From Burkholderiales bacterium (lineage in GTDB: Bacteria; Pseudomonadota; Gammaproteobacteria; Burkholderiales; Usitatibacteraceae): 64,000 nucleotides of DNA. The translations under genes were made by a program, and so were the position numbers. Positions 1-64,000 of this stretch are shown piece by piece. Positions within the stretch are counted from its first letter, which is position 1, and each line of letters begins with the position of its first letter. Location of the stretch: assembly GCA_019634955.1 (NCBI GenBank), contig JAHCAK010000014.1, positions 1 to 64,000 on the forward strand, in the 5' to 3' direction. The notes below the pieces were generated by a model. That model was not told where the DNA came from, did not search any database, and worked only from the letters and a program-made list of their open reading frames with translations.

Positions 1-2
1 TC

Positions 3-2204
3 GACTTCTGCCAGGACGGGCGCGACCGCGTGATCGAGTACGTGCGCGGCAAGTACGGCGCGCAGAGCGTATCCCAGATCGCGACCTTCGGCACGATGGC
101 CGCCAAGGCCGTCGTTCGCGACGTCGGGCGCGTGCTCGGCATGGGCTTCGGCGAGGTCGACCGCATCGCCAAGCTGATCCCATTCCAGCTCGGCATCACG
201 CTGGACGAGGCCATCGCGTCGGAGCCGCAGCTGAAGGCCCTGATCGAGGAGCAGGAGGAGGTCGGCGAGCTCATGCGGCTGGCGAAGGCCCTCGAGGGCC
301 TCACCCGCAACGTGGGCATGCACGCGGGGGGCGTGCTCATCGCGCCCGGCAAGCTCACGGACTTCGCGCCGCTCTACTGTGCCGACGGCTCCACGCAGAC
401 GGTGAGCCAGTTCGACAAGGACGACGTCGAGAAGGCGGGCCTCGTCAAGTTCGACTTCCTCGGCCTCACCACGCTCACCATCATCGCGGAGTGCGAGCGC
501 CACATCCGCGCCATGGGCCGCCCGGACTTCGACATCCAGGCGATCGCGCTGGACGACCCGGCCGCCTACCGCGTGTTCTCCTCGGGCAACACGGTCGCCA
601 TCTTCCAGTTCGAATCGCGCGGCATGCGCGACCTCATCATGCGGGCGCGGCCGGACCGGCTGGAGGACCTCATCGCCCTGAACGCGCTCTACCGACCGGG
701 GCCGATGGACCTCATCCCCGAGTTCATCGAGCGCAAGCACGGCCGGCAGCGCTGGGAGTACCTCGACCCGCGGCTCAAGGAGATCCTCGACCCCACCTAC
801 GGCGTCATGACCTACCAGGAGCACGTCATGACGATCGCGCAGGTGATCGGCGGCTACACGCTGGGCGGCGCCGACCTCCTGCGCCGCGCGATGGGCAAGA
901 AGAAGCCCGAGGAGATGGCCAAGCAGCGCGAGATCTTCCTCAAGGGCGCGACCGGGCGCGGCCTGGAGGAGTCCCGGGCGACGGTGCTCTTCGACCAGAT
1001 GGAGAAGTTCGCGGGCTACGGCTTCAACAAGTCGCACTCCGCGGCCTACGCGCTGGTGGCCTACCAGACGGCCTACCTCAAGGCCCACTTCCCGGCGGCC
1101 TTCTGCGCGGCGAACCTGTCGGCGGTCATGAACGACACCGACAAGGTGCAGGTGATCTTCGACGACGCCCGCGCCAACGGCCTCGAGGTCCTGCCGCCCG
1201 ACGTGAACGCGGGCGGCTACCGCTTCGCGCCGCTGGACGCGCGGCGCGTGCGCTACGGGCTGGGGGCGGTGAAGGGCACCGGCGAGCAGGCGATCGAGAA
1301 CATCGTGGCCGCCCGCGAGGCGGGAGGGCCCTTCCGCGACCTGGGCGACTTCTGCCGGCGCGTCGACCGGAGAATCGTGAACCGCCGCGCCATGGAGGCC
1401 CTCGTGAAGTCGGGGGCGTTCGATTCGATCGAGCCCAACCGCGCGAGCCTCGCCGCCTCCCTGGGAGCGGCCCTCGAGCTCGCGGAGAAGGCCGAGCGCT
1501 TCGCGCAGCAGACGAGCCTCTTCGGCGGGGCGGAGGAGGCCGCGGCGGAGGCCTTCGAGCTGATGCGCGTGCCCGACTGGCCGGAGCGCGAGCGGCTGCT
1601 CGCGGAGAAGCAGAGCCTCGGCTTCTACCTGAGCGGGCACCCGTTCAGCGAGTGGCAGGGCGAGATCCGCCGCGTGGCCCGCACCCCGCTCGCCGAGCTG
1701 CGGCCCGCCAACGAGCCGCAGATGGCCGCCGGCGTGATCTACGGCGTGACGATGAGGAACTCCCGGCGCGGCCGCATGGCGGTGCTCACGCTCGACGACG
1801 CCACGGCACGCCTAGAGGTGGTGGTCTTCGGCGAGCTCTTCCACGAGAAGCGCGCCGTGATCCAGGAGGACCAGGTGGTGGTGGTGCAAGGCCGCGTGTC
1901 GCAGGACGACTTCTCCGGCGGCATCCGCTTCAGCGCCGACAAGCTCATGGACCTCGCCGAGGTCCGCAGCGCCTACGCGCGCGCGCTGCGCCTGTCGATC
2001 AACGGGCAGGCCGACTCCGCGAAGCTGCGCGCGCTCCTCGCGCCCTACCTCGGCGGCCGGTGCCCGGTGGCGATCCGCTACCGCAACGCCCAAGGCGAGT
2101 GCGACATCCGCCTGCCCGACGAGTACAAGGTGAAGGTGTCGGCGCCGCTGCTCGCCTCGCTGGGCGAGTGGCTCTCCGAGCGCAACGTCGAGGTGATCTA
2201 CTAG
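3..2204 (+). CDS. dnaE: DNA polymerase III subunit alpha (C-terminal part, 5' end outside window)
   Basis: This is the C-terminal two-thirds of the replicative polymerase catalytic subunit. The frame is open from base 3, so the true start lies upstream of the window. The visible residues match the DnaE palm, fingers and tHhH region: [28 protein letters not shown], the MGKKKPEEM helix, and [14 protein letters not shown] clamp-binding-type motif (QTSLFG, around base 1515) follows. The C-terminal OB-fold lies roughly at 1700-1950, before a short tail domain. It belongs to the DnaE1 class of Proteobacteria. The stop overlaps the convergent acylphosphatase stop by four bases (CTAG). Identification is secure; only the N-terminal PHP and early palm regions are missing. 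Confidence 0.97.
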
Positions 2205-2482
2205 GCGGTCGGGCGCTGCTCGAAGCCGCCGAATTCCCCCTCGTCCGGGGCCGACTCGACCCGGGTCACGCGGGCCGCCGGCGGGCCGCGGTGCGCCCAG
2301 GCGACGAGCGATTCGACCGCGGCGGCGGGGCCGGCGACCACGGCCTCCACCGTCCCGTCGCGCCGGTTCCGCACCCAGCCGCCGAGCCCCAGCCGGACCG
2401 CCTCCGCCTGCAGCGACCAGCGGAAGCCCACGCCCTGCACGACGCCGTGGATGCGCAGGTGCCGGCAGGCGCGCTCACTCAT
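2201..2482 (-). CDS. acyP: acylphosphatase
   Basis: Small cytosolic hydrolase of carboxyl-phosphate bonds (for example acetyl phosphate or carbamoyl phosphate), 93 residues, the usual family length. The phosphate-binding loop VQGVGFR lies at residues 15-21 with the catalytic Arg21. The second signature, [13 protein letters not shown], carries the catalytic Asn39. Its stop codon shares the tetranucleotide CTAG with the dnaE stop on the other strand. Its start overlaps the end of the upstream release-factor-like gene by eight bases, so the two are probably translated from one minus-strand message. The physiological substrate in bacteria is not settled. Confidence 0.95.
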
Positions 2483-2849
2483 CGCCGCCCACCCTGCCGC
2501 GCCCGCGCTTGGTGCGGCCGCGCAGCTTCTTCTCGCCGATGCGCCGCTCCCTGGAGGCGCGCGTGGGCTTCGTCGCCACGCGCTTCCTCGGCACGTGGTT
2601 CAGCCTTGCCAGGCGCCCGGCGAGCCTCTCGAAGGCGATGTCGCGGTTGCGGTGCTGCGAGGAGGAGTCCTGCGCGATCACCACCACGCCCGAGGGCGGG
2701 TGGAAGAGGCGCAGGGCGGACTCGGTGCGGTTCACGTGCTGCCCGCCCGGGCCGCTGGCGCGGAAGACCTCCACCACGACCTCGCGCTCGAGCGTCTCGC
2801 GATCGGTCGCGTAAGGGGGAGGGGAGAGGGGCGTGCGCCTCGTGGCCAT
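2475..2849 (-). CDS. GGQ-domain peptide chain release factor-like protein (ArfB-like)
   Basis: 124-residue protein made of a single class-I release-factor catalytic domain. The GGQ tripeptide (residues 35-37, within [10 protein letters not shown]) is the peptidyl-tRNA hydrolysis motif. The tail is rich in Lys and Arg ([15 protein letters not shown] and onward), as in ArfB/YaeJ, where the basic tail enters the empty mRNA channel of stalled ribosomes. No codon-recognition domain is present, so a ribosome-rescue or related hydrolase role is inferred rather than termination at stop codons. It lies between metG and acyP on the same strand, 24 bp after metG. It could instead belong to the less studied RF-like family found beside acyP or metG in betaproteobacteria. 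Confidence 0.85.
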
Positions 2850-2873
2850 CGCTTGCGCCGCGCGCCCGCGCGG

Positions 2874-5015
2874 CTACTTGATGCGCATGCCCGGCGTGGC
2901 GCCGGCGTCGGGGGCGAGGAGGTAGATGGAGCTGCCGTCGCCCGCGGCGAGCACCATGCCCTGGGATTCGCCGAAGCGCATCTTGCGCGGCGCGAGGTTC
3001 GCGACCATCACCGTGAGGCGCCCCACGAGGTCCTTGGGCGTATAGGCGGAGCGGATGCCGGCGAAGACCGTGCGCGTCTCGATGCCGATGTCGAGGGTGA
3101 GCTTGAGGAGCTTGTCGGCGTCCGCCACGAGCTCGGCGTCGACGATGCGCGCCACGCGCAGGTCGATCTTGCCGAAGTCGTCGATGGAGATGGTCTCGCC
3201 CACGGGCAGGACCGGCGCGGGCTTCGGCGGCTCCACGGGCTCCAGCCGGAACTCCGGCGCCTCGGGGGCGGCGGGCTTCGCGGGCTCCGGCTTCGCCTCC
3301 GACGGCGGCTCCAGCAGCTGCTCGATCTGCTTCGGGTCGATGCGCGAGAGCAGGTGCCGGTAGGCCTGCACGACGTGCCCCGGCCGCAGGGCGTTGGGCA
3401 CGTCCTCCCAGACGAGGGGCTTGGCGAGGGCGAGGAAGGCCTCGACGTCCTCGGCCACCTTCGGCAGCACCGGCTTCAGGTAGATGGTGAGGATGCGGAA
3501 GAGCTCGAGGTAGAGCGTGCAGAACCACTGCAGCGCCGCCTCCTGGCCGGGCTCCTTGGCGATCTCCCAGGGCTTCTGCTCGTCGACGTACTGGTTCACG
3601 CGGTCGGCGAGGAACATCACCTGCCGGATCGCCTTGCCGAACTCGCGGGCGTCGTAGTCGGCCGCGATCTGGTCGGCGAAGCTCCTCACCTCGAAGAGGA
3701 TGGCCGGCACCTGCTCCTCGTCGTCGGGGACCGGCGCGGCCACGTTGCCGCGCAGCTTGTGCTTGAGCTCGCGCCCGGCCGAGAGCGGCTCGTCGGAGAG
3801 GCGGCCGCCGAAGCGCTTCGAGATGAAGCCCGCGGCGCGGCTCGCGATGTTCACGTACTTGCCCACGAGGTCCGAGTTCACGCGGGCGACGAAGTCGTCG
3901 GGGTTGAAGTCGAGGTCCTCGACGCGGGCGTTGAGCTTGGCCGCGAGGTAGTAGCGCAGCCACTCGGGGTTCAGCCCCAGGTCGGCGTACTTCTGCGGGC
4001 TCACCGTGACGCCGCGCGACTTCGAGAGCTTCTCGCCGGTGAGGGTGAGGAAGCCGTGCACGTAGACGAAGTCCGGCACCTTGCGGCCGGAGAACTTCAG
4101 CATCGCCGGCCAGAAGAGGGCATGGAAGTAGATGATGTCCTTGCCGATGAAATGCACCTGCTCGACCTTCGGGTCGGCGATGTACTTCGCGAAGTCCTGG
4201 CCCTTTTTCTCGAGGTGGGCCTTCAGCGAGGCGAGGTAGCCGATGGGGGCGTCCAGCCACACGTAGAAGTACTTGCCCTTGGCGCCGGGGATCTCGATCC
4301 CGAAGTAGGGCGCGTCGCGCGTGATGTCCCAGTCGTTGAGCCCCCCGTCCAGCCACTCGCGCACCTTGTTGGCGACCTCCGGCTGCAGCCGCCCGTCCTG
4401 CGTCCAGGCCTTGAGGAACTCGACGCAGCGCGGGTCGGAGAGGCGGAAGAAGAAGTGCTCGGACTTCTTCATCACGGGGGTGGCCCCGGTGAGCGCCGAG
4501 AAGGGGTTCTTCAGGTCCGTGGGCGTGTAGACGGCCCCGCAGCTCTCGCAGGAGTCGCCGTACTGGTCCTTGGCGCCGCACTTCGGGCACTCGCCCTTGA
4601 TGTAGCGGTCCGGGAGGAACATCCCCTTCACGGGGTCGAAGAACTGCTCGATCGTCTTCGTGGCGATGAAGCCCTCGGCCTTCAGCGCCGCGAAGATCTC
4701 GCCCGCGAGCTCGCGGTTCTCGGGCGAGTGCGTCGAGTGGAAGTGGTCGAAGCTCACCCCGAAGCGCGCGAGGTCCTTGCGGTGGGATTCCGCCACCCGC
4801 GCGATGAGCTCCTCGGGCGTCACGCCCTCGGCTTCGGCCTTGAGCATGATGGGCGCGCCGTGCGTGTCGTCGGCGCACACGAAGTTCACCTTGTGCCCCT
4901 GCAGCCGCTGGAAGCGCACCCAGATGTCGGCCTGGGTGTACTCCATGATGTGCCCGATGTGGAAGGGCCCGTTGGCGTACGGAAGCGCCGTCGTGACGAA
5001 AAGCTTTCGGGGCAT
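2874..5015 (-). CDS. metG: methionine--tRNA ligase
   Basis: Charges initiator and elongator tRNA-Met in the cytoplasm; 713 residues. The class I HIGH motif is HIGH at residues 19-22 and the KMSKS loop is KLSKS at 329-333. A four-cysteine zinc knuckle (Cys143, 146, 156, 159) marks the MetG1 type. An Ala/Pro/Glu-rich linker leads to a C-terminal Trbp111-like tRNA-binding OB domain (about residues 608-713, beginning [16 protein letters not shown]), which mediates dimerisation. The frame stays open to 5132, but the N-terminal family motif [14 protein letters not shown] begins three residues after the ATG at 5015, so that start is chosen. It is divergently transcribed from apbC across about 185 bp. 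Confidence 0.96.
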
Positions 5016-5122
5016 GAAGCCGGTGGCGAGCCTGTTAGGGGTTGGCGGGCGGCTCGGGCAGCCGCGCCCGGCGCGGCCGCGAGTGCATGTTTCGCGCTTG
5101 TGGAGCGTTGGAGTGTCGCCCG

Positions 5123-5131
5123 ATTGTAGCA
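5123..5131 (-). promoter_or_regulatory. extended -10 promoter candidate for metG
   Basis: On the minus strand the sequence TGCTACAAT forms an extended -10 (TGn plus TACAAT). It lies about 100 bases upstream of the chosen metG start, in an AT-richer patch (5121-5147) of the metG-apbC divergent gap. No good -35 is visible, which extended -10 promoters tolerate. On the plus strand the same patch offers TAAAAT at 5140-5145 as a possible -10 for apbC, also without a clear -35. Confidence 0.45.
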
Positions 5132-5200
5132 AATTGCTTTAAAATTGCGCGCTTCCCCAACCGCATCCGCCTTCGCCGCCGCGAGGGCCCTCCCGACCCC

Positions 5201-6289
5201 ATGGCCATCACCGACAAGGACGTCCTCGCCGCCCTCTCCGAGCTCATCGACCCCGTGACCGGGAAGAACTACGTGGAGGGCAAGTGCGCCCGGAACGTGA
5301 AGGTCGAGGGCGGCTCGGTCTCGCTGGACGTGGTCCTGGGCTACCCCGCGCGCGGCGTCGTGGAGCAGGTCCGCGCCCAGGTCGTCGGCCGGCTGAAGGA
5401 GCTGCCGGGCGTGGCGAGCGTGAGCGCGAACGTGCAGTCGAAGATCGTCTCCCACGCCGTCCAGCGCGGCGTGAAGCTCATTCCCGGCATCAAGAACGTC
5501 ATCGCCGTCGCTTCGGGCAAGGGCGGCGTGGGCAAGAGCACGACCGCCGTGAACCTGGCGCTCGCGCTCGCGGCCGAGGGCGCGAGCGTCGGCATGCTGG
5601 ACGCCGACATCTACGGCCCGTCCCAGCCGACCATGCTCGGCATCACCGGCCGGCCCACCTCGCGGGACGGCAAGTCGATGGAGCCGATGGAAGGCCACGG
5701 CGTGCAGGCGATGAGCGTGGGCTTCCTCATCGAGGCCGACACCCCCATGGTCTGGCGCGGGCCGATGGTCACCCAGGCCCTCGAGCAGCTCCTCACCGAG
5801 ACCCGCTGGCGCGACCTCGACTACCTGGTGGTGGACCTCCCGCCGGGCACGGGCGACATCCAGCTCACGCTGGCGCAGAAGGTCCCCGTCACCGGCGCGG
5901 TGATCGTCACCACGCCCCAGGACATCGCCCTCATCGACGCGAGGAAGGGCCTGAAGATGTTCGAGAAGGTGGGCGTGCCGATCCTGGGCATCGTCGAGAA
6001 CATGGCGATCCACGTCTGCTCGAAGTGCGGGCACGCCGAGCACATCTTCGGCCAGGGCGGCGGCGAGCGCATGTGCAAGGACTTCGACGTCGAGTTCCTC
6101 GGCGCGCTCCCGCTGGACATCGACATCCGCGAGCAGGCCGACAGCGGCAGGCCCACGGTGGTGGCCGACCCCGACGGCAAGGTGGCGGCGATCTACCGCG
6201 ACATCGCGCGCAAGGTGGCGGCCCGCATCGCCCGCCAGGCCGAGGACCGCACCAGCGTCTTCCCCAAGATCGTCGTCCAGAACACGTGA
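5201..6289 (+). CDS. apbC: iron-sulfur cluster carrier protein ApbC/Mrp
   Basis: Cytosolic P-loop ATPase that binds a bridging [4Fe-4S] cluster and delivers it to apo-proteins; 362 residues. An N-terminal MIP18/DUF59 domain spans about residues 5-85. The deviant Walker A GKGGVGKST is at 106-114, with its signature lysine at 107. The metal-binding CxxC pair is Cys274 and Cys277 (HVCSKCGH), and DADIYGPSQP follows the P-loop region. The start is placed at MAITDKDVLAAL because the DUF59 domain begins there, although the frame is open upstream. It is divergent from metG, a neighbourhood common in Proteobacteria, and is followed by dcd after 77 bp. Confidence 0.95.
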   Translation: MAITDKDVLAALSELIDPVTGKNYVEGKCARNVKVEGGSVSLDVVLGYPARGVVEQVRAQVVGRLKELPGVASVSANVQSKIVSHAVQRGVKLIPGIKNVIAVASGKGGVGKSTTAVNLALALAAEGASVGMLDADIYGPSQPTMLGITGRPTSRDGKSMEPMEGHGVQAMSVGFLIEADTPMVWRGPMVTQALEQLLTETRWRDLDYLVVDLPPGTGDIQLTLAQKVPVTGAVIVTTPQDIALIDARKGLKMFEKVGVPILGIVENMAIHVCSKCGHAEHIFGQGGGERMCKDFDVEFLGALPLDIDIREQADSGRPTVVADPDGKVAAIYRDIARKVAARIARQAEDRTSVFPKIVVQNT

Positions 6290-6366
6290 TCGCCGGCAAT
6301 TGAAAGAAGATCGGGGCGATCGTTCGAGCGGACGATCCCGCCGCCCAACTCCGTGAGCGCGAGGCC

Positions 6367-6933
6367 ATGAGTATCAAGAGCGACAAGTGGATCCGCCGCA
6401 TGGCGGCGAGCCACGGCATGATCGAACCCTTCGAGCCCGGGCAGGTGCGCCACGTGGACGGCCGGCGCATCGTCTCGTACGGCACCTCGAGCTACGGCTA
6501 CGACATCCGCTGCTCGCGGGAATTCAAGATCTTCACCAACATCAACGCCACGATCGTCGACCCGAAGGCCTTCGACGAGAAGTCCTTCGTCGATTTCGAG
6601 GGCGACGTCTGCATCATCCCGCCCAATTCCTTCGCGCTCGCGCGCACGGTGGAGTACTTCCGCATCCCGAGGAGCGTCCTCACCGTGTGCCTGGGCAAGA
6701 GCACCTACGCGCGCTGCGGCATCATCGTCAACGTGACGCCCTTCGAGCCGGAATGGGAGGGCTTCGTCACGCTCGAGTTCTCGAACACCACGCCGCTGCC
6801 GGCCAAGATCTACGCCGGCGAGGGTTGCGCGCAGGTGATCTTCTTCGAGTCGGACGAGGTCTGCGAGACCTCCTACCGCGACCGCGGCGGCAAGTACCAG
6901 GGGCAGCAGGGCGTGACGCTGCCCAAGATGTAG
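6367..6933 (+). CDS. dcd: dCTP deaminase
   Basis: Converts dCTP to dUTP, the main source of dUMP for thymidylate synthesis in many Proteobacteria. It is 188 residues, close to the roughly 190 of the family, and forms a trimer in characterised members. Diagnostic stretches include [10 protein letters not shown] near residue 40, [13 protein letters not shown] near 90-105, the catalytic-loop region [11 protein letters not shown] near 110-120 and the C-terminal [13 protein letters not shown] that closes over the triphosphate. The start at [13 protein letters not shown] agrees with the family N-terminus. It lies downstream of apbC and probably ends that transcription unit; the next gene is separated by 163 bp with its own promoter candidate. 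Confidence 0.97.
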
Positions 6934-7000
6934 CCGCCCCCGTCGGGCGCCATCCCGCACCATGCCCCTCCCGGGTAACGGGCGCTGCTACCGCAGAAAC

Positions 7001-7031
7001 TTGCGGAGCGGGGCGCGATTTGCCCTATACT
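7001..7031 (+). promoter_or_regulatory. sigma-70-type promoter candidate for the decarboxylase unit
   Basis: TATACT at 7026-7031 is a good -10. TTGCGG at 7001-7006 is a plausible -35, but the spacer is 19 bp, longer than ideal. Transcription would begin near 7038, leaving about 160 nt before the decarboxylase start. That leader holds a small open reading frame with a strong ribosome binding site. The stretch 6934-7000 shows nothing recognisable. Confidence 0.5.
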
Positions 7032-7096
7032 GCGCGCATTTTTCGCCCCGGCCCCCGGGGCGTGGCGACTCACCCGGCCGGATGAAGGAGGTCATC

Positions 7097-7213
7097 ATGA
7101 CAGGAGCGAGGAAGTACCGGAATGACGCCGCCGCCGCGCCGGCACGCGCGGCCCGTCCTTCCCGTATCGCCTCGACCTCCCGTCACGAAAGACATCGATG
7201 CCCCGAGCCGTAG
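7097..7213 (+). CDS. candidate 38-residue Arg/Ala-rich leader peptide overlapping the decarboxylase start
   Basis: A small ORF begins with ATG at 7097, five bases after a near-perfect Shine-Dalgarno (AAGGAGG, 7085-7091). It encodes 38 residues with eleven Arg or Lys and eight Ala, and stops at 7213, sixteen bases inside the decarboxylase gene. The decarboxylase ATG at 7198 has only a weak site of its own (GAAAG). Ribosomes finishing this peptide would therefore be well placed to re-initiate. This resembles the layout of regulatory leaders such as E. coli speFL, but no sequence similarity to SpeFL is claimed. It is a candidate only; a chance ORF in GC-rich DNA is possible, although such a strong RBS is less likely by chance. 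Confidence 0.4.
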   Translation: MTGARKYRNDAAAAPARAARPSRIASTSRHERHRCPEP

Positions 7214-8382
7214 TCAAGAAGCTCCGCCCCACGCCGGACTTCCCCCTCGACACCCATCCCGAAGTCAGCCTCGACTTCGGCGCCGTCAAGCAGTACCTCG
7301 CCAGGCACCCCTACCGGAAGCCGACCCTCCTCGTCGACCTGGACATCGTGCGCGCCAAGACGCGCCGCTTCCGGGCATCGCTTCCGCGCGTGCGCCCGCA
7401 CTTCGCCGTCAAGGCGAACCCGGATCCGCGGGTCCTGCGCGTCCTGATGCAGGAGGGCGCCGGCTTCGAGATCGCCTCCATCGCCGAGCTGGACCTGCTC
7501 CTGGGGCTGGGCGTGCCGGTGGCCGAGATCTTCTACTCCAACCCGATGAAGTCTCGCGCCTACCTTGAGTACGCCTCGGCCAAGGGCGTCGAGTGGTACG
7601 TCGTCGACTCCGAGGAGGAGATCCGCAAGGTGCAGTCGGTGAGGGCCGACGCGAAGCTCTACCTGCGCATCGACGCGCCCAACATCGGCAGCGACTGGCC
7701 GCTCGCGGGCAAGTTCGGCGCGCACATGAACGACATTCCCGAGCTCGTCGCCGCCGCGGTCGACTGCGGGGCCGACCTCGCGGGCGTCACCTTCCACGTG
7801 GGCTCGCAGTGCCTGAACCCGGAGAACTGGCGAGTCGGCATGGAGCGGGCGCGCAAGGTGTTCGCGGCGATGCGCCAGGCCGGCCTCAACCCGCGCCTGC
7901 TCAACCTCGGCGGCGGCTACCCCGTGCGCCACGTGAAGCCCATCCCGTCGATCGAGACGATCGCCGAGGTGATCAACCGCGAGCTGCGGCACTTCGGGCC
8001 GGAGGTCCAGGTGATCGCCGAGCCAGGCCGCTACCTCGTCTCCGACGCCGGCTACTTCATCTGCCGCGTCGTGGGCACGGCGACCCGCAACGGCCAGCGC
8101 TGGATGTACTGGGACGCGGGCGTCTTCGGCGGCGTGATCGAGACCACCGAGGGCCTGCGCTACAACCTCTACACGGACCGCGACGGCGAGCCGGTGGCGT
8201 GGAACGTCGCCGGGCCCACCTGCGACTCGGTGGACGTGGTGATGCGAGACGAGCTGCTGCCCGCCGACCTGCAGGAAGGCGACTTCATCTTCATCAAGAA
8301 CGCCGGCGCCTACACGACGGCCTACGCCTCGAACTTCAACGGCTTTCCGCTGCCCGAGGTGGCCGTCCTCGGGAGGCCCTGA
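7198..8382 (+). CDS. type III PLP-dependent ornithine/lysine decarboxylase
   Basis: 394-residue alanine-racemase-fold decarboxylase that makes putrescine from ornithine and/or cadaverine from lysine. The PLP Schiff-base lysine is Lys72 in HFAVKANPDP. The Gly-rich phosphate-binding loop is LGGGYP, near residue 240. The C-terminal cysteine of the dimer-spanning active site lies in GPTCDSVDVV, and WDAGVFGGVIETTEG precedes it. It belongs to the eukaryotic ODC-like group and is not of the large inducible type. Substrate preference between ornithine and lysine cannot be decided by eye. The start has a weak RBS and is overlapped by the candidate leader peptide, which suggests coupled translation. 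A thioesterase gene follows after 10 bp. Confidence 0.9.
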   Translation: MPRAVVKKLRPTPDFPLDTHPEVSLDFGAVKQYLARHPYRKPTLLVDLDIVRAKTRRFRASLPRVRPHFAVKANPDPRVLRVLMQEGAGFEIASIAELDLLLGLGVPVAEIFYSNPMKSRAYLEYASAKGVEWYVVDSEEEIRKVQSVRADAKLYLRIDAPNIGSDWPLAGKFGAHMNDIPELVAAAVDCGADLAGVTFHVGSQCLNPENWRVGMERARKVFAAMRQAGLNPRLLNLGGGYPVRHVKPIPSIETIAEVINRELRHFGPEVQVIAEPGRYLVSDAGYFICRVVGTATRNGQRWMYWDAGVFGGVIETTEGLRYNLYTDRDGEPVAWNVAGPTCDSVDVVMRDELLPADLQEGDFIFIKNAGAYTTAYASNFNGFPLPEVAVLGRP

Positions 8383-8392
8383 GGCCCTCGCC

Positions 8393-8863
8393 GTGGCAGG
8401 GGAGGATCGCGGCGCCTTCGAGCCCGCGGACCCGGGGTTCGAGGCCCGCACGCGCGAGAGCTTTGCCCGGCAGGGCGCCATGGCGCACCTTGGCGCCGCG
8501 CTGGGCAGCGTGCAGCCCGGCGTCGTGGAGATCGCGCTCGACTTCCGCCCCGAGTTCTCCCAGCAGCACGGCTTCTTCCACGCCGGCATCGTCGCCACGA
8601 TTGCCGACTCCGCGGGGGGCTACGCGGCCTACACGCTTTACCCGGCGGAGGACGGCGTCCTCACCGTCGAGTTCAAGGTGAACCTCATGGCGCCCGCAGA
8701 CGGCGAACGGATCGTGGCCACGGGCCGGGTGCTTCGCGCCGGCCGCACCCTCACGGTGGCGCAGTTCGACGTCCACGTGCACAAGGCCGGGAGCGCGACC
8801 CATTGCGCCACGGGCCTGCAGACGATCATGCGCATCACCGGCCGCCAGGCCGTGCGCGGCTAG
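8393..8863 (+). CDS. PaaI-family hotdog thioesterase
   Basis: 156-residue hotdog-fold protein of the PaaI/YbgC-like acyl-CoA thioesterase superfamily. The central helix motif HGFFHAGIVATIADSAGGYA (about residues 59-78) contains the catalytic-site Gly and Asp pattern of PaaI thioesterases. TVEFKVNLMAPADGERIVA is the following strand pair. The start is a GTG ten bases after the decarboxylase stop, so it is probably co-transcribed. The acyl-CoA substrate is unknown; the phenylacetate pathway is not encoded nearby, so a housekeeping CoA-recycling role is only a guess. Confidence 0.85.
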   Translation: MAGEDRGAFEPADPGFEARTRESFARQGAMAHLGAALGSVQPGVVEIALDFRPEFSQQHGFFHAGIVATIADSAGGYAAYTLYPAEDGVLTVEFKVNLMAPADGERIVATGRVLRAGRTLTVAQFDVHVHKAGSATHCATGLQTIMRITGRQAVRG

Positions 8864-8870
8864 CGGCGCC

Positions 8871-9887
8871 GTGGCGCAGGATTTCTGGGCCTCCAGCGGC
8901 TTCCGCTTCCTCGCGCGCGGGCCGGAAGGCTGGCTCGTTCCCGGCGACGACTACCTGCGGCACTTCCTCGCCCGCCCGGAGCTCGCGCCGCCGCCGGAGG
9001 CCGGCCCGGGCGAGCGCCACCTGCACGCGCGCCTCGCCGAGAAGCCCCGCCTCGCCATCGGCGAGGCGGACCTCGCGGCCGTCGAGGACCCGGACGCCCG
9101 CGAGAACTGGGTGGAGTTCCTGCGCTTCCGCGACCGCCTGCTCGCCGCGGGCTCGGTGGAGGCCTGCTACGTGGGCGAGTTCCGCCGCCCGCGGGTCGAG
9201 CTCGCGCCGCCCTTCCTCGATGCGCTCGCGCAGGCGATCGTGCGTGGGCTCCTGGACGGCCGGGCGGACCCGTGGCTCGCGCGCGCCGGCGAGCTCTTCT
9301 TCCGCCCCCAGCGCGTGAGCGTGGAGGGCGGGCAGGTGCTCGCCGCCGACGCCTCGACGATCGAGGCCTACGCCGAGACGGGCGGCTTCGGCAATGTCGG
9401 CCGGCTCCTGCGGCAGCAGCAGACCCCGGTGGCCAGCGTGAAGATGGACGTGCTCAACGGGGAGAACGCGCCGTTCTACTTCCTGCGCGACGAGCTCTTC
9501 TCCTTCCTGCTCGACCTCACGCCGGGGCGCGAGGGCGCGGCGGCGCTCGCCACGCTGCTCGGCCTCTGGGTGGGGCACCTCACCGGCGCGCGCGTCGCGG
9601 TCGAGCCGGTGGCGCGCGTCGACGACGAGCGCTGGCGCTGGCACGTCGGGCTGGACGTCGAATCCACGGCGTTGCTGAACGCGCTCTACCGGGGCGAGCC
9701 GGTGGCGGAGGAGGCGAAGGCGAGGCTCGCCGCGCTCTTCCGGCTCGCGTTCGCCGATCCCGCCGATTGCGCGCCGGAGGCGGCCGGGCGCCCCGTCTAC
9801 CTCGGCCTCGCCTTCCGCGCCGACCACCTGCTGCGGATGAAGCCGCAGAACCTCCTCGTGAACCTTCCGCTCGCCCGGTCGAGCTGA
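8871..9887 (+). CDS. DUF6352-like protein of unknown function
   Basis: 338 residues, starting with GTG seven bases after the thioesterase stop. It begins QDFWASSGFRFL and contains a conserved-looking block, DVLNGENAPFYFLRDELFSF, near residues 194-213. This matches my recollection of the DUF6352 family in betaproteobacteria, but the family assignment is from memory and moderate. There is no signal peptide, no clear membrane segment and no recognised catalytic motif. The protein is acidic and Ala/Leu-rich, probably cytoplasmic. Tight spacing on both sides places it in the decarboxylase-thioesterase transcript. Function unknown. Confidence 0.7.
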   Translation: MAQDFWASSGFRFLARGPEGWLVPGDDYLRHFLARPELAPPPEAGPGERHLHARLAEKPRLAIGEADLAAVEDPDARENWVEFLRFRDRLLAAGSVEACYVGEFRRPRVELAPPFLDALAQAIVRGLLDGRADPWLARAGELFFRPQRVSVEGGQVLAADASTIEAYAETGGFGNVGRLLRQQQTPVASVKMDVLNGENAPFYFLRDELFSFLLDLTPGREGAAALATLLGLWVGHLTGARVAVEPVARVDDERWRWHVGLDVESTALLNALYRGEPVAEEAKARLAALFRLAFADPADCAPEAAGRPVYLGLAFRADHLLRMKPQNLLVNLPLARSS

Positions 9888-9905
9888 GCGGAAAGCCCGG
9901 GTAAA

Positions 9906-10181
9906 ATGGCCGCTTCGATCGAATTCGCGGAGCGGGCCATGACCGTCGTGGGCGAGAGCACCGGCACCTTCATGCTGGGCAAGGAACTGGACATCCTGAT
10001 GGCGGAGCGCGCGCGCCTGCTCAAGGTCGCCGGCGCGGCCGCGCAGTTCGTCGCGCTCATGGAAAGCCGCGCGCTGCCGCAGTCGGTCGCCACCGAGGCC
10101 GAGCTCCTCGCCGAGACCGTGAACGCGCTCTCCGAGGACACGCTTCGCGACGCGCTCGCCTCGATCACCCGGGCCAAGTAG
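9906..10181 (+). CDS. hypothetical small helical protein (91 aa)
   Basis: Not recognised. The 91 residues are predicted by eye to be almost entirely helical (for example LDILMAERARLLKVAGAAAQ), with no Cys and no signal peptide. A GGAAAG-type ribosome site lies about ten bases before the ATG at 9906. An alternative start is the ATG at 9939, also preceded by a GGAG. It sits 18 bp after the DUF6352-like gene and 23 bp before the DUF6494-like gene, so it belongs to the same forward run. Base composition is like its neighbours. Function unknown. Confidence 0.65.
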   Translation: MAASIEFAERAMTVVGESTGTFMLGKELDILMAERARLLKVAGAAAQFVALMESRALPQSVATEAELLAETVNALSEDTLRDALASITRAK

Positions 10182-10204
10182 GCCGCCAACGCAGGAGTCA
10201 CGCC

Positions 10205-10411
10205 ATGAATCCCGAGACCTTCAACATGAGCATCCGCAAGTTCCTGAAGAGCGTGGGCGTGCAGTCCCAGCGCGAGATCGAGGGCGCGGTGGAGAAGGCG
10301 ATCGCCGCCGGGCGCATCAAGGGCGCGGAGACGCTGCCGGCGCGGATGACGCTCACCATCGACGGGCTCGCGCTCACCGTCACCATCGACGGGCGCATCG
10401 CGCTCGAATAG
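10205..10411 (+). CDS. DUF6494-like small protein (68 aa)
   Basis: 68 residues beginning MNPETFNMSIRKFLKSVGV, followed by SQREIEGAVEKAIAAGRIKG and a short C-terminal beta segment (LTIDGLALTVTIDGRIAL). The N-terminal helix-turn pattern resembles the DUF6494 family as I remember it. There is no known biochemical function. An AGGAG ribosome site just upstream (in caggagtcacgcc) makes translation likely. It precedes the ammonia-lyase gene by eight bases, so the genes are probably co-transcribed. It is too small to be an enzyme on its own; a binding or adaptor role is speculation. Confidence 0.7.
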   Translation: MNPETFNMSIRKFLKSVGVQSQREIEGAVEKAIAAGRIKGAETLPARMTLTIDGLALTVTIDGRIALE

Positions 10412-10419
10412 GGGGCGTC

Positions 10420-11397
10420 GTGAACGACATGGGCGGGGAGCTCGCCGTCACCTGGGCCGACATCGACGCCGCCGCCGCGAGGCTCGCGGGCGTGGCCCAC
10501 CGCACGCCCGTGATGACCTCGCGCACGTTCGACGCGCGCACGGGCGCCACGGCCTTTTTCAAGTGCGAGAACTTCCAGCGCATGGGGGCGTTCAAGTTCC
10601 GCGGCGCCTACAACGCGCTTTCGCGCCTGCCGGCGGAGGCGGCGCGCCGCGGCGTCGTCGCCTTCTCCTCCGGCAACCACGCGCAGGCCGTGGCGCTCGC
10701 GGGCCGGCTGCTCGGCATCCCGGCGGCGATCGTGATGCCGGCCGACGCCCCCGAGGTGAAGGTCGCCGCCACGAAGGGCTACGGTGCCGAGGTGATCTTC
10801 TACGATCGCGCCGCGGGGCAGGATCGCGAGGCTTTCGCGGCCGGGATCGCGGCCGAGCGCGGGGCGACGCTCATTCCCCCGTTCGACCACGCCGACGTGA
10901 TCGCGGGGCAGGGGACGGCCGCCCGGGAGCTGCTGGAGGAGACCGGCCCGCTGGACTGGCTCTTCGTGTGCTGCGGCGGCGGGGGCCTCCTTTCGGGATG
11001 CGCCGTGGCCGCCAGCCACCTCTCGCCGGGGATCAAGGTCGTGGGCGTCGAGCCTGCGGCAGGCGACGATGCCGCGCGTTCGTTCCGCACGCGCACGCTG
11101 CAGCGCGTGGAAAACCCCGTGACGATCGCCGACGGGGCGCGCACGCAGTCCCTTGGCCGCCTCACTTTCCCGCTCGTCCTCGCCCACGTCCACGACTTCC
11201 TCACGGTGACCGACGCGGAGCTCGTGGAGGCCATGCGCTTCCTCTGGGAGCGGATGAAGCTCGTCGTCGAGCCGACCGGCGCGCTCGCCACGGCCGGGCT
11301 CCTGTCCGGCCGCCTGGACACGCGCGGGGCAAGGGTGGGAGTGATCCTGTCCGGCGGCAACGTGGACCTGCGCGCGGCCGCCAAGCTCTTCGCGTGA
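10420..11397 (+). CDS. PLP-dependent threonine/hydroxyaspartate ammonia-lyase or serine racemase family enzyme
   Basis: 325-residue fold type II PLP enzyme. The PLP lysine is Lys59 in MGAFKFRGAYNAL. SSGNHAQAVALA is the substrate carboxylate loop and CCGGGGLLSGCAVA is the tetraglycine phosphate loop. It has no C-terminal ACT domain, so it is not biosynthetic IlvA. FKCENFQRMGAFKFRGAYN closely follows the threo-3-hydroxy-L-aspartate ammonia-lyase and serine racemase/dehydratase group, which deaminates beta-hydroxy amino acids. GTG at 10420 is used, with ATG at 10429 an alternative. Its stop overlaps the GTG start of the acyltransferase gene. The precise substrate is uncertain. Confidence 0.85.
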   Translation: MNDMGGELAVTWADIDAAAARLAGVAHRTPVMTSRTFDARTGATAFFKCENFQRMGAFKFRGAYNALSRLPAEAARRGVVAFSSGNHAQAVALAGRLLGIPAAIVMPADAPEVKVAATKGYGAEVIFYDRAAGQDREAFAAGIAAERGATLIPPFDHADVIAGQGTAARELLEETGPLDWLFVCCGGGGLLSGCAVAASHLSPGIKVVGVEPAAGDDAARSFRTRTLQRVENPVTIADGARTQSLGRLTFPLVLAHVHDFLTVTDAELVEAMRFLWERMKLVVEPTGALATAGLLSGRLDTRGARVGVILSGGNVDLRAAAKLFA

Positions 11398-11996
11398 GCC
11401 GCCCGATCCCCGAGTTGCCGGCGCCCATCCCGCGGCGCGGGGGCACCGCGTGGCGCTGGATCGGGCGCGCGATCATGCGCCTCTCGGGCTGGGGCATCGA
11501 GGGCAACTTCCCGGCGCTCGCGAAGATGGTGGTGGCGGTCGCTCCCCACACCTCGAACTGGGACTTCGTGCACGGCGCGGCGGCGATGTTCGCACTGGAC
11601 CTGCGCGTGTCCTTCATCGGCAAGCACACGCTCTTCGTGTGGCCGTTCTCGGCGTTCCTGCGCTGGATGGGCGGCATTCCCGTGGACCGCAGGTCCGCGC
11701 ACGGTGTCGTCGGCGATGCGGTCGAGTCCTTCCGCGGGAGCGAGGCGCTGGTCCTCGCCATCGCGCCGGAGGGCACGCGCCGCAAGGTCGAGCGGTTCCG
11801 CACGGGCTTCCTGCACATCGCGAGAGGCGCCGGCGTCCCCGTGGTGCTCGTGGGGCTCGACTACGCCACGCGCACGGTCCGCATCGGGCCGGTGCTCGAG
11901 GTGGGCGAGGACGTCGAGGCCGAGCGCGCGCGCATCGAGGCGTATTTCGCGGCCATCCCGGGACGCCATCCCGAGCTGGGGATCCGCCCCCGCTGA
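11394..11996 (+). CDS. PlsC-like 1-acyl-sn-glycerol-3-phosphate acyltransferase family protein
   Basis: 200 residues, with GTG at 11394 overlapping the previous stop (GTGA). The acyltransferase catalytic motif H(X4)D is HTSNWD, about residues 45-50. The phosphate-binding motif III is PEGTRR, near residue 126. A short hydrophobic segment near the N-terminus (IGRAIMRLSGW) could give membrane-surface association. At about 200 residues it is shorter than E. coli PlsC and closer to the glycerol acyltransferase-like lipid-remodelling proteins. The frame is open far upstream, but that part is the shadow of the ammonia-lyase gene. It is probably the last gene of the forward operon. Confidence 0.88.
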   Translation: MSRPIPELPAPIPRRGGTAWRWIGRAIMRLSGWGIEGNFPALAKMVVAVAPHTSNWDFVHGAAAMFALDLRVSFIGKHTLFVWPFSAFLRWMGGIPVDRRSAHGVVGDAVESFRGSEALVLAIAPEGTRRKVERFRTGFLHIARGAGVPVVLVGLDYATRTVRIGPVLEVGEDVEAERARIEAYFAAIPGRHPELGIRPR

Positions 11997-12065
11997 GCCA
12001 TCGTGGTGCTGCGCTGCACCATCGTGTCGCACCGCGACTCGCCGCGCGCCTTTTCTTGGGTGGCA

Positions 12066-12078
12066 TAAAGTCTTGAAA
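12066..12078 (+). promoter_or_regulatory. IHF-like site upstream of the sigma-54 promoter
   Basis: TAAAGTCTTGAAA fits the inverted IHF consensus YAANNNNTTGATW at all but one defined position. It lies about 30 bp upstream of the sigma-54 element at 12107-12123, where IHF commonly bends DNA between an enhancer-bound activator and RpoN polymerase. A short degenerate match like this can occur by chance. No activator binding site was recognised in 11997-12065. Confidence 0.4.
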
Positions 12079-12106
12079 TTGAATGAAGAAACCGGCAGCG
12101 CCCTGG

Positions 12107-12123
12107 CTGGCACGGTCCCTGCA
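12107..12123 (+). promoter_or_regulatory. sigma-54 (RpoN) promoter
   Basis: CTGGCACGGTCCCTGCA matches the RpoN consensus YTGGCACGNNNNTTGCW with one mismatch (C for the first T of TTGC). The GG (12109-12110) and GC (12121-12122) doublets have the obligatory spacing. It resembles the pilin sigma-54 promoter at 56354 in this same window. No coding sequence follows on this strand. The predicted start, near 12134, coincides with the first base of a stem-loop. Confidence 0.65.
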
Positions 12124-12133
12124 ATGCCTCGGC

Positions 12134-12214
12134 GTCGGCGCGCCCTCGGGCGTGCCGGCAGTTTCTCCTCCGAGAGCGGTTTAGCCCGCCGGCATCCACC
12201 GGCGGGCTTTTTTT
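12134..12214 (+). ncRNA. candidate small RNA, about 81 nt, sigma-54-dependent
   Basis: From the predicted start the transcript has three parts. First is a 5' stem-loop, 12134-12159, with 11 pairs including two G-U and a CUCG loop. Next is an unpaired linker, 12160-12182, containing UUUCUCCUCC, which is complementary to Shine-Dalgarno sequences. Last is a perfect 10-bp terminator hairpin, 12183-12208, ending in seven U. This is the standard architecture of an Hfq-dependent trans-acting sRNA. It lies in the 276-bp gap between a forward operon and a reverse gene, so it is not an mRNA leader. The structure was read by hand; expression and targets are unknown. Confidence 0.5.
12183..12214 (+). terminator. 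strong intrinsic terminator (plus strand)
   Basis: Perfect inverted repeat AGCCCGCCGG / CCGGCGGGCT around a six-base loop (CATCCA), followed by seven T (12208-12214). It would end the candidate sRNA, and also any read-through from the acyltransferase operon that ends at 11996. Confidence 0.9.
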
Positions 12215-12230
12215 GCCGCGTCGCCACCAA

Positions 12231-12253
12231 AAGAAAAGCCCGCCGAAGCGGGC
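12231..12253 (-). terminator. intrinsic terminator of the Bug-protein gene (minus strand)
   Basis: On the minus strand the six-base stem GCCCGC / GCGGGC closes a TTCG tetraloop and is followed by TTTTCTTTT. It lies about 20 bases after the stop codon of the minus-strand solute-binding protein gene. It sits back to back with the plus-strand terminator, insulating the two converging transcripts. Confidence 0.85.
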
Positions 12254-12272
12254 CTTTCCGGGATCGCGACAC

Positions 12273-13241
12273 TCAGTCCGCGTAGATGCCGGCCTTCTTG
12301 ATGATCGGGGCCCACTTCTCGACCTCGGCCTTCACGTGCCTGGCGAGGGCGGCGGGCGTGGCCTGGTCCTGCGGCACCGGCTCGGTGCCGAGGTCGGCGA
12401 ACTTCGAGACCACGAGCGGATCCTTCAGCGCCGCCTGCAGCGCGGCCGAGAGCTTGTCGATGGCGGCCTGCGGCGTGCCCTTCGGGGCCCACATCCCGTG
12501 CCAGATGCCGACCTGGAAACCCGGCACGCCCGACTCCGCCACCGTGGGGAGGTCAGGCAGGGCCTTGATGCGCTGCGCGGTGGTGACCGAGTAGGCCTTC
12601 ACCTTGCCGCCCTTGATCTGCGGGATCGTGTTGGTCGTCTGGTCGCACATGAAGTCGACCTGGCCGCCGATGAGGTCGGTCATGGCCGGCCCCGTGCCCT
12701 TGTACGGCACGGTCGTGAGGTCCGTCTGGATGGCGGTCATGAGGAGCATGCCGCACAGGTGCGAGGCCGCGCCGACGCCGGCGTTGGCGTAGGTGACCTT
12801 GTCCTTGTTCGCCTTCACGTAGGCGATGAGCTCCTTCATGTCCTTCGGCGGGAAGTCCTTGCGGGCGATGAAGGTCATCGGCACGTCGGTCACCAGGCCG
12901 ATGGGCGCGAGGTCCGTTTGCGGGTTGTAGCCGAGGTTGCGGTAGAGCGTCACGCTCGTGGAGATGCCGATGTGCATCAGCACGAGGGTGTAGCCGTCGG
13001 GCTTCGAGGCCGCGACCTTCTTCGGGCCGATGGTGCCGCCGGCGCCGGCCACGTTCTCCACGATGACGGACTGGCCCAGCGTCTTCGACATCGACTGCGC
13101 GACCAGCCGCGTGACGGTGTCGGTGGGGCCGCCGGCCGCGAAAGGCACGACGATGGAGATGGTGCGGTTGGGGTAGTCCTGCGCGAGGACCGCGGTGGAT
13201 GCGACGAGGGCCGCCAGGGCGGCGGCAAGCTTGCGGAACAT
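12273..13241 (-). CDS. Bug/TctC-family periplasmic solute-binding protein (orphan)
   Basis: 322-residue substrate-binding protein of the tripartite tricarboxylate transporter family, exported by a signal peptide (cleavage likely after VLA, before QDYPNRT). VPFAAGGPTDTVTRLVA and VENVAGAGGTIG are typical of Bug proteins, as is the SKPDGYTLVL segment. It has a strong ribosome site (AAAGGAGG) and its own terminator, and is not accompanied by tctAB on its strand. It therefore either shares the TctAB pair encoded at 15.4-17.4 kb or acts as a carboxylate sensor, as proposed for some Bug proteins. The ligand cannot be predicted by eye; Bug proteins bind diverse carboxylates and amides. Confidence 0.92.
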   Translation of the reverse strand: MFRKLAAALAALVASTAVLAQDYPNRTISIVVPFAAGGPTDTVTRLVAQSMSKTLGQSVIVENVAGAGGTIGPKKVAASKPDGYTLVLMHIGISTSVTLYRNLGYNPQTDLAPIGLVTDVPMTFIARKDFPPKDMKELIAYVKANKDKVTYANAGVGAASHLCGMLLMTAIQTDLTTVPYKGTGPAMTDLIGGQVDFMCDQTTNTIPQIKGGKVKAYSVTTAQRIKALPDLPTVAESGVPGFQVGIWHGMWAPKGTPQAAIDKLSAALQAALKDPLVVSKFADLGTEPVPQDQATPAALARHVKAEVEKWAPIIKKAGIYAD

Positions 13242-13353
13242 CGGTTCTCTCCTCCTTTGGATGGTGCGCTCGACGGCAGCCGGACCGGCTGCCGGCCGCC
13301 CCGTGGCGGGATTATCCCTTGTTTTGCCGCCCGTGGAGCGGGCGGCGGCCCCC

Positions 13354-13359
13354 TATAAT
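13354..13359 (+). promoter_or_regulatory. -10 element (TATAAT) before the AmpE/CbiB-like gene
   Basis: A consensus TATAAT lies 24 bases before the TTG start at 13383. TTGCCG at 13324-13329 is too far (24-bp spacer) to be a normal -35, so the promoter assignment rests on the -10 alone. The region 13242-13353, between this gene and the divergent Bug gene, must also hold that gene's promoter, which I could not pinpoint. Confidence 0.45.
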
Positions 13360-13382
13360 CGGGGCACGCAGCGGAGCCCGAA

Positions 13383-14303
13383 TTGATCCTCGTCACACTT
13401 CTCGTCGCCCTCGTGGCCCAGTACGCCTACCCCCCGCAGGGGCGCCAGCCCCTGCCCGCCCTGTACGGCCGGCTTTGCCTGTCGGCCGCCAAGCGGCTCA
13501 ATGCCGGGGACCGCAACTCGGGGATGCTCGCCTACGGGGCCCTCGTGGCGCTGGTGCTCGTGCCGCTTGCCATCGTGTCCTTCCTGGCGGCCGCCATCCA
13601 CGGGGTGGTGCTGGCGGCGCTCGAGGCGGCGTTGCTCTACGGGACGCTGCGCTTCCTGCAGACCACCTCGCACCTGGGCGCGATCGAGCGCGGCCTGCGC
13701 GACGGCGATGCGGCGGGCGCCTCGCGGCGTCTCGCGGACTGGCTTGGCGAGGCGCCGCTGTCGGACGAGCCGGGCGCGACGGCGCGCCTCGCGGCCGAGC
13801 AGGGGCTTCGCGAGGCGCACCACGGCACCTTCGCGATCCTCTTCTGGTACCTCGTGCTGCCGGGCCCGCTGGGCGCCGTGCTCTACCCGCTCACGCAGCG
13901 CGCCGCGCGCCTCTGGGACGCGTCCGTCGAGCCCGAGGAGCGCGAGTTCGGGTGGTTCGCCGGGCGCGCTTTCGAGCTCCTCGACTGGATCCCGCAGCGC
14001 GTCACCGCGTTCGTTTTCGCCGTCGTCGGCAATTTCGAGGACGCGCTCGTGTGCTGGCGCTCCCAGGCCGCGCAGTGGCTGCACCCCGGCGAGGGCATCG
14101 TGCTCGCGAGCGGGGCGGGCGCGCTGGGCATCCGCCTGGGAGACCCGGTGGCCCGGGGCGAGGCCTTCGTGGACCGGCCGGCGCTCGGCTCGGGCGAGCC
14201 GGCCGGGGAGGAGGCGCTGGCGAGCCTCGAGGGCCTGCTGTGGCGCGCGCTCGTGCTGTGGCTGGTCGCCTACCTGCTGGTGGCCGCGCTGTCGTTTTCC
14301 TGA
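13383..14303 (+). CDS. AmpE/CobD-CbiB-like integral membrane protein
   Basis: 306-residue membrane protein with hydrophobic segments near residues 1-15, 50-90, 150-170 and 285-305. It resembles the CobD/CbiB family proteins of betaproteobacteria, which are related to AmpE, the inner-membrane modulator of beta-lactamase signalling. The N-terminus MILVTLLVALVAQYAYPPQG is AmpE-like. No other cobalamin genes are nearby, so a cobinamide role is less likely than an AmpE-type role. The TTG start at 13383 is chosen because it follows a GGAG and the TATAAT promoter. It is upstream of tctC but separated from it by its own promoter candidate. Function is inferred only from family resemblance. Confidence 0.7.
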   Translation: MILVTLLVALVAQYAYPPQGRQPLPALYGRLCLSAAKRLNAGDRNSGMLAYGALVALVLVPLAIVSFLAAAIHGVVLAALEAALLYGTLRFLQTTSHLGAIERGLRDGDAAGASRRLADWLGEAPLSDEPGATARLAAEQGLREAHHGTFAILFWYLVLPGPLGAVLYPLTQRAARLWDASVEPEEREFGWFAGRAFELLDWIPQRVTAFVFAVVGNFEDALVCWRSQAAQWLHPGEGIVLASGAGALGIRLGDPVARGEAFVDRPALGSGEPAGEEALASLEGLLWRALVLWLVAYLLVAALSFS

Positions 14304-14338
14304 GCCCCGACCGGCCGCCGGACGGCGGGAAGGGCATT

Positions 14339-14347
14339 TGCTACACT
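14339..14347 (+). promoter_or_regulatory. extended -10 promoter candidate for tctCBA
   Basis: TGCTACACT is an extended -10 (TGn followed by TACACT), about 80 bases before the tctC ATG at 14429. No clear -35 is present in 14304-14330. No two-component operator could be identified, and no TctDE regulator genes are in the window. Confidence 0.45.
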
Positions 14348-14428
14348 CGCGGCGAACCTCGACACGCGAGGGGCCCTTGAAGCGGCCCGACCGTCGGGGC
14401 GTGCGATTCCCAGACGAGGAGAACAACG

Positions 14429-15394
14429 ATGAAGAGCCTTTCCCCACGCGCGTTCCTGCGCGCCGCCGCCATTGCCGCCGGCCTTGCCGCCGCGGGCGCC
14501 GCCGTCGCGGTCGACAACGTGAAGATGATGATCCCGGCCAACCCCGGCGGCGGCTGGGATACGACCGGCCGCGAGCTCGGCAAGGCGATGCTCGCCTCGG
14601 GTGCGGTGAAGAACATCCAGTACGACAACAAGGGCGGCGCCGCGGGCGCCATCGGCCTGGCGCAGTTCGTGGCGGCCTCGAAGGGCGACCCGAACGCGCT
14701 GATGATGGGCGGCATGGTGATGGTGGGCGGGCTCATCCAGAACAAGTCCGCCGTGACGCTCGCGCAGGTCACGCCGATTGCCCGCCTCACGTCGGAGTAC
14801 GAGGTGATCGTGGTGCCGGCCAGTTCCCCCATCAAGGACATGAAGGACCTGATGGCGAAGTTCAAGGCGAACCCCGGCAGCATCTCCTGGGGCGGCGGCA
14901 GCGCGGGCGGCACCGACCACATCCTCGCGGGCCTGCTCGCCAAGGAAGTGGGCGTCGAGCCCGGCAAGGTGAACTACGTGCCCTTCAAGGGAGGCGGGGA
15001 GGCGGTCGCGGCCATCATCGGCGGCCACGTGTCCGTCGGCGTGTCGGGGCTGTCGGAGTTCGCGCAGCACATCCAGTCCGGCAAGATGCGCGCGCTCGGC
15101 ATCTCCTCGGCGGCGAAGATCGGCAGCATCGCCTCGCTCAAGGAGCAGGGCTTCAACGTCGAGCTTGCGAACTGGCGCGGCATCTTCGGCGCCCCGGGCA
15201 TCACGAAGGAGCAGCAGGCTGCGCTGGTCAAGGCGGTCGAGACGGCGACGAAGCACGCCTCCTGGGCCGAGACGCTCAAGAGGCAGGACTGGACCCCCTA
15301 CTGGCTGCCGGGCGACCAGTACGGCGCGTTCATCGAGGAGGAGAACAAGCGCATCGGCGAGATCCTCGCCGGCCTCAACCTCGGGAAGAAGTGA
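14429..15394 (+). CDS. tctC: tripartite tricarboxylate transporter substrate-binding protein TctC
   Basis: 321-residue exported binding protein (signal peptide about residues 1-27, ending AAAGAAVAV). The ligand-loop motif is MIPANPGGGWDTTGREL, followed by YDNKGGAAGAIGLAQF. These are features of the TctC branch that binds citrate-like tricarboxylates, more so than the generic Bug motif of the gene at 12.3 kb. It is the first gene of tctCBA. The gap to tctB (34 bp) holds a GC-rich stem-loop, so the binding protein is probably made in excess of the membrane subunits. It is preceded by a GAGGAGAAC-type ribosome site. Confidence 0.93.
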   Translation: MKSLSPRAFLRAAAIAAGLAAAGAAVAVDNVKMMIPANPGGGWDTTGRELGKAMLASGAVKNIQYDNKGGAAGAIGLAQFVAASKGDPNALMMGGMVMVGGLIQNKSAVTLAQVTPIARLTSEYEVIVVPASSPIKDMKDLMAKFKANPGSISWGGGSAGGTDHILAGLLAKEVGVEPGKVNYVPFKGGGEAVAAIIGGHVSVGVSGLSEFAQHIQSGKMRALGISSAAKIGSIASLKEQGFNVELANWRGIFGAPGITKEQQAALVKAVETATKHASWAETLKRQDWTPYWLPGDQYGAFIEEENKRIGEILAGLNLGKK

Positions 15395-15399
15395 GGCGG

Positions 15400-15419
15400 G
15401 CGCCCGGCTGGCCGGGCGC
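15400..15419 (+). promoter_or_regulatory. intercistronic stem-loop between tctC and tctB
   Basis: Perfect 8-bp inverted repeat GCGCCCGG / CCGGGCGC with a four-base loop (CTGG), directly after the tctC stop and without a T tract. It is unlikely to be a full terminator. It could protect the tctC 3' end from exonucleases and so give more TctC than TctBA. Similar hairpins follow ugpB and pilA in this window. Confidence 0.6.
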
Positions 15420-15428
15420 TCACTTTCG

Positions 15429-15914
15429 ATGACCCCGTCCCGCCCGAAGGGGCACCTCGCGGTCGCGGCCGGCGTGCTCGCGCTGGGGGTGTTCGTGCTC
15501 GTGGGCGCCTGGGACCTCCCCGCGGGCGGTGGCTACGCGCAGGTCGGCCCCGGCGTGGTGCCGCGGATCGTGGGCGGGGGGCTGGTCCTCCTCGGCGCCC
15601 TGCTGCTTCGGGAAGCGCTCACGGGAGGCTTCCGGGGCGTAGACGAGGAGGCGGAGGTCCACCTCCCCATGGACTGGGCGGCCTTCGCCTGGCTGGGAGG
15701 CGGCATCCTCGCCTACGGGTTCCTGGTCGAGCGTGCGGGGTTCCTCCTCGCCTCCACGCTGCTTTTCATCGCCGTGGCGCGCGGGTTCGCGAGCCGGCGG
15801 TGGGTCCTCAACGCGTTCGTGGGCGCCGCGGTCGCGGGCTTCATCTTCGCGGTGTTCAACTACGGCCTGGGGCTGCAACTGCCTCCCGGCGTCCTGCGCG
15901 GCGTGCTGCCCTGA
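15429..15914 (+). CDS. tctB: tripartite tricarboxylate transporter small membrane subunit TctB
   Basis: 161-residue hydrophobic protein with four predicted membrane segments (about residues 12-30, 45-62, 80-110 and 120-150). This is the normal TctB topology. [20 protein letters not shown] carries the Gly/Pro-rich pattern of the family, and the C-terminal [12 protein letters not shown] is typical. The ATG at 15429 follows the intercistronic hairpin. The stop overlaps the tctA start (ATGA), so the two membrane subunits are translationally coupled. The frame is open further upstream, but that part is the shadow of tctC. Confidence 0.92.
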
Positions 15915-17407
15915 TGGATGTCTGGGCGCAGCTCGCCAGCGGCTTCGCCGTCGCCCTCACGGCGCAGAACCTCCTGTGGGCGCTCGTCGGCGTGACGCTC
16001 GGCACGGCGGTGGGCGTGCTGCCGGGCGTCGGCCCCGCGGTCACGGTGGCGCTGCTGCTGCCGATCACCACGAAGGTGGACGCGAGCGGCGCCCTCATCA
16101 TGTTCGCCGGGATCTACTACGGCGCCATGTACGGGGGATCCACGACCTCGATCCTGCTCAACACGCCGGGCGAGAGCGCGACCATCGTGACGGCGATGGA
16201 GGGCAACCAGATGGCGCGGCGCGGGCGCGCGGGCCCGGCGCTCGCGACGAGCGCCATCGGCTCGTTCGTCGCCGGGACGCTCGCGACCATCGGTCTCACG
16301 TTCCTCTCGCCGCTGGTGGTGGAGCTGGGCCTCAAGTTCGGCCCGCCCGAGTACTTCGCGCTGATGATCGTCGCCTTCACGACCGTGTCTTCCGTCCTCG
16401 GCGACTCCACGCTGCGCGGCATGGCGAGCCTCTTCCTCGGCCTTGCGATCGGGCTGGTGGGCATCGACAACCAGACGGGCCAGGCGCGCTTCGCGTTCGG
16501 GGTGCCGCAGCTCCTCGACGGCATCGAGGTGGTGACCATCGCCGTGGGCCTCTTCGCCGTGGGCGAGACGATCTACGCCGCCTCGAAGCTCGGGCAGGCG
16601 AAGGAAACGCTGGAGACGCTTCGCGGCTCGGTGTGGATGAAGGCCGAGGACTGGAGGCGGTCGTGGAAGGCGTGGATCCGCGGCACCTTCATCGGCTTCC
16701 CGTTCGGCACGATCCCCGCGGGCGGCGCGGAGATCCCCACGTTCCTTTCCTACGCCGTCGAGCGGAAGCTCTCCGACCGTCCCGAGGAGTTCGGCAAGGG
16801 CGCGATCGAGGGCGTCGCGGGCCCGGAGGCCGCCAACAACGCCTCGTCGACAGGGGCCATGGTGCCCTTGCTCACGCTGGGGCTGCCCACCTCGGCCACG
16901 GCTGCCATCCTCCTGTCGGCCTTCCAGCAGTACGGCCTGCAGCCCGGGCCGCTGCTCTTCGAGGCCAACGCCGCCCTCGTCTGGGGCCTCATCGCCAGCT
17001 TCTACGTGGGCAACGTGATGCTCCTCGTGCTGAACCTGCCGATGGTGGGGCTGTGGGTGAAGCTGCTGGAGATCCCGAAGCCGCAGCTCTACGCGGGCAT
17101 CCTCGTCTTCGCCGCGATGGGCGTCTACGGCATGCGCCAGTCGCCCTTCGACGTGTTCCTCCTCTATGCCGTCGGGCTGGGCGGGTTCGTGATGCGGCGC
17201 TTCGGGTTCCCCGCCGCGCCGGTGATCGTCGGCATGATCCTCGGCCCGCTCGCGGAGGAGCAGATGCGCCGCGCGCTCGCGATCAGCCAGGGCGACCCGC
17301 GGATCTTCGTGACGCACCCCATCTCCGCCGCGCTCCTGGCCCTCGCCGTCCTCGTCATCGTCGCTCCCTGGGCGTGGCGGCGCTTCGGGCCCCGCGCTCG
17401 CGCCTGA
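15914..17407 (+). CDS. tctA: tripartite tricarboxylate transporter large permease TctA
   Basis: 497-residue inner-membrane permease with about twelve hydrophobic segments, the usual TctA size. Family signatures are visible: [17 protein letters not shown] near residue 35, [20 protein letters not shown] near residues 70-90, and the repeated half [16 protein letters not shown] near 265. Sodium- or proton-driven uptake of tricarboxylates or related carboxylates is expected from the family. It starts inside the tctB stop codon (ATGA). AmmeMemoRadiSam genes follow 70 bp later and are probably a separate unit. Confidence 0.95.
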
Positions 17408-17477
17408 CGCAGGGCAAGCCCCGCCCGCGGTGAAAGTGCTAGGCTGGTTCCATCTCCGTTCCTGACGGAGGCGTGCC

Positions 17478-18290
17478 ATGTTCCACACCCGTCCCGCCGC
17501 CGTGGCGGGCGCGTTCTACCCCGACGATCGCGCGACGCTGCTCGCCCAGGTGGAGGGGTGCCTGCACGCCGCCGACGAGCCCCGCGACGGGGAGCGCCCC
17601 CCGAAGGCGATCATCGCCCCGCACGCCGGTTACGTGTATTCGGGCCCCGTGGCCGCAGCGGCGTATTCCCGCGTCGCGGCGCTGCGCGGACGGGTCTCGC
17701 GCGTCGTCCTGGCGGGACCCGCGCACCGCGTTTGGGTCCGTGGCGCCGCGGTGCCGCGCGCCGACCGCTTCGCCACGCCGCTGGGCGACGTGAAGGTGGA
17801 TGCGGAGGCGGTCGCGCGGCTTCGCCGTCTCCCCTGCGTGGAAACGAGCGACGAGGCGCACGCCCGCGAACACTCCCTCGAGGTCCAGCTGCCTTTCCTG
17901 ATGGCGACCCTCGGCGAGTTCACGCTGGTGCCCTTGGTGGTCGGCGGCGCCACGCCCGACGAGGTCGCCCTGCTGCTGCGCGAAGTGTGGGGCGGCGAGG
18001 AGACGCTCGTGGTGGTGAGCTCCGACCTGTCGCACTTCCTGCCGTACGAGGCGGCGCGCCGGAGGGATCGCGGCACGGCCGAGGCGATCACGGCCCTCTC
18101 GCCGAGGCTGGAGCCGGAGGATGCCTGCGGGGCTGCGCCGGTGAACGGCCTGCTGGTGGTGGCACGCCAGAGGGGCCTGGAGGCCGAGCTCGTGGACCTT
18201 CGCAATTCGGGGGACACCGCGGGGGGCAGGAACCAGGTCGTGGGCTACGGGGCGTTCGTGTTCCGGGAGCGGGAGGCCGACCATGCCTGA
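17478..18290 (+). CDS. amrB: AmmeMemoRadiSam system protein B (MEMO1 family)
   Basis: 270-residue homologue of eukaryotic MEMO1, related in fold to non-haem-iron extradiol dioxygenases. Conserved elements are the N-terminal RPAAVAGAFYP, the His of IAPHAGYVYSG (about residues 46-56), GPAHRVW near 80, the AREHSLEVQLPFL segment near 130, and SSDLSHFLPYE near 178. The His residues form the metal site in the family. Its C-terminus overlaps the AMMECR1 gene by eight bases. The biochemical role of the bacterial trio is not established; metal handling and redox modification have been proposed for MEMO1. The preceding 70-bp gap has no strong promoter by eye. Confidence 0.92.
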   Translation: MFHTRPAAVAGAFYPDDRATLLAQVEGCLHAADEPRDGERPPKAIIAPHAGYVYSGPVAAAAYSRVAALRGRVSRVVLAGPAHRVWVRGAAVPRADRFATPLGDVKVDAEAVARLRRLPCVETSDEAHAREHSLEVQLPFLMATLGEFTLVPLVVGGATPDEVALLLREVWGGEETLVVVSSDLSHFLPYEAARRRDRGTAEAITALSPRLEPEDACGAAPVNGLLVVARQRGLEAELVDLRNSGDTAGGRNQVVGYGAFVFREREADHA

Positions 18291-18846
18291 CCGCGAGGAA
18301 AGGGGCCATGTCCTGGTCGTGATCGCGCGGGAGGCGATCGGGGAGCGGTTCGGTCTCGCGGCGCGCGCGCGGCGCGACGAGCCCTGGCTCGCGCAGCCCG
18401 CGGCCACGTTCGTCACGCTGCGCCTCGAGGAGGACCTGCGCGGGTGCATCGGGTCGCTGGACGCGCGCCGGCCCTTGGGCGAAGACGTCGCCGCCAACGC
18501 ACGCGCCGCCGCGTTCTCCGACCCGCGCTTCGGGCCGCTCACGGCGGGCGAGTTCGCGCGCGTCTCTGTCGAAGTGTCCGTGCTCTCCGCGCGCACGCCG
18601 CTCGAGGCGGCGAGCGAGCGGGAGGCCGCCTCCCGCCTGCGGCCCGGCGTCGACGGCGTGTACCTCGAGTACGGCGACTTCGCGGCGACCTTCCTGCCGC
18701 AGGTCTGGGAGAGCCTGCCCGATCCCGTCGAGTTCCTCGCGGCGCTGCGGCACAAGGCGCGGCTCCCCGCGCGGTTCTGGGACCCGGCGATGCGGCTCAC
18801 GCGCTACACCGTGGAGAAGTTCGGCGATGGATGCCCGGCGCGTTGA
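18283..18846 (+). CDS. amrA: AmmeMemoRadiSam system protein A (AMMECR1 domain)
   Basis: 187-residue AMMECR1-domain protein. The invariant family motif (LRGCIGS) is present as DLRGCIGSLDARRPL near residues 49-63. Other conserved segments are AAFSDPRFGPLT near residue 80, VEVSVLSARTPLE and the C-terminal TFLPQVWESLPDP. AMMECR1 proteins have no proven enzymatic activity; a nucleotide- or substrate-binding role is suspected because of the strongly conserved Cys-Ile-Gly motif. It overlaps the MEMO gene by 8 bases and the radical SAM gene by 20, so the three are made in a coupled way and probably act together. Confidence 0.93.
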   Translation: MPDREERGHVLVVIAREAIGERFGLAARARRDEPWLAQPAATFVTLRLEEDLRGCIGSLDARRPLGEDVAANARAAAFSDPRFGPLTAGEFARVSVEVSVLSARTPLEAASEREAASRLRPGVDGVYLEYGDFAATFLPQVWESLPDPVEFLAALRHKARLPARFWDPAMRLTRYTVEKFGDGCPAR

Positions 18847-19939
18847 GCCCGTCGAGGGCTCGCATCACCCCGCCCGCTGGTGGCACCGGCTGGAGGACGG
18901 GCGCATCCAGTGCGACCTGTGCCCCCGCGACTGCCGCCTGCACGAGGGCCAGCGCGGCGCGTGCTTCGTGCGCGCCCGCGCGGGCGACGCCATGGTCCTC
19001 ACGACCTGGGGACGGTCCTCGGGCTTCTGCCTCGACCCGATCGAGAAGAAGCCGCTCGCGCACTTCTACCCGGGCACCTCGGTCCTTTCGTTCGGCACGG
19101 CGGGGTGCAACCTCGCGTGCAAGTTCTGCCAGAACTGGGACCTCACGAAGTCGCGCGACATGGACCGCATGATGGACCGCGCCACGCCCCGGGAAATCGC
19201 CCGTGCCGCGCGCGAGGCCGGCGCGCGCAGCGTGGCGTACACCTACAACGACCCCGTCATCTTCGCCGAGTACGCGATCGACGTGGCCGAGGCCTGCCGC
19301 GCCGAGGGCATCGCCAACGTGGCGGTGACCAACGGCTACATCCACGCGCAGCCGCGGCGGGAGTTCTACGGCCGCATGGACGCGCTGAACGTGGACCTCA
19401 AGGGCTTCACCGACGAGTTCTACGTGAAGCTCACCGGCGCCCGCCTCGCGCCGGTGCTCGACTCCCTCGCGTGGATCGCGCACGAGTCGCGCGCGTGGCT
19501 CGAGATCACCACGCTGCTCATCCCGGGGCACAACGACTCGGACGCGGAGATCGCGCAGGAGTGCCGCTGGATCCTGCGCGAGCTCGGGCCGGACGTGCCG
19601 CTGCACTTCAGCGCCTTCCACCCCGACTTCCGGATGACGGACGTGCCGCCGACGCCGGCCGCGACGCTCAGGCGGGCGCGGGCGATCGCGATGGCGGAGG
19701 GCATCCGCTACGCCTACACCGGAAACGTCCACGACCGCGAGGGCGACACGACGCGTTGCCCGGGCTGCGGCGCCGCGCTCGTCGAGCGCGACTGGTACCG
19801 CATCGAGGGCTACCGGCTCACGGCGGACGGGCGCTGCCGCGGCTGCGGGACCGCGATCCCGGGGCGCTGGCAGGCGTTCGACATGGCGCGCCAGTTCGGG
19901 CCGCGGCGAATCCCCGTGGCGATCGGCGGCGCGGCCTGA
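18827..19939 (+). CDS. amrS: AmmeMemoRadiSam system radical SAM enzyme
   Basis: 370-residue radical SAM protein with the CxxxCxxC motif CNLACKFC (Cys94, 98, 101) that binds the SAM-coordinated [4Fe-4S] cluster. An N-terminal Cys set (Cys29, 32, 36, 46) and a C-terminal zinc-ribbon-like pair (CPGCG and CRGCG, near residues 308 and 335) offer extra metal sites. It is related to pyruvate-formate-lyase activating enzymes (QNWDLTKSR follows the cluster motif), which suggests glycyl-radical or peptide modification. No glycyl-radical enzyme is encoded nearby. The start overlaps amrA by 20 bases. The substrate is unknown; MEMO or AMMECR1 could be the partner. Confidence 0.93.
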   Translation: MDARRVEPVEGSHHPARWWHRLEDGRIQCDLCPRDCRLHEGQRGACFVRARAGDAMVLTTWGRSSGFCLDPIEKKPLAHFYPGTSVLSFGTAGCNLACKFCQNWDLTKSRDMDRMMDRATPREIARAAREAGARSVAYTYNDPVIFAEYAIDVAEACRAEGIANVAVTNGYIHAQPRREFYGRMDALNVDLKGFTDEFYVKLTGARLAPVLDSLAWIAHESRAWLEITTLLIPGHNDSDAEIAQECRWILRELGPDVPLHFSAFHPDFRMTDVPPTPAATLRRARAIAMAEGIRYAYTGNVHDREGDTTRCPGCGAALVERDWYRIEGYRLTADGRCRGCGTAIPGRWQAFDMARQFGPRRIPVAIGGAA

Positions 19940-19955
19940 GGGTCGGGCCGCGACC

Positions 19956-20882
19956 TCAGCGGCGCCAGTCGGGGTGCTGCTCGTGCAGCTCGCGGTGCTG
20001 CTCGACCAGCACCTGGTAGAAGGAGAGCCGCTCGGCGGAGATCTCGCCACGCCCCGCGGCCGCGACGATCGCGCAGCCGGGCTCCGAGAGGTGCGCGCAG
20101 TCGTTGAAGCGGCAGCCGCCCAGGAACGGGCGGAATTCCCGCATCGCCTCGGCGATCTGGCCCTCGGTGAGGTGGAAGAGGCCGAAGGACTGGAAGCCCG
20201 GCGTGTCGATGATGGCGGCGTCGCGATCGAGCCGGAAGAGGCGCGAGAAGGTCGTCGTGTGGGTGCCGATCCCGAGCGAGGCCGAGATCTCGCCCACGCG
20301 GGCGACTTCGTTCATGACCAGCGCGTTCACGGTGCGCGACTTCCCCATGCCGCTCTGGCCCACCAGCAGGGTGATCCGGCCCTCCAGCAGCGGCAGCAGC
20401 GCGGAAGTGTCGAACTTGGCCGACATCGAGATGACCGTGTAGCCGATGCGCTCCCACGCCTCCAGCGTGCGACGCGACTGGGCGTGCTCGGGGAGGTCGG
20501 ACTTGTTGAGGGCGATGACCGCCGGGATCCCGGCCGCCTCGCACGCCACCAGGCTCAGGTTGAGGAAGGCCTCGCTGAAGGCCGGACGCGGGGCGAGGAG
20601 GATCACGGCCTGGTCCACGTTGGCCGCGAGCGTCTTCTCCTTCCACTGGTCGGAGCGGAAAAGGATGTTCCTGCGCGTGCCCACGCGCTCGATCGAGCCC
20701 TGCGCGGCACCGGTGAGTCGGACCTCGACGAAGTCGCCGCAGGCCGCGTCCTGCTTCTTGCCCTTGCGCGTGCAGACGACCTGGCGGCGGTCTGCGAGCT
20801 CGACCAGGAACTCCCGGCCGAAGTCGGCCACCACGCGCCCGCCGGCGACGACCTGCTGCTCCCTCTCGCGCCGGGTCGTCAT
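19956..20882 (-). CDS. rsgA: ribosome small-subunit-dependent GTPase A
   Basis: 308-residue circularly permuted GTPase that helps 30S subunit maturation. An N-terminal OB-fold (about residues 10-70) precedes the permuted G domain: G4 NKSD (near 126), then SAKFD (G5), then the P-loop GQSGMGKS (near 173-180), then DTPGFQSFGL (G3). The C-terminal zinc finger has Cys and His in CRFNDCAHLSEPGC (near 255-268). The Met in place of Val in the P-loop is a mild deviation. It is convergent with the radical SAM gene, with a 16-bp gap containing a small CTGAGG / CCTCAG inverted repeat. phhB lies 13 bp upstream on the same strand. Confidence 0.95.
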   Translation of the reverse strand: MTTRREREQQVVAGGRVVADFGREFLVELADRRQVVCTRKGKKQDAACGDFVEVRLTGAAQGSIERVGTRRNILFRSDQWKEKTLAANVDQAVILLAPRPAFSEAFLNLSLVACEAAGIPAVIALNKSDLPEHAQSRRTLEAWERIGYTVISMSAKFDTSALLPLLEGRITLLVGQSGMGKSRTVNALVMNEVARVGEISASLGIGTHTTTFSRLFRLDRDAAIIDTPGFQSFGLFHLTEGQIAEAMREFRPFLGGCRFNDCAHLSEPGCAIVAAAGRGEISAERLSFYQVLVEQHRELHEQHPDWRR

Positions 20883-20895
20883 CTGGCGCCCGCTC

Positions 20896-21225
20896 CTACA
20901 GCTCGAAGAGGGCGTCGACCTTGGCGGCGCAGATGAAATCGTTCTCCGACAGCCCGCCGATGGCGTGGGTCCAGTAGGCGACCTTGCACTGGTTGTAGCC
21001 CACGGCGAGGTCGGGGTGGTGGTCCTCCCGGTGCGAGACCCACGCCGTCGCGTTCACGAACGCCATCGTCTCGTGGTAGTTGGCGAAGCGGAAGGTCTTG
21101 GCGATCGTCTGGCCCTCGCGGGACCACCCGGGGAGCCCCTTGAGGAGGGGGCCCACCTGGGCGTCGGTGAGGGGGGCGACGCCGCCCTCGCAGGGCAGGC
21201 ATTTCTTGCGGGCGAGTTCGTTCAT
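20896..21225 (-). CDS. phhB: 4a-hydroxytetrahydrobiopterin dehydratase (pterin-4a-carbinolamine dehydratase)
   Basis: 109-residue cytosolic enzyme that regenerates dihydropterin after aromatic amino-acid hydroxylation. The active-site motif appears as [17 protein letters not shown] (about residues 66-82), with the paired His and the Asp, followed by [13 protein letters not shown]. The N-terminus has an unusual Cys-x-x-Cys (KKCLPCEGG), also seen in some proteobacterial members. No phenylalanine hydroxylase gene is in the window. It is in line with rsgA, 13 bp upstream of it, so the two are probably co-transcribed; a functional link is not obvious. Confidence 0.93.
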
Positions 21226-21262
21226 GGCGTGAGCTTGTCGGGGGATCGCCCGCGCGGCCGCC

Positions 21263-22522
21263 TCAGGCGGGCCTCGCGGCCAGGCGCCTCAGGTGAGCGA
21301 TGCGGAGCGCCGCGGGCGGATGGGAATCATACACGAGCGAGTGCAGCGGATCCGGCGTGAGCGTGGCCGCGTTGTCGCGGTAGAGCTTGCCCAGGGCGCT
21401 CACGAGGTCGTCGGCGCTCGCGTGGCCTGCCGCGAACTCGTCGGCTTCGTACTCCTGCCGGCGCGACAGCACGCTCGCCAGGGGCTGGAACGGGAAGGTG
21501 AACACGGGCACCGCCAGCATGAAGGCCGCGAGCAGGGCGCCCGTCGAGGGCGGCGTGGAAAGCCCGAACGCGGCGGCGAACGCGGGCTGGGCCCCGGCCC
21601 AGCCGAGGACCGCGAGAAGCGCGAACGCGAGCGCGAAGCGCACCGCCAGCAGCCGCGGGATGTGGCCGCGCGCGTAGTGGCCCAGCTCGTGGGCGAGCAC
21701 CGCCTCGATCTCCCCCTGCGACAGCCGCTCCACCAGCGTGTCGAAGAAGACGATGCGCTTGGCGCGCCCGAAACCCGTGAAGTAGGCGTTGCCGTGGCTC
21801 GAGCGGCGCGAGCCGTCCATCACGAAGAGCCCCTCGGCGCGGAAGCCGCAGCGCGCCACGAGGGCCTCGATGCGCCGCCGCAGCTCCCCGTCCTCGAGGG
21901 GCGTGAAGCGGTTGAAGAGGGGGGCGATCCAGCGCGGAAAGATGGCGACCAGCAGGAGCGTGAAGGCGACCCAGGCGCCCCACGCCCACACCCACCACCA
22001 GGCGCCCGCGGTGTCCATGAACCAGCACACGGCGAGCACGAGCGGCGTGCCCAGCGCCGCGGCGAGCGCCACGCCCTTGGCGAGGTCGGCCGCGAAGGTG
22101 GCCGGACTCGTCTGGTTGAAGCCGTGGCGGGCCTCCACCACGAAGGTGCGCCAGGCGTCGAACGGCAGGGCCGCGAGCGCGCCGACGGCCACGAAGCCGA
22201 AGACCGTGCCGAGGTCCCGGAGGTACCCGTCGCCGAGCATCGCGCGCGAGGCGCCGTCGACGAGCGCGAGGCCGCCGCCCACGCTCATCGCGAGCAGCAG
22301 GGCGCCGTCGACGAGCACGGTCTCGACCGCCGCCACGCGCACCTTGTCCCGGGTGTAGTCGGCGGCCTTCGCGTGGGCCTCCGGCGGCACGAGCGCCGCG
22401 AAGTCGGCGGGGACGCGGTCACGGTGCCGGGCAACGTGCCGCGCGTGACGCGCGAGCAGCCACAGGCGCCACGCTACGGCGGCGACGGCGAAGGCGACGA
22501 AGAAGCTGGCGAAGTCGTTCAA
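21263..22522 (-). CDS. M48-family integral membrane metallopeptidase (Ste24/CAAX prenyl protease 1-like)
   Basis: About 420 residues. The zinc-binding HExxH is HELGH in [13 protein letters not shown], with the third ligand Glu in [13 protein letters not shown]. There are several hydrophobic segments, including the N-terminal [15 protein letters not shown], and the [16 protein letters not shown] motif of Ste24-type proteins is visible. It probably cleaves or degrades membrane or periplasm-adjacent substrates; prenylated substrates are not expected in bacteria. TTG at 22522 is taken as the start because the family begins just before the first membrane helix. GTG at 22573 is an alternative adding 17 residues. 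It is divergent from orn. Confidence 0.88.
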
Positions 22523-22584
22523 ATCGGTTGGTGGAAGGCCGCGCCGCGTGACACAATCCGGGCGCGCCGACACTCTCTCACACT

Positions 22585-23156
22585 ATGGCACAGGAACAGG
22601 AAAAGGCACCTCTCGTCTGGGTCGACATGGAAATGTCGGGGCTTGTCCCCGAGCGCGACCGCATCCTCGAGGTCGCGATCGTCGTCACCGACGGGGAACT
22701 CAACACCCTCGCCGAGGCGCCCGTGTGGGTGGTCCACCAGCCCGACGAGGTGCTCGACGCGATGGACTCCTGGAACAAGGGCACGCACGGCCGGTCCGGT
22801 CTCATCGACAAGGTGCGCGCCTCGAAGTTCAGCGAGGCCGAGGTCGAGGCCCGCATCCTCGAGTTCCTGGGGCAGCACGTGGCCGCGGGCACGGCGCCCC
22901 TGGCCGGCAACACGGTGCACCAGGACCGCCGCTTCATGGCGCGCTACATGCCGGCGTTCGACGCCTACCTGCACTACCGCATCGTCGACGTCTCGACGCT
23001 CAAGGAGCTCGCGCGCCGCTGGCGGCCGGACGTCCTGGCGGGGCTCGTGAAGGAGTCGAAGCACGAGGCGCTGGCCGACGTCCACGAGTCCATCGAGGAG
23101 CTTCGCCACTACCGGCGGACGTTCCTGCAGGCGGGGCCGGCGGCAGGCGCGCCGGA

Positions 23157-23160
<4 letters not shown>
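22585..23160 (+). CDS. orn: oligoribonuclease
   Basis: 191-residue DEDDh 3'-5' exonuclease that degrades 2-5 nt RNAs, and pGpG from c-di-GMP breakdown. ExoI is [10 protein letters not shown] (acidic Asp and Glu near residues 13-15). ExoII contains [10 protein letters not shown] and ExoIII contains [15 protein letters not shown], with the catalytic His and Asp. Its length matches the E. coli protein (181) plus a short tail. Its stop shares the tetranucleotide CTAG with the convergent glpK stop. It is divergent from the M48 protease gene over about 60 bp. Given the HD-GYP protein elsewhere in the window, it would finish c-di-GMP degradation. Confidence 0.96.
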
Positions 23161-24647
<1,487 letters not shown>

Positions 24648-24718
24648 GGGGGACTGCCGGCGGGGCGATGATACGATAAAATTCTCCGATGGCCGCGACG
24701 GCCGCAAGGGAGCATCCA

Positions 24719-25519
24719 GTGGGACTTCTTGACGATCTGAAGAAGCAGGCGGACGCGCTGAAGGCGCAGGACGTCGACAAGACGGAGAGCCTCAGGGCGA
24801 ACGCCGTGGCCGTGGACCACGCGCTGCGGCGCGCCTTCCTCTACATGAACGACCTCGGCAAGCAGCTGAACGTCGTGAAGATGCCGTGCCCGTTCACCTA
24901 CAAGCTGCCCACGGTGGGCGACATCACGGGCCTCGCGTTCAAGGACTTCTTCTCGGACTTCCGCAGCAAGCACTTCATCGACAAGGACTACTACGGCGAG
25001 GTGCACCTGGCCGCGCGCTGCGCCTCCGAGCAGGTCCTGACGATCAAGAAGGGCCCGGACGACATGGAGAAGTTCCGGGACATCCTCTGGCAGTACAACA
25101 TCGAGCACAAGAGCGAGCAGTACCGCGACCAGCGCAAGGTCATCACCCACGAGATCTTCCAGGTGAAGTGCGACTTCCGCGTGCAGGCCAAGTTCGAGGG
25201 CGACCACGAGACCGGCCGGCTGAAGATCATGGCGAAGAACATCGGCGACTTCACCATCGACGTGTTCCAGATGATGGCCATCGAGTTCAACGACAAGGCG
25301 GTCGAGGAGTTCGCCAAGTACTTCATCGGGCGGCCCAACGACTGGGCCGAGATCGTCAAGCGCTCCGTGCTCAACCAGAAGGCCGCCGCCCCCGCCGCGC
25401 CGAAGCCCAAGGCCGAGCCGCAGTACGTCGTGCAGAAGGGCCCGCCGCGGCAGGAGCCGGCCGCGGAGGAGAAGCGCGGCCTGCTGGGGTCGCTGCGGTC
25501 CTTCATCAAGAAGGACTAG
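24719..25519 (+). CDS. conserved-looking protein of unknown function (266 aa)
   Basis: Not recognised. GTG at 24719 is chosen because AAGGGAG lies six bases upstream; an ATG at 24689 would add ten residues. The protein starts [16 protein letters not shown] and has a mixed alpha/beta body rich in Phe, Tyr and Lys. It ends with an Ala/Pro linker (about residues 222-250) and an amphipathic basic tail, [13 protein letters not shown], that could touch a membrane. There is no signal peptide or transmembrane helix. A -10-like GATAAAAT patch sits at 24675-24682. It is divergent from glpK and 213 bp before ugpB. Composition is like its neighbours, so recent transfer is not suggested. Confidence 0.75.
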
Positions 25520-25732
25520 GCCGGCGACCATCGCCCGGCCCGCCCGCCCCCGCCCCCGGGGGATTTTCCGCGCCCTTGTTGCGCTGCGTCACAAAACGGA
25601 AACGCGCTCGCGTTCCGGCCGTTGTAACATGCGCGGACGAGACCAAGAACGGCCAAGGGGCCGCCACGAGAAGCCCCTGGCCGAGAGCGACCTGGCCAAC
25701 CCGAGTCACCCCAATCCATGGAGATACGCTCA

Positions 25733-27043
25733 ATGACCCGCAAATCCCTGATGGCGGCCCTCATCGCGGCCGCCTTCACCGCGACCGGCGCGCAGGCCCA
25801 GACCGAGATCCACTGGTGGCATTCGATGGGCGGCGCCCTCGGCGACAAGCTCAACGAGCTCGCCAACAAGTTCAACGCCAGCCAGACGGCCTACAAGGTC
25901 GTGCCCTCCTACAAGGGCAGCTACCCCGAGTCGATGACCAACGCGATCGCCGCCTACCGCGCCGGCAACGCGCCGCACATCCTGCAGGTCTTCGAGGTGG
26001 GCACCGCCACCATGATGGCCGGCAAGGGCGCGGTCGTCCCCGTCTACAAGCTGATGAAGGACGCCGACGAGCCGTTCGACCCGAAGGCCTACATCGGCCC
26101 GGTGTCGGGCTACTACTCCGACAGCAAGGGCAACATGCTGTCCTTCCCGTTCAACAGCTCGACGGTCGTCTTCTACATCAACAAGGACGCCTACAAGAAG
26201 GCCGGCCTCGACCCGGAGAAGGCCCCGAAGACCTGGAAGGAGTTCATCGCCGCCGCCGAGAAGCTGAAGGCCGCGGGGCAGTCGTGCGTCTACACCTCCG
26301 GCTGGCCGTCCTGGATGCACATCGAGAACTTCTCGGCCTGGCACAACGTGCCCATCGGGACGAAGGAGAACGGCATGGGCGGCCTGGACACCGAGTTCAA
26401 GGTGAACTCTCCCCTGCACGTGCGCCACATCGCGATGCTGGGCGACATGGCGAAGAAGGGCCTGTTCACCTACGCCGGGCGCACCAACCAGGCGGAAGCC
26501 AAGTTCTCGAGCGGCGAGTGCGCGATGCTCACCTCCTCGACGGGCGCGCAGGCCAACATCCGCCGCATGGCGAAGTTCCAGTGGTCGGTGAACTTCATTC
26601 CCTACCACGACGACGTGAAGGGCGCGCCGCAGAACTCCATCATCGGCGGGGCCTCGCTCTGGGTGATGGGCGGCAAGACGAACAACGCCTACAAGGGCGT
26701 GGCGAAGTTCTTCGCCTTCCTCTCCAAGCCCGAGATCCAGATGGAGTGGCACACCGGCACGGGCTACGTGCCGATCACCAACGCCGCCTACGAGCTCACG
26801 CGCAAGTCCGGCTTCTACGACAAGAACCCGGGGGCGGACATCGCCGTGAAGCAGCTCACGAACAAGCCGGCGACGGCCAACTCGAAGGGCCTGCGGTTCG
26901 GCAACTTCGTGCAGGGCCGCGAGGTGATCGAGGAGGAGATGGAGAACGTCTTCTCCGGCAAGAAGGACGCGCAGAAGGCGATGGACGACGCCGTCCGGCG
27001 CGGCAACGACATCCTCCGCAAGTTCCAGGCCGCGAACAAGTGA
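25733..27043 (+). CDS. ugpB: sn-glycerol-3-phosphate ABC transporter substrate-binding protein UgpB
   Basis: 436-residue periplasmic binding protein (signal peptide residues 1-23, cleavage likely after AQA in GAQAQTEIHWWHSM). IHWWHSMGGALGDKLNELA is the hallmark UgpB N-terminus. The Trp residues that stack on the ligand are in GWPSWMHIENFSAWHN, near residues 196-211, and SSTGAQANIRRMAKF is also conserved. ATG at 25733 is preferred over 25718 because a GGAGA lies upstream and the signal peptide then has normal length. It is first in ugpBAEC. The 213-bp gap before it holds no PHO box that I can recognise. A stem-loop separates it from ugpA. Confidence 0.95.
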   Translation: MTRKSLMAALIAAAFTATGAQAQTEIHWWHSMGGALGDKLNELANKFNASQTAYKVVPSYKGSYPESMTNAIAAYRAGNAPHILQVFEVGTATMMAGKGAVVPVYKLMKDADEPFDPKAYIGPVSGYYSDSKGNMLSFPFNSSTVVFYINKDAYKKAGLDPEKAPKTWKEFIAAAEKLKAAGQSCVYTSGWPSWMHIENFSAWHNVPIGTKENGMGGLDTEFKVNSPLHVRHIAMLGDMAKKGLFTYAGRTNQAEAKFSSGECAMLTSSTGAQANIRRMAKFQWSVNFIPYHDDVKGAPQNSIIGGASLWVMGGKTNNAYKGVAKFFAFLSKPEIQMEWHTGTGYVPITNAAYELTRKSGFYDKNPGADIAVKQLTNKPATANSKGLRFGNFVQGREVIEEEMENVFSGKKDAQKAMDDAVRRGNDILRKFQAANK

Positions 27044-27060
27044 CGACCTGACGGACGCGG

Positions 27061-27086
27061 GAAAGGGGCCCTGACCGGCCCCTTTC
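27061..27086 (+). promoter_or_regulatory. intercistronic stem-loop between ugpB and ugpA
   Basis: Perfect 10-bp inverted repeat GAAAGGGGCC / GGCCCCTTTC with a six-base loop, extendable by one G-C and one G-T pair. It lies 18 bases after the ugpB stop and 13 before ugpA. No run of T follows, so partial termination or 3'-end protection is more likely than full termination. This placement, after the binding protein and before the permeases, matches known ABC operons in which the binding protein is over-produced. Confidence 0.7.
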
Positions 27087-27098
27087 CTCGTCGGCGCC

Positions 27099-27980
27099 AT
27101 GGAAAAGAGAGTCATCTTCAGGTCGGCCTGGCTGCCGTACGTGCTGCTGCTGCCGCAGCTCACGATCACGGCGATGTTCTTCTTCTGGCCCGCGGCGCAG
27201 GCGGTCTACTTCTCATTCCAGCTGCAGGACGCCTTCGGGATGTCCTCGCAGTTCGTGGGCCTTCAGAACTACGCGGACCTCTTCAAGGACTCGCACTACC
27301 TGTCGTCGTTCAAGGTGACGGCGTTCTTCAGCGTGCTGGTGGCGACCTCCGGCATCCTCATCTCGCTGCTGCTCGCCACCATGGCCGACTCGGTCGTGCG
27401 CGGGGCGCTCGCCTACAAGACCTTCCTCATCTGGCCCTACGCGGTCGCCCCCGCCATCGCGGGCGTGCTCTGGGCGTTCATCTTCGCCCCGTCCATCGGC
27501 ATCGTGACCTACTTCCTGAAGAAGATCGGCATCGACTGGAACTGGATCATCGACCCCGAGCAGGCGATGGCGCTGGTGGTGATCGCCTCGGTGTGGAAGC
27601 AGATCAGCTACAACTTCCTCTTCTTCCTCGCGGGGCTGCAGTCCATCCCGAAGTCGCTCATCGAGGCCGCCGCGATCGACGGGGCGGGGCCGTTCCGGCG
27701 CTTCTGGACCATCGTCTTCCCCTTGCTGTCGCCGACGACCTTCTTCCTGCTGGTCATCAACATCATCTACTCGTTCTTCGACACCTTCGGCGTGATCGAC
27801 GCGACCACGCAGGGCGGGCCGGGGGACGCCACCAAGATCCTCGTCTACAAGGTGTACTACGACGGCGTGAAGGCGGCGGACCTGGGCGGCTCCTCCGCGC
27901 AGTCGGTCATCCTCATGATCGTGGTCATCACGCTCACGGTCATCCAGTTCCGCTACGTCGAGCGCAAGGTGCAGTACTGA
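27099..27980 (+). CDS. ugpA: sn-glycerol-3-phosphate ABC transporter permease UgpA
   Basis: 293-residue inner-membrane permease with six predicted helices (first at about residues 13-33). The EAA loop that docks the ATPase is [14 protein letters not shown], near residue 188. The [21 protein letters not shown] segment near the C-terminus is typical of UgpA. It is the second gene of the operon after the intercistronic stem-loop; ugpE follows after 31 bp. Its length equals the E. coli protein within a few residues. Confidence 0.95.
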
Positions 27981-28011
27981 TGCGCGCGCGACGAGCCGCC
28001 CCGGGGGCGCC

Positions 28012-28860
28012 ATGGTAGAGAACAGGCCGGTCCGCGACTTCTTCGCGCACGCCGTGCTCATCACGGGCGTGCTGCTGGTCGCCTTCCCGCTGTGGGTGAC
28101 CTTCGTCGCCTCGACCCTCACCTTCGACCAGATCGTGTCCGTGCCGATGCCGCTCTGGCCGGGCGACCAGTTCCTGCACAACTACACGCAGGTACTCACG
28201 TCCGGCTCGGAGAAGGGCTCCTCCGCCCCGGTGGGGACGATGCTGGTCAACAGCCTGGTCATGGCGCTGTCCATCGCCATCGGCAAGATCACGATCTCCA
28301 TCCTCTCGGCGTTCGCGATCGTGTACTTCCGCTTCCCCGGCCGCTCGTTCTTCTTCTGGAGCGTGTTCGTGACGCTCATGCTGCCGGTGGAGGTGCGCAT
28401 CATCCCCACCTTCAAGGTGGCCGCGGACCTGGGGATCCTCGACTCGCACGTGGGCCTGGCGATGCCGCTCATCGCCTCCGCCACGGCGACCTTCCTGTTC
28501 CGGCAGTTCTTCATGACCATTCCCGACGAGCTGGCGGAGGCCGCGCGCATCGACGGCGCCGGGCCCATGCGGTTCTTCTTCGACGTGGTCCTGCCGCTGT
28601 CCAAGACCCACATCGCCGCGCTCTTCGTGATCCTCTTCATCTACGGCTGGAACCAGTACCTGTGGCCGCTGCTCATCACCGCCTCGGAGTCGATGTACAC
28701 GGTGGTGATCGGCATCAAGCGCATGATCGCGGGCGGGGACGCCTCCAACGAGTGGCACCTCATCATGGCCACCGCGATGCTCGCCCTGATGCCGCCGGCG
28801 CTGGTGGTGATACTCATGCAGAAGTGGTTCGTGAAGGGCCTGGTCGAAACCGAGAAGTAG
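28012..28860 (+). CDS. ugpE: sn-glycerol-3-phosphate ABC transporter permease UgpE
   Basis: 282-residue second permease subunit with six hydrophobic segments. The EAA loop is [20 protein letters not shown], near residues 180-199. [20 protein letters not shown] is the characteristic UgpE segment near residue 215. It pairs with UgpA to form the membrane channel. The start at [16 protein letters not shown] agrees with E. coli UgpE (MIENRP). It is followed after 23 bp by ugpC. Confidence 0.95.
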
Positions 28861-28883
28861 GATCCTCAGGAACTCGAGAGCAC

Positions 28884-29950
<1,067 letters not shown>

Positions 29951-29954
<4 letters not shown>

Positions 29955-30697
29955 CCACCGGCCGGCGGCGCCTCGAGGAGCTCACGCTCAACTCGTCCGC
30001 GCCGCCGGGGCAGCTCCTCTACGACGGCTGGCTGCTGCGCTTCTCGCCGGGCAAGGCGAAGCGGGCCCGGTCGGTGAATCCCGTCTACGCCTCGACGCTG
30101 CCGCTCGAGGAGAAGGTCGGCCACTGCGAGCGCCTCTACCGCGAGCGCGGCCTGCCGGCGATCTTCCGCCTCTCCGAGCCGACGATGCCGGACGGCCTCG
30201 AGGCATGCCTCGCCGCCCGCGGCTACGGGCGCTTCGACACCACCCAGGTCCGCGAGGCGGCCATCGACCCGGCGGCGCTCGCGGGCCCCGAGGTGGGGCA
30301 CCCGCGGCTCGAGGAGTGGTTCGACCTGGTGGGCAGCCTGCGCGGCTCGCCCATCGCGCAGCGCGCCGCCCACCTCGCCCGGCTGGCCGCACTCCCGCTG
30401 CCGATGCGCACGGCGGCCATCCTCGAGGACGGCGCCGCCGTGGCCACGGGCCTCGCGATCCTCGAGGGGGAGCACGTGGGCCTCTTCGACGTCGTGACGC
30501 GGGAAGGCTGCCGCCGCCGCGGCCTCGCGAGCACGATCGTTGCGGCGTTGCTGCGATGGGGCAGGGAGGGCGGGGCGATGCATGCCTACCTGCAGGTGGA
30601 AGAGGGCAACGACCCCGCGATCGCCCTGTACGACCGGTTCGGCTTCACGCTCGCCTACCGCTACTGGTACCGCGGGCGCCCGCAGGAGGGTCCATGA
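29951..30697 (+). CDS. GNAT-family N-acetyltransferase
   Basis: 248 residues. The C-terminal half holds the GNAT core: a strand, [20 protein letters not shown], then the acetyl-CoA pyrophosphate loop in [17 protein letters not shown] (about residues 180-196), then a helix and [19 protein letters not shown]. The N-terminal half ([20 protein letters not shown]) resembles the extra domain of two-domain GNAT proteins. It starts within the ugpC stop (ATGA) and ends within the pncC start, so it is translationally coupled to both. The substrate is unknown; a small amine or amino acid is possible. The usual ugpQ phosphodiesterase is absent from this position. Confidence 0.85.
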
Positions 30698-31185
30698 CGG
30701 AAATCGACGAGCTTTCGGCCCGCGTGGGCGAAGCCTGCCGCCGGGCCGGCCTGACGGTCGCGACGGCGGAATCCTGCACCGGCGGCGGCGTGGCGGAGGC
30801 CGTCACCCGGACGGCGGGCAGCTCCGCCTGGTTCGACCGCGGCTTCATCGCCTATGCCAACGCGGCGAAGGTGGACCTCCTGGGCGTGCGGCAGGAGACG
30901 CTGGGCACCCACGGCGCGGTGTCCGAAGCCGTGGCGCGCGAGATGGCGCTGGGGGCCCTGCACCAGAGCGATGCCGACCTCGCGGTCGCAGTGACCGGCG
31001 TGGCCGGGCCCGGCGGAGGCACGGCGACCAAGCCCGTGGGCCTGGTCTGGTTCGCCTGGGCCTCCCTGGGCGGCACCGTGGAGTCCCGCTTCGAGATCTT
31101 CGGCGGGGACCGCGCGGCCGTGCGCGACCAGGCGGTTCGCGAGGCGCTGAAGGGGCTGCTGGATCTCGCGTCCCGCGAGGGCTGA
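30694..31185 (+). CDS. pncC: nicotinamide-nucleotide amidohydrolase (CinA C-terminal family)
   Basis: 163-residue single-domain CinA-C protein that deamidates NMN to nicotinate mononucleotide, salvaging NMN released by DNA ligase. The active-site stretch is ATAESCTGGGVAEAVTRTAG near residues 24-43. GVRQETLGTHGAVSEAVAREMA and AVTGVAGPGGGTATKPVGLVW follow; all are typical. The N-terminal COG1058 domain of full CinA is absent, as in E. coli PncC. It overlaps the GNAT gene (ATGA). Upstream of recA this reproduces the enterobacterial order pncC-recA-recX-alaS, except that lexA is placed between pncC and recA. Confidence 0.94.
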   Translation: MTEIDELSARVGEACRRAGLTVATAESCTGGGVAEAVTRTAGSSAWFDRGFIAYANAAKVDLLGVRQETLGTHGAVSEAVAREMALGALHQSDADLAVAVTGVAGPGGGTATKPVGLVWFAWASLGGTVESRFEIFGGDRAAVRDQAVREALKGLLDLASREG

Positions 31186-31217
31186 GCCCGGACGCAGGGC
31201 GCCGGCGCGGGCGCCGC

Positions 31218-31246
31218 TTGACACCAGAACGATCGTTCTGTAGCTT
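31218..31246 (+). promoter_or_regulatory. lexA(-recA) promoter
   Basis: A perfect -35 TTGACA (31218-31223) is followed at the ideal 17 bp by TAGCTT (31241-31246), a weak -10. The whole spacer (31225-31240) is the first LexA-type palindrome, and the second palindrome covers the predicted start region. Repressor binding would block polymerase directly. Confidence 0.75.
31225..31240 (+). promoter_or_regulatory. LexA operator 1 (perfect palindrome)
   Basis: CAGAACGATCGTTCTG is a perfect 16-bp palindrome with core GAAC-N4-GTTC. This differs from the enterobacterial CTGT-N8-ACAG box and resembles the Bacillus-type CGAAC-N4-GTTCG box. It fills the -35/-10 spacer. Its role is inferred from position and from the adjacent lexA gene. 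Confidence 0.8.
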
Positions 31247-31247
31247 A

Positions 31248-31263
31248 CCGAACAATCGTTCTG
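31248..31263 (+). promoter_or_regulatory. LexA operator 2 (imperfect palindrome)
   Basis: CCGAACAATCGTTCTG matches operator 1 at 14 of 16 positions. It is centred 23 bp downstream, about two helical turns, so two LexA dimers could bind the same face of the DNA. It ends 18 bp before the lexA ATG. Confidence 0.78.
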
Positions 31264-31281
31264 TCAACCGCGTGCCCGACC

Positions 31282-31878
31282 ATGGCGTTGAAGCAGCAGC
31301 AGCCCCTCGACCCGGCGTACCTGGAGAAGCTCCAGGACTACTACGCCGAGCACAAGGTGATCCCCTCCTACTCGGTCCTCGCCTCGCTGTGGGGGATCTC
31401 GGCCAAGTCGTGGGTGTCGGAGTGCGTGCGGCGCTTCGAGGAAGCGGGGTACCTGGACTGGACGCCGGACCGGCAGCTGAAGCCCGGGGCCCGGTTCTTC
31501 GAGCGGCGCCTCGCGCACGACACCGTGCAGGCGGGGCTCCCCAACCCGGCGCTCGCCGACGGCTACGACCTCGTCACGATCGACGACTACCTGGTGCGCG
31601 TGCCGTCGAAGACGAGCCTCGTGCGCGTGAAGGGCGACTCGATGATCGACGCCGGCATCCACGAGGGCGACCTCATCGTGGTCGAGCAGCAGCCCAACGC
31701 GAACGTGGGCGACATCGTCGTCGCCATCGTGGACAACGAATTCACCGTGAAGTACCTGGACCGAGAAAAAGGCGCGTTCGTCCTGAAGCCCGCGAACAAG
31801 GCCTTCCCGGTCATCCGCCCGAAGGGGCGCCTGGAGATTTTCGGTGTGATGGCGGGGTTGGTGCGCAGGACGCGCTGA
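31282..31878 (+). CDS. lexA: LexA-family SOS repressor, divergent DNA-binding domain
   Basis: 198-residue S24-family repressor. An N-terminal winged helix ([20 protein letters not shown], about residues 27-46) replaces the usual LexA recognition helix sequence. The autocleavage site is Ala84-Gly85. The catalytic Ser is Ser120 ([10 protein letters not shown]) and the general-base Lys is Lys157 (FTVKYL). These are the residues needed for RecA-stimulated self-cleavage. Two GAAC-N4-GTTC palindromes overlap its promoter, so it is probably autoregulated. recA follows 85 bp later, and no such operator is seen in between, so recA may depend partly on this promoter. Whether a second, canonical lexA exists elsewhere cannot be seen. 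Confidence 0.88.
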
Positions 31879-31911
31879 CCCTGGGCGGAAAGTTCAACCT
31901 CAACGATATGG

Positions 31912-31917
31912 GATAAT
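31912..31917 (+). promoter_or_regulatory. -10 candidate for a recA-proximal promoter
   Basis: GATAAT lies 47 bases before the ATG at 31964. No convincing -35 is present. If used, transcription would begin at about 31924, inside the longer alternative recA reading frame that opens at 31922, which favours the shorter start. Confidence 0.4.
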
Positions 31918-31963
31918 TCCGATGCTCAAAGTCATCTCCACCCCCGCCGGCGAAACCCCCAAG

Positions 31964-33004
<1,041 letters not shown>

Positions 33005-33030
33005 CCCGCCGCGCGCGACGTATCCCGGCC

Positions 33031-33507
33031 ATGTCCCCCGGGTTCACCGAACCCACGCCCGAGGCGGCCCTGCGCACGCGCGCGTTGAGGCTGCTCGCCC
33101 GGCGCGAGCACTCCCGGGCCGAGCTGCGTCGAAAGCTCGCGCCCCAGGCCGAGGAAGGGGGCGTCGATGTCGATGCCCTCCTCGACGACTTCACGAGCCG
33201 CGGGTGGCTTTCCGAAGAGCGCTTCGTCGAGCAGGCGGTTCGGGCGAAGGCTCGCCGGTACGGGCCCCTCAAGATCGCGCAGCACCTGCGCGAGAGGGGC
33301 ATCGACGAGGCGGGCATCGAGAAGGGCCTCGCGCAGGCCAGGGCGGGGGAGGGCGAGGCCCTCGCCTCGGCCTGGCGCGCGCGCTTTGGCCGGCTGCCTG
33401 CCGACGAGGCCGACAAGGCGAGGCAGGTCCGCTTCCTGCAGCAGCGGGGCTTTCCCTTGGAGGAGGTCCTGCGCTTCCTCAAGTCGCGACCCGACGCCAT
33501 GCGCTGA
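33031..33507 (+). CDS. recX: regulatory protein RecX
   Basis: 158-residue helical protein built of three-helix repeats that caps and limits RecA filament growth. Family-like segments include [19 protein letters not shown] (residues 15-33), [20 protein letters not shown] (near 54-73), [16 protein letters not shown] and the C-terminal [20 protein letters not shown]. It begins 27 bp after recA, the usual coupling. The short gap and lack of a terminator suggest read-through from recA. Confidence 0.94.
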
Positions 33508-33590
33508 AGGGCGTGGGACGGTGGCACCCGCTTCGGGCCGCCAGCGCATTTGGTATCCTTGCGGTTTCGCCCGCAGCAACCCCGCGCCCC

Positions 33591-36215
<2,625 letters not shown>

Positions 36216-36245
36216 GCCGCGGCTGGCGGCCCCACCCGGTCCGCG

Positions 36246-37541
36246 ATGATCTCACCGAGCTTCGCCCTGCCCGAGGACGGCCAGCGCCTCGTCCTGAACG
36301 ACGAGATCCACGCCCGCCCGCCAGTGCGACTCGCGGGCGCGCAGCACGTGGTCTACCTCGCCGTGCGGCATGGTCCGGGCGAGCGCGAGGCTCACCGGCG
36401 GGCGCTGGGCCGGCTGGCGCAGGCGGCGGGCGCGGCCGTCGCCCCCGGCGTGGACCATGCCGTGGTGACGCTGGGGGAGGGGCTGCGCTTCAAGTGGGAG
36501 GGGCACGCCGAGTTCGCGAGCTACACCTTCTTCGCCGAAGGTGGCGGCGACCTGTCGCCCGCCACGGTGCTGGAGCGCGCAGGCTGGCCCGACGTCGCCT
36601 TCACGCTTCCGGGAGAAGTCCTCGTGGCCATCTCGATCGACCTGCGGCCTTTCCCGGGCGACACGCCGCCGCCGGCCGCGTTCGAGACGCGGTCGGACAC
36701 GGTGATCGGCGGCGCCGTCTCGGACGGCCGGGGCTGGGCATACACGGATTTCCGCATCCGCGAGGACGGCTTCACGCGCTTCCTCGTCCTCAACCGGGAG
36801 ATGGGCCTCGGGCAGGCCGGTCGCATCGTGCAGCGCCTGCTCGAGGTCGAGACCTACCGCATGATGGCGCTCCTCGCGTTCCCCGTGGCGCGCAAGGCCG
36901 CCCCGGAGGTCTCCGCGATGGAGACCGAGCTCGAGACGATCGTCGAGCGCATCGCCGGCGCGACCCCGGAGGACGAGGCGAGGCTCCTCGACGACCTCAC
37001 GCGGCTCGCCGCGCGCATCGAGCACCTGCAGGGCGCGACGCGCTTCCGGTTCGAGGCCGCGGAGGCCTACGAGGCCATCGTGAACCGGCGTCTCGCGGAG
37101 CTGCGCGAGGTGCGCATCCCGGGCCTCTCCACCCTCGGCGAGTTCCTGCACCGGCGCTTCGACCCGGCCATGGCCACCTGCCGCAGCGCCGCGCGCCGCG
37201 TCGCGAGCCTGGCCGCGCGGGTGACGCGGGCGAGCGCGCTCCTGCGCACGCGCGTGGACATCGCGCGCGAGCAGCAGAACCAGAGGCTCCTCGAAGCGAT
37301 GAACCGGCGCGGACGGCTGCAGCTGCGCCTGCAGCAGGCCGTCGAGGGGCTCTCGGTCGTGGTCATCACCTACTACGGCGTGTCGCTCGTCGGCGTGCTC
37401 GCCAAGGCGGCCAAGGCGGGCGGGCTCGGCTGGAACCCGGACATCGTCATGGGCGTGGCCGTGCCGGTCGTGGCCGCGGCCGTCTTCGGCGGCGTGCATC
37501 GCCTGCGCAAGGCGCTCGAGGTGAAGGAGGGCGGGCCGTGA
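36246..37541 (+). CDS. DUF3422-family membrane-associated protein
   Basis: 431 residues. The N-terminal signature LNDEIHARPPVRLAG (residues 17-31) is typical of DUF3422. The central part is a long coiled coil (about residues 225-350) with a basic stretch, RRVASLAARVTRASALLRTR. Two hydrophobic segments close the protein (GLSVVVITYYGVSLVGVLA and IVMGVAVPVVAAAVFGGV). This helix-plus-two-TM end recalls CorA-like or other membrane-anchored stalk proteins, but no GxN motif is present and no function is known. It is 30 bp after alaS, and its stop overlaps the GTG start of the Nudix gene. Confidence 0.85.
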   Translation: MISPSFALPEDGQRLVLNDEIHARPPVRLAGAQHVVYLAVRHGPGEREAHRRALGRLAQAAGAAVAPGVDHAVVTLGEGLRFKWEGHAEFASYTFFAEGGGDLSPATVLERAGWPDVAFTLPGEVLVAISIDLRPFPGDTPPPAAFETRSDTVIGGAVSDGRGWAYTDFRIREDGFTRFLVLNREMGLGQAGRIVQRLLEVETYRMMALLAFPVARKAAPEVSAMETELETIVERIAGATPEDEARLLDDLTRLAARIEHLQGATRFRFEAAEAYEAIVNRRLAELREVRIPGLSTLGEFLHRRFDPAMATCRSAARRVASLAARVTRASALLRTRVDIAREQQNQRLLEAMNRRGRLQLRLQQAVEGLSVVVITYYGVSLVGVLAKAAKAGGLGWNPDIVMGVAVPVVAAAVFGGVHRLRKALEVKEGGP

Positions 37542-38092
37542 GTGTCGAGGCCTTCTCGTTCTGCCCGCGTTGCGCGAAGCCCCTCGCCGATCGTCCCATC
37601 GCGGGCGATGGCGGGCCGGTCGTGCGGTGCGCGTGCCCCGACGACGCGTGCGGCTTCGTCCATTGGGGCAACCCGACGCCGGCCGTGGGGGCGCTGGTGG
37701 AGCACGAGGGCGAGATCCTGCTCGCACGCAATCGCGCCTGGCCCGAGGGGTGGTTCGCGCTCGTGACGGGCTACCTCGAGGCGCGGGAAGACCCGAAGGC
37801 GGCGGTGGCGCGCGAGGTGAAGGAGGAACTGGGCCTCGAAGTCACCGAGTCCCACCTCATCGGCAACTACATCTTCGCGAGGAAAAACGAGGTCATGCTC
37901 TGCTACCACGCCGTGGCCACGGGAACGGTGCGGCTGGGCGAGGAGCTCGCGGAGTATCGGCGCTACGCGCCGGCCGAGCTGCGCCCGTGGCCGCGGGCCA
38001 CGGGCTTCGCCGTCGCCGACTGGATGCGCGCGCGCGGCCTGCCGTTCGAGTTCGCGGACTTCGCCGCGCCGGGCCGGGGGAGCGGCGGGTGA
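37538..38092 (+). CDS. Nudix hydrolase with N-terminal zinc-ribbon
   Basis: 184 residues, starting with GTG inside the DUF3422 stop codon (GTGA). Two Cys pairs near the N-terminus (CPRC and CACPDDAC, about residues 9-41) form a likely zinc ribbon, as in NudC-type enzymes. The complete Nudix box begins at GYLEAREDPKAA and contains REVKEELGLEV, with all the metal-binding Glu residues. It lacks the larger N-terminal domain of true NudC NADH pyrophosphatase. The substrate is unknown; a nucleotide diphosphate derivative is expected. The very long open frame upstream of it is a shadow of alaS and DUF3422. Confidence 0.9.
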   Translation: MSVEAFSFCPRCAKPLADRPIAGDGGPVVRCACPDDACGFVHWGNPTPAVGALVEHEGEILLARNRAWPEGWFALVTGYLEAREDPKAAVAREVKEELGLEVTESHLIGNYIFARKNEVMLCYHAVATGTVRLGEELAEYRRYAPAELRPWPRATGFAVADWMRARGLPFEFADFAAPGRGSGG

Positions 38093-38106
38093 GCGGGAGG
38101 ATCGTC

Positions 38107-38811
38107 ATGCCGACGGAGGGCCCCGCGCGCATCGCCGGCTACCTGCGCGCCGCCGGGCTCGCGCAGCTCGAGGGGCACGAGGACGAGGTCGCGCTCGCCA
38201 TTGGCGACTTCCTCGAGGCCATGGGCGAGAAGGTGGCGATCGGCGACCCCGCATCGCTCTACACCTACCCCGTTCCGATGCTGGGCGAGGACGGCGCGTG
38301 CTCGGTGCTGGACGAGCTCGCCCCGGTGCCCTACGACCTCGCCGGCATCCTCGGCGGCCGCAGCGAGCAGGCCACGCGGCGCCTCGCGCTGCTCGAGCGT
38401 CTCGTCGAGCGCGCGCAGGAGACCACGGGTTGCGACTGGGTCGGCGTCTACCAGAAGCGCGTGAACCCGGCCGGGACGCCCGTCCTCGTGAAGCTTTCCT
38501 ACGTGGGGCGGCCGAGCCGCGCGGAATTTCCCCTCACGCCGGCCTTCGCCGAGGGGAGCACCAACAGCTCCGTCGGGCTCACCGGCCGCGCGCTCGTGAT
38601 CGACGACGTGGCGAAGCACGTCGAGGCGGGCGGCGGCTTCTACGTGTGCGACGCCGAGGTGCAGTCCGAGGCATGCCTGCCGCTTCTCGACGAGGGCCTG
38701 CGGGTGGCGGGGATCGTCGACGCCGAGGCGAAGCCGCGCGCGTTTTTCGTGCCGTCGCGCCTTGCCACGCTCGCGGCGCTCGCGATCGTCGCTTCCGCCG
38801 TCCTGCCCTGA
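38107..38811 (+). CDS. GAF domain-containing protein
   Basis: 234 residues, ATG at 38107 preceded by GGGAGG at seven bases. The C-terminal two-thirds (about residues 95-234) form a GAF domain. Its GRALVIDDV and VCDAEVQSEACLPLLDEG segments, with two Cys, recall the free-methionine-R-sulfoxide reductase (MsrC) group. The third MsrC cysteine position could not be confirmed, so enzymatic activity is uncertain. The N-terminal 90 residues (RIAGYLRAAGLAQLEGHEDE) are helical and unassigned. It follows the Nudix gene by 14 bp and is convergent with the TPR-glycosyltransferase gene. Confidence 0.8.
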   Translation: MPTEGPARIAGYLRAAGLAQLEGHEDEVALAIGDFLEAMGEKVAIGDPASLYTYPVPMLGEDGACSVLDELAPVPYDLAGILGGRSEQATRRLALLERLVERAQETTGCDWVGVYQKRVNPAGTPVLVKLSYVGRPSRAEFPLTPAFAEGSTNSSVGLTGRALVIDDVAKHVEAGGGFYVCDAEVQSEACLPLLDEGLRVAGIVDAEAKPRAFFVPSRLATLAALAIVASAVLP

Positions 38812-38818
38812 GCCCCGC

Positions 38819-40105
38819 TCAGCCTTCCCGCGAGCCCAGCACCGAGCAGAAGCCGTCCAGTTCCGCCTGCAGGCGCAGCGCCTCGCCGGCGCTCGCGAGC
38901 CGCACGGCGTGGAAATGGCTCGGCTGGGCCGGCTCCCGGCCGAGGGGCGGGAATTTCGCCGCGAAGCGTGGCGCCTGCGCCTGCCAGGCGGGGCCGAGGC
39001 TGCCGCGGGACGCGTGGGCCACGAGGATGGCGGTGTCGGCGGCGACGGCGAGCCCGGCGCGGTGCGCGCGCAGGCAGAAGTCGAGATCGTAGAAGTGGAA
39101 CCCGTCGAAGGTGGCCGCGTCGAATCCCACTTTCCGCGCCGCCGCCGTTCGCGCGGCGATGAAGCAGCCGTCGAGGCCCTGCATGCCAACGGCGAGCCCG
39201 GCGTGAAGCGACAGCGCGGAGAAGTCCCAGGTGCCGGCTGCGCTCGACCCGTGCACGAGCCAGCCGCGCATCGCCGGCTGGCCACCCCAGCCGAGGGTGG
39301 GCCCGGCGAGGCGCCGGGTGCCCGCAACGCCGACGACGTCGGCCACGGCGAGCGCGCGGGCGAGGAGGGCATCCAGCCGCGGCGACAGGACCTCCACGTC
39401 GTCGTGCAGGAAGACGATCGCCTCGCCTCGCGCCCGTGCGAGGGCGCCATTGTAGGCATCCGCCAGCGACCTTGGCGCGCGGATCTCGATGTGCTCGAAG
39501 CCTGGCGCGAGCGTGGCGGCGAGCGCGGCGCGGCAGCGCGCGAGCTTCGCCTCGTCCACGCTGCAGGTCACCACGGTGAGCGTCGGGCACGCCGCACTCG
39601 CGGATCGCGGCGTGTCCGCGGCGAAGACGCGGCGGCGGTCCTTCACGATCTCGGCGACTGCCTGGAAGGCGAACTCGACCGCCATCGGATCGGCGTCGGG
39701 GAGCCCGGTTTGCGCAAGGCGCTCGCGGCAGCCGGCCGCGTCGCCCGACGCGTGCCGCGCCAGGGCGTCCACGAGGAGCGCGGGCAGGAACCCGGGGCGC
39801 GCCTCCAGCGACCGGCGCGCGGCGGCCGACGCGGCGCCAAGGTCTCCCAGCCGCCAGTGGACGCGGGCGGCCGAGGCGAGGATGGCCGGGTCCGGCCCCG
39901 CGCGTGCGGCCGCATCGAGGCGGCTGGCGGCGATGTCCAGGTGGCCGGCGCGGGCGGCGATCTCGCCGCCGAGGTGGAGCGCCTGCGCGTGGGCCGGGTC
40001 GGCCGCGAGAAGCGAGGCGACCGCCGCCTCCGCCGCCTCGAGGTCGCCGGCGCGCATCCGCTCCAGCGCGGCCGGAAGGCCGCCGGGTGAGGAAGGGGAA
40101 GCCAT
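38819..40105 (-). CDS. TPR-repeat protein with family 2-like glycosyltransferase domain
   Basis: 428 residues. Residues about 10-130 are Ala-rich helical TPR repeats (for example LEAAEAAVASLLAADPAHAQ). From about residue 172 a GT-A fold begins: TLTVVTCSVDEAKLARC, then SLADAYNGALARARGEAIVF with the metal-binding DxD-like HDDVEV at 232-237. FDGFHFYDLDFCLRAHRAGL near 330 is the acceptor or catalytic part of the GT2 family. It is probably a soluble or peripheral glycosyltransferase of unknown sugar. It lies 13 bp downstream of lpdA on the same strand; a link to pyruvate dehydrogenase is not obvious. Confidence 0.85.
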   Translation of the reverse strand: MASPSSPGGLPAALERMRAGDLEAAEAAVASLLAADPAHAQALHLGGEIAARAGHLDIAASRLDAAARAGPDPAILASAARVHWRLGDLGAASAAARRSLEARPGFLPALLVDALARHASGDAAGCRERLAQTGLPDADPMAVEFAFQAVAEIVKDRRRVFAADTPRSASAACPTLTVVTCSVDEAKLARCRAALAATLAPGFEHIEIRAPRSLADAYNGALARARGEAIVFLHDDVEVLSPRLDALLARALAVADVVGVAGTRRLAGPTLGWGGQPAMRGWLVHGSSAAGTWDFSALSLHAGLAVGMQGLDGCFIAARTAAARKVGFDAATFDGFHFYDLDFCLRAHRAGLAVAADTAILVAHASRGSLGPAWQAQAPRFAAKFPPLGREPAQPSHFHAVRLASAGEALRLQAELDGFCSVLGSREG

Positions 40106-40118
40106 CCTCGCCGCGCCG

Positions 40119-41894
40119 CTACTTCTTGGGCGGCATCATGTCCGTGATGCTGCCCTCGGCGATCTCCGCGCCGAAGAAGACCGTCTCGGAAAGCGTCGGG
40201 TGCGGGTGGATGGTGAGGCCGATGTCCTCGGCGTCGGCGCCCATCTCGAGCGCGAGCACGGTCTCGGCGATGAGCTCGCCGGCGTTGATGCCGACGATGC
40301 CGGCCCCGAGGATGCGCTTCGTGCCCTTCTCGAAGAGGATCTTGGTGAGGCCCTCCTCGCGGGCCATGCCGATGGCGCGCCCGCTGGCGGCCCAAGGGAA
40401 CACGGCCTTCTCGTACTCGACGCCCTTCGCCTTCGCCTCGGGCTCCGAGAGGCCCATCCACGCGACCTCCGGATCGGTGTAGGCCACGCTCGGGATCGTT
40501 CGGGCCTCCCACACGTGGTGGGCGTGGCCCGCGATCACCTCGGCGGCGAGCTTTCCCTCGTGCGTCGCCTTGTGCGCGAGCATGGGCTCGCCGACGATGT
40601 CGCCGATGGCGAAGATGTGCGGCACGTTGGTTCGCATCTGGCCGTCCACCGGAATCCAGCCTCGGTCGCCCACGGTGACGCCGGCCTTCTCCGCGCCGAT
40701 GAGCTTGCCGTTGGGCCGGCGTCCCACCGAGAGCAGAACGCGGTCGTAGACCTGTGGCGACGGCGCGCCCGGCGAGCCGTCGGCGGACTCGAAGGTGGCG
40801 CGAAGCCCCTCGGGCACGGCCTCGAGCTTCGCGACCTTCGTCTTGAGCAGGATCGCCTCGTAGCGCTTCTCGATGCGCCGGTGCAGCGGCTTCACGATGT
40901 CGGGATCCGCCCCGGGGATGAGGCGGTCCATGAACTCGACCACCGTCACCTTCGACCCGAGCGCGTCGTACACCGTGGCCATCTCCAGCCCGATGATGCC
41001 GCCGCCGACCACGAGCAGGCGCTTCGGCACGTCCTTCAGCTCGAGCGCACCCGTGGAGTCCATCACGCGCGGGTCGTCGGGAAAGCCCGGAATCGTCGCG
41101 GGCTGCGAGCCCGCCGCGATGATGCAATGGTCGAACGAGACGACCTTCCTGCCCTCGGCCGTCTGCACCTCGAGCGAGTGCGGGGTGGCGAACTGCGCCG
41201 TGCCCCGCACCACGGTCACCTTGCGCGCCTTGGCGAGGCTCGCCAGGCCCTTCGTGAGCTTGCCGACCACGCCGTCCTTGAACGCGCGCACCTTGTCGAG
41301 GTCGATGGCGGGCTGGCCGAAGGTGACCCCGTGGGCGGCCATGTCCTCGGCGTCGGCGAGCACCTTGGCCGTGTGCAGCAGCGCCTTCGACGGGATGCAG
41401 CCCACGTTGAGGCACACCCCGCCGAGCGTGGCGTACCGCTCGACGAGGACTACTTTCTTGCCGAGGTCCGCGGCGCGGAACGCGGCCGTGTAGCCGCCGG
41501 GGCCGGCGCCGAGCACGAGCACTTCCGCGTGCAGGTCCGCGTCGAGGCTCGCGAGCGTCGAGGTGAGCGCCTCGCGCAGCGAGGCCGGCGTGGCGGGCGG
41601 CGCCGGCGCGGGAGCCGGTGCGGGGGCGGGGGCGGCAGGCGCGGCCGCCACGCCGGCCTCGGCCTCCAGGGTGACGATGGCCGTGCCCTGCGACACCTTG
41701 TCGCCCACCTTCACCAGCACGGAGGCGACCGTGCCGCCGTGCGTCGACGGCACCTCCATCGTGGCCTTGTCCGATTCCAGCACGACGAGCGACTGCTCCT
41801 TCGCGACCTTGTCGCCCGGCTTCACCAGCAGCTCGATGACCGGGACGTCCTTGAAGTCCCCGATGTCCGGGACCTTGATCTCCAGGGTGGCCAT
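40119..41894 (-). CDS. lpdA: dihydrolipoyl dehydrogenase with N-terminal lipoyl domain (PDH E3)
   Basis: 591-residue E3 of pyruvate dehydrogenase. Residues 1-78 are a lipoyl domain with the modified Lys in LESDKATME (near 43), followed by an Ala/Pro linker (about 80-108). The flavoprotein core begins near 120 ([21 protein letters not shown]). The redox-active disulfide is in [13 protein letters not shown], and the C-terminal His-Glu pair is near HPHPTLSE. The lipoyl-E3 fusion is typical of Burkholderiales and Neisseria-type betaproteobacteria. The DNA for its first 26 codons is nearly the same as that of the aceF lipoyl domain (see repeats). aceF lies 10 bp upstream. Confidence 0.96.
41814..41892. 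repeat. direct repeat copy A (lpdA lipoyl-domain 5' end)
   Basis: 79-bp segment encoding the start of the LpdA lipoyl domain. By hand alignment it is identical to 43136-43214 at 70 of 79 positions, without gaps. The two copies are in direct orientation, about 1.3 kb apart. The conservation partly reflects selection on the lipoyl domain, but the long unbroken matches (23 bases, including synonymous positions) suggest gene conversion or recent duplication. Confidence 0.85.
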
Positions 41895-41904
41895 GGCGGG
41901 CTCC

Positions 41905-43216
41905 CTAGAGCATGCCGCGCCGCAGGTCGGCGATGACCTGGGCGAGGTAGGTCGTGAAGCGGGCGGCGAGCGCCCCGTCGATCACGCGGTGGTCGTAGGA
42001 GAGCGAGAGCGGCATCATGAGGCGCGGGGCGAACTCCCGGCCGTTCCACACGGGCTTCATCGCGGCCTTGGACACGCCGAGGATCGCGACCTCCGGCGCG
42101 TTGACGATCGGCGTGAAGGCCGTGCCGCCGATGCCGCCGAGCGAGGAGATGGAAAAGGTGCCGCCCTGCATGTCGGCGGGGCCGAGCTTGCCGTCGCGCG
42201 CCTTCGCGGCGAGCTCCGAGGTCTCCTTCGCGATCTCGAAGATGCCCTTGCGGTCGGCGTCCCGGACGACGGGCACCACGAGGCCGTTCGGCGTGTCGGC
42301 GGCGAAGCCGATGTGCCAGTAGTGCTTCACCACGAGGTTGTCGCCGTCGAGCGAGCTGTTGAACGCGGGGTACTTCTTCAGCGCGGCGACCACCGCCTTC
42401 ACCAGGAAGGCGAGCGGCGTCACCTTCACGCCGCCCTTGGCGTTCTCCTCGTTCACGCGCGCGCGGAATGCCTCCAGCTCCGTGATGTCCGCCTCGTCGA
42501 ACTGCGTGACGTGGGGGATCATCACCCAGTTGCGCGCCAGCGCCGGGCCCGAGATCTTCTTGATGCGCGACAGCGGCTGCAGCTCCACCGGGCCGAACTT
42601 GGCGAAGTCCACCTTCGGCCAGGCGGGAAGTCCGAGGTCCGCGAACCCGGCGCCGGAAGCGCGCTGGCCTTCGGCGCCGCCGCCGGCGAGGGCCGCCTTG
42701 ACGAAGCCCTGCACGTCCTCCTTGAGGATGCGGCCCTTCGGGCCGCCGCCCTTCACGCGGGCGAGGTCGACGCCCAGCTCGCGGGCGAAGCGGCGCACGC
42801 CCGGGCTCGCGTGCGGGGGCGTGCCGGCAGGCCCGGGCGCGGGGCACGGGGCGCGGGCCGGTCGACCGTCGACGGGCGACTGCCGGCGCGGGCGCCGGCG
42901 CTTCCGCCGCAGCCGGCACGGGGGTGGGCGCGGATGCGGCGGGCGACGCCTTGGGGGCCGGAACCGGCGCGCCGGCGGCCTCCGCCTCGAGGAGGAGCAC
43001 CACGCTCCCCTCGCTCACCTTGTCGCCGACCTTGAGCCGCACCTCCTTCACCACGCCGGCGGCGGGCGCGGGCACCTCCATCGTCGCCTTGTCGCTCTCC
43101 AGCGTGACGAGCGAATCCTCCTTCTTCACCGCATCGCCCGGCTTCACCAGGATCTCGATGACGGGCACGTCCTTGAAGTCCCCGATGTCGGGGACCTTGA
43201 CCTCGATGGCGGCCAA
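41905..43216 (-). CDS. aceF: dihydrolipoamide acetyltransferase (PDH E2), frameshifted in the linker
   Basis: E2 core of pyruvate dehydrogenase. A TTG start at 43216 with a strong GAGGAGGAAG ribosome site opens the lipoyl domain ([20 protein letters not shown], Lys in ESDKATME). After an Ala/Pro linker the frame breaks twice. Adding one C in each of two C runs (42874-42876 and 42841-42844 on the plus-strand G runs) restores a continuous 437-residue protein. It continues into the E1/E3-binding domain ([17 protein letters not shown]) and the catalytic domain with the active-site SYDHRVIDG near the C-terminus. As read, the gene is broken; the pattern suggests consensus errors. It is the middle gene of aceE-aceF-lpdA. 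Confidence 0.9.
43136..43214. repeat. direct repeat copy B (aceF lipoyl-domain 5' end)
   Basis: Partner of the 79-bp repeat at 41814-41892, here encoding the start of the AceF lipoyl domain. Recombination between the copies would delete most of aceF and fuse its start to lpdA. Confidence 0.85.
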
Positions 43217-43263
43217 GGCTTCCTCCTCGCTTGGTTGTCCGTTGTGGTCCCGCGGCCGGCCCG

Positions 43264-45927
43264 TCAGACGGTCCAGGGCGCGGGCCTGTCGGCCTCGATG
43301 CCGTATTTCGCGATGGCCTCCGCCACCTTCGCCGCCGGCAGCTCGCCGTCCTCCGCGAGCGCCTTGAGAGCCGCCACGGCGACGTAGTGGCGGTCGACCT
43401 CGAAGAAGCGCCGCAGGTTCTCGCGCGAGTCGCTGCGTCCGAAGCCGTCGGTCCCCAGCGCCTTGTAGCGGCGCGGCACGAACTCGCGGATCTGGTCGGC
43501 GAAGGCGCGCACGTAGTCGGTGGAGGCGACGACCGGGCCCTTCGTCGCGGCGAGGCACTGCTCGACCCAGGACTGGCGGGGCTTGTCGGCCGGGTGCAGG
43601 AGGTTCCAGCGCGCGCAGGCGAGGCCGTCGCGGCGAAGTTCCGTGAAGCTCGGGCAGCTCCAGACCTCGGAGGCCACGCCCCAGTCGGCCGCGAGGAGCT
43701 CGGCGGCGGCGATCACCTCGCGCAGTATCGTGCCGCTGCCCAGCAGCTGCACGCGCGGGCCCTTGGCCGCGCCTCCGCCCCCGGGCAGGCGGTACATGCC
43801 GCGCAGGATGCCCTCGCGGGCGCCCTCGGGCAGCGCCGGGTGCGCGTAGTTCTCGTTCATCACCGTGATGTAGTAGAAGACGTCCTCCTGCTCCTCCACC
43901 ATGCGCCGCAGGCCGTCCTGGATGATCACCGCGACCTCGTACGCGTAGGTCGGGTCCCACGAGCGGCAGTTGGGGATCATGGAGGAAAGGATGTGGCTGT
44001 GGCCGTCCTCGTGCTGCAGGCCCTCGCCGTTGAGCGTGGTGCGGCCGGCCGTCGCGCCCATCAGGAAGCCGCGCGCGCGCATGTCGCCCGCGGCCCACAC
44101 GAGGTCGCCCACGCGCTGCAGGCCGAACATCGAGTAGAAGATGAAGAAGGGGATCATCGGCACGTTGTTCGTGGAGTACGACGTGGCCGCCGCGATCCAC
44201 GAGCACAGGGCGCCCGCCTCGTTGATGCCCTCCTGGAGGATCTGCCCGTTCTTGTCCTCCTTGTAGAACATGAGCTGGTCGCTGTCCTCGGGCTCGTAGA
44301 GCTGGCCCACGGAGGAGTAGATGCCCAGCTGGCGGAACAGGCCTTCCATGCCGAAGGTGCGCGACTCGTCGGGCACGATGGGCACGATGTTTCGGCCAAG
44401 GGTCTTGTCGCGGACCAGCGTGGTGAGCATGCGCACGAAGGCCATCGTCGTGGAGTTCTCGCGGCCCTCGGCGGTGGCTTCCAGCAGGGGCTTGAACGCC
44501 TCGAGCTTCGGCGCGTCCAGGCTCGCGGAGCGCCGGCGGCGCTGCGGGATGGAGCCGCCGCGGCGCGCGCGCAGCTCGCGCAGGTACTTCATCTCCGCCG
44601 AGTCTTCCGCGGGCTTGAAGTAGGGCAGCTCGGCGAGGCGGTCGTCGCCGATGGGGATCGCGAAGCGGTCGCGGAACTGGCGAAGCACCTCGATCGGCAT
44701 CTTCTTCTGCTGGTGCGCGACGTTCTTGCCCTCGCCGACGGCGCCCATGCCGTAGCCCTTCACGGTCTTGGCGAGAACCACGGTCGGCTGGCCGCGGTGG
44801 TGCACCGCGGCGTAATAGGCCGCGTAGATCTTGTGCGGGTCGTGGCCGCCGCGGTTGAGGCGCCAGACGTCCTCGTCGGACATGTTGGCCACCATCGCCT
44901 TCAGCTCCGGGTACTTGCCGAAGAAGTGCTCGCGCACGTAGGCGCCGTCGCGGCTCTTGAACTTCTGGTACTCGCCGTCGACCGCCTCCTCCATGCGGCG
45001 CAGCAGGATGCCGCTCTTGTCCTTGGCCAGGAGCGGGTCCCAGTACGAGCCCCAGATCACCTTCAGGACGTTCCAGCCCGCCCCGCGGAAGTGCGTCTCG
45101 AGCTCCTGGATGATCTTGCCGTTGCCGCGCACGGGACCGTCGAGCCGCTGCAGGTTGCAGTTCACGACGAACACGAGATTGTCGAGGCCCTCGCGGGCGG
45201 CCATGCCGATGGCGCCCATCGACTCGGGCTCGTCCATCTCGCCGTCGCCCATGAAGGCCCACACCTTGCGGCCCGCGGTCTTCGCGTGCCCGCGGTCCTC
45301 GAGGTAGCGCAGGAAGCGCGCCTGGTAGATGGCCTGGATGGGCCCCAGGCCCATCGACACCGTCGGGAACTGCCAGAAGTCCGGCATGAGCCACGGATGC
45401 GGGTAGGAGGAGATCCCCGCGCCGCCGACTTCCTGGCGGAACATGTCCAGCTGGGCGTCGGTGAGGCGACCCTCGAGGTAGGCGCGCGCGTACACGCCCG
45501 GCGAGGAGTGGCCCTGGATGTAGATCAGGTCCCCGCCGTGGCTCTCGGTGGGGGCGTGCCAGAAGTGGTTGAAGCCCACGTCGTAGAGCGTGGCGGCCGA
45601 GGCGAAGCTCGCGATGTGGCCGCCCAGCTCGAGGTCCTTGCGGCCGGCGCGCAGCACCATGGCCACGGCGTTCCAGCGCACGATGTTGCGAAGCCGGTTC
45701 TCGATCTCCATGTCGCCCTCGATCGGCTGCTCGAGGTGCGGTGGGATGGTGTTGATGTAGGCGGTGTTGGCGCTGTACGGGAGGTTCACGCCGGACCGGC
45801 GCGCCTTGTCGATGAGGTGCTCGAGGAGGAAGTGGGCCCGGTCGGGCCCTTCCACGGCGAGGATGGCCTCGAGCGCGTCGACCCATTCGCGGGTTTCAAC
45901 TGGATCGGTGTCTTGCGGGCGGTCCAT
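43264..45927 (-). CDS. aceE: pyruvate dehydrogenase E1 component (homodimeric type)
   Basis: 887 residues, exactly the E. coli AceE length. It decarboxylates pyruvate with thiamine diphosphate and reductively acetylates E2. The ThDP-binding [10 protein letters not shown] motif is near residue 230 and ends in the [16 protein letters not shown] region. His residues of the active site lie in [17 protein letters not shown] and [15 protein letters not shown]. The start at [20 protein letters not shown] fits the family. It is first in the operon: a minus-strand promoter lies about 50 bases upstream, and aceF follows after 47 bp. Confidence 0.97.
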
Positions 45928-45980
45928 GGCGACCTTCGGAAGGAGGAAATCTGTCGGGGGGTGCTGCGGGGAAGGGCTCC

Positions 45981-46009
45981 ATTAAACCCAATCGTATAAT
46001 CGCTGGCAA
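45981..46009 (-). promoter_or_regulatory. sigma-70 promoter of aceE-aceF-lpdA
   Basis: On the minus strand TTGCCA (46009-46004) and TTTAAT (45986-45981) are separated by 17 bp. The predicted start gives a leader of about 47 nt before aceE. The consensus-like TATAAT at 45995-46000 on the plus strand overlaps it but has no -35 at the right distance. No PdhR-type operator was recognised. Confidence 0.65.
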
Positions 46010-46378
46010 CCAATGCCCGGAGTCCGGCGGGGGGTATGCCGGTGGCCCGGCGACCGGGGGGCGGCGAGGGTCCCGGGCCAAGAAAGCCCTAGACAAATCA
46101 GGGACATCGGGCCGACAATCGGGATTGTTTCTCAAAAAAACATTTTAAGTTATTATAAAAACGGGTTTTTGCACTTTTCGTACGGGAGGCGTCGGGCCTT
46201 CCGCCGGCAGGGACGCCTCGAGCGGCCCGCCGGGGGAAGTCCGCGGCCGATCACCACAACAACTCGAGAACGCAATGAACCATCGGGCGCACCGAAACGG
46301 GGAGTGCGGAGCGCGAGGCGCCGGGCGCAGGCCCGGACGGGCTCGCGGGCGCGCCGCCGGCGGCCGGGGGCGGCGGTC
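46010..46378. other. non-coding gap with AT-rich island before the signalling block
   Basis: About 370 bp between the aceE promoter and the PP2C gene. The stretch 46125-46178 has only 12 G or C in 54 bases, in a genome that is otherwise very GC-rich. It holds TATTATAAAA, a run of seven A and an A5-C-G3-T5 inverted pattern. It may hold the promoter, with an UP-like element, or a silencer/activator site for the PP2C-FHA unit; TTATAA and TATAAA are possible -10s, but no -35 is convincing. The rest (46180-46378) is GC-rich with no supported gene; open frames there are Arg-rich shadows. Confidence 0.55.
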
Positions 46379-47203
46379 GTGAACCTCGCCCAGGCGCTGC
46401 AGAGCGCGAGCCTCACGGATCCGGGCAGGGTCCGCGACCACAACGAGGACTGCATCGAGGCCCGGCCCGAGATCGGGCTCTATGTCCTCGCGGACGGGAT
46501 GGGGGGTTACAACGCCGGGGAGGTGGCGAGCGGCATGGCCACATCGCTGATCGCGGACGGGCTGGCAGAGACCTGGAACCTCCGGGAGGTGGACCGGCTC
46601 GCGCGCGAGGAGGCGATGGCGCTCGCCCAGCGGCTCATCGCCGAGCAGGTCGCGCGCGCGAACACCGCCATCTTCACCACGTCCCAGAACAACCCGGAAT
46701 GCGCCGGGATGGGCACGACGCTGGTCGTCTGCCTCTTCTACGACAACTTCGTGTGCGTCGCCCACATCGGCGACTCGCGGCTCTACCGCCTGCGTGGCGA
46801 GTCGATGGAGCAGGTGACGCGTGACCACTCCCTCCTGCAGGAGCAGCTCGACTCCGGGCTCATCACCCCGGAGGAGGCCAAGCTCTCGCAGAACAAGAAC
46901 CTCGTAACGAAGGCGCTCGGGATCGACCCGACCGTCGAGCCCGAGCTGCACGTCTACGAGACCGAGCCCGAGGACCTGTACCTGCTCTGCTCCGACGGGC
47001 TGAACGACATGGTCGAGGACGAGGAGATCCGCCTCACCCTGATCACCCTGCGCTCGAACCCGAGCCTCACCGTCCAGCAACTCGTCCAGGCGGCCAACGA
47101 CAACGGCGGCCGCGACAACGTCTCGGCGATGCTGGTGCGGGTCGCCGAACCCTTCGCCGTGGCGCGTGGATGGCTCGCGCGATTCAAGGCACTATTCAGG
47201 TAA
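46379..47203 (+). CDS. PP2C-family serine/threonine protein phosphatase
   Basis: 274 residues, GTG at 46379. Bacterial PP2C (Stp1/PrpC) motifs run in order: RVRDHNEDC (18-25), VLADGMGGYNAGEVAS (37-52, metal-binding Asp and Gly), GMGTTLVVCLF, AHIGDSRLYRLR, TRDHSL, LCSDGLNDMVEDEEI and GRDNVSAMLVRV. All metal-binding Asp positions expected from the family appear to be present. It would dephosphorylate Ser/Thr-phosphorylated proteins in the cytoplasm. The adjacent FHA gene, 18 bp downstream, suggests a phosphoprotein circuit, but no Hanks-type kinase is encoded in the window. The frame is open upstream to 46013, but that part is compositionally unlike the family. Confidence 0.92.
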   Translation: MNLAQALQSASLTDPGRVRDHNEDCIEARPEIGLYVLADGMGGYNAGEVASGMATSLIADGLAETWNLREVDRLAREEAMALAQRLIAEQVARANTAIFTTSQNNPECAGMGTTLVVCLFYDNFVCVAHIGDSRLYRLRGESMEQVTRDHSLLQEQLDSGLITPEEAKLSQNKNLVTKALGIDPTVEPELHVYETEPEDLYLLCSDGLNDMVEDEEIRLTLITLRSNPSLTVQQLVQAANDNGGRDNVSAMLVRVAEPFAVARGWLARFKALFR

Positions 47204-47221
47204 TTCGCAAGGAAACCGACC

Positions 47222-47998
47222 ATGGCCAAGCTGATTTTGAGTGTCGACGGGCAGGTGCTCAAGGAGCATGTCCTCTCCAAGGAGCGCACCCTGATCGGGA
47301 GGAAGCCCCACAACGACATCCAGATCGACAACCTCGCGGTCAGCGGCGAGCACGCGGCGATCATCACGATCCTGAACGACTCGTTCATCGAGGACCTGGG
47401 AAGCACGAACGGCACGATGGTGAACGGCAAGCCGATCAAGAAGCACTTCCTGCAGGCCAACGACGTCATCGAGATCGGCAAGCACAAGCTCAAGTACTTC
47501 AACGACGCGCCCTCGCAGGCGTCGGCGGCCGACTTCGAGAAGACGATGATCATCCGCAGCCCGGCCAAGCCGGCCGCGCCGCCGCCCGCCGCGGCTCCGG
47601 CGGCCCCCGCCGCGCCGGCGGCCGAGCGGGCCTCGAGCGACACGGTGACCAACATGAAGGCGATGGCGCCCGAGGTGGTCAAGGCCGCCCCGCCGCCGCC
47701 GCAGCCGACGGCCCACGCCGACCACGCGCCGCTGCCGGATGCCGCGATCCAGGTGCTCTCGGGCGCCGCCGCGGGCCGGACGCTGGACCTGACCAAGAAC
47801 CTCACCACCATCGGCAAGCCCGGCCTGCAGGTGGCCGTGATCACCAAGCGCCCCAACGGCTACTTCATCACCCACGTCGAGGGCGCGAGCTACCCCACGC
47901 TCAACGGCGCCTCCCTGGGCGCCACGGCGCACCCCCTGGCCGACCACGACATGATCGAGATCGCCGGGGTCAAGATGGAGTTCTTCTTCAAGCCGTGA
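47222..47998 (+). CDS. FHA-domain protein (two FHA-like modules)
   Basis: 258 residues. The first FHA domain (about 22-95) has the phosphothreonine-binding residues GR (26-27), SGEHA (41-45) and STNGTMVNG (61-69). A Pro/Ala-rich linker follows (about 115-165). The C-terminal part (about 170-258: LPDAAIQVLSGAAAGRTLDL through AHPLADHDMIEIAGVKMEFFF) looks like a second, degenerate FHA or beta-sandwich module lacking the canonical Ser/Asn pair. A scaffold that reads Ser/Thr phosphorylation is inferred. It is 18 bp after PP2C, so co-transcription is likely; it is followed by a 147-bp GC-rich gap without a T-tract terminator. Confidence 0.9.
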   Translation: MAKLILSVDGQVLKEHVLSKERTLIGRKPHNDIQIDNLAVSGEHAAIITILNDSFIEDLGSTNGTMVNGKPIKKHFLQANDVIEIGKHKLKYFNDAPSQASAADFEKTMIIRSPAKPAAPPPAAAPAAPAAPAAERASSDTVTNMKAMAPEVVKAAPPPPQPTAHADHAPLPDAAIQVLSGAAAGRTLDLTKNLTTIGKPGLQVAVITKRPNGYFITHVEGASYPTLNGASLGATAHPLADHDMIEIAGVKMEFFFKP

Positions 47999-48145
47999 CC
48001 CGGCCGGCCCGGCGGGCCGGGGAAACGGCGCCGCCGGTGTGCCGCGGCGCACACCCCGGCACGGCGGATTTCGCCAATAATGGCCCGTTCCAGCCGGGCC
48101 CCGGGCCCGGCAGCCAACCGCCGTCGAGCCGGCGAGGTCAGGAGA

Positions 48146-48910
48146 ATGCGGATCAGGGTTCTGGGGTGCAGCGGCGGCATCGGGGGGAGCCTGCGGACGA
48201 CCGCGCTGCTCGTCGATGACGACATCCTCGTCGACGCCGGCACCGGCGTGGGCGACCTCCCCCTCGAGAGCCTGGCCCGGATCGACCACATCTTCGTGAG
48301 CCACTCGCACCTGGACCACGTGACGAGCATCCCGTTCCTCGTGGACACGGTGTGCTGGATGCGGGCGGCGCCCATCGTGGTGTACGGCATCAAGGACACG
48401 CTCGACATCCTGCGCGCCCACCTCTTCAACTGGAAGGTCTGGCCCGACTTCACCCAGATCCCGGACGGCGACAACCCCTTCATGGTCTACCGGGAGATCG
48501 CCGAGGGGCAGACCGTCGAGATCGGCGGGCGCAGGATCACGGCGGTCCCGGCCAACCACACGGTGCCCGCAGTGGGGTATCTTCTCGACAGCGGGCGGGC
48601 GAGCCTCGCCTACTCGGGCGACACGACGGCCAACGACGCGTTCTGGACGGTGGTGAACGAGGCCGCGAACCTGCGCTACCTGATCATCGAGACGGCCTTC
48701 TCGAACAAGGAGCGCGAGATCGCGGTGGCCTCCAAGCACCTGTGCCCGGACATGCTCGCTCGGGAGCTGGCGAAGATGCGCGCGCGGCCGGAGGTGTTCA
48801 TCACGCACCTCAAGCCGGGCGAGGGGGCCCTCACCATGAAGGAGGTCTCGGAGGCGGCGGGCCGCTGGGGGCCGCGGATGCTCGAGAACAACCAGGAGTT
48901 CACGCTCTAG
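48146..48910 (+). CDS. metallo-beta-lactamase-fold protein, class II cyclic-nucleotide phosphodiesterase-like
   Basis: 254 residues. The metal motif HSHLDHVTS (His53, His55, Asp57, His58) is close to the class II cAMP phosphodiesterase pattern HxHLDH and to RNase Z-type enzymes. Further ligands are in VPANHTVPAVGY, AYSGDTTANDAFW and VFITHLKPGE. The start MRIRVLGCSGGIGG begins the beta-lactamase fold directly; upstream codons to 48080 are not family-like. Hydrolysis of a cyclic nucleotide is inferred by motif resemblance only. Its position before GAF-domain proteins, which often bind cyclic nucleotides, fits that idea. It is 60 bp before the pilB-like gene. Confidence 0.85.
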   Translation: MRIRVLGCSGGIGGSLRTTALLVDDDILVDAGTGVGDLPLESLARIDHIFVSHSHLDHVTSIPFLVDTVCWMRAAPIVVYGIKDTLDILRAHLFNWKVWPDFTQIPDGDNPFMVYREIAEGQTVEIGGRRITAVPANHTVPAVGYLLDSGRASLAYSGDTTANDAFWTVVNEAANLRYLIIETAFSNKEREIAVASKHLCPDMLARELAKMRARPEVFITHLKPGEGALTMKEVSEAAGRWGPRMLENNQEFTL

Positions 48911-48970
48911 GGCAGGCGGGGCGGGAAGAGACGACAACAGGCAGCAACCAACCGATCGGCAGGTGCACAC

Positions 48971-51359
48971 ATGAGCGCAGTCCTCGAACCCAAGGCACCG
49001 CAGGCGGCGGCCGGAGCGGCCGACGTCGCGGTGAAGCTCGCCTTCTCCAAGAAGATCCAGGCGGTCACCAACCGTATCCACTCCACGAGCAACGTGGACG
49101 AGATCATCCTTGAGGTGTCGCGGGACATCTGCCAGCTGTTCGAGGCCGACCGCATGACCATCTACACCATGAGCGAGGACGGCCAGTCCATCGTCTCCAA
49201 GGTGAAGACCGGCCTCAATTCGTTCAAGGACATCAAGCTGCCGATCTCCGAGTCCTCGCTCGCCGGGTTCTGCGCGCTGCACAAGCGCCACATGAACATC
49301 AAGGACGTCTACGACGACGCCGAGCTCAAGCAGTTCTCCCCCAACCTCGCATTCCTCAAGGCCGTCGACCAGCGCACGGGCTACCGCTCCAAGCAGATGC
49401 TGATCGCCCCCATCCTGGGCGGCGAGTCGGGAACGGAGCTCATGGGGGTGCTGCAGCTCATCAACAGCCTGTCGGGCCAGCCCTTCAGCTCGCTGCACGA
49501 CGAGGGCGTGATCGAGCTGTCCAAGACGCTCGCGATCGCCTTCCGCGTGCGCCAGCAGATGCCGGGGCAGATCGCCTCGAAGTTCGAGTACCTGGTGATC
49601 GACAGCATCATCCAGGCGGGCGAACTGGACCTCGCCACCAAGGCCGCCCGCCGCAAGAACAAGAACGTCGAGGACATCCTCATCGACGAGTTCCAGGTGA
49701 AGCCGCAGGCCATCGGCGCCGCGCTCGCCAAGTTCTTCGGCGTGGAGTACGAGCCGCACAAGGGCGACCGCATCAAGCCCATCGACCTGCTGAAGAACCT
49801 GAAGCGCGAGTACTGCGAGGCGAACCAGTGGATCCCGCTGGAGGACTCCAAGCAGGGCATCATCGTGATGGCCACCGACCCCGAGCGCGTGAGGAACTCG
49901 CGCATGGTCGAGAACGTCTTCCCGCGCGCGAAGATCGTCTTCAAGGTGACCACGCAGCGCGACTTCGGCCAGACGCTCACGCTGTACTTCGGCGGGCCCG
50001 CCGCCGACGCGATGGGGTCGGAGTCGATCGGCGATCTCCTCTCCAACCTGGACGACGAGGAGGAGGCCGGCTCCATCGGCGCCGACGACGTCTCGGCGGC
50101 CGCCGACAACGAGCTGGTGAAGCTCGTGAACAAGATCATCGTCGACGCCTACAACCAGGGCGCCTCCGACATCCACGTCGAGCCGCTGCCCGGCAAGGGA
50201 AAGACGGGCGTGCGCTTCCGGAAGGACGGGTCGCTCTCCAACTACATCGAGGTCCCCGCCTCCTACCGCCAGGCACTGGTCACGCGGCTGAAGATCATGT
50301 GCGACCTGGACATCTCGGAGAAGAGGAAGCCCCAGGACGGCAAGATCAAGTTCAAGAAGTTCGGGCCCCTCGACATCGAGCTGCGCGTGGCGACCATCCC
50401 CACCGCCGGCGGCGTCGAGGACGTCGTGATGCGCATCCTCGCGGCCGGCGAGCCGATCCCGCTGGACAAGCTGGGGCTCCCCACGCAACCTCGAGAAGCT
50501 CAAGGCCTGCGTCTCCAAGCCCTACGGCCTCTTCTTCGTGTGCGGGCCGACGGGCTCGGGCAAGACCACGACGCTGCACTCGGTGCTGGGCTTCCTGAAC
50601 ACGGTCGACACGAAGATCTGGACGGCCGAGGACCCCGTGGAAATCACGCAGAAGGGCCTGCGCCAGTGCCAGGTGAACCCGAAGGCGGGCTTTACCTTCG
50701 CCACCGCCATGAAGGCGTTCCTGCGCGCCGACCCCGACATCATCATGGTGGGGGAAATGCGCGACAAGGACACGACCTCCATCGGCATCGAGGCCTCGCT
50801 CACCGGCCACCTCGTGTTCGCCACGCTGCACACGAACTCCGCGCCCGAGTCGATCATCCGCCTCCTCGACATGGGCATGGACCCGTTCAACTTCGCCGAC
50901 GCGCTGCTGGGCATCCTCGCGCAGCGCCTGGCCAAGCGCCTGTGCAAGTGCAAGGAGGCCTACACGCCCAGCCCCGAGGAGATGAAGCACTTCATCACCG
51001 AATACTGCGACGAGCTGAAGAACACGGAGGAGTTCAAGAAGGACATGAACGCGGGTTACAAGGGCGTCTTCGACCGCTTCCAGCGCGATTACGGCTTCGG
51101 CAAGCCCGAGTTCGTGATGTACCGGGCGAAGGGGTGCGACGCGTGCGGCAACTCCGGCTACAAGGGGCGCGTGGGCCTTCACGAGCTCATGGTCGGCACC
51201 GACCCGGTGAAGAAGCTGATCCAGGAGCACGCGCGGGTCGCGCAGCTCTTCGCCCAGGCGCTCTCCGACGGGATGCTCACCCTGAAGATGGACGGCATGG
51301 AGAAGGTGCTGCAGGGCGTCACCGACATGAAGCAGGTGCGGGCGGTCTGCATCAAATGA
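48971..51359 (+). CDS. GAF-domain-fused GspE/PilB-type assembly ATPase, frameshifted near 50480
   Basis: About 796 residues if repaired. Order: GAF domain (about 35-185, with DQRTGYRSKQMLIAPI), then a GspE/PilB N-terminal domain (about 205-330), then the secretion ATPase. The frame breaks near residue 503, inside CTCCCCACGCAAC (50477-50489), where one extra or two missing bases occur. The continuation in the second frame carries Walker A GPTGSGKTTTL, the Asp-box ADPDIIMVGEMRDKDT, His-box TLHTNSA and zinc Cys pairs (LCKCKE and GCDACG) separated by an unusual insert. It would power a type IV pilus- or type II secretion-like machine under GAF control. Its end overlaps the HD-GYP gene (ATGA). Confidence 0.88.
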
Positions 51360-53041
51360 GCGCCGCGGCCGGCATCGGGCGACCGGCGGACCCGGCCCCG
51401 CGGCTGGCGGACCTGCAGCATTCGCTCGAGACGCACGTCCTCTCGAAGCTCGAGTACCTCAACGCGATCGGCGTCGCGCTCTCGCAGGAGCGCGACATCA
51501 ACCGGCTGCTCGAGACCATCCTCGTCGCCGCGAAGAACCTCACGCGGGCCGACGGCGGCACGCTCTACCGCCTGGTCGACGACAGGCTGCACTTCGAGAT
51601 CATGAGGAACGACAGCCTCGCGATCGCGATGGGCGGCACCTCGGGCACCGCCATCCCGTTCTACCCCATCCCGCTGCACGACAAGGACGGCAACCCGAAC
51701 CTCACGATGATCGCCGCCTACGTCGCGATCAACGACCGCACGGTCAACATCGCCGACGCCTACACCGAGGAGGGCTTCGACTTCTCCGGGACGCGCAACT
51801 TCGACAAGCGCACGGGCTACCGCTCGACCTCGTTCCTCACCGTGCCGATGAAGAACCACGAGGGCGAGATCATCGGCGTGCTGCAGCTGCTCAACGCCAT
51901 CGACGCGGGCACGGGCGCGGTCACCGTGTTCAGCGACGAGGACCGGCGCCTGGCCGAATCCCTCGCCTCGCAGGCCGCCATCGCGCTCACGAACCGGCTC
52001 CTCATCCAGCAGCTGGAAGTGCTCTTCGAGTCGCTGATCGAGCTCATCAACACCGCCATCGACGACAAGAGCCCCTACACCGGCGGGCACTGCAAGCGCG
52101 TGCCGACCCTCACGATGATGCTCGCCGAGGCCGCGCATGCCTCTGCGGAGGGCCCGCTCGCCTCCTTCCGGATGACGGACAAGGACCGCTACGAGCTCAA
52201 GATCGCGGGCCTGCTGCACGACTGCGGCAAGATCACCACGCCGGTGCACGTCGTGGACAAGGCGACCAAGCTGCAGACGATATTCGACCGGATCGCGCTG
52301 GTGGACACGCGCTTCGAGGTCCTCAAGCGCGAGGCCGAGGCGGCGATGCTGCGCGCGGTCCTCGCGGCGCGGGAGGCGGAGGACGCCTCGTCCGAGGCGC
52401 GCGCGCGCGAGGACTTCGCGGCGAAGGTCCGCCAGTACGACGACGACCGCGAGTTCCTGCGCCGGACGAACGTCGGCGGCGAGCGCATGAGCCCGGAGGA
52501 CCAGGCGAGGGTCACGCGGATCGCGCAGTACACCTGGACGGGACCCAGGGGGATGCCGGAGCGCTTCCTCTCCCGCGACGAGGAGGCGAACCTCAACATC
52601 CCCTACGGCACGCTCAACCCGAAGGAGCGCGAGATCATCAACCACCACATCGTGGCCACGATCAAGATGCTCGAGGCGCTGCCCTGGCCGAGGCACCTGG
52701 TGAACGTGCCCGAGTACGCGGGCGGCCACCACGAGCGGATGGACGGGAAGGGCTATCCACGGGGCCTCACGCGGGCGCAGATGAGCGTGCAGGCGCGCAT
52801 CATGGGCATCGCCGACATCTTCGAGGCGCTCACCGCCAAGGACCGCCCCTACAAGCCCGGCAAGACCCTCTCCGAATCCCTCGCCATCCTCGCCAAGTTC
52901 AAGGAGAACGGCCACATCGACCCCGACCTCTTCGACATCTTCGTGAAGGATCGCGTCTACCTGCGCTACGCCCGCGAGTTTCTCGACCCCGAGCAGATCG
53001 ACGACGTCGACGCCGCGCGGGTGCCGGGGCTGCCGGGATAG
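51356..53041 (+). CDS. GAF-HD-GYP protein (probable cyclic-di-nucleotide phosphodiesterase)
   Basis: 561 residues starting inside the ATPase stop codon (ATGA). A GAF domain at about 45-215 resembles that of the neighbouring ATPase (both have KRTGYRS- or QRTGYRS-type segments and VLQLLNAI or VLQLINSL). It is followed by an HD-GYP domain: His245, HD at 288-289 (LLHDCGKI), HHERMDGKGYP at 458-468 and ADIFEALTAKDRPYK. A roughly 110-residue, partly coiled insert lies between HD and GYP. Hydrolysis of c-di-GMP or a related dinucleotide is the family activity. Coupling to the ATPase gene suggests that it tunes pilus or secretion function. Confidence 0.92.
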   Translation: MSAAAGIGRPADPAPRLADLQHSLETHVLSKLEYLNAIGVALSQERDINRLLETILVAAKNLTRADGGTLYRLVDDRLHFEIMRNDSLAIAMGGTSGTAIPFYPIPLHDKDGNPNLTMIAAYVAINDRTVNIADAYTEEGFDFSGTRNFDKRTGYRSTSFLTVPMKNHEGEIIGVLQLLNAIDAGTGAVTVFSDEDRRLAESLASQAAIALTNRLLIQQLEVLFESLIELINTAIDDKSPYTGGHCKRVPTLTMMLAEAAHASAEGPLASFRMTDKDRYELKIAGLLHDCGKITTPVHVVDKATKLQTIFDRIALVDTRFEVLKREAEAAMLRAVLAAREAEDASSEARAREDFAAKVRQYDDDREFLRRTNVGGERMSPEDQARVTRIAQYTWTGPRGMPERFLSRDEEANLNIPYGTLNPKEREIINHHIVATIKMLEALPWPRHLVNVPEYAGGHHERMDGKGYPRGLTRAQMSVQARIMGIADIFEALTAKDRPYKPGKTLSESLAILAKFKENGHIDPDLFDIFVKDRVYLRYAREFLDPEQIDDVDAARVPGLPG

Positions 53042-53114
53042 CGGCACGGAACTTGCTGTCCGACTTGCGCCGCGCCGGCTGGCCGGCGCACCCCATCCCT
53101 CCAACGGCCCATCC

Positions 53115-56100
53115 ATGACGACACGCATCCCGGTCGGCGTCTTCTTCGCGCTGTTCACCATCTCCGGCTTCGCCGGCCTCATCTACCAGTCGATCTGGAG
53201 CCACTACCTCAAGCTCTTCCTCGGCCACGCGGCCTACGCCCAGACGCTCGTCCTTGCGATCTTCATGGGCGGGATGGCGCTGGGATCGTGGATCGTCAGC
53301 CGCCAGTCCCACCGCATCAGGAGCCTGCTCCTGGGCTACGCCGTCGCCGAGTTCGGCATCGGCATTCTCGCGCTCGTGTTCCACGCCGTCTTCGTGGCCG
53401 TCACCGGCTGGGCGTTCGACTCGGTGCTGCCGTCCCTCGGAAGCCCGTTCGCGGTCGACGCCTTCAAGTGGCTGCTCGCCTCCCTCCTCATCATCCCGGC
53501 CTCGATCCTCCTCGGCACCACGTTCCCCCTCATGAGCGCCGGCATCATCCGCCTGTTCCCGCAGGACAGCGGCCGGGCGCTCTCGATGCTGTACTTCACG
53601 AACAGCCTGGGGGCCGCCCTCGGCGTACTCGCGAGCGGCTTCTGGCTCATCGAGCGGCTCGGCCTGCCCGGCACCATCCTCACCGCGGGCATCCTGAACA
53701 TCCTCCTCGCGCTCGTCGTCTGGGCGATCACCAAGCGCCTGCCGGAGCATTCCCCGGGGGCCGCGTCGCGGGCCGGTGCGGGCCTCTCGCCGGGCGGCGC
53801 CGGCGCCGTGGCCATCCTGGTGCTCGCCTTCGCCACCGGGGCCGCCTCGTTCGTCTACGAGATCACCTGGATCCGAATGCTGACGATGGGACTGGGGGCC
53901 TCGACCCACGCCTTCGAGGTGATGCTCTCCGCGTTCATCCTGGGCATGGCGCTCGGCGGCTTCGCCATCCGCAACCGGATCGCCGCCATGAGCCGCGGCA
54001 TCCACTGGCTCGCGGGGCTGGTGGCCGCCAAGGGGATCTTCGCGATCCTGGCGCTGGGCGTCTACGTGAACGTGCTGGACATGATGAAGTGGATGATGAG
54101 CGGCACGGCGCACTCCGCGGCGGGGTACACGCTCATCACCTTCTTCGGCCAGTTCGCCTCGATGCTGGTGATGTTCCCGAGCGCCTTCATGGCCGGCATG
54201 ACGCTGCCCGTGGCCACCAACGTCCTGCTGGACCGCGGCCTGGGGGAGGCCTCCATCGGCAAGGTCTACGCCGCGAACACGGCCGGCTGCATCTTCGGCG
54301 CCTTCTTCGCCACGCACGTCGGCATGGAGCTCCTCGGCGTGAAGGGCCTCACCGGGTTCGGCGCCGCGCTGGACATCCTCGTGGCGGCCCTCGTCGTCGC
54401 GGTCTTCAATCCCGGCGCGCGCCTGCGCGCCGCGGTCGCGGCCCTGGGCCTGGTGATCGTCGGCTCGACCGTGTACGCCTCGGTCACCTTCGACCAGCTC
54501 AAGATGGCCTCCGGCGTGTTCCGGCACGGCACCTTCCTCAATCCCGCCACCACGAGCGTCGCGTTCTACCGCGACGGCAAGACGGCGACGGTGTCGGTGA
54601 CGGCGGCGGGCACCAAGCGCGCGATCCAGACCAACGGCAAGCCGGACGCCTCGGTGGAACTGGAGAACCGGGCCGCGCCGGCGAGCGACGAGCCGACGAT
54701 GGTGCTGGCCGGGTCGCTGCCGCTCGCCTTCAAGCCCGACCTGCGCGACGTCGCCATCATCGGCTTCGGCTCCGGCCTCACGACGCACACGATCCTCGGA
54801 AGCCCCAAGGTGTCGCGCGTGGACACCGTCGAGATCGAGCCCGCGATGGTGGACGGGGCGCGCCTGTTCATGAAGCGCAACGGCCGCGCCTACACGGACC
54901 CGCGCAGCCACATCCGCATCGACGACGCCAAGACGTACTTCGCGGCCACCGGCGCGAAGTACGACGTGATCATCTCCGAGCCGTCGAACCCCTGGGTGAG
55001 CGGCGTCTCCACGCTCTTTTCGGAGGAGTTCTACCGCCAGATCCGGCGCTACCTGAAGGACGACGGCCTGCTCGTGCAGTGGGTGCACCTCTACGAGATC
55101 AACATCGACCTGGTGAGCACCATCTTCAAGGCGCTCGGCGGCTCCTTCGCCGATTACCGCGTCTACAACGCGAGCCAGGGCGACGTGATCGTGATCGCGA
55201 CCGTGAAGGGAAAGTTGCCGGACATGCGTGCGGACCTCTTCGGCTACCGCGAGCTCGCCGCCGACCTCACGGCGCTCGGCTACCACGGGATCGAGGACCT
55301 GAGGCTCGCCGAGCTGGGCTCGCGCCGGGCGCTGGAGCCGCTCTTCCTCGCCTCGGCGTACCCGGCCAACTCGGACTTCTTCCCGGTCCTCGACCTCAAC
55401 GCGGCCCGGTCCCGCTTCATGAACGAGTCCTCGGTGAACCTCCAGGACCTGCGCAAGTCCTTCACGCCCATCATCGAGTCCGTGGACGGCGACGCGCGCC
55501 TGCCGCTGGACCGGGTTCCGGCCCAAGGGGGCGTGGTGCAACCGGGCACGCAGGCCGTCCAGGCGGCCCGCGACGTGCTGTCGCTGTGGCTTCGCGACGG
55601 CGCCGCCGAATCCGCGCTCGCGCCGCAACTCGCCTTGCAGCATCGCCTGGCCCGACAGGCGCTCGTGGACTGCCGGCTCATGGCGCCCGCCTGGGTCGAC
55701 ATCGTCGAGGACGTGTTTCGCATGACGGCACCGTACCTGGCCGCCGCGGAGATGCGCGCGCTCGTGGAGAAGCTCTCTTCGTCCAAGTGCATCGCGGGGC
55801 TGGGCGAGCGCGAGCGCCTGCGGCTGGGCTACTTCGCGGCGACCGCGATGAGGGACTACGCCGAGGTCGCCCGCCTCTCCGAGGCGATGCTCGCTTCCCA
55901 GCCCGGCTTCTCGCAGGTGGATGCGGCGGAACTCGTGCGCGCCGGCGCCACCGCGCGGCTCGCGCTCGGCCGCCCGCAGGAGGCACGCGAGTTCTGGATG
56001 CGCCACGCGGGCCGCATCGCCGGGACGGAGAAGCTGCTCATCTCCCGCCTGGTGGCGGCCCATCTGCCGGGCGCGAAGCCGGAAGCGGCGCCCGTGCCCC

Positions 56101-56135
56101 CGGAACCGTCGCCGGTTCCCCAAACACCCCGCTGA
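53115..56135 (+). CDS. fused multi-pass membrane/spermidine-synthase-like protein with helical tail
   Basis: 1006 residues. Residues 1-470 hold about twelve to fourteen hydrophobic segments of the transporter-like N-terminal half. Residues about 490-760 are a spermidine-synthase-type methyltransferase fold with the SAM-site motif GFGSGLTTHTIL (near 590) and VEIEPAMVDGARLF. The catalytic-loop position reads DVIISEPSNPWVSG, with Glu rather than the Asp of true aminopropyltransferases. Aminopropyl transfer is therefore doubtful. The C-terminal 230 residues are helical, TPR-like, ending in a Pro-rich tail. It is 73 bp after the HD-GYP gene and upstream of the pilin. Function unknown. Confidence 0.85.
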   Translation: MTTRIPVGVFFALFTISGFAGLIYQSIWSHYLKLFLGHAAYAQTLVLAIFMGGMALGSWIVSRQSHRIRSLLLGYAVAEFGIGILALVFHAVFVAVTGWAFDSVLPSLGSPFAVDAFKWLLASLLIIPASILLGTTFPLMSAGIIRLFPQDSGRALSMLYFTNSLGAALGVLASGFWLIERLGLPGTILTAGILNILLALVVWAITKRLPEHSPGAASRAGAGLSPGGAGAVAILVLAFATGAASFVYEITWIRMLTMGLGASTHAFEVMLSAFILGMALGGFAIRNRIAAMSRGIHWLAGLVAAKGIFAILALGVYVNVLDMMKWMMSGTAHSAAGYTLITFFGQFASMLVMFPSAFMAGMTLPVATNVLLDRGLGEASIGKVYAANTAGCIFGAFFATHVGMELLGVKGLTGFGAALDILVAALVVAVFNPGARLRAAVAALGLVIVGSTVYASVTFDQLKMASGVFRHGTFLNPATTSVAFYRDGKTATVSVTAAGTKRAIQTNGKPDASVELENRAAPASDEPTMVLAGSLPLAFKPDLRDVAIIGFGSGLTTHTILGSPKVSRVDTVEIEPAMVDGARLFMKRNGRAYTDPRSHIRIDDAKTYFAATGAKYDVIISEPSNPWVSGVSTLFSEEFYRQIRRYLKDDGLLVQWVHLYEINIDLVSTIFKALGGSFADYRVYNASQGDVIVIATVKGKLPDMRADLFGYRELAADLTALGYHGIEDLRLAELGSRRALEPLFLASAYPANSDFFPVLDLNAARSRFMNESSVNLQDLRKSFTPIIESVDGDARLPLDRVPAQGGVVQPGTQAVQAARDVLSLWLRDGAAESALAPQLALQHRLARQALVDCRLMAPAWVDIVEDVFRMTAPYLAAAEMRALVEKLSSSKCIAGLGERERLRLGYFAATAMRDYAEVARLSEAMLASQPGFSQVDAAELVRAGATARLALGRPQEAREFWMRHAGRIAGTEKLLISRLVAAHLPGAKPEAAPVPPEPSPVPQTPR

Positions 56136-56353
56136 GACTTGGCGCCGCGGGGAGGAAAGTGACGAATTGCGGCAATGCCCGCCGCCTGGCGCCAAGGGCA
56201 AGACTCGTGCGGCGGGCACCTCAGCGACTCGAGCCGGTGCTTCGCCGCGGCAAGGGCAATCTTCGCGCGGGGAAGAGGCGCAAGCGACTGATTGCTCAGG
56301 GGATCCGGGCCGCCGACGGGCGAGGGCCGGGAAGGGCCGCTGCGCAGGGGCCT
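56136..56353. other. non-coding region upstream of the pilin promoter
   Basis: About 218 bp between the fused membrane protein and the pilin sigma-54 element. It contains no supported gene. A PilR-type enhancer would be expected in this region, but I could not identify one by eye. There is no clear terminator for the upstream gene. Confidence 0.5.
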
Positions 56354-56369
56354 TGGCACGCCGATTGCA
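56354..56369 (+). promoter_or_regulatory. sigma-54 (RpoN) promoter of the pilin gene
   Basis: TGGCACGCCGATTGCA matches TGGCACG-N4-TTGCA at every defined position. The GG (56355-56356) and GC (56367-56368) are correctly spaced. The predicted start, near 56380, leaves a leader of about 61 nt before the pilin ATG. Pilin control by RpoN with PilSR is well known in Pseudomonas and is inferred here; pilSR genes are not in the window. Confidence 0.88.
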
Positions 56370-56380
56370 TGACCCGGGGG

Positions 56381-56397
56381 CACACTTGAATTGTGTG
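56381..56397 (+). promoter_or_regulatory. stem-loop at the 5' end of the pilin mRNA
   Basis: CACAC and GTGTG pair across a seven-base AT-rich loop, beginning within a base or two of the predicted transcript start. In DNA the repeat extends outward (CCGGGGG at 56374-56380 with CCCCCGG at 56402-56408), but that arm would be mostly untranscribed. A 5' stem-loop could stabilise this abundant mRNA. Confidence 0.4.
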
Positions 56398-56440
56398 GGT
56401 TCCCCCGGTCACTGGCCAATTTCCATTAGGAGTCAAACAG

Positions 56441-56914
56441 ATGAAAAAGATCCAACAGGGCTTCACCCTGATCGAACTGATGATCGTGGTCGCGATCATC
56501 GGCATCCTGGCTGCGGTCGCCATCCCGGCGTACCAGGACTACATCAAGCGCTCGAAGGTCACTGAAGTGAACGCGCTCGCGGGCGCCTGCAAGACCTCGG
56601 TCGCGGAGTACGCCGCCTCGAAGAACACCCTGCCCGCCAACGCCGACGAAGCCGGCTGCACGCTCGACGCCAAGGGCACCCAGTACGCCTCGGCGCTGAC
56701 CGTGGCCAAGGGCAAGATCTCCGTGACGATCCGCAACGTCGACGCGGTGAACGTGGACGGCAAGAACCTCGTCCTCACGCCGACCAGCGACTCCAACCCG
56801 CCGAAGACCGCTGCCGCTGACGGCGAGTCGATCCTCGGCTGGCACTGCGGGACCGATGCGGCCGCCGCGAACTTCAAGTACTTCCCGGCGCCCTGCCGCC
56901 AGGCCGGCCTGTAA
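56441..56914 (+). CDS. pilA: type IVa major pilin
   Basis: 157-residue prepilin. The leader MKKIQQG is cleaved before Phe8 by prepilin peptidase, giving N-methyl-Phe. Glu at mature position 5 and the hydrophobic helix [20 protein letters not shown] follow. Four Cys (50, 73, 136, 152) probably make two disulfides; the last pair encloses the C-terminal D-loop ([17 protein letters not shown]). The ATG at 56441 has AGGAG eight bases upstream. It is driven by a sigma-54 promoter, with a strong hairpin after the stop. It is the only pilin in the window and may be a substrate of the GAF-PilB-like ATPase upstream, though that link is inferred from proximity. Confidence 0.95.
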
Positions 56915-56936
56915 TCGGCTGAGCTGATCGCAGTCC

Positions 56937-56964
56937 GGAGGGCGGGGAGTGATCCCCGCCCTCC
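56937..56964 (+). terminator. hairpin after the pilin gene (partial terminator or mRNA stabiliser)
   Basis: Perfect 12-bp inverted repeat GGAGGGCGGGGA / TCCCCGCCCTCC closing a GTGA (GNRA-type) loop, followed by TTCCATTT, a poor T tract. It lies 22 bases after the pilin stop and 6 before the next gene start. It probably keeps pilin mRNA abundant while letting limited transcription reach the accessory gene. Confidence 0.75.
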
Positions 56965-56970
56965 TTCCAT

Positions 56971-57783
56971 TTGGGACCCGCGAACCGACTCGTGGCCGCC
57001 GTCCAGCTTCCCGCATCCGACCCGGCACCGACCCTGTCGCGTTGGAAGGCGTTCGCCATCCACCTGTCGATCAGCGCGCTCGTGGCGACGCTCGTCGGCT
57101 CGGCGATGTACTTCGTGTGGTATCCCGACCCCCTGTTCGAGGCGATGGGGGGCAACGAGCTCGTCATGATCCTCATCGGCGTGGACGTGGTCGTGGGGCC
57201 GATCGTGACGCTGATCATCTTCAATCCGTCGAAGGGGCGGCGCACGCTCCGCCTCGATCTCTCGATGATCGCCGCCGCGCAGGCGGCCGCGCTCGCTTAC
57301 GGCATCTACGTCGTGGCGGAGGCGAGGCCCGTGTACGTGGTCTTCAGCGTGGACCGCTTCGACGTGGTCGCCGCCAACCAGCTCTTCGAGGAGGACCTCG
57401 CGAAGGTGAAGCGCCCGGAGTTCCGCACGGTCCCCTGGGGCAGGCCGCCGGTCATCGCCGTGGAGATGCCGAGCGATCCCGACGAGCAGCTGAGCGTGAT
57501 CGCGTGGGCGGCCTCGGGCCAGGACCTGCAGGTCTTTCCGCAGCATTACCGGCCGTATGCGGAGCTCGCGCCCCTCGCGCTCAAGCGCGCGAAGCCCCTC
57601 GCGGACCTGCGCCGCCGGCACGCGGCCGAGGCCGCCGCGATCGATGCCGCCCTCGCCCGGCTGGGGCGCCGCATCGAGGACACGGCCTACCTTCCCCTCA
57701 AGGCGAGGAACAGGGACATGACCGTGCTGCTCGATGCGAAGACGGGCGCGGTGGCCGGTTTCGCCAAGGTGAACCCCTGGTAG
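56971..57783 (+). CDS. TfpX/TfpZ-family type IV pilin accessory protein
   Basis: 270 residues from a TTG at 56971 (GTG at 56992 is an alternative). Residues about 24-115 contain three hydrophobic segments with the family pattern RWKAFAIHLSISALVATL, YFVWYPDPLFEAMGGNEL and GVDVVVGPIVTLIIFNPSKG. The C-terminal half (about 118-270) is soluble, probably periplasmic, and ends GAVAGFAKVNPW. TfpX and TfpZ accompany pilin genes and help pilin stability or assembly; the exact step is not defined. It lies directly after the pilin hairpin and is convergent with the MacB-like permease gene. Confidence 0.88.
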   Translation: MGPANRLVAAVQLPASDPAPTLSRWKAFAIHLSISALVATLVGSAMYFVWYPDPLFEAMGGNELVMILIGVDVVVGPIVTLIIFNPSKGRRTLRLDLSMIAAAQAAALAYGIYVVAEARPVYVVFSVDRFDVVAANQLFEEDLAKVKRPEFRTVPWGRPPVIAVEMPSDPDEQLSVIAWAASGQDLQVFPQHYRPYAELAPLALKRAKPLADLRRRHAAEAAAIDAALARLGRRIEDTAYLPLKARNRDMTVLLDAKTGAVAGFAKVNPW

Positions 57784-57796
57784 GCGCGCCGCCGCG

Positions 57797-59020
57797 CTAC
57801 TCGTAGCGCAAGGCTTCCACGGGCCGCAGGCCCGCCGCCCGCCGCGCGGGCCAGAACCCGAAGAAGATCCCCGTCGCCGCCGACACCGCGAAGGCGACGA
57901 GCATCACCGAGGCGGAGAAGGCCACCTCGATCTGCATCGCCTTGCCGACGGCGAAGGCGCCGGCCACGCCGAGGGCGATCCCGACGAGGCCGCCGACGAT
58001 GCAGATCATGAGCGCCTCCAGCAGGAACTGCAGCAGCACGTCGCGCCGGCGGGCGCCGATGGCCATGCGGATGCCGATCTCGCGCGTGCGCTCCGTGACG
58101 GACACCAGCATGATGTTCATGATGCCGATGCCGCCCACCACGAGCGAGATCGAGCCGATGGCGCCCAGCATCAGCGACAGGATCCTCGCGGTGGCGGAGG
58201 CCGCTTCCGCCGCCTGCGTGAGGTTCCTCACCGTGAAGTCGTCGTCGGCGTCCGGCTGGATGCGGTGGCGCTGCCGCAGCAGCAGCGTGATCTCGTGCTC
58301 GGCCGTGGCGGTCGCGGCCTGGCTCACCGCCTGCACGAACATGAAGCGCACGGTGCCCGGGAAACGGTTGCCGAAGAGCTTGCCCTGGGCCGTGGTGATG
58401 GGCACCAGCACCGAGTCGTCCTGGTCGCGGCCGTCCAGGCTCTGGCCCTTCTTCTTCAGCACGCCGATCACCTGGAACGGCTGGCCGCGGATGCGGATGG
58501 TCTTGCCGACGGGATCCTCGGTGTCGAAGAGCTTCTCGACCACGGTGGCGCCCAGCAGGGCCACGCGCGTGGAGCTGCGCACGTCGGTCTCGCTGATGGG
58601 GTCGCCCGCCTCCACCGGCCAGTCGCGCACAGACAGGTACTCGGGTGTCACGCCGAGCACCTGCGTGCCCCAGTTGTTCACGCCGTAGGCGAGCTGCGCG
58701 CCGCCGGGGAAGGTCGGCGCGACGGCCTGCACTGCGGGAAGCCTCGCGATTGCCTCGGCGTCTCCCGTGGTGAGCGTGGGCGCGTTGCCGGATCCCATGC
58801 GCAGCGTTCCCGCGCTGGTGCTGCCCGAGAGGATCACGAGGAGGTTGCTGCCCATCGAGCCCACGGCGCGGTTCACCTGGTTCTGCGCGCCCGTGCCGAC
58901 CGCGAGCATCAGGACCACGGCTGCCACGCCGATCACCATGCCCAGCATCGTGAGGCCGGTGCGCAGCTTGTTGGCGCCCAGCGACCGGCCGGCCTCGCGC
59001 ACGACGGCGAGCGGGTTCAT
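57797..59020 (-). CDS. MacB-like ABC transporter permease
   Basis: 407 residues with the MacB/FtsX topology: one N-terminal helix (about 20-45), a large periplasmic domain (about 50-275), and three C-terminal helices (from about 280). TMLGMVIGVAAVVLMLAVGTGAQ and the C-terminal ERTREIGIRMAIGARRRDVL are family hallmarks. The ATPase is a separate gene here, overlapping by four bases (ATGA), whereas MacB in E. coli is fused. It exports an unknown substrate together with the MacA-like adaptor. An outer-membrane TolC partner is not encoded nearby. Confidence 0.93.
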   Translation of the reverse strand: MNPLAVVREAGRSLGANKLRTGLTMLGMVIGVAAVVLMLAVGTGAQNQVNRAVGSMGSNLLVILSGSTSAGTLRMGSGNAPTLTTGDAEAIARLPAVQAVAPTFPGGAQLAYGVNNWGTQVLGVTPEYLSVRDWPVEAGDPISETDVRSSTRVALLGATVVEKLFDTEDPVGKTIRIRGQPFQVIGVLKKKGQSLDGRDQDDSVLVPITTAQGKLFGNRFPGTVRFMFVQAVSQAATATAEHEITLLLRQRHRIQPDADDDFTVRNLTQAAEAASATARILSLMLGAIGSISLVVGGIGIMNIMLVSVTERTREIGIRMAIGARRRDVLLQFLLEALMICIVGGLVGIALGVAGAFAVGKAMQIEVAFSASVMLVAFAVSAATGIFFGFWPARRAAGLRPVEALRYE

Positions 59021-59751
59021 GGCGCCACCTTCTCGCGCGCCGCGGGCTGCGGCTCGCGGGTCACGGGGCCGTCGTGGACGACGCGGCCGTCCTTGAAGCG
59101 GATGAGGCGCCGTGCGTACTGCGCGATGTCGTTCTCGTGGGTCACGAGCAGGATCGTCACCCCCGTCTCGCGGTTGAGCGAGGTGAGGAAGTCCATGATC
59201 TCGTTGCTCGTCTGCGTGTCCAGGTTGCCGGTGGGCTCGTCGGCGAGGATGAGCTGCGGGTGGTTGGCGAGCGCCCGGGCGATGGCCACGCGCTGCTGCT
59301 GCCCGCCGGAGAGGCGCGCGGGAAGGGCGTCCCCATAGGCCCCGAGCCCGACCTTCGCCAGCAGCTCCTGCGCGCGGCGGCGCCTTTCGGCGCCGCCCGT
59401 TCCGGAGTACACCATCGGCAGCGCGACGTTCTCGGCCGCGCTGATGCGCTTGAGGAGGTTGAACCCCTGGAACACGAAGCCGAAGACGCGGTTGCGCACG
59501 TGCGCCAGCTCGTCGGTCGAGAGCCCCGCGACGTCCTTTCCGTTCAGCCGGTAGGCGCCCGCCGTGGGCGTGTCGAGCAGGCCGACGATGTTCATGAAGG
59601 TGGACTTGCCCGAGCCCGAGGGCCCCATCACCGCCACGAACTCGCCCTGGCCGATCGCGAGCGTGACGCCCTGCAGGGCCGGGGGCGTGCCGGGCGCCGC
59701 GGCCTCGTACTGCTTGCCGAGTCCTTCCACCTCGATGAAGCGCCCGGCCAT
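59017..59751 (-). CDS. MacB-like ABC transporter ATP-binding protein
   Basis: 244 residues. Walker A GPSGSGKST lies near residue 43, followed by the Q-loop in FVFQGFNLLKRISAAENV. The ABC signature is LSGGQQQRVAIARA, Walker B LILADEPTGNLD, and the switch His is in LLVTHENDIAQYARR. It is of the LolD/MacB-type class. The start at MAGRFIEVEGLGKQYE follows the adaptor gene by five bases. The frame is open far upstream, but that is the shadow of the adaptor. It is coupled to the permease gene through ATGA. Confidence 0.94.
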   Translation of the reverse strand: MAGRFIEVEGLGKQYEAAAPGTPPALQGVTLAIGQGEFVAVMGPSGSGKSTFMNIVGLLDTPTAGAYRLNGKDVAGLSTDELAHVRNRVFGFVFQGFNLLKRISAAENVALPMVYSGTGGAERRRRAQELLAKVGLGAYGDALPARLSGGQQQRVAIARALANHPQLILADEPTGNLDTQTSNEIMDFLTSLNRETGVTILLVTHENDIAQYARRLIRFKDGRVVHDGPVTREPQPAAREKVAP

Positions 59752-59756
59752 GGCGG

Positions 59757-60938
59757 CTAGAACATGCGCAGCCGGACCTGGGACTGCGGGCCGCCCTGGC
59801 CGGCGAGGTCGCGCGTCACGAGGCGGTCGCCTTCCTTCACGTCGCCGCCCGTGACCTCCGTCCACGAGGCGTCGGATACGCCCACCTGGATGGGCACGGC
59901 CGCGAGCTTGCCGTCGACGAGCTTGTACACCCGCTGGCCGGCGTCGCGGCGCCCGGCGCCCGCGCCGCCGCCTTTCGCCGCCGCATTCGCGCCGGCCTGC
60001 CCCGCCTCGGCCGGCGGCCGGAAGCGCAGCGCCGCATTGGGCACGCGCAGCACGCCGTCGCGGCGATTGGCGGTCACCTGCACGAAGGCGGTCATGCCCG
60101 GCTTGAGCCGGCCGTCGGGATTGTCGGCCGAGACGATGACCGTGTAGCTCACGACGTTCGACTGGATCGTGGGGTTGAGGCGCACCTGCCTCACCTCCCC
60201 GTGGAAGAACTGCCCCGGGAACGCGTCCACGCGGAAGCGCGCCTGCAGGCCCTCGCGGATCCCGCCGATGTCGGCTTCCGCGATGCTCGTCTCGATCTGC
60301 ATCCGCGACAGGTCGCGCGCGATCTGGAAGAGCGTGGGCGTGTTGAAGCTCGCGGCGACCGTCTGGCCCAGCTCGACATTGCGCGCGACCACCACGCCCG
60401 AGATGGGCGAGCGGATGATCGTGTAGCGCAGGTTCGTCCTGTCGCGGGCCACCTGGGCGCGCACCAGTTCGACCTGGGCCTGCGCGGCGTCCAGCTCCTT
60501 CACGGCCGTGTCGAGCTCGGCCTGGGAGATGAAGCCCTTGCCCACGAGCGAGCGCGTGCGGGCCTCCTTCGTCTGCGCGAGGCGTAGCGCCGCCTGGGCG
60601 GCGTTGAGGTTGGCCTCGCTCTGCGCGAGCGCGGCGTTGAACAGCGCGGGGTCGAGCTCCGCGAGGAGCTGGCCTTCCTTCACCTCGCTGTTGAAGTCGG
60701 CGTGCAGGCGGACGATCGAGCCGGAGACCTGCGTGCCCACGTTGACGGAGGTCACGGGGTTCACTGTCCCGTTGGCCGAGACGACCTGAACGACGTCGCC
60801 GCGGTCGACGGCCTCGAGCCGCCAGCGCTCGGCAGGCGCGGCGCCGGGCTGGGAGCGCCACCACGCGTAGCCGCCGGCGGTGGCGACGACGACCAGGAGG
60901 GGAACGAGAAGGCGGGGTCGCAGGAGGCGGCGAATCAT
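59757..60938 (-). CDS. MacA-like periplasmic adaptor (membrane fusion) protein
   Basis: 393 residues. An N-terminal membrane anchor (about 8-27) is followed by a lipoyl-like half (VVQVVSANGTVNPVTSVNVG), then an alpha-hairpin (about 100-175, LAQSEANLNAAQAALRLAQT), then the second lipoyl half (IRSPISGVVVARNVELGQTV) and beta-barrel domains. A Gly/Ala-rich insert sits near 315-335. It links the ABC permease to an outer-membrane channel or funnels periplasmic substrates to it. It is the first gene of adaptor-ATPase-permease on the minus strand; about 90 bp separate it from soxA. Confidence 0.93.
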   Translation of the reverse strand: MIRRLLRPRLLVPLLVVVATAGGYAWWRSQPGAAPAERWRLEAVDRGDVVQVVSANGTVNPVTSVNVGTQVSGSIVRLHADFNSEVKEGQLLAELDPALFNAALAQSEANLNAAQAALRLAQTKEARTRSLVGKGFISQAELDTAVKELDAAQAQVELVRAQVARDRTNLRYTIIRSPISGVVVARNVELGQTVAASFNTPTLFQIARDLSRMQIETSIAEADIGGIREGLQARFRVDAFPGQFFHGEVRQVRLNPTIQSNVVSYTVIVSADNPDGRLKPGMTAFVQVTANRRDGVLRVPNAALRFRPPAEAGQAGANAAAKGGGAGAGRRDAGQRVYKLVDGKLAAVPIQVGVSDASWTEVTGGDVKEGDRLVTRDLAGQGGPQSQVRLRMF

Positions 60939-61027
60939 GGGGTCGACGAGAGTGGTGCATCCTCATTTTAGAGGAGACCCCCGCCCCGTGGTGCCCGCCC
61001 CTTACCAATCGTTACATGTCGGCCGCC

Positions 61028-61867
61028 TCAGGGCGGCGGGCGCCAGGCGTTGGCGCGGACCGCGAGGCCGTTTGACAGGTAGGCGAGGAAGAACTCGAGG
61101 TGCGTGATCTCGTCGGAGCCGGCCGGGAAGGGCGCGGCGCCCATGCGACCGAGGCACTCGCGGATGCGCACCTGCAGCGATGCGGGCCGCCCGTCGCGGA
61201 AGTGCGGCCACTGCACGGCCGCGCCGATGGGCGAGGGGATGGCGGCGTCCCCGTAGATCCGCCCGGAGTGGTTCACGTGGCAGGTGGCGCAGGCGAGGTT
61301 GCGCTGGCCCATGCGGGTGAAGTAGAGGCGCCGGCCTTCCTCGAAGCGGTCCCGGGCGGCGGCAGTCGTCGCGCGCACGGCCACCTTGCGCCCCTCCGCG
61401 AGCGAGCGCACGTAGGCGAGTACCGCCCCCATGGTCCCCGGATCGTCGGCCTCCATCAGCGGCTGGCCGTGCGTCTTCAGGCACTGGTTGATGGCCGTCT
61501 CCAGGCTCACCAGCCGCTTCACGCGCGGGTCGTACTGCGGGTACGCCGCCGCGATCCCGCGCCCGCCGTTCGGGAAGCAACCGGCGAGAGAGCGCCCGTT
61601 CGCGAACTTGCGCGTCCAGAGCCGCTTTCCCGCCTCGACGGCGTCGGCGGCGCCGGGCGCGGGGCGGTTGCGCGAGGCTTCCTCGGCGCGCGCGGGATCG
61701 AACGCCGCGGAGCCGGCGGCGAGATCTTGCGGCGAGGCGGCGGGGTGGCGCTCGCGCTCGCGGGCGAGCAGTTCGCTTCTCACCGCCTCGGGATCGGCGG
61801 CGGACGCAAAAGGCGCGGCGAGGGCGAGCAGCCAGGCGGCCGCGAGGCGGCGGTCAGGGCAGCGCAT
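61028..61867 (-). CDS. soxA: sulfur oxidation c-type cytochrome SoxA
   Basis: 279 residues with a signal peptide (about 1-24, cleavage likely after ASA). It is part of SoxAX, which attaches thiosulfate to the carrier protein SoxY in the periplasm. One haem motif, CATCH, is visible (QRNLACATCHVNHSG). The N-terminal haem domain keeps single Cys (GCFPNGG and INQC) but no CxxCH, as in mono-haem-type SoxA variants. The C-terminal active-site Cys is in RIRECLGRMG, before the typical GSDEITHLEFFLAYLSNGL-like end. The start is inside soxX by 14 bases, so the pair is coupled. soxYZ and soxB are not in the window. Confidence 0.92.
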   Translation of the reverse strand: MRCPDRRLAAAWLLALAAPFASAADPEAVRSELLARERERHPAASPQDLAAGSAAFDPARAEEASRNRPAPGAADAVEAGKRLWTRKFANGRSLAGCFPNGGRGIAAAYPQYDPRVKRLVSLETAINQCLKTHGQPLMEADDPGTMGAVLAYVRSLAEGRKVAVRATTAAARDRFEEGRRLYFTRMGQRNLACATCHVNHSGRIYGDAAIPSPIGAAVQWPHFRDGRPASLQVRIRECLGRMGAAPFPAGSDEITHLEFFLAYLSNGLAVRANAWRPPP

Positions 61868-62198
61868 GAAGGTAGTCGATGATCCGCCCGATCTCGGCCG
61901 GCTCGAGGATGCGATGCCGGCCGAAGGGCGGCATGACGGTGTCGGGATTGGTCCGCATGGGGTCGTCCAGCAGGTCGCGAAGCCGCGCGCGGTCCCACCC
62001 CGCGAGGCGCGCCGCGTCGAGGCGCGGGCCCACGTTCGCGCGCACGGCGGGGCCGGCGCCCTCGGGAACCTGGTGGCAGGCGATGCAGTTTCCCTTGGCG
62101 GGGTCGGTGAAGAGCGCGAGGCCGTTCGCGGCCTGGCCCGAGGCGGCCGCCGCGGCAAGTGCCGCGGTGGCGGCGAGGAACGGGAAGGCGCGCCGCAT
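61854..62198 (-). CDS. soxX: sulfur oxidation c-type cytochrome SoxX
   Basis: 114-residue exported mono-haem cytochrome (signal peptide about 1-23). The haem c motif is CIACH ([12 protein letters not shown], near residue 38) and the likely Met axial ligand is in [34 protein letters not shown] is typical of SoxX. Start and stop positions interlock with the neighbours: its ATG overlaps the protease stop (TGATG), and its end overlaps soxA. The frame is open upstream only as a shadow of the protease gene. Confidence 0.93.
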
Positions 62199-63658
62199 CA
62201 GGAGAGCTTCAGCGCCTTCTCGGCGTCGCGTTCGATCGCGAGCTGCGAGCGCAATTCGCGCAGGCGGGCCTCGGCGATGGACTGCTCGTAGTAGTCGGCG
62301 TCGCGGATCTTGGTGGCGAGCTCGAGCTGGTCGACCGCCGCCGCGAGGTTGCCGCGCCGGTAGTAGGCCTCGGCCTGCGCGCGGTGCTGCGCCAGCCGCT
62401 TGCCGGTGGCGGCGAAGGCGCGCGAAAGCAGCTCGTGAAGGCGTGCGTCCTCGGGGGTGGCGCGGGCCTTCTCCTCCAGCAGCGCGATCGCCTCGGCGTT
62501 CCGTCCGGCGTCGAGCAGCAGCTGCGCGAGGCCGTGGACGAGCCCGCGGTGGCGCGGATGGGCCTTCAGCGCCTCGCGGCAGGTGGCGATCGCGGCGTCC
62601 GGGCGACCCTGGTCCGCCTGCAGCTGCGCGGCCAGCCACTCGAACGCGGGGTGCCCCTCGCCGCCGCGGATGGTCGCGAGCTCCTTCTCGGCGTCGGCGA
62701 AGTCGCGCGTGCGGCGAAGCGCGAGCGCGAGCCCGTAGACGTCCTCGCGCGGCCGCACGACGGTGCGGTCGGCGAGTTGCGCGCGGAACCACGCCACCTG
62801 GTCGTTGGCGCTTCCCGAGGCGGCGCGCAGCTTCGCCCGCGCCAGGCGGTACTCGAAGCTGTCGGGAACGAGGCGCGGGGCCATCGCCTCCACGCGCCCC
62901 TGCATGTCCGCGATGCGCTCGACCGTCAGCGGGTGGGTGCGAAGGTACGACGGGGCGCTCTTGAACTCGTTGAGGCGGTTGGCGCGCTGCATGCGCTCGA
63001 AGAAGCTCACCATGCCGCGCGGGTCGTAGCCGGCGCGCTCGAGCAGGGTGAGGCCGACGCGGTCGCTCTCGCGCTCGTGCTCGCGGGTGTAGTCGAGCTG
63101 GCCCTGCATCATGATGGCGCTGGCGCCCACCATGGCCGCCTCGGTGACCTGGCTGCTCTGCGAGCTGCTGCCGCGCGAGGCGAGGATCGCGAGCGCCAGC
63201 GCGGCGAGCGAGGCGAGCTGGTACTTCCCCTGCCCCTGGTAGAGGCGCGACTGGTGACGCTGCAGGATGTGCGCGATCTCGTGTGCCATCACGCCGGCGA
63301 GCTCCGACTCGTTGCGGGTGAGCAGGATGAGGCCCGTGTGCATCCCGATGTGCCCGCCGATGAGCGCGAAGGCGTTCACGGCGTCGTCCTGCACGACGAA
63401 GAACTCGATGGGCCGGCGCGGGGGATCGGCGGCGCCGAGCAGGCGGTTGCCCAGGGACTTCACGTAATCGGCGATGTCCGGGTCGTCCACGAAGGCCGGA
63501 TCGATGCGCACCTCCCGCATCACGCGGTTGCCGATGGTGCGCTCCTGCTTGTCGGACAGCACCGCGTCGGAGGCGTCGCCCAGGTCGGGCAGGCCCTGCG
63601 CCTGCGCGGGCAGCAGCGCGGCACAGACGGCCAGGGCGACGAGGCGGCGGATCAGCAT
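62198..63658 (-). CDS. bepA: periplasmic M48 metalloprotease with TPR domain (BepA-like)
   Basis: 486 residues with a signal peptide (about 1-21, cleavage likely after AQA). The zinc motif is HEIAH in [13 protein letters not shown] (near residue 134), and the third ligand is in [14 protein letters not shown]. From about 300 the protein is a TPR superhelix ([20 protein letters not shown] and onward). BepA degrades or helps assemble outer-membrane proteins such as LptD in E. coli. It is the first gene of an overlapping minus-strand unit with soxX and soxA, an unusual pairing. It is divergent from moaC across 99 bp. Confidence 0.9.
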
Positions 63659-63757
63659 GCGCGGCAAGTGGATGGCCCGGAGCGGGGGCGCGTGAAATCG
63701 TGGATACTTGGGACACGCGGCGGCGCCAATGGTTCGCCGCGCCGGAGCCCCCTGATT

Positions 63758-64000
63758 ATGAACGAAAAGCTCACCCATTTCGACGCGGGCGGCCAGGCCT
63801 GGATGGTCGACGTCGGCGGCAAGGACGAGACGGCCCGCCGGGCCGTCGCCGCAGGCGCCATCCGCATGAAGCCGGAGACGCTCGCGATCGTTCGCGCCGG
63901 CACCGCGAGGAAGGGCGACGTCCTCGGGATCGCGCGCATCGCCGCCATCCAGGCGGCGAAGCGCACCTGGGAGTTGATCCCGCTCTGCCACCCCATCGCG
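63758..64000 (+). CDS. moaC: cyclic pyranopterin monophosphate synthase MoaC (3' end outside window)
   Basis: First 81 codons of moaC, open to the window end. [20 protein letters not shown] is the family N-terminus. [13 protein letters not shown] (residues 68-80) contains the conserved LCHP active-site segment. It converts the GTP-derived 3',8-cyclo intermediate to cPMP in molybdenum cofactor synthesis. The catalytic Lys and Asp region lies beyond the window. A GATACT at 63703-63708 is a possible -10. The gene is cut by the end of the window and is not itself truncated. Confidence 0.95.

Follow-up and report, generated by a model that had tools for sequence, protein, structure and literature searches.

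Which repressor controls recA at this betaproteobacterial locus, and through which operator? The window (the whole analysed stretch of 64,000 nucleotides) carries cinA, lexA, recA and recX in this order, and a TTGACA hexamer, a palindrome and a second box lie directly 5' of lexA-recA-recX (Table 1). The LexA encoded there, below the window LexA, very probably controls lexA-recA through these boxes of the form GAAC-N4-GTTC, with binding predicted from their sequence.

Table 1. Features of the lexA-recA locus in window coordinates, and of the second lexA locus (L306, outside the window) in its own coordinates.
Feature	Coordinates	Strand	Basis
cinA/pncC, upstream of promoter, context only	30700..31185	+	
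Predicted sigma-70 promoter of the lexA-recA operon: TTGACA, 17-bp spacer, TAGCTT	31218..31246	+	direct sequence
TTGACA hexamer	31218..31223		window sequence
Promoter spacer CCAGAACGATCGTTCTG, 17 bp	31224..31240		
TAGCTT hexamer	31241..31246		
Predicted operator O1, CAGAACGATCGTTCTG, fills promoter spacer	31225..31240	.	sequence and conservation
Predicted operator O2, CCGAACAATCGTTCTG, over expected transcription start	31248..31263	.	sequence and conservation
Non-canonical lexA, 198 aa product	31282..31878	+	domain searches, conserved residues, model
recA, 43 bp after lexA, predicted same operon	31922..33004	+	
recX, predicted same operon	33031..33507	+	
L306: canonical-type lexA	515..1153		
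L306: imuA	1150..1842		
L306: imuB	1852..3297		
L306: dnaE2	to 6385		

O1 is a perfect 16-bp palindrome (symmetry 16/16), and O2, 23 bp downstream, matches it at 14 of 16 positions; the initial annotation had described TTGACA, the palindrome in the spacer and its downstream copy in these terms, and the sequence bears it out. Exact GAAC-N4-GTTC occurs three times in the window, against a mean of 0.62 in 300 dinucleotide shuffles, and two exact boxes within 60 bp were seen in none of the 300, so that the pair before lexA-recA is beyond chance. The bare 8-base core with one mismatch allowed is no commoner in the window than expected (16 sites vs 19); hence, what counts is that the boxes are extended, paired and conserved. 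As also annotated, the boxes are not of the CTGT-N8-ACAG kind: reading of the lexA-recA promoter reveals none. The window genome thus does not appear to follow the canonical beta/gammaproteobacterial scheme, defined by CTGT-N8-ACAG at lexA and recA.

Scanning of genome contigs yielded 79 loci with relatives of the window LexA (window-type LexAs), mostly in Betaproteobacteria; the distant relatives are from Patescibacteria, Omnitrophota, and Gastranaerophilales. Exact GAAC-N4-GTTC lies within 120 bp of the window-type lexA in 41 of 59 betaproteobacterial loci, two such boxes are present in 19/59, and control segments from the same loci contain the motif in 10 of 2961 cases; the exact box is missing in 18/59 loci, several of which have altered palindromes at the same place. 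The nine closest relatives (L018–L026) share the promoter layout, and each has at least two boxes: exact GAAC-N4-GTTC at O1 is kept, and the second box is kept in 9/9. In all nine, recA is the next match 3' of lexA (at 44–74 bp in eight, at 468 bp in L025), followed by recX in L021 and L023–L026; in distant betaproteobacterial loci recA is not beside the window-type lexA. The Bacillus-like character noted at first also stands, since GAAC-N4-GTTC is the operator core of Bacillus subtilis LexA (DinR); the recognition helix of DinR, judged by eye, differs from that of the window LexA.

Several relatives show variant operators or neighbours. In five loci (L028–L030, L034, L035; Methylophilaceae and one MAG) GTAC-N4-GTAC replaces GAAC-N4-GTTC before the window-type lexA, while in Rhodocyclaceae (L064, L065, L068) lexA promoters have GTGTTC-N4-GAACAC-like palindromes, with the half-sites turned round. 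The GAAC-N4-GTTC box is also present in two Omnitrophota relatives, and recA is close by in one of the two; in L086, from this different phylum, GAACGGTCGTTC is in the promoter spacer of the related lexA, and matches to recA and alaS follow 3' of it. A one-residue code, with an Asn in the helix specifying the GTAC boxes of Methylophilaceae, was considered and dropped, because Omnitrophota with the same Asn keep GAAC boxes. In L033, L045, L053, and L329 the relative of the window LexA and a candidate defence module of two genes (PADLOC calls PDC-M30/M41 in L045 and L053) are arranged head-to-head, and a GAAC-N4-GTTC box lies in the interval; a DarG gene is near the LexA relative in L053, and in L330 the relative adjoins a type I restriction enzyme gene. 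In loci of the L033, L045, L053, and L329 type, a LexA-like repressor may control defence genes.

The window LexA contains an S24 peptidase domain (PF00717, E 6e-26). It has no match to Pfam PF01726 (LexA_DNA_bind) and scores 91.3 bits on TIGR00498, under the cut-off of 110.95; among NCBIfam models the UmuD family matches best, again below the cut-off and over the C-terminal half. By PF01726 and TIGR00498 it would be placed outside canonical LexA. The cleavage residues are intact and the recognition helix unusual, as annotated: Ala84-Gly85, Ser120, and Lys157 are present, with Gly85, Ser120, and Lys157 invariant and Ala84 nearly invariant in 56 sequences, and self-cleavage of the S24 type is predicted. 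In an AlphaFold model built from 56 relatives (pLDDT 85.6), the N-terminus forms helices 11–24, 30–37, and 42–54 and two short strands, which we assign as a winged-helix DNA-binding domain. The best PDB matches of the model are LexA of Thermotoga and E. coli LexA–DNA complexes (E 3e-12 to 5e-10), and its C-terminal half matches UmuD'; whole-chain TM-scores against LexA structures are low (about 0.45, rmsd 13–16 A), as the arrangement of the two domains is different. The protein is divergent, with a model resembling that of a LexA. The UmuD-like C-terminal half is shared with UmuDAb of Acinetobacter, a genus without LexA where DdrR is the corepressor (PMC11332147); unlike UmuDAb, the window protein has the length and fold of LexA and is linked to recA.

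In the phylogenetic tree window-type LexAs form their own, patchily spread branch, apart from E. coli LexA and from the canonical-type LexA of the same genome. This branch of 61 rows (support 99*) comprises the window LexA and 60 other non-canonical betaproteobacterial LexAs, including those of Gallionellaceae, Methylophilaceae, and Thiobacillaceae; Sideroxyarcus/Gallionellaceae members are about 55% identical to the window LexA, and LexA of S. lithotrophicus itself was left out of the tree set. Novelty for Betaproteobacteria, as implied by the annotation, has to be given up: going by its title, quoted in PMC8565304, a non-canonical LexA-binding motif of this class is the subject of Sanchez-Alberola et al. 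(2015, J Bacteriol 197:2622), hence the headline of the finding is known in kind. The window LexA appears to belong to that type, its branch being separate from the canonical one and shared with Gallionellaceae and Nitrosomonadales, and its predicted operator at lexA being GAAC-N4-GTTC. In that 2015 work, the LexA of Sideroxydans lithotrophicus and Gallionella is said to recognise GAACGaaCGTTC, to control a six-gene regulon and to have been transferred laterally. Common to both are a non-canonical betaproteobacterial LexA, GAAC-N4-GTTC, an unusual DNA-binding domain, and signs of lateral spread; unlike the 2015 type, the window lexA shares an operon with recA behind a pair of boxes, and its product seems to have few other targets and is accompanied by a canonical-type LexA.

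The most likely mode of action, judged from established LexA biology together with the sequence, is repression by the window LexA of its own lexA-recA(-recX) operon via O1 and O2. Dimers bound at O1 would cover the promoter spacer and those at O2 the start site, so that the promoter would be blocked; upon DNA damage RecA filaments would trigger self-cleavage at Ala84-Gly85 and thereby induction of the operon. Repressor and sensor would both be under negative feedback in such a circuit.

The annotation further envisaged an SOS regulon with a different code; we observe no wide regulon. The best genome-wide matches to the operator are the lexA operators themselves, and exact GAACNNTCGTTCTG in five genomes is always at lexA, except for one site inside a coding region of G000. 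AGAACN4GTTCT with at most one mismatch yields 14 sites genome-wide vs 17 for the reversed control, which makes the bare-core search uninformative. The remaining motif matches are within coding sequences or next to genes that could not be recognised as SOS genes, and in 15 stretches around weaker sites, read by eye, no recognisable SOS gene is under such a site. At the stringency used, the predicted regulon comprises lexA-recA(-recX) alone, and weak or degenerate sites are possible.

One of the matches bears on a different reading, that a repressor unrelated to LexA, of the TetR family or another, acts at the palindromes, with LexA control absent or exerted at another site. A TetR-family gene of G000 has GAACGGTCGTTCTA in its promoter (G000:C13:9089-9102, L307), almost identical to the LexA operator, so that cross-talk is possible; the same 14-mer is found at G008:C4:292792 and G024:C1:2469839. 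However, the boxes accompany window-type lexA in many betaproteobacterial lineages, where its neighbours are unrelated, and no TetR gene adjoins lexA in the window, which makes control by such a repressor very unlikely. The reading that the window LexA acts at its own boxes is retained below.

A second canonical lexA, whose presence the annotation had proposed to check, was indeed found in the window genome. It encodes a canonical-type LexA (TIGR00498, 206.9 bits; PF01726 matched) and is the first gene of a complete lexA-imuA-imuB-dnaE2 operon (L306), the gene order of a lexA2-imuA-imuB-dnaE2 cassette. For comparison within the window's family (f1), genera are denoted g1–g4 and genomes G000, G008, etc.; G024 is the complete genome of strain GR16-43. 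Cassette lexA promoters of g1 and g4 carry one or two copies of GGTGATA-N4-TATCACC or close variants in 10/10 loci read. With at most one mismatch, this motif occurs genome-wide only before the cassette lexA in G000, G022, G023, and G024, and has no site in G008 and G009; it is apparently a new operator of canonical-type LexA, as predicted from sequence. The recognition helix of the canonical-type LexA is SPNAAEEHL in g3 vs forms such as STNGVQKHL and STNAVFKHL in g1 and g4.

Two LexAs per cell, one heading an imu mutagenesis cassette, resemble the situation in Pseudomonas putida, where LexA1 and LexA2, the latter encoded in lexA2-imuA-imuB-imuC, have two regulons (PMC3901139, PMC5261740). By this precedent, and since both proteins are encoded in one genome, the cassette LexA might also control lexA-recA and leave the window LexA as an accessory repressor. 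We consider this highly improbable: neither CTGT-N8-ACAG nor GGTGATA boxes are present at lexA-recA, GGTGATA boxes (at most one mismatch) are found only at the cassette, and the recognition helices of the two LexAs differ strongly. The P. putida LexA on the recA side is canonical in type, whereas both apparent codes of the window genome differ from CTGT-N8-ACAG. With the window LexA as the repressor of recA, the SOS response of this genome would consist of two small circuits, each LexA with its own boxes and neither using CTGT-N8-ACAG.

The distribution of the two types in f1 suggests how this arrangement arose. In g3, a canonical-type LexA match is present in 12 of 13 genomes and a strong window-type match in none; the lexA promoters and the readable recA promoters have CTGT-N8-ACAG or close variants. 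Genera g1 and g4 have both LexA types in 9/14 genomes, while in the other five one or both were not found, most of these assemblies being incomplete. CTGTAT-N4-ATACAG with at most one mismatch has 0, 1, 0, and 0 sites in G000, G022, G023, and G024, respectively, and 7–9 sites in each of five g3 genomes. A single group (84% SH-aLRT), with long branches, unites the canonical-type LexAs of g1, g4, and g3, as would be expected, though not proven, if the native LexA diverged in place. Genus g2 (G008, 89% complete) has a window-type lexA upstream of recA; a canonical lexA was not found in this assembly, and one CTGT-like box, CTGTATAAATATTCAG, precedes imuA (G008:C9:61132-61147, L274). Uniqueness of cohabitation to f1 was considered and rejected: among 321 surveyed genomes of the class, four have a window-type LexA, and three of these also have a canonical one.

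A stepwise change of the native canonical LexA and its operator into the window LexA and its boxes, to which the canonical lexA and CTGT boxes of the sister genus g3 might point, is very improbable, as g1/g4 also encode a canonical-type LexA that groups with the g3 protein, while the window LexA belongs to the 99* branch, apart from the canonical proteins. The separate branch and the coexisting canonical-type LexA likewise do not fit the annotated mechanism, in which the DNA-binding domain and operator of this LexA had changed together. With reasonable confidence, we infer instead that the window LexA was acquired laterally and took over recA from the native canonical LexA, which now heads lexA-imuA-imuB-dnaE2 and seems to use GGTGATA-N4-TATCACC. 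The SOS response of f1 would probably have been split in this way: a foreign LexA captured recA, and the cassette LexA changed its helix and its operator, from CTGT-N8-ACAG to GGTGATA-N4-TATCACC.

The window LexA and its operator are of an already published kind; capture of the recA operon, together with a second LexA with an apparently changed box, is what looks new, and we think it probably is. The finding addresses the question of how the DNA code of a global repressor can shift while its regulon stays intact, as f1 appears to hold the state before (g3), a possible intermediate (g2), and the state after (g1, g4): a single canonical LexA, then capture of recA by a foreign LexA, then a native LexA free to change its box. 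If this is true, the ancestral state is kept in the sister genus g3, with a possible intermediate in g2, and separate repressors would govern recombination and mutagenesis in the damage response.
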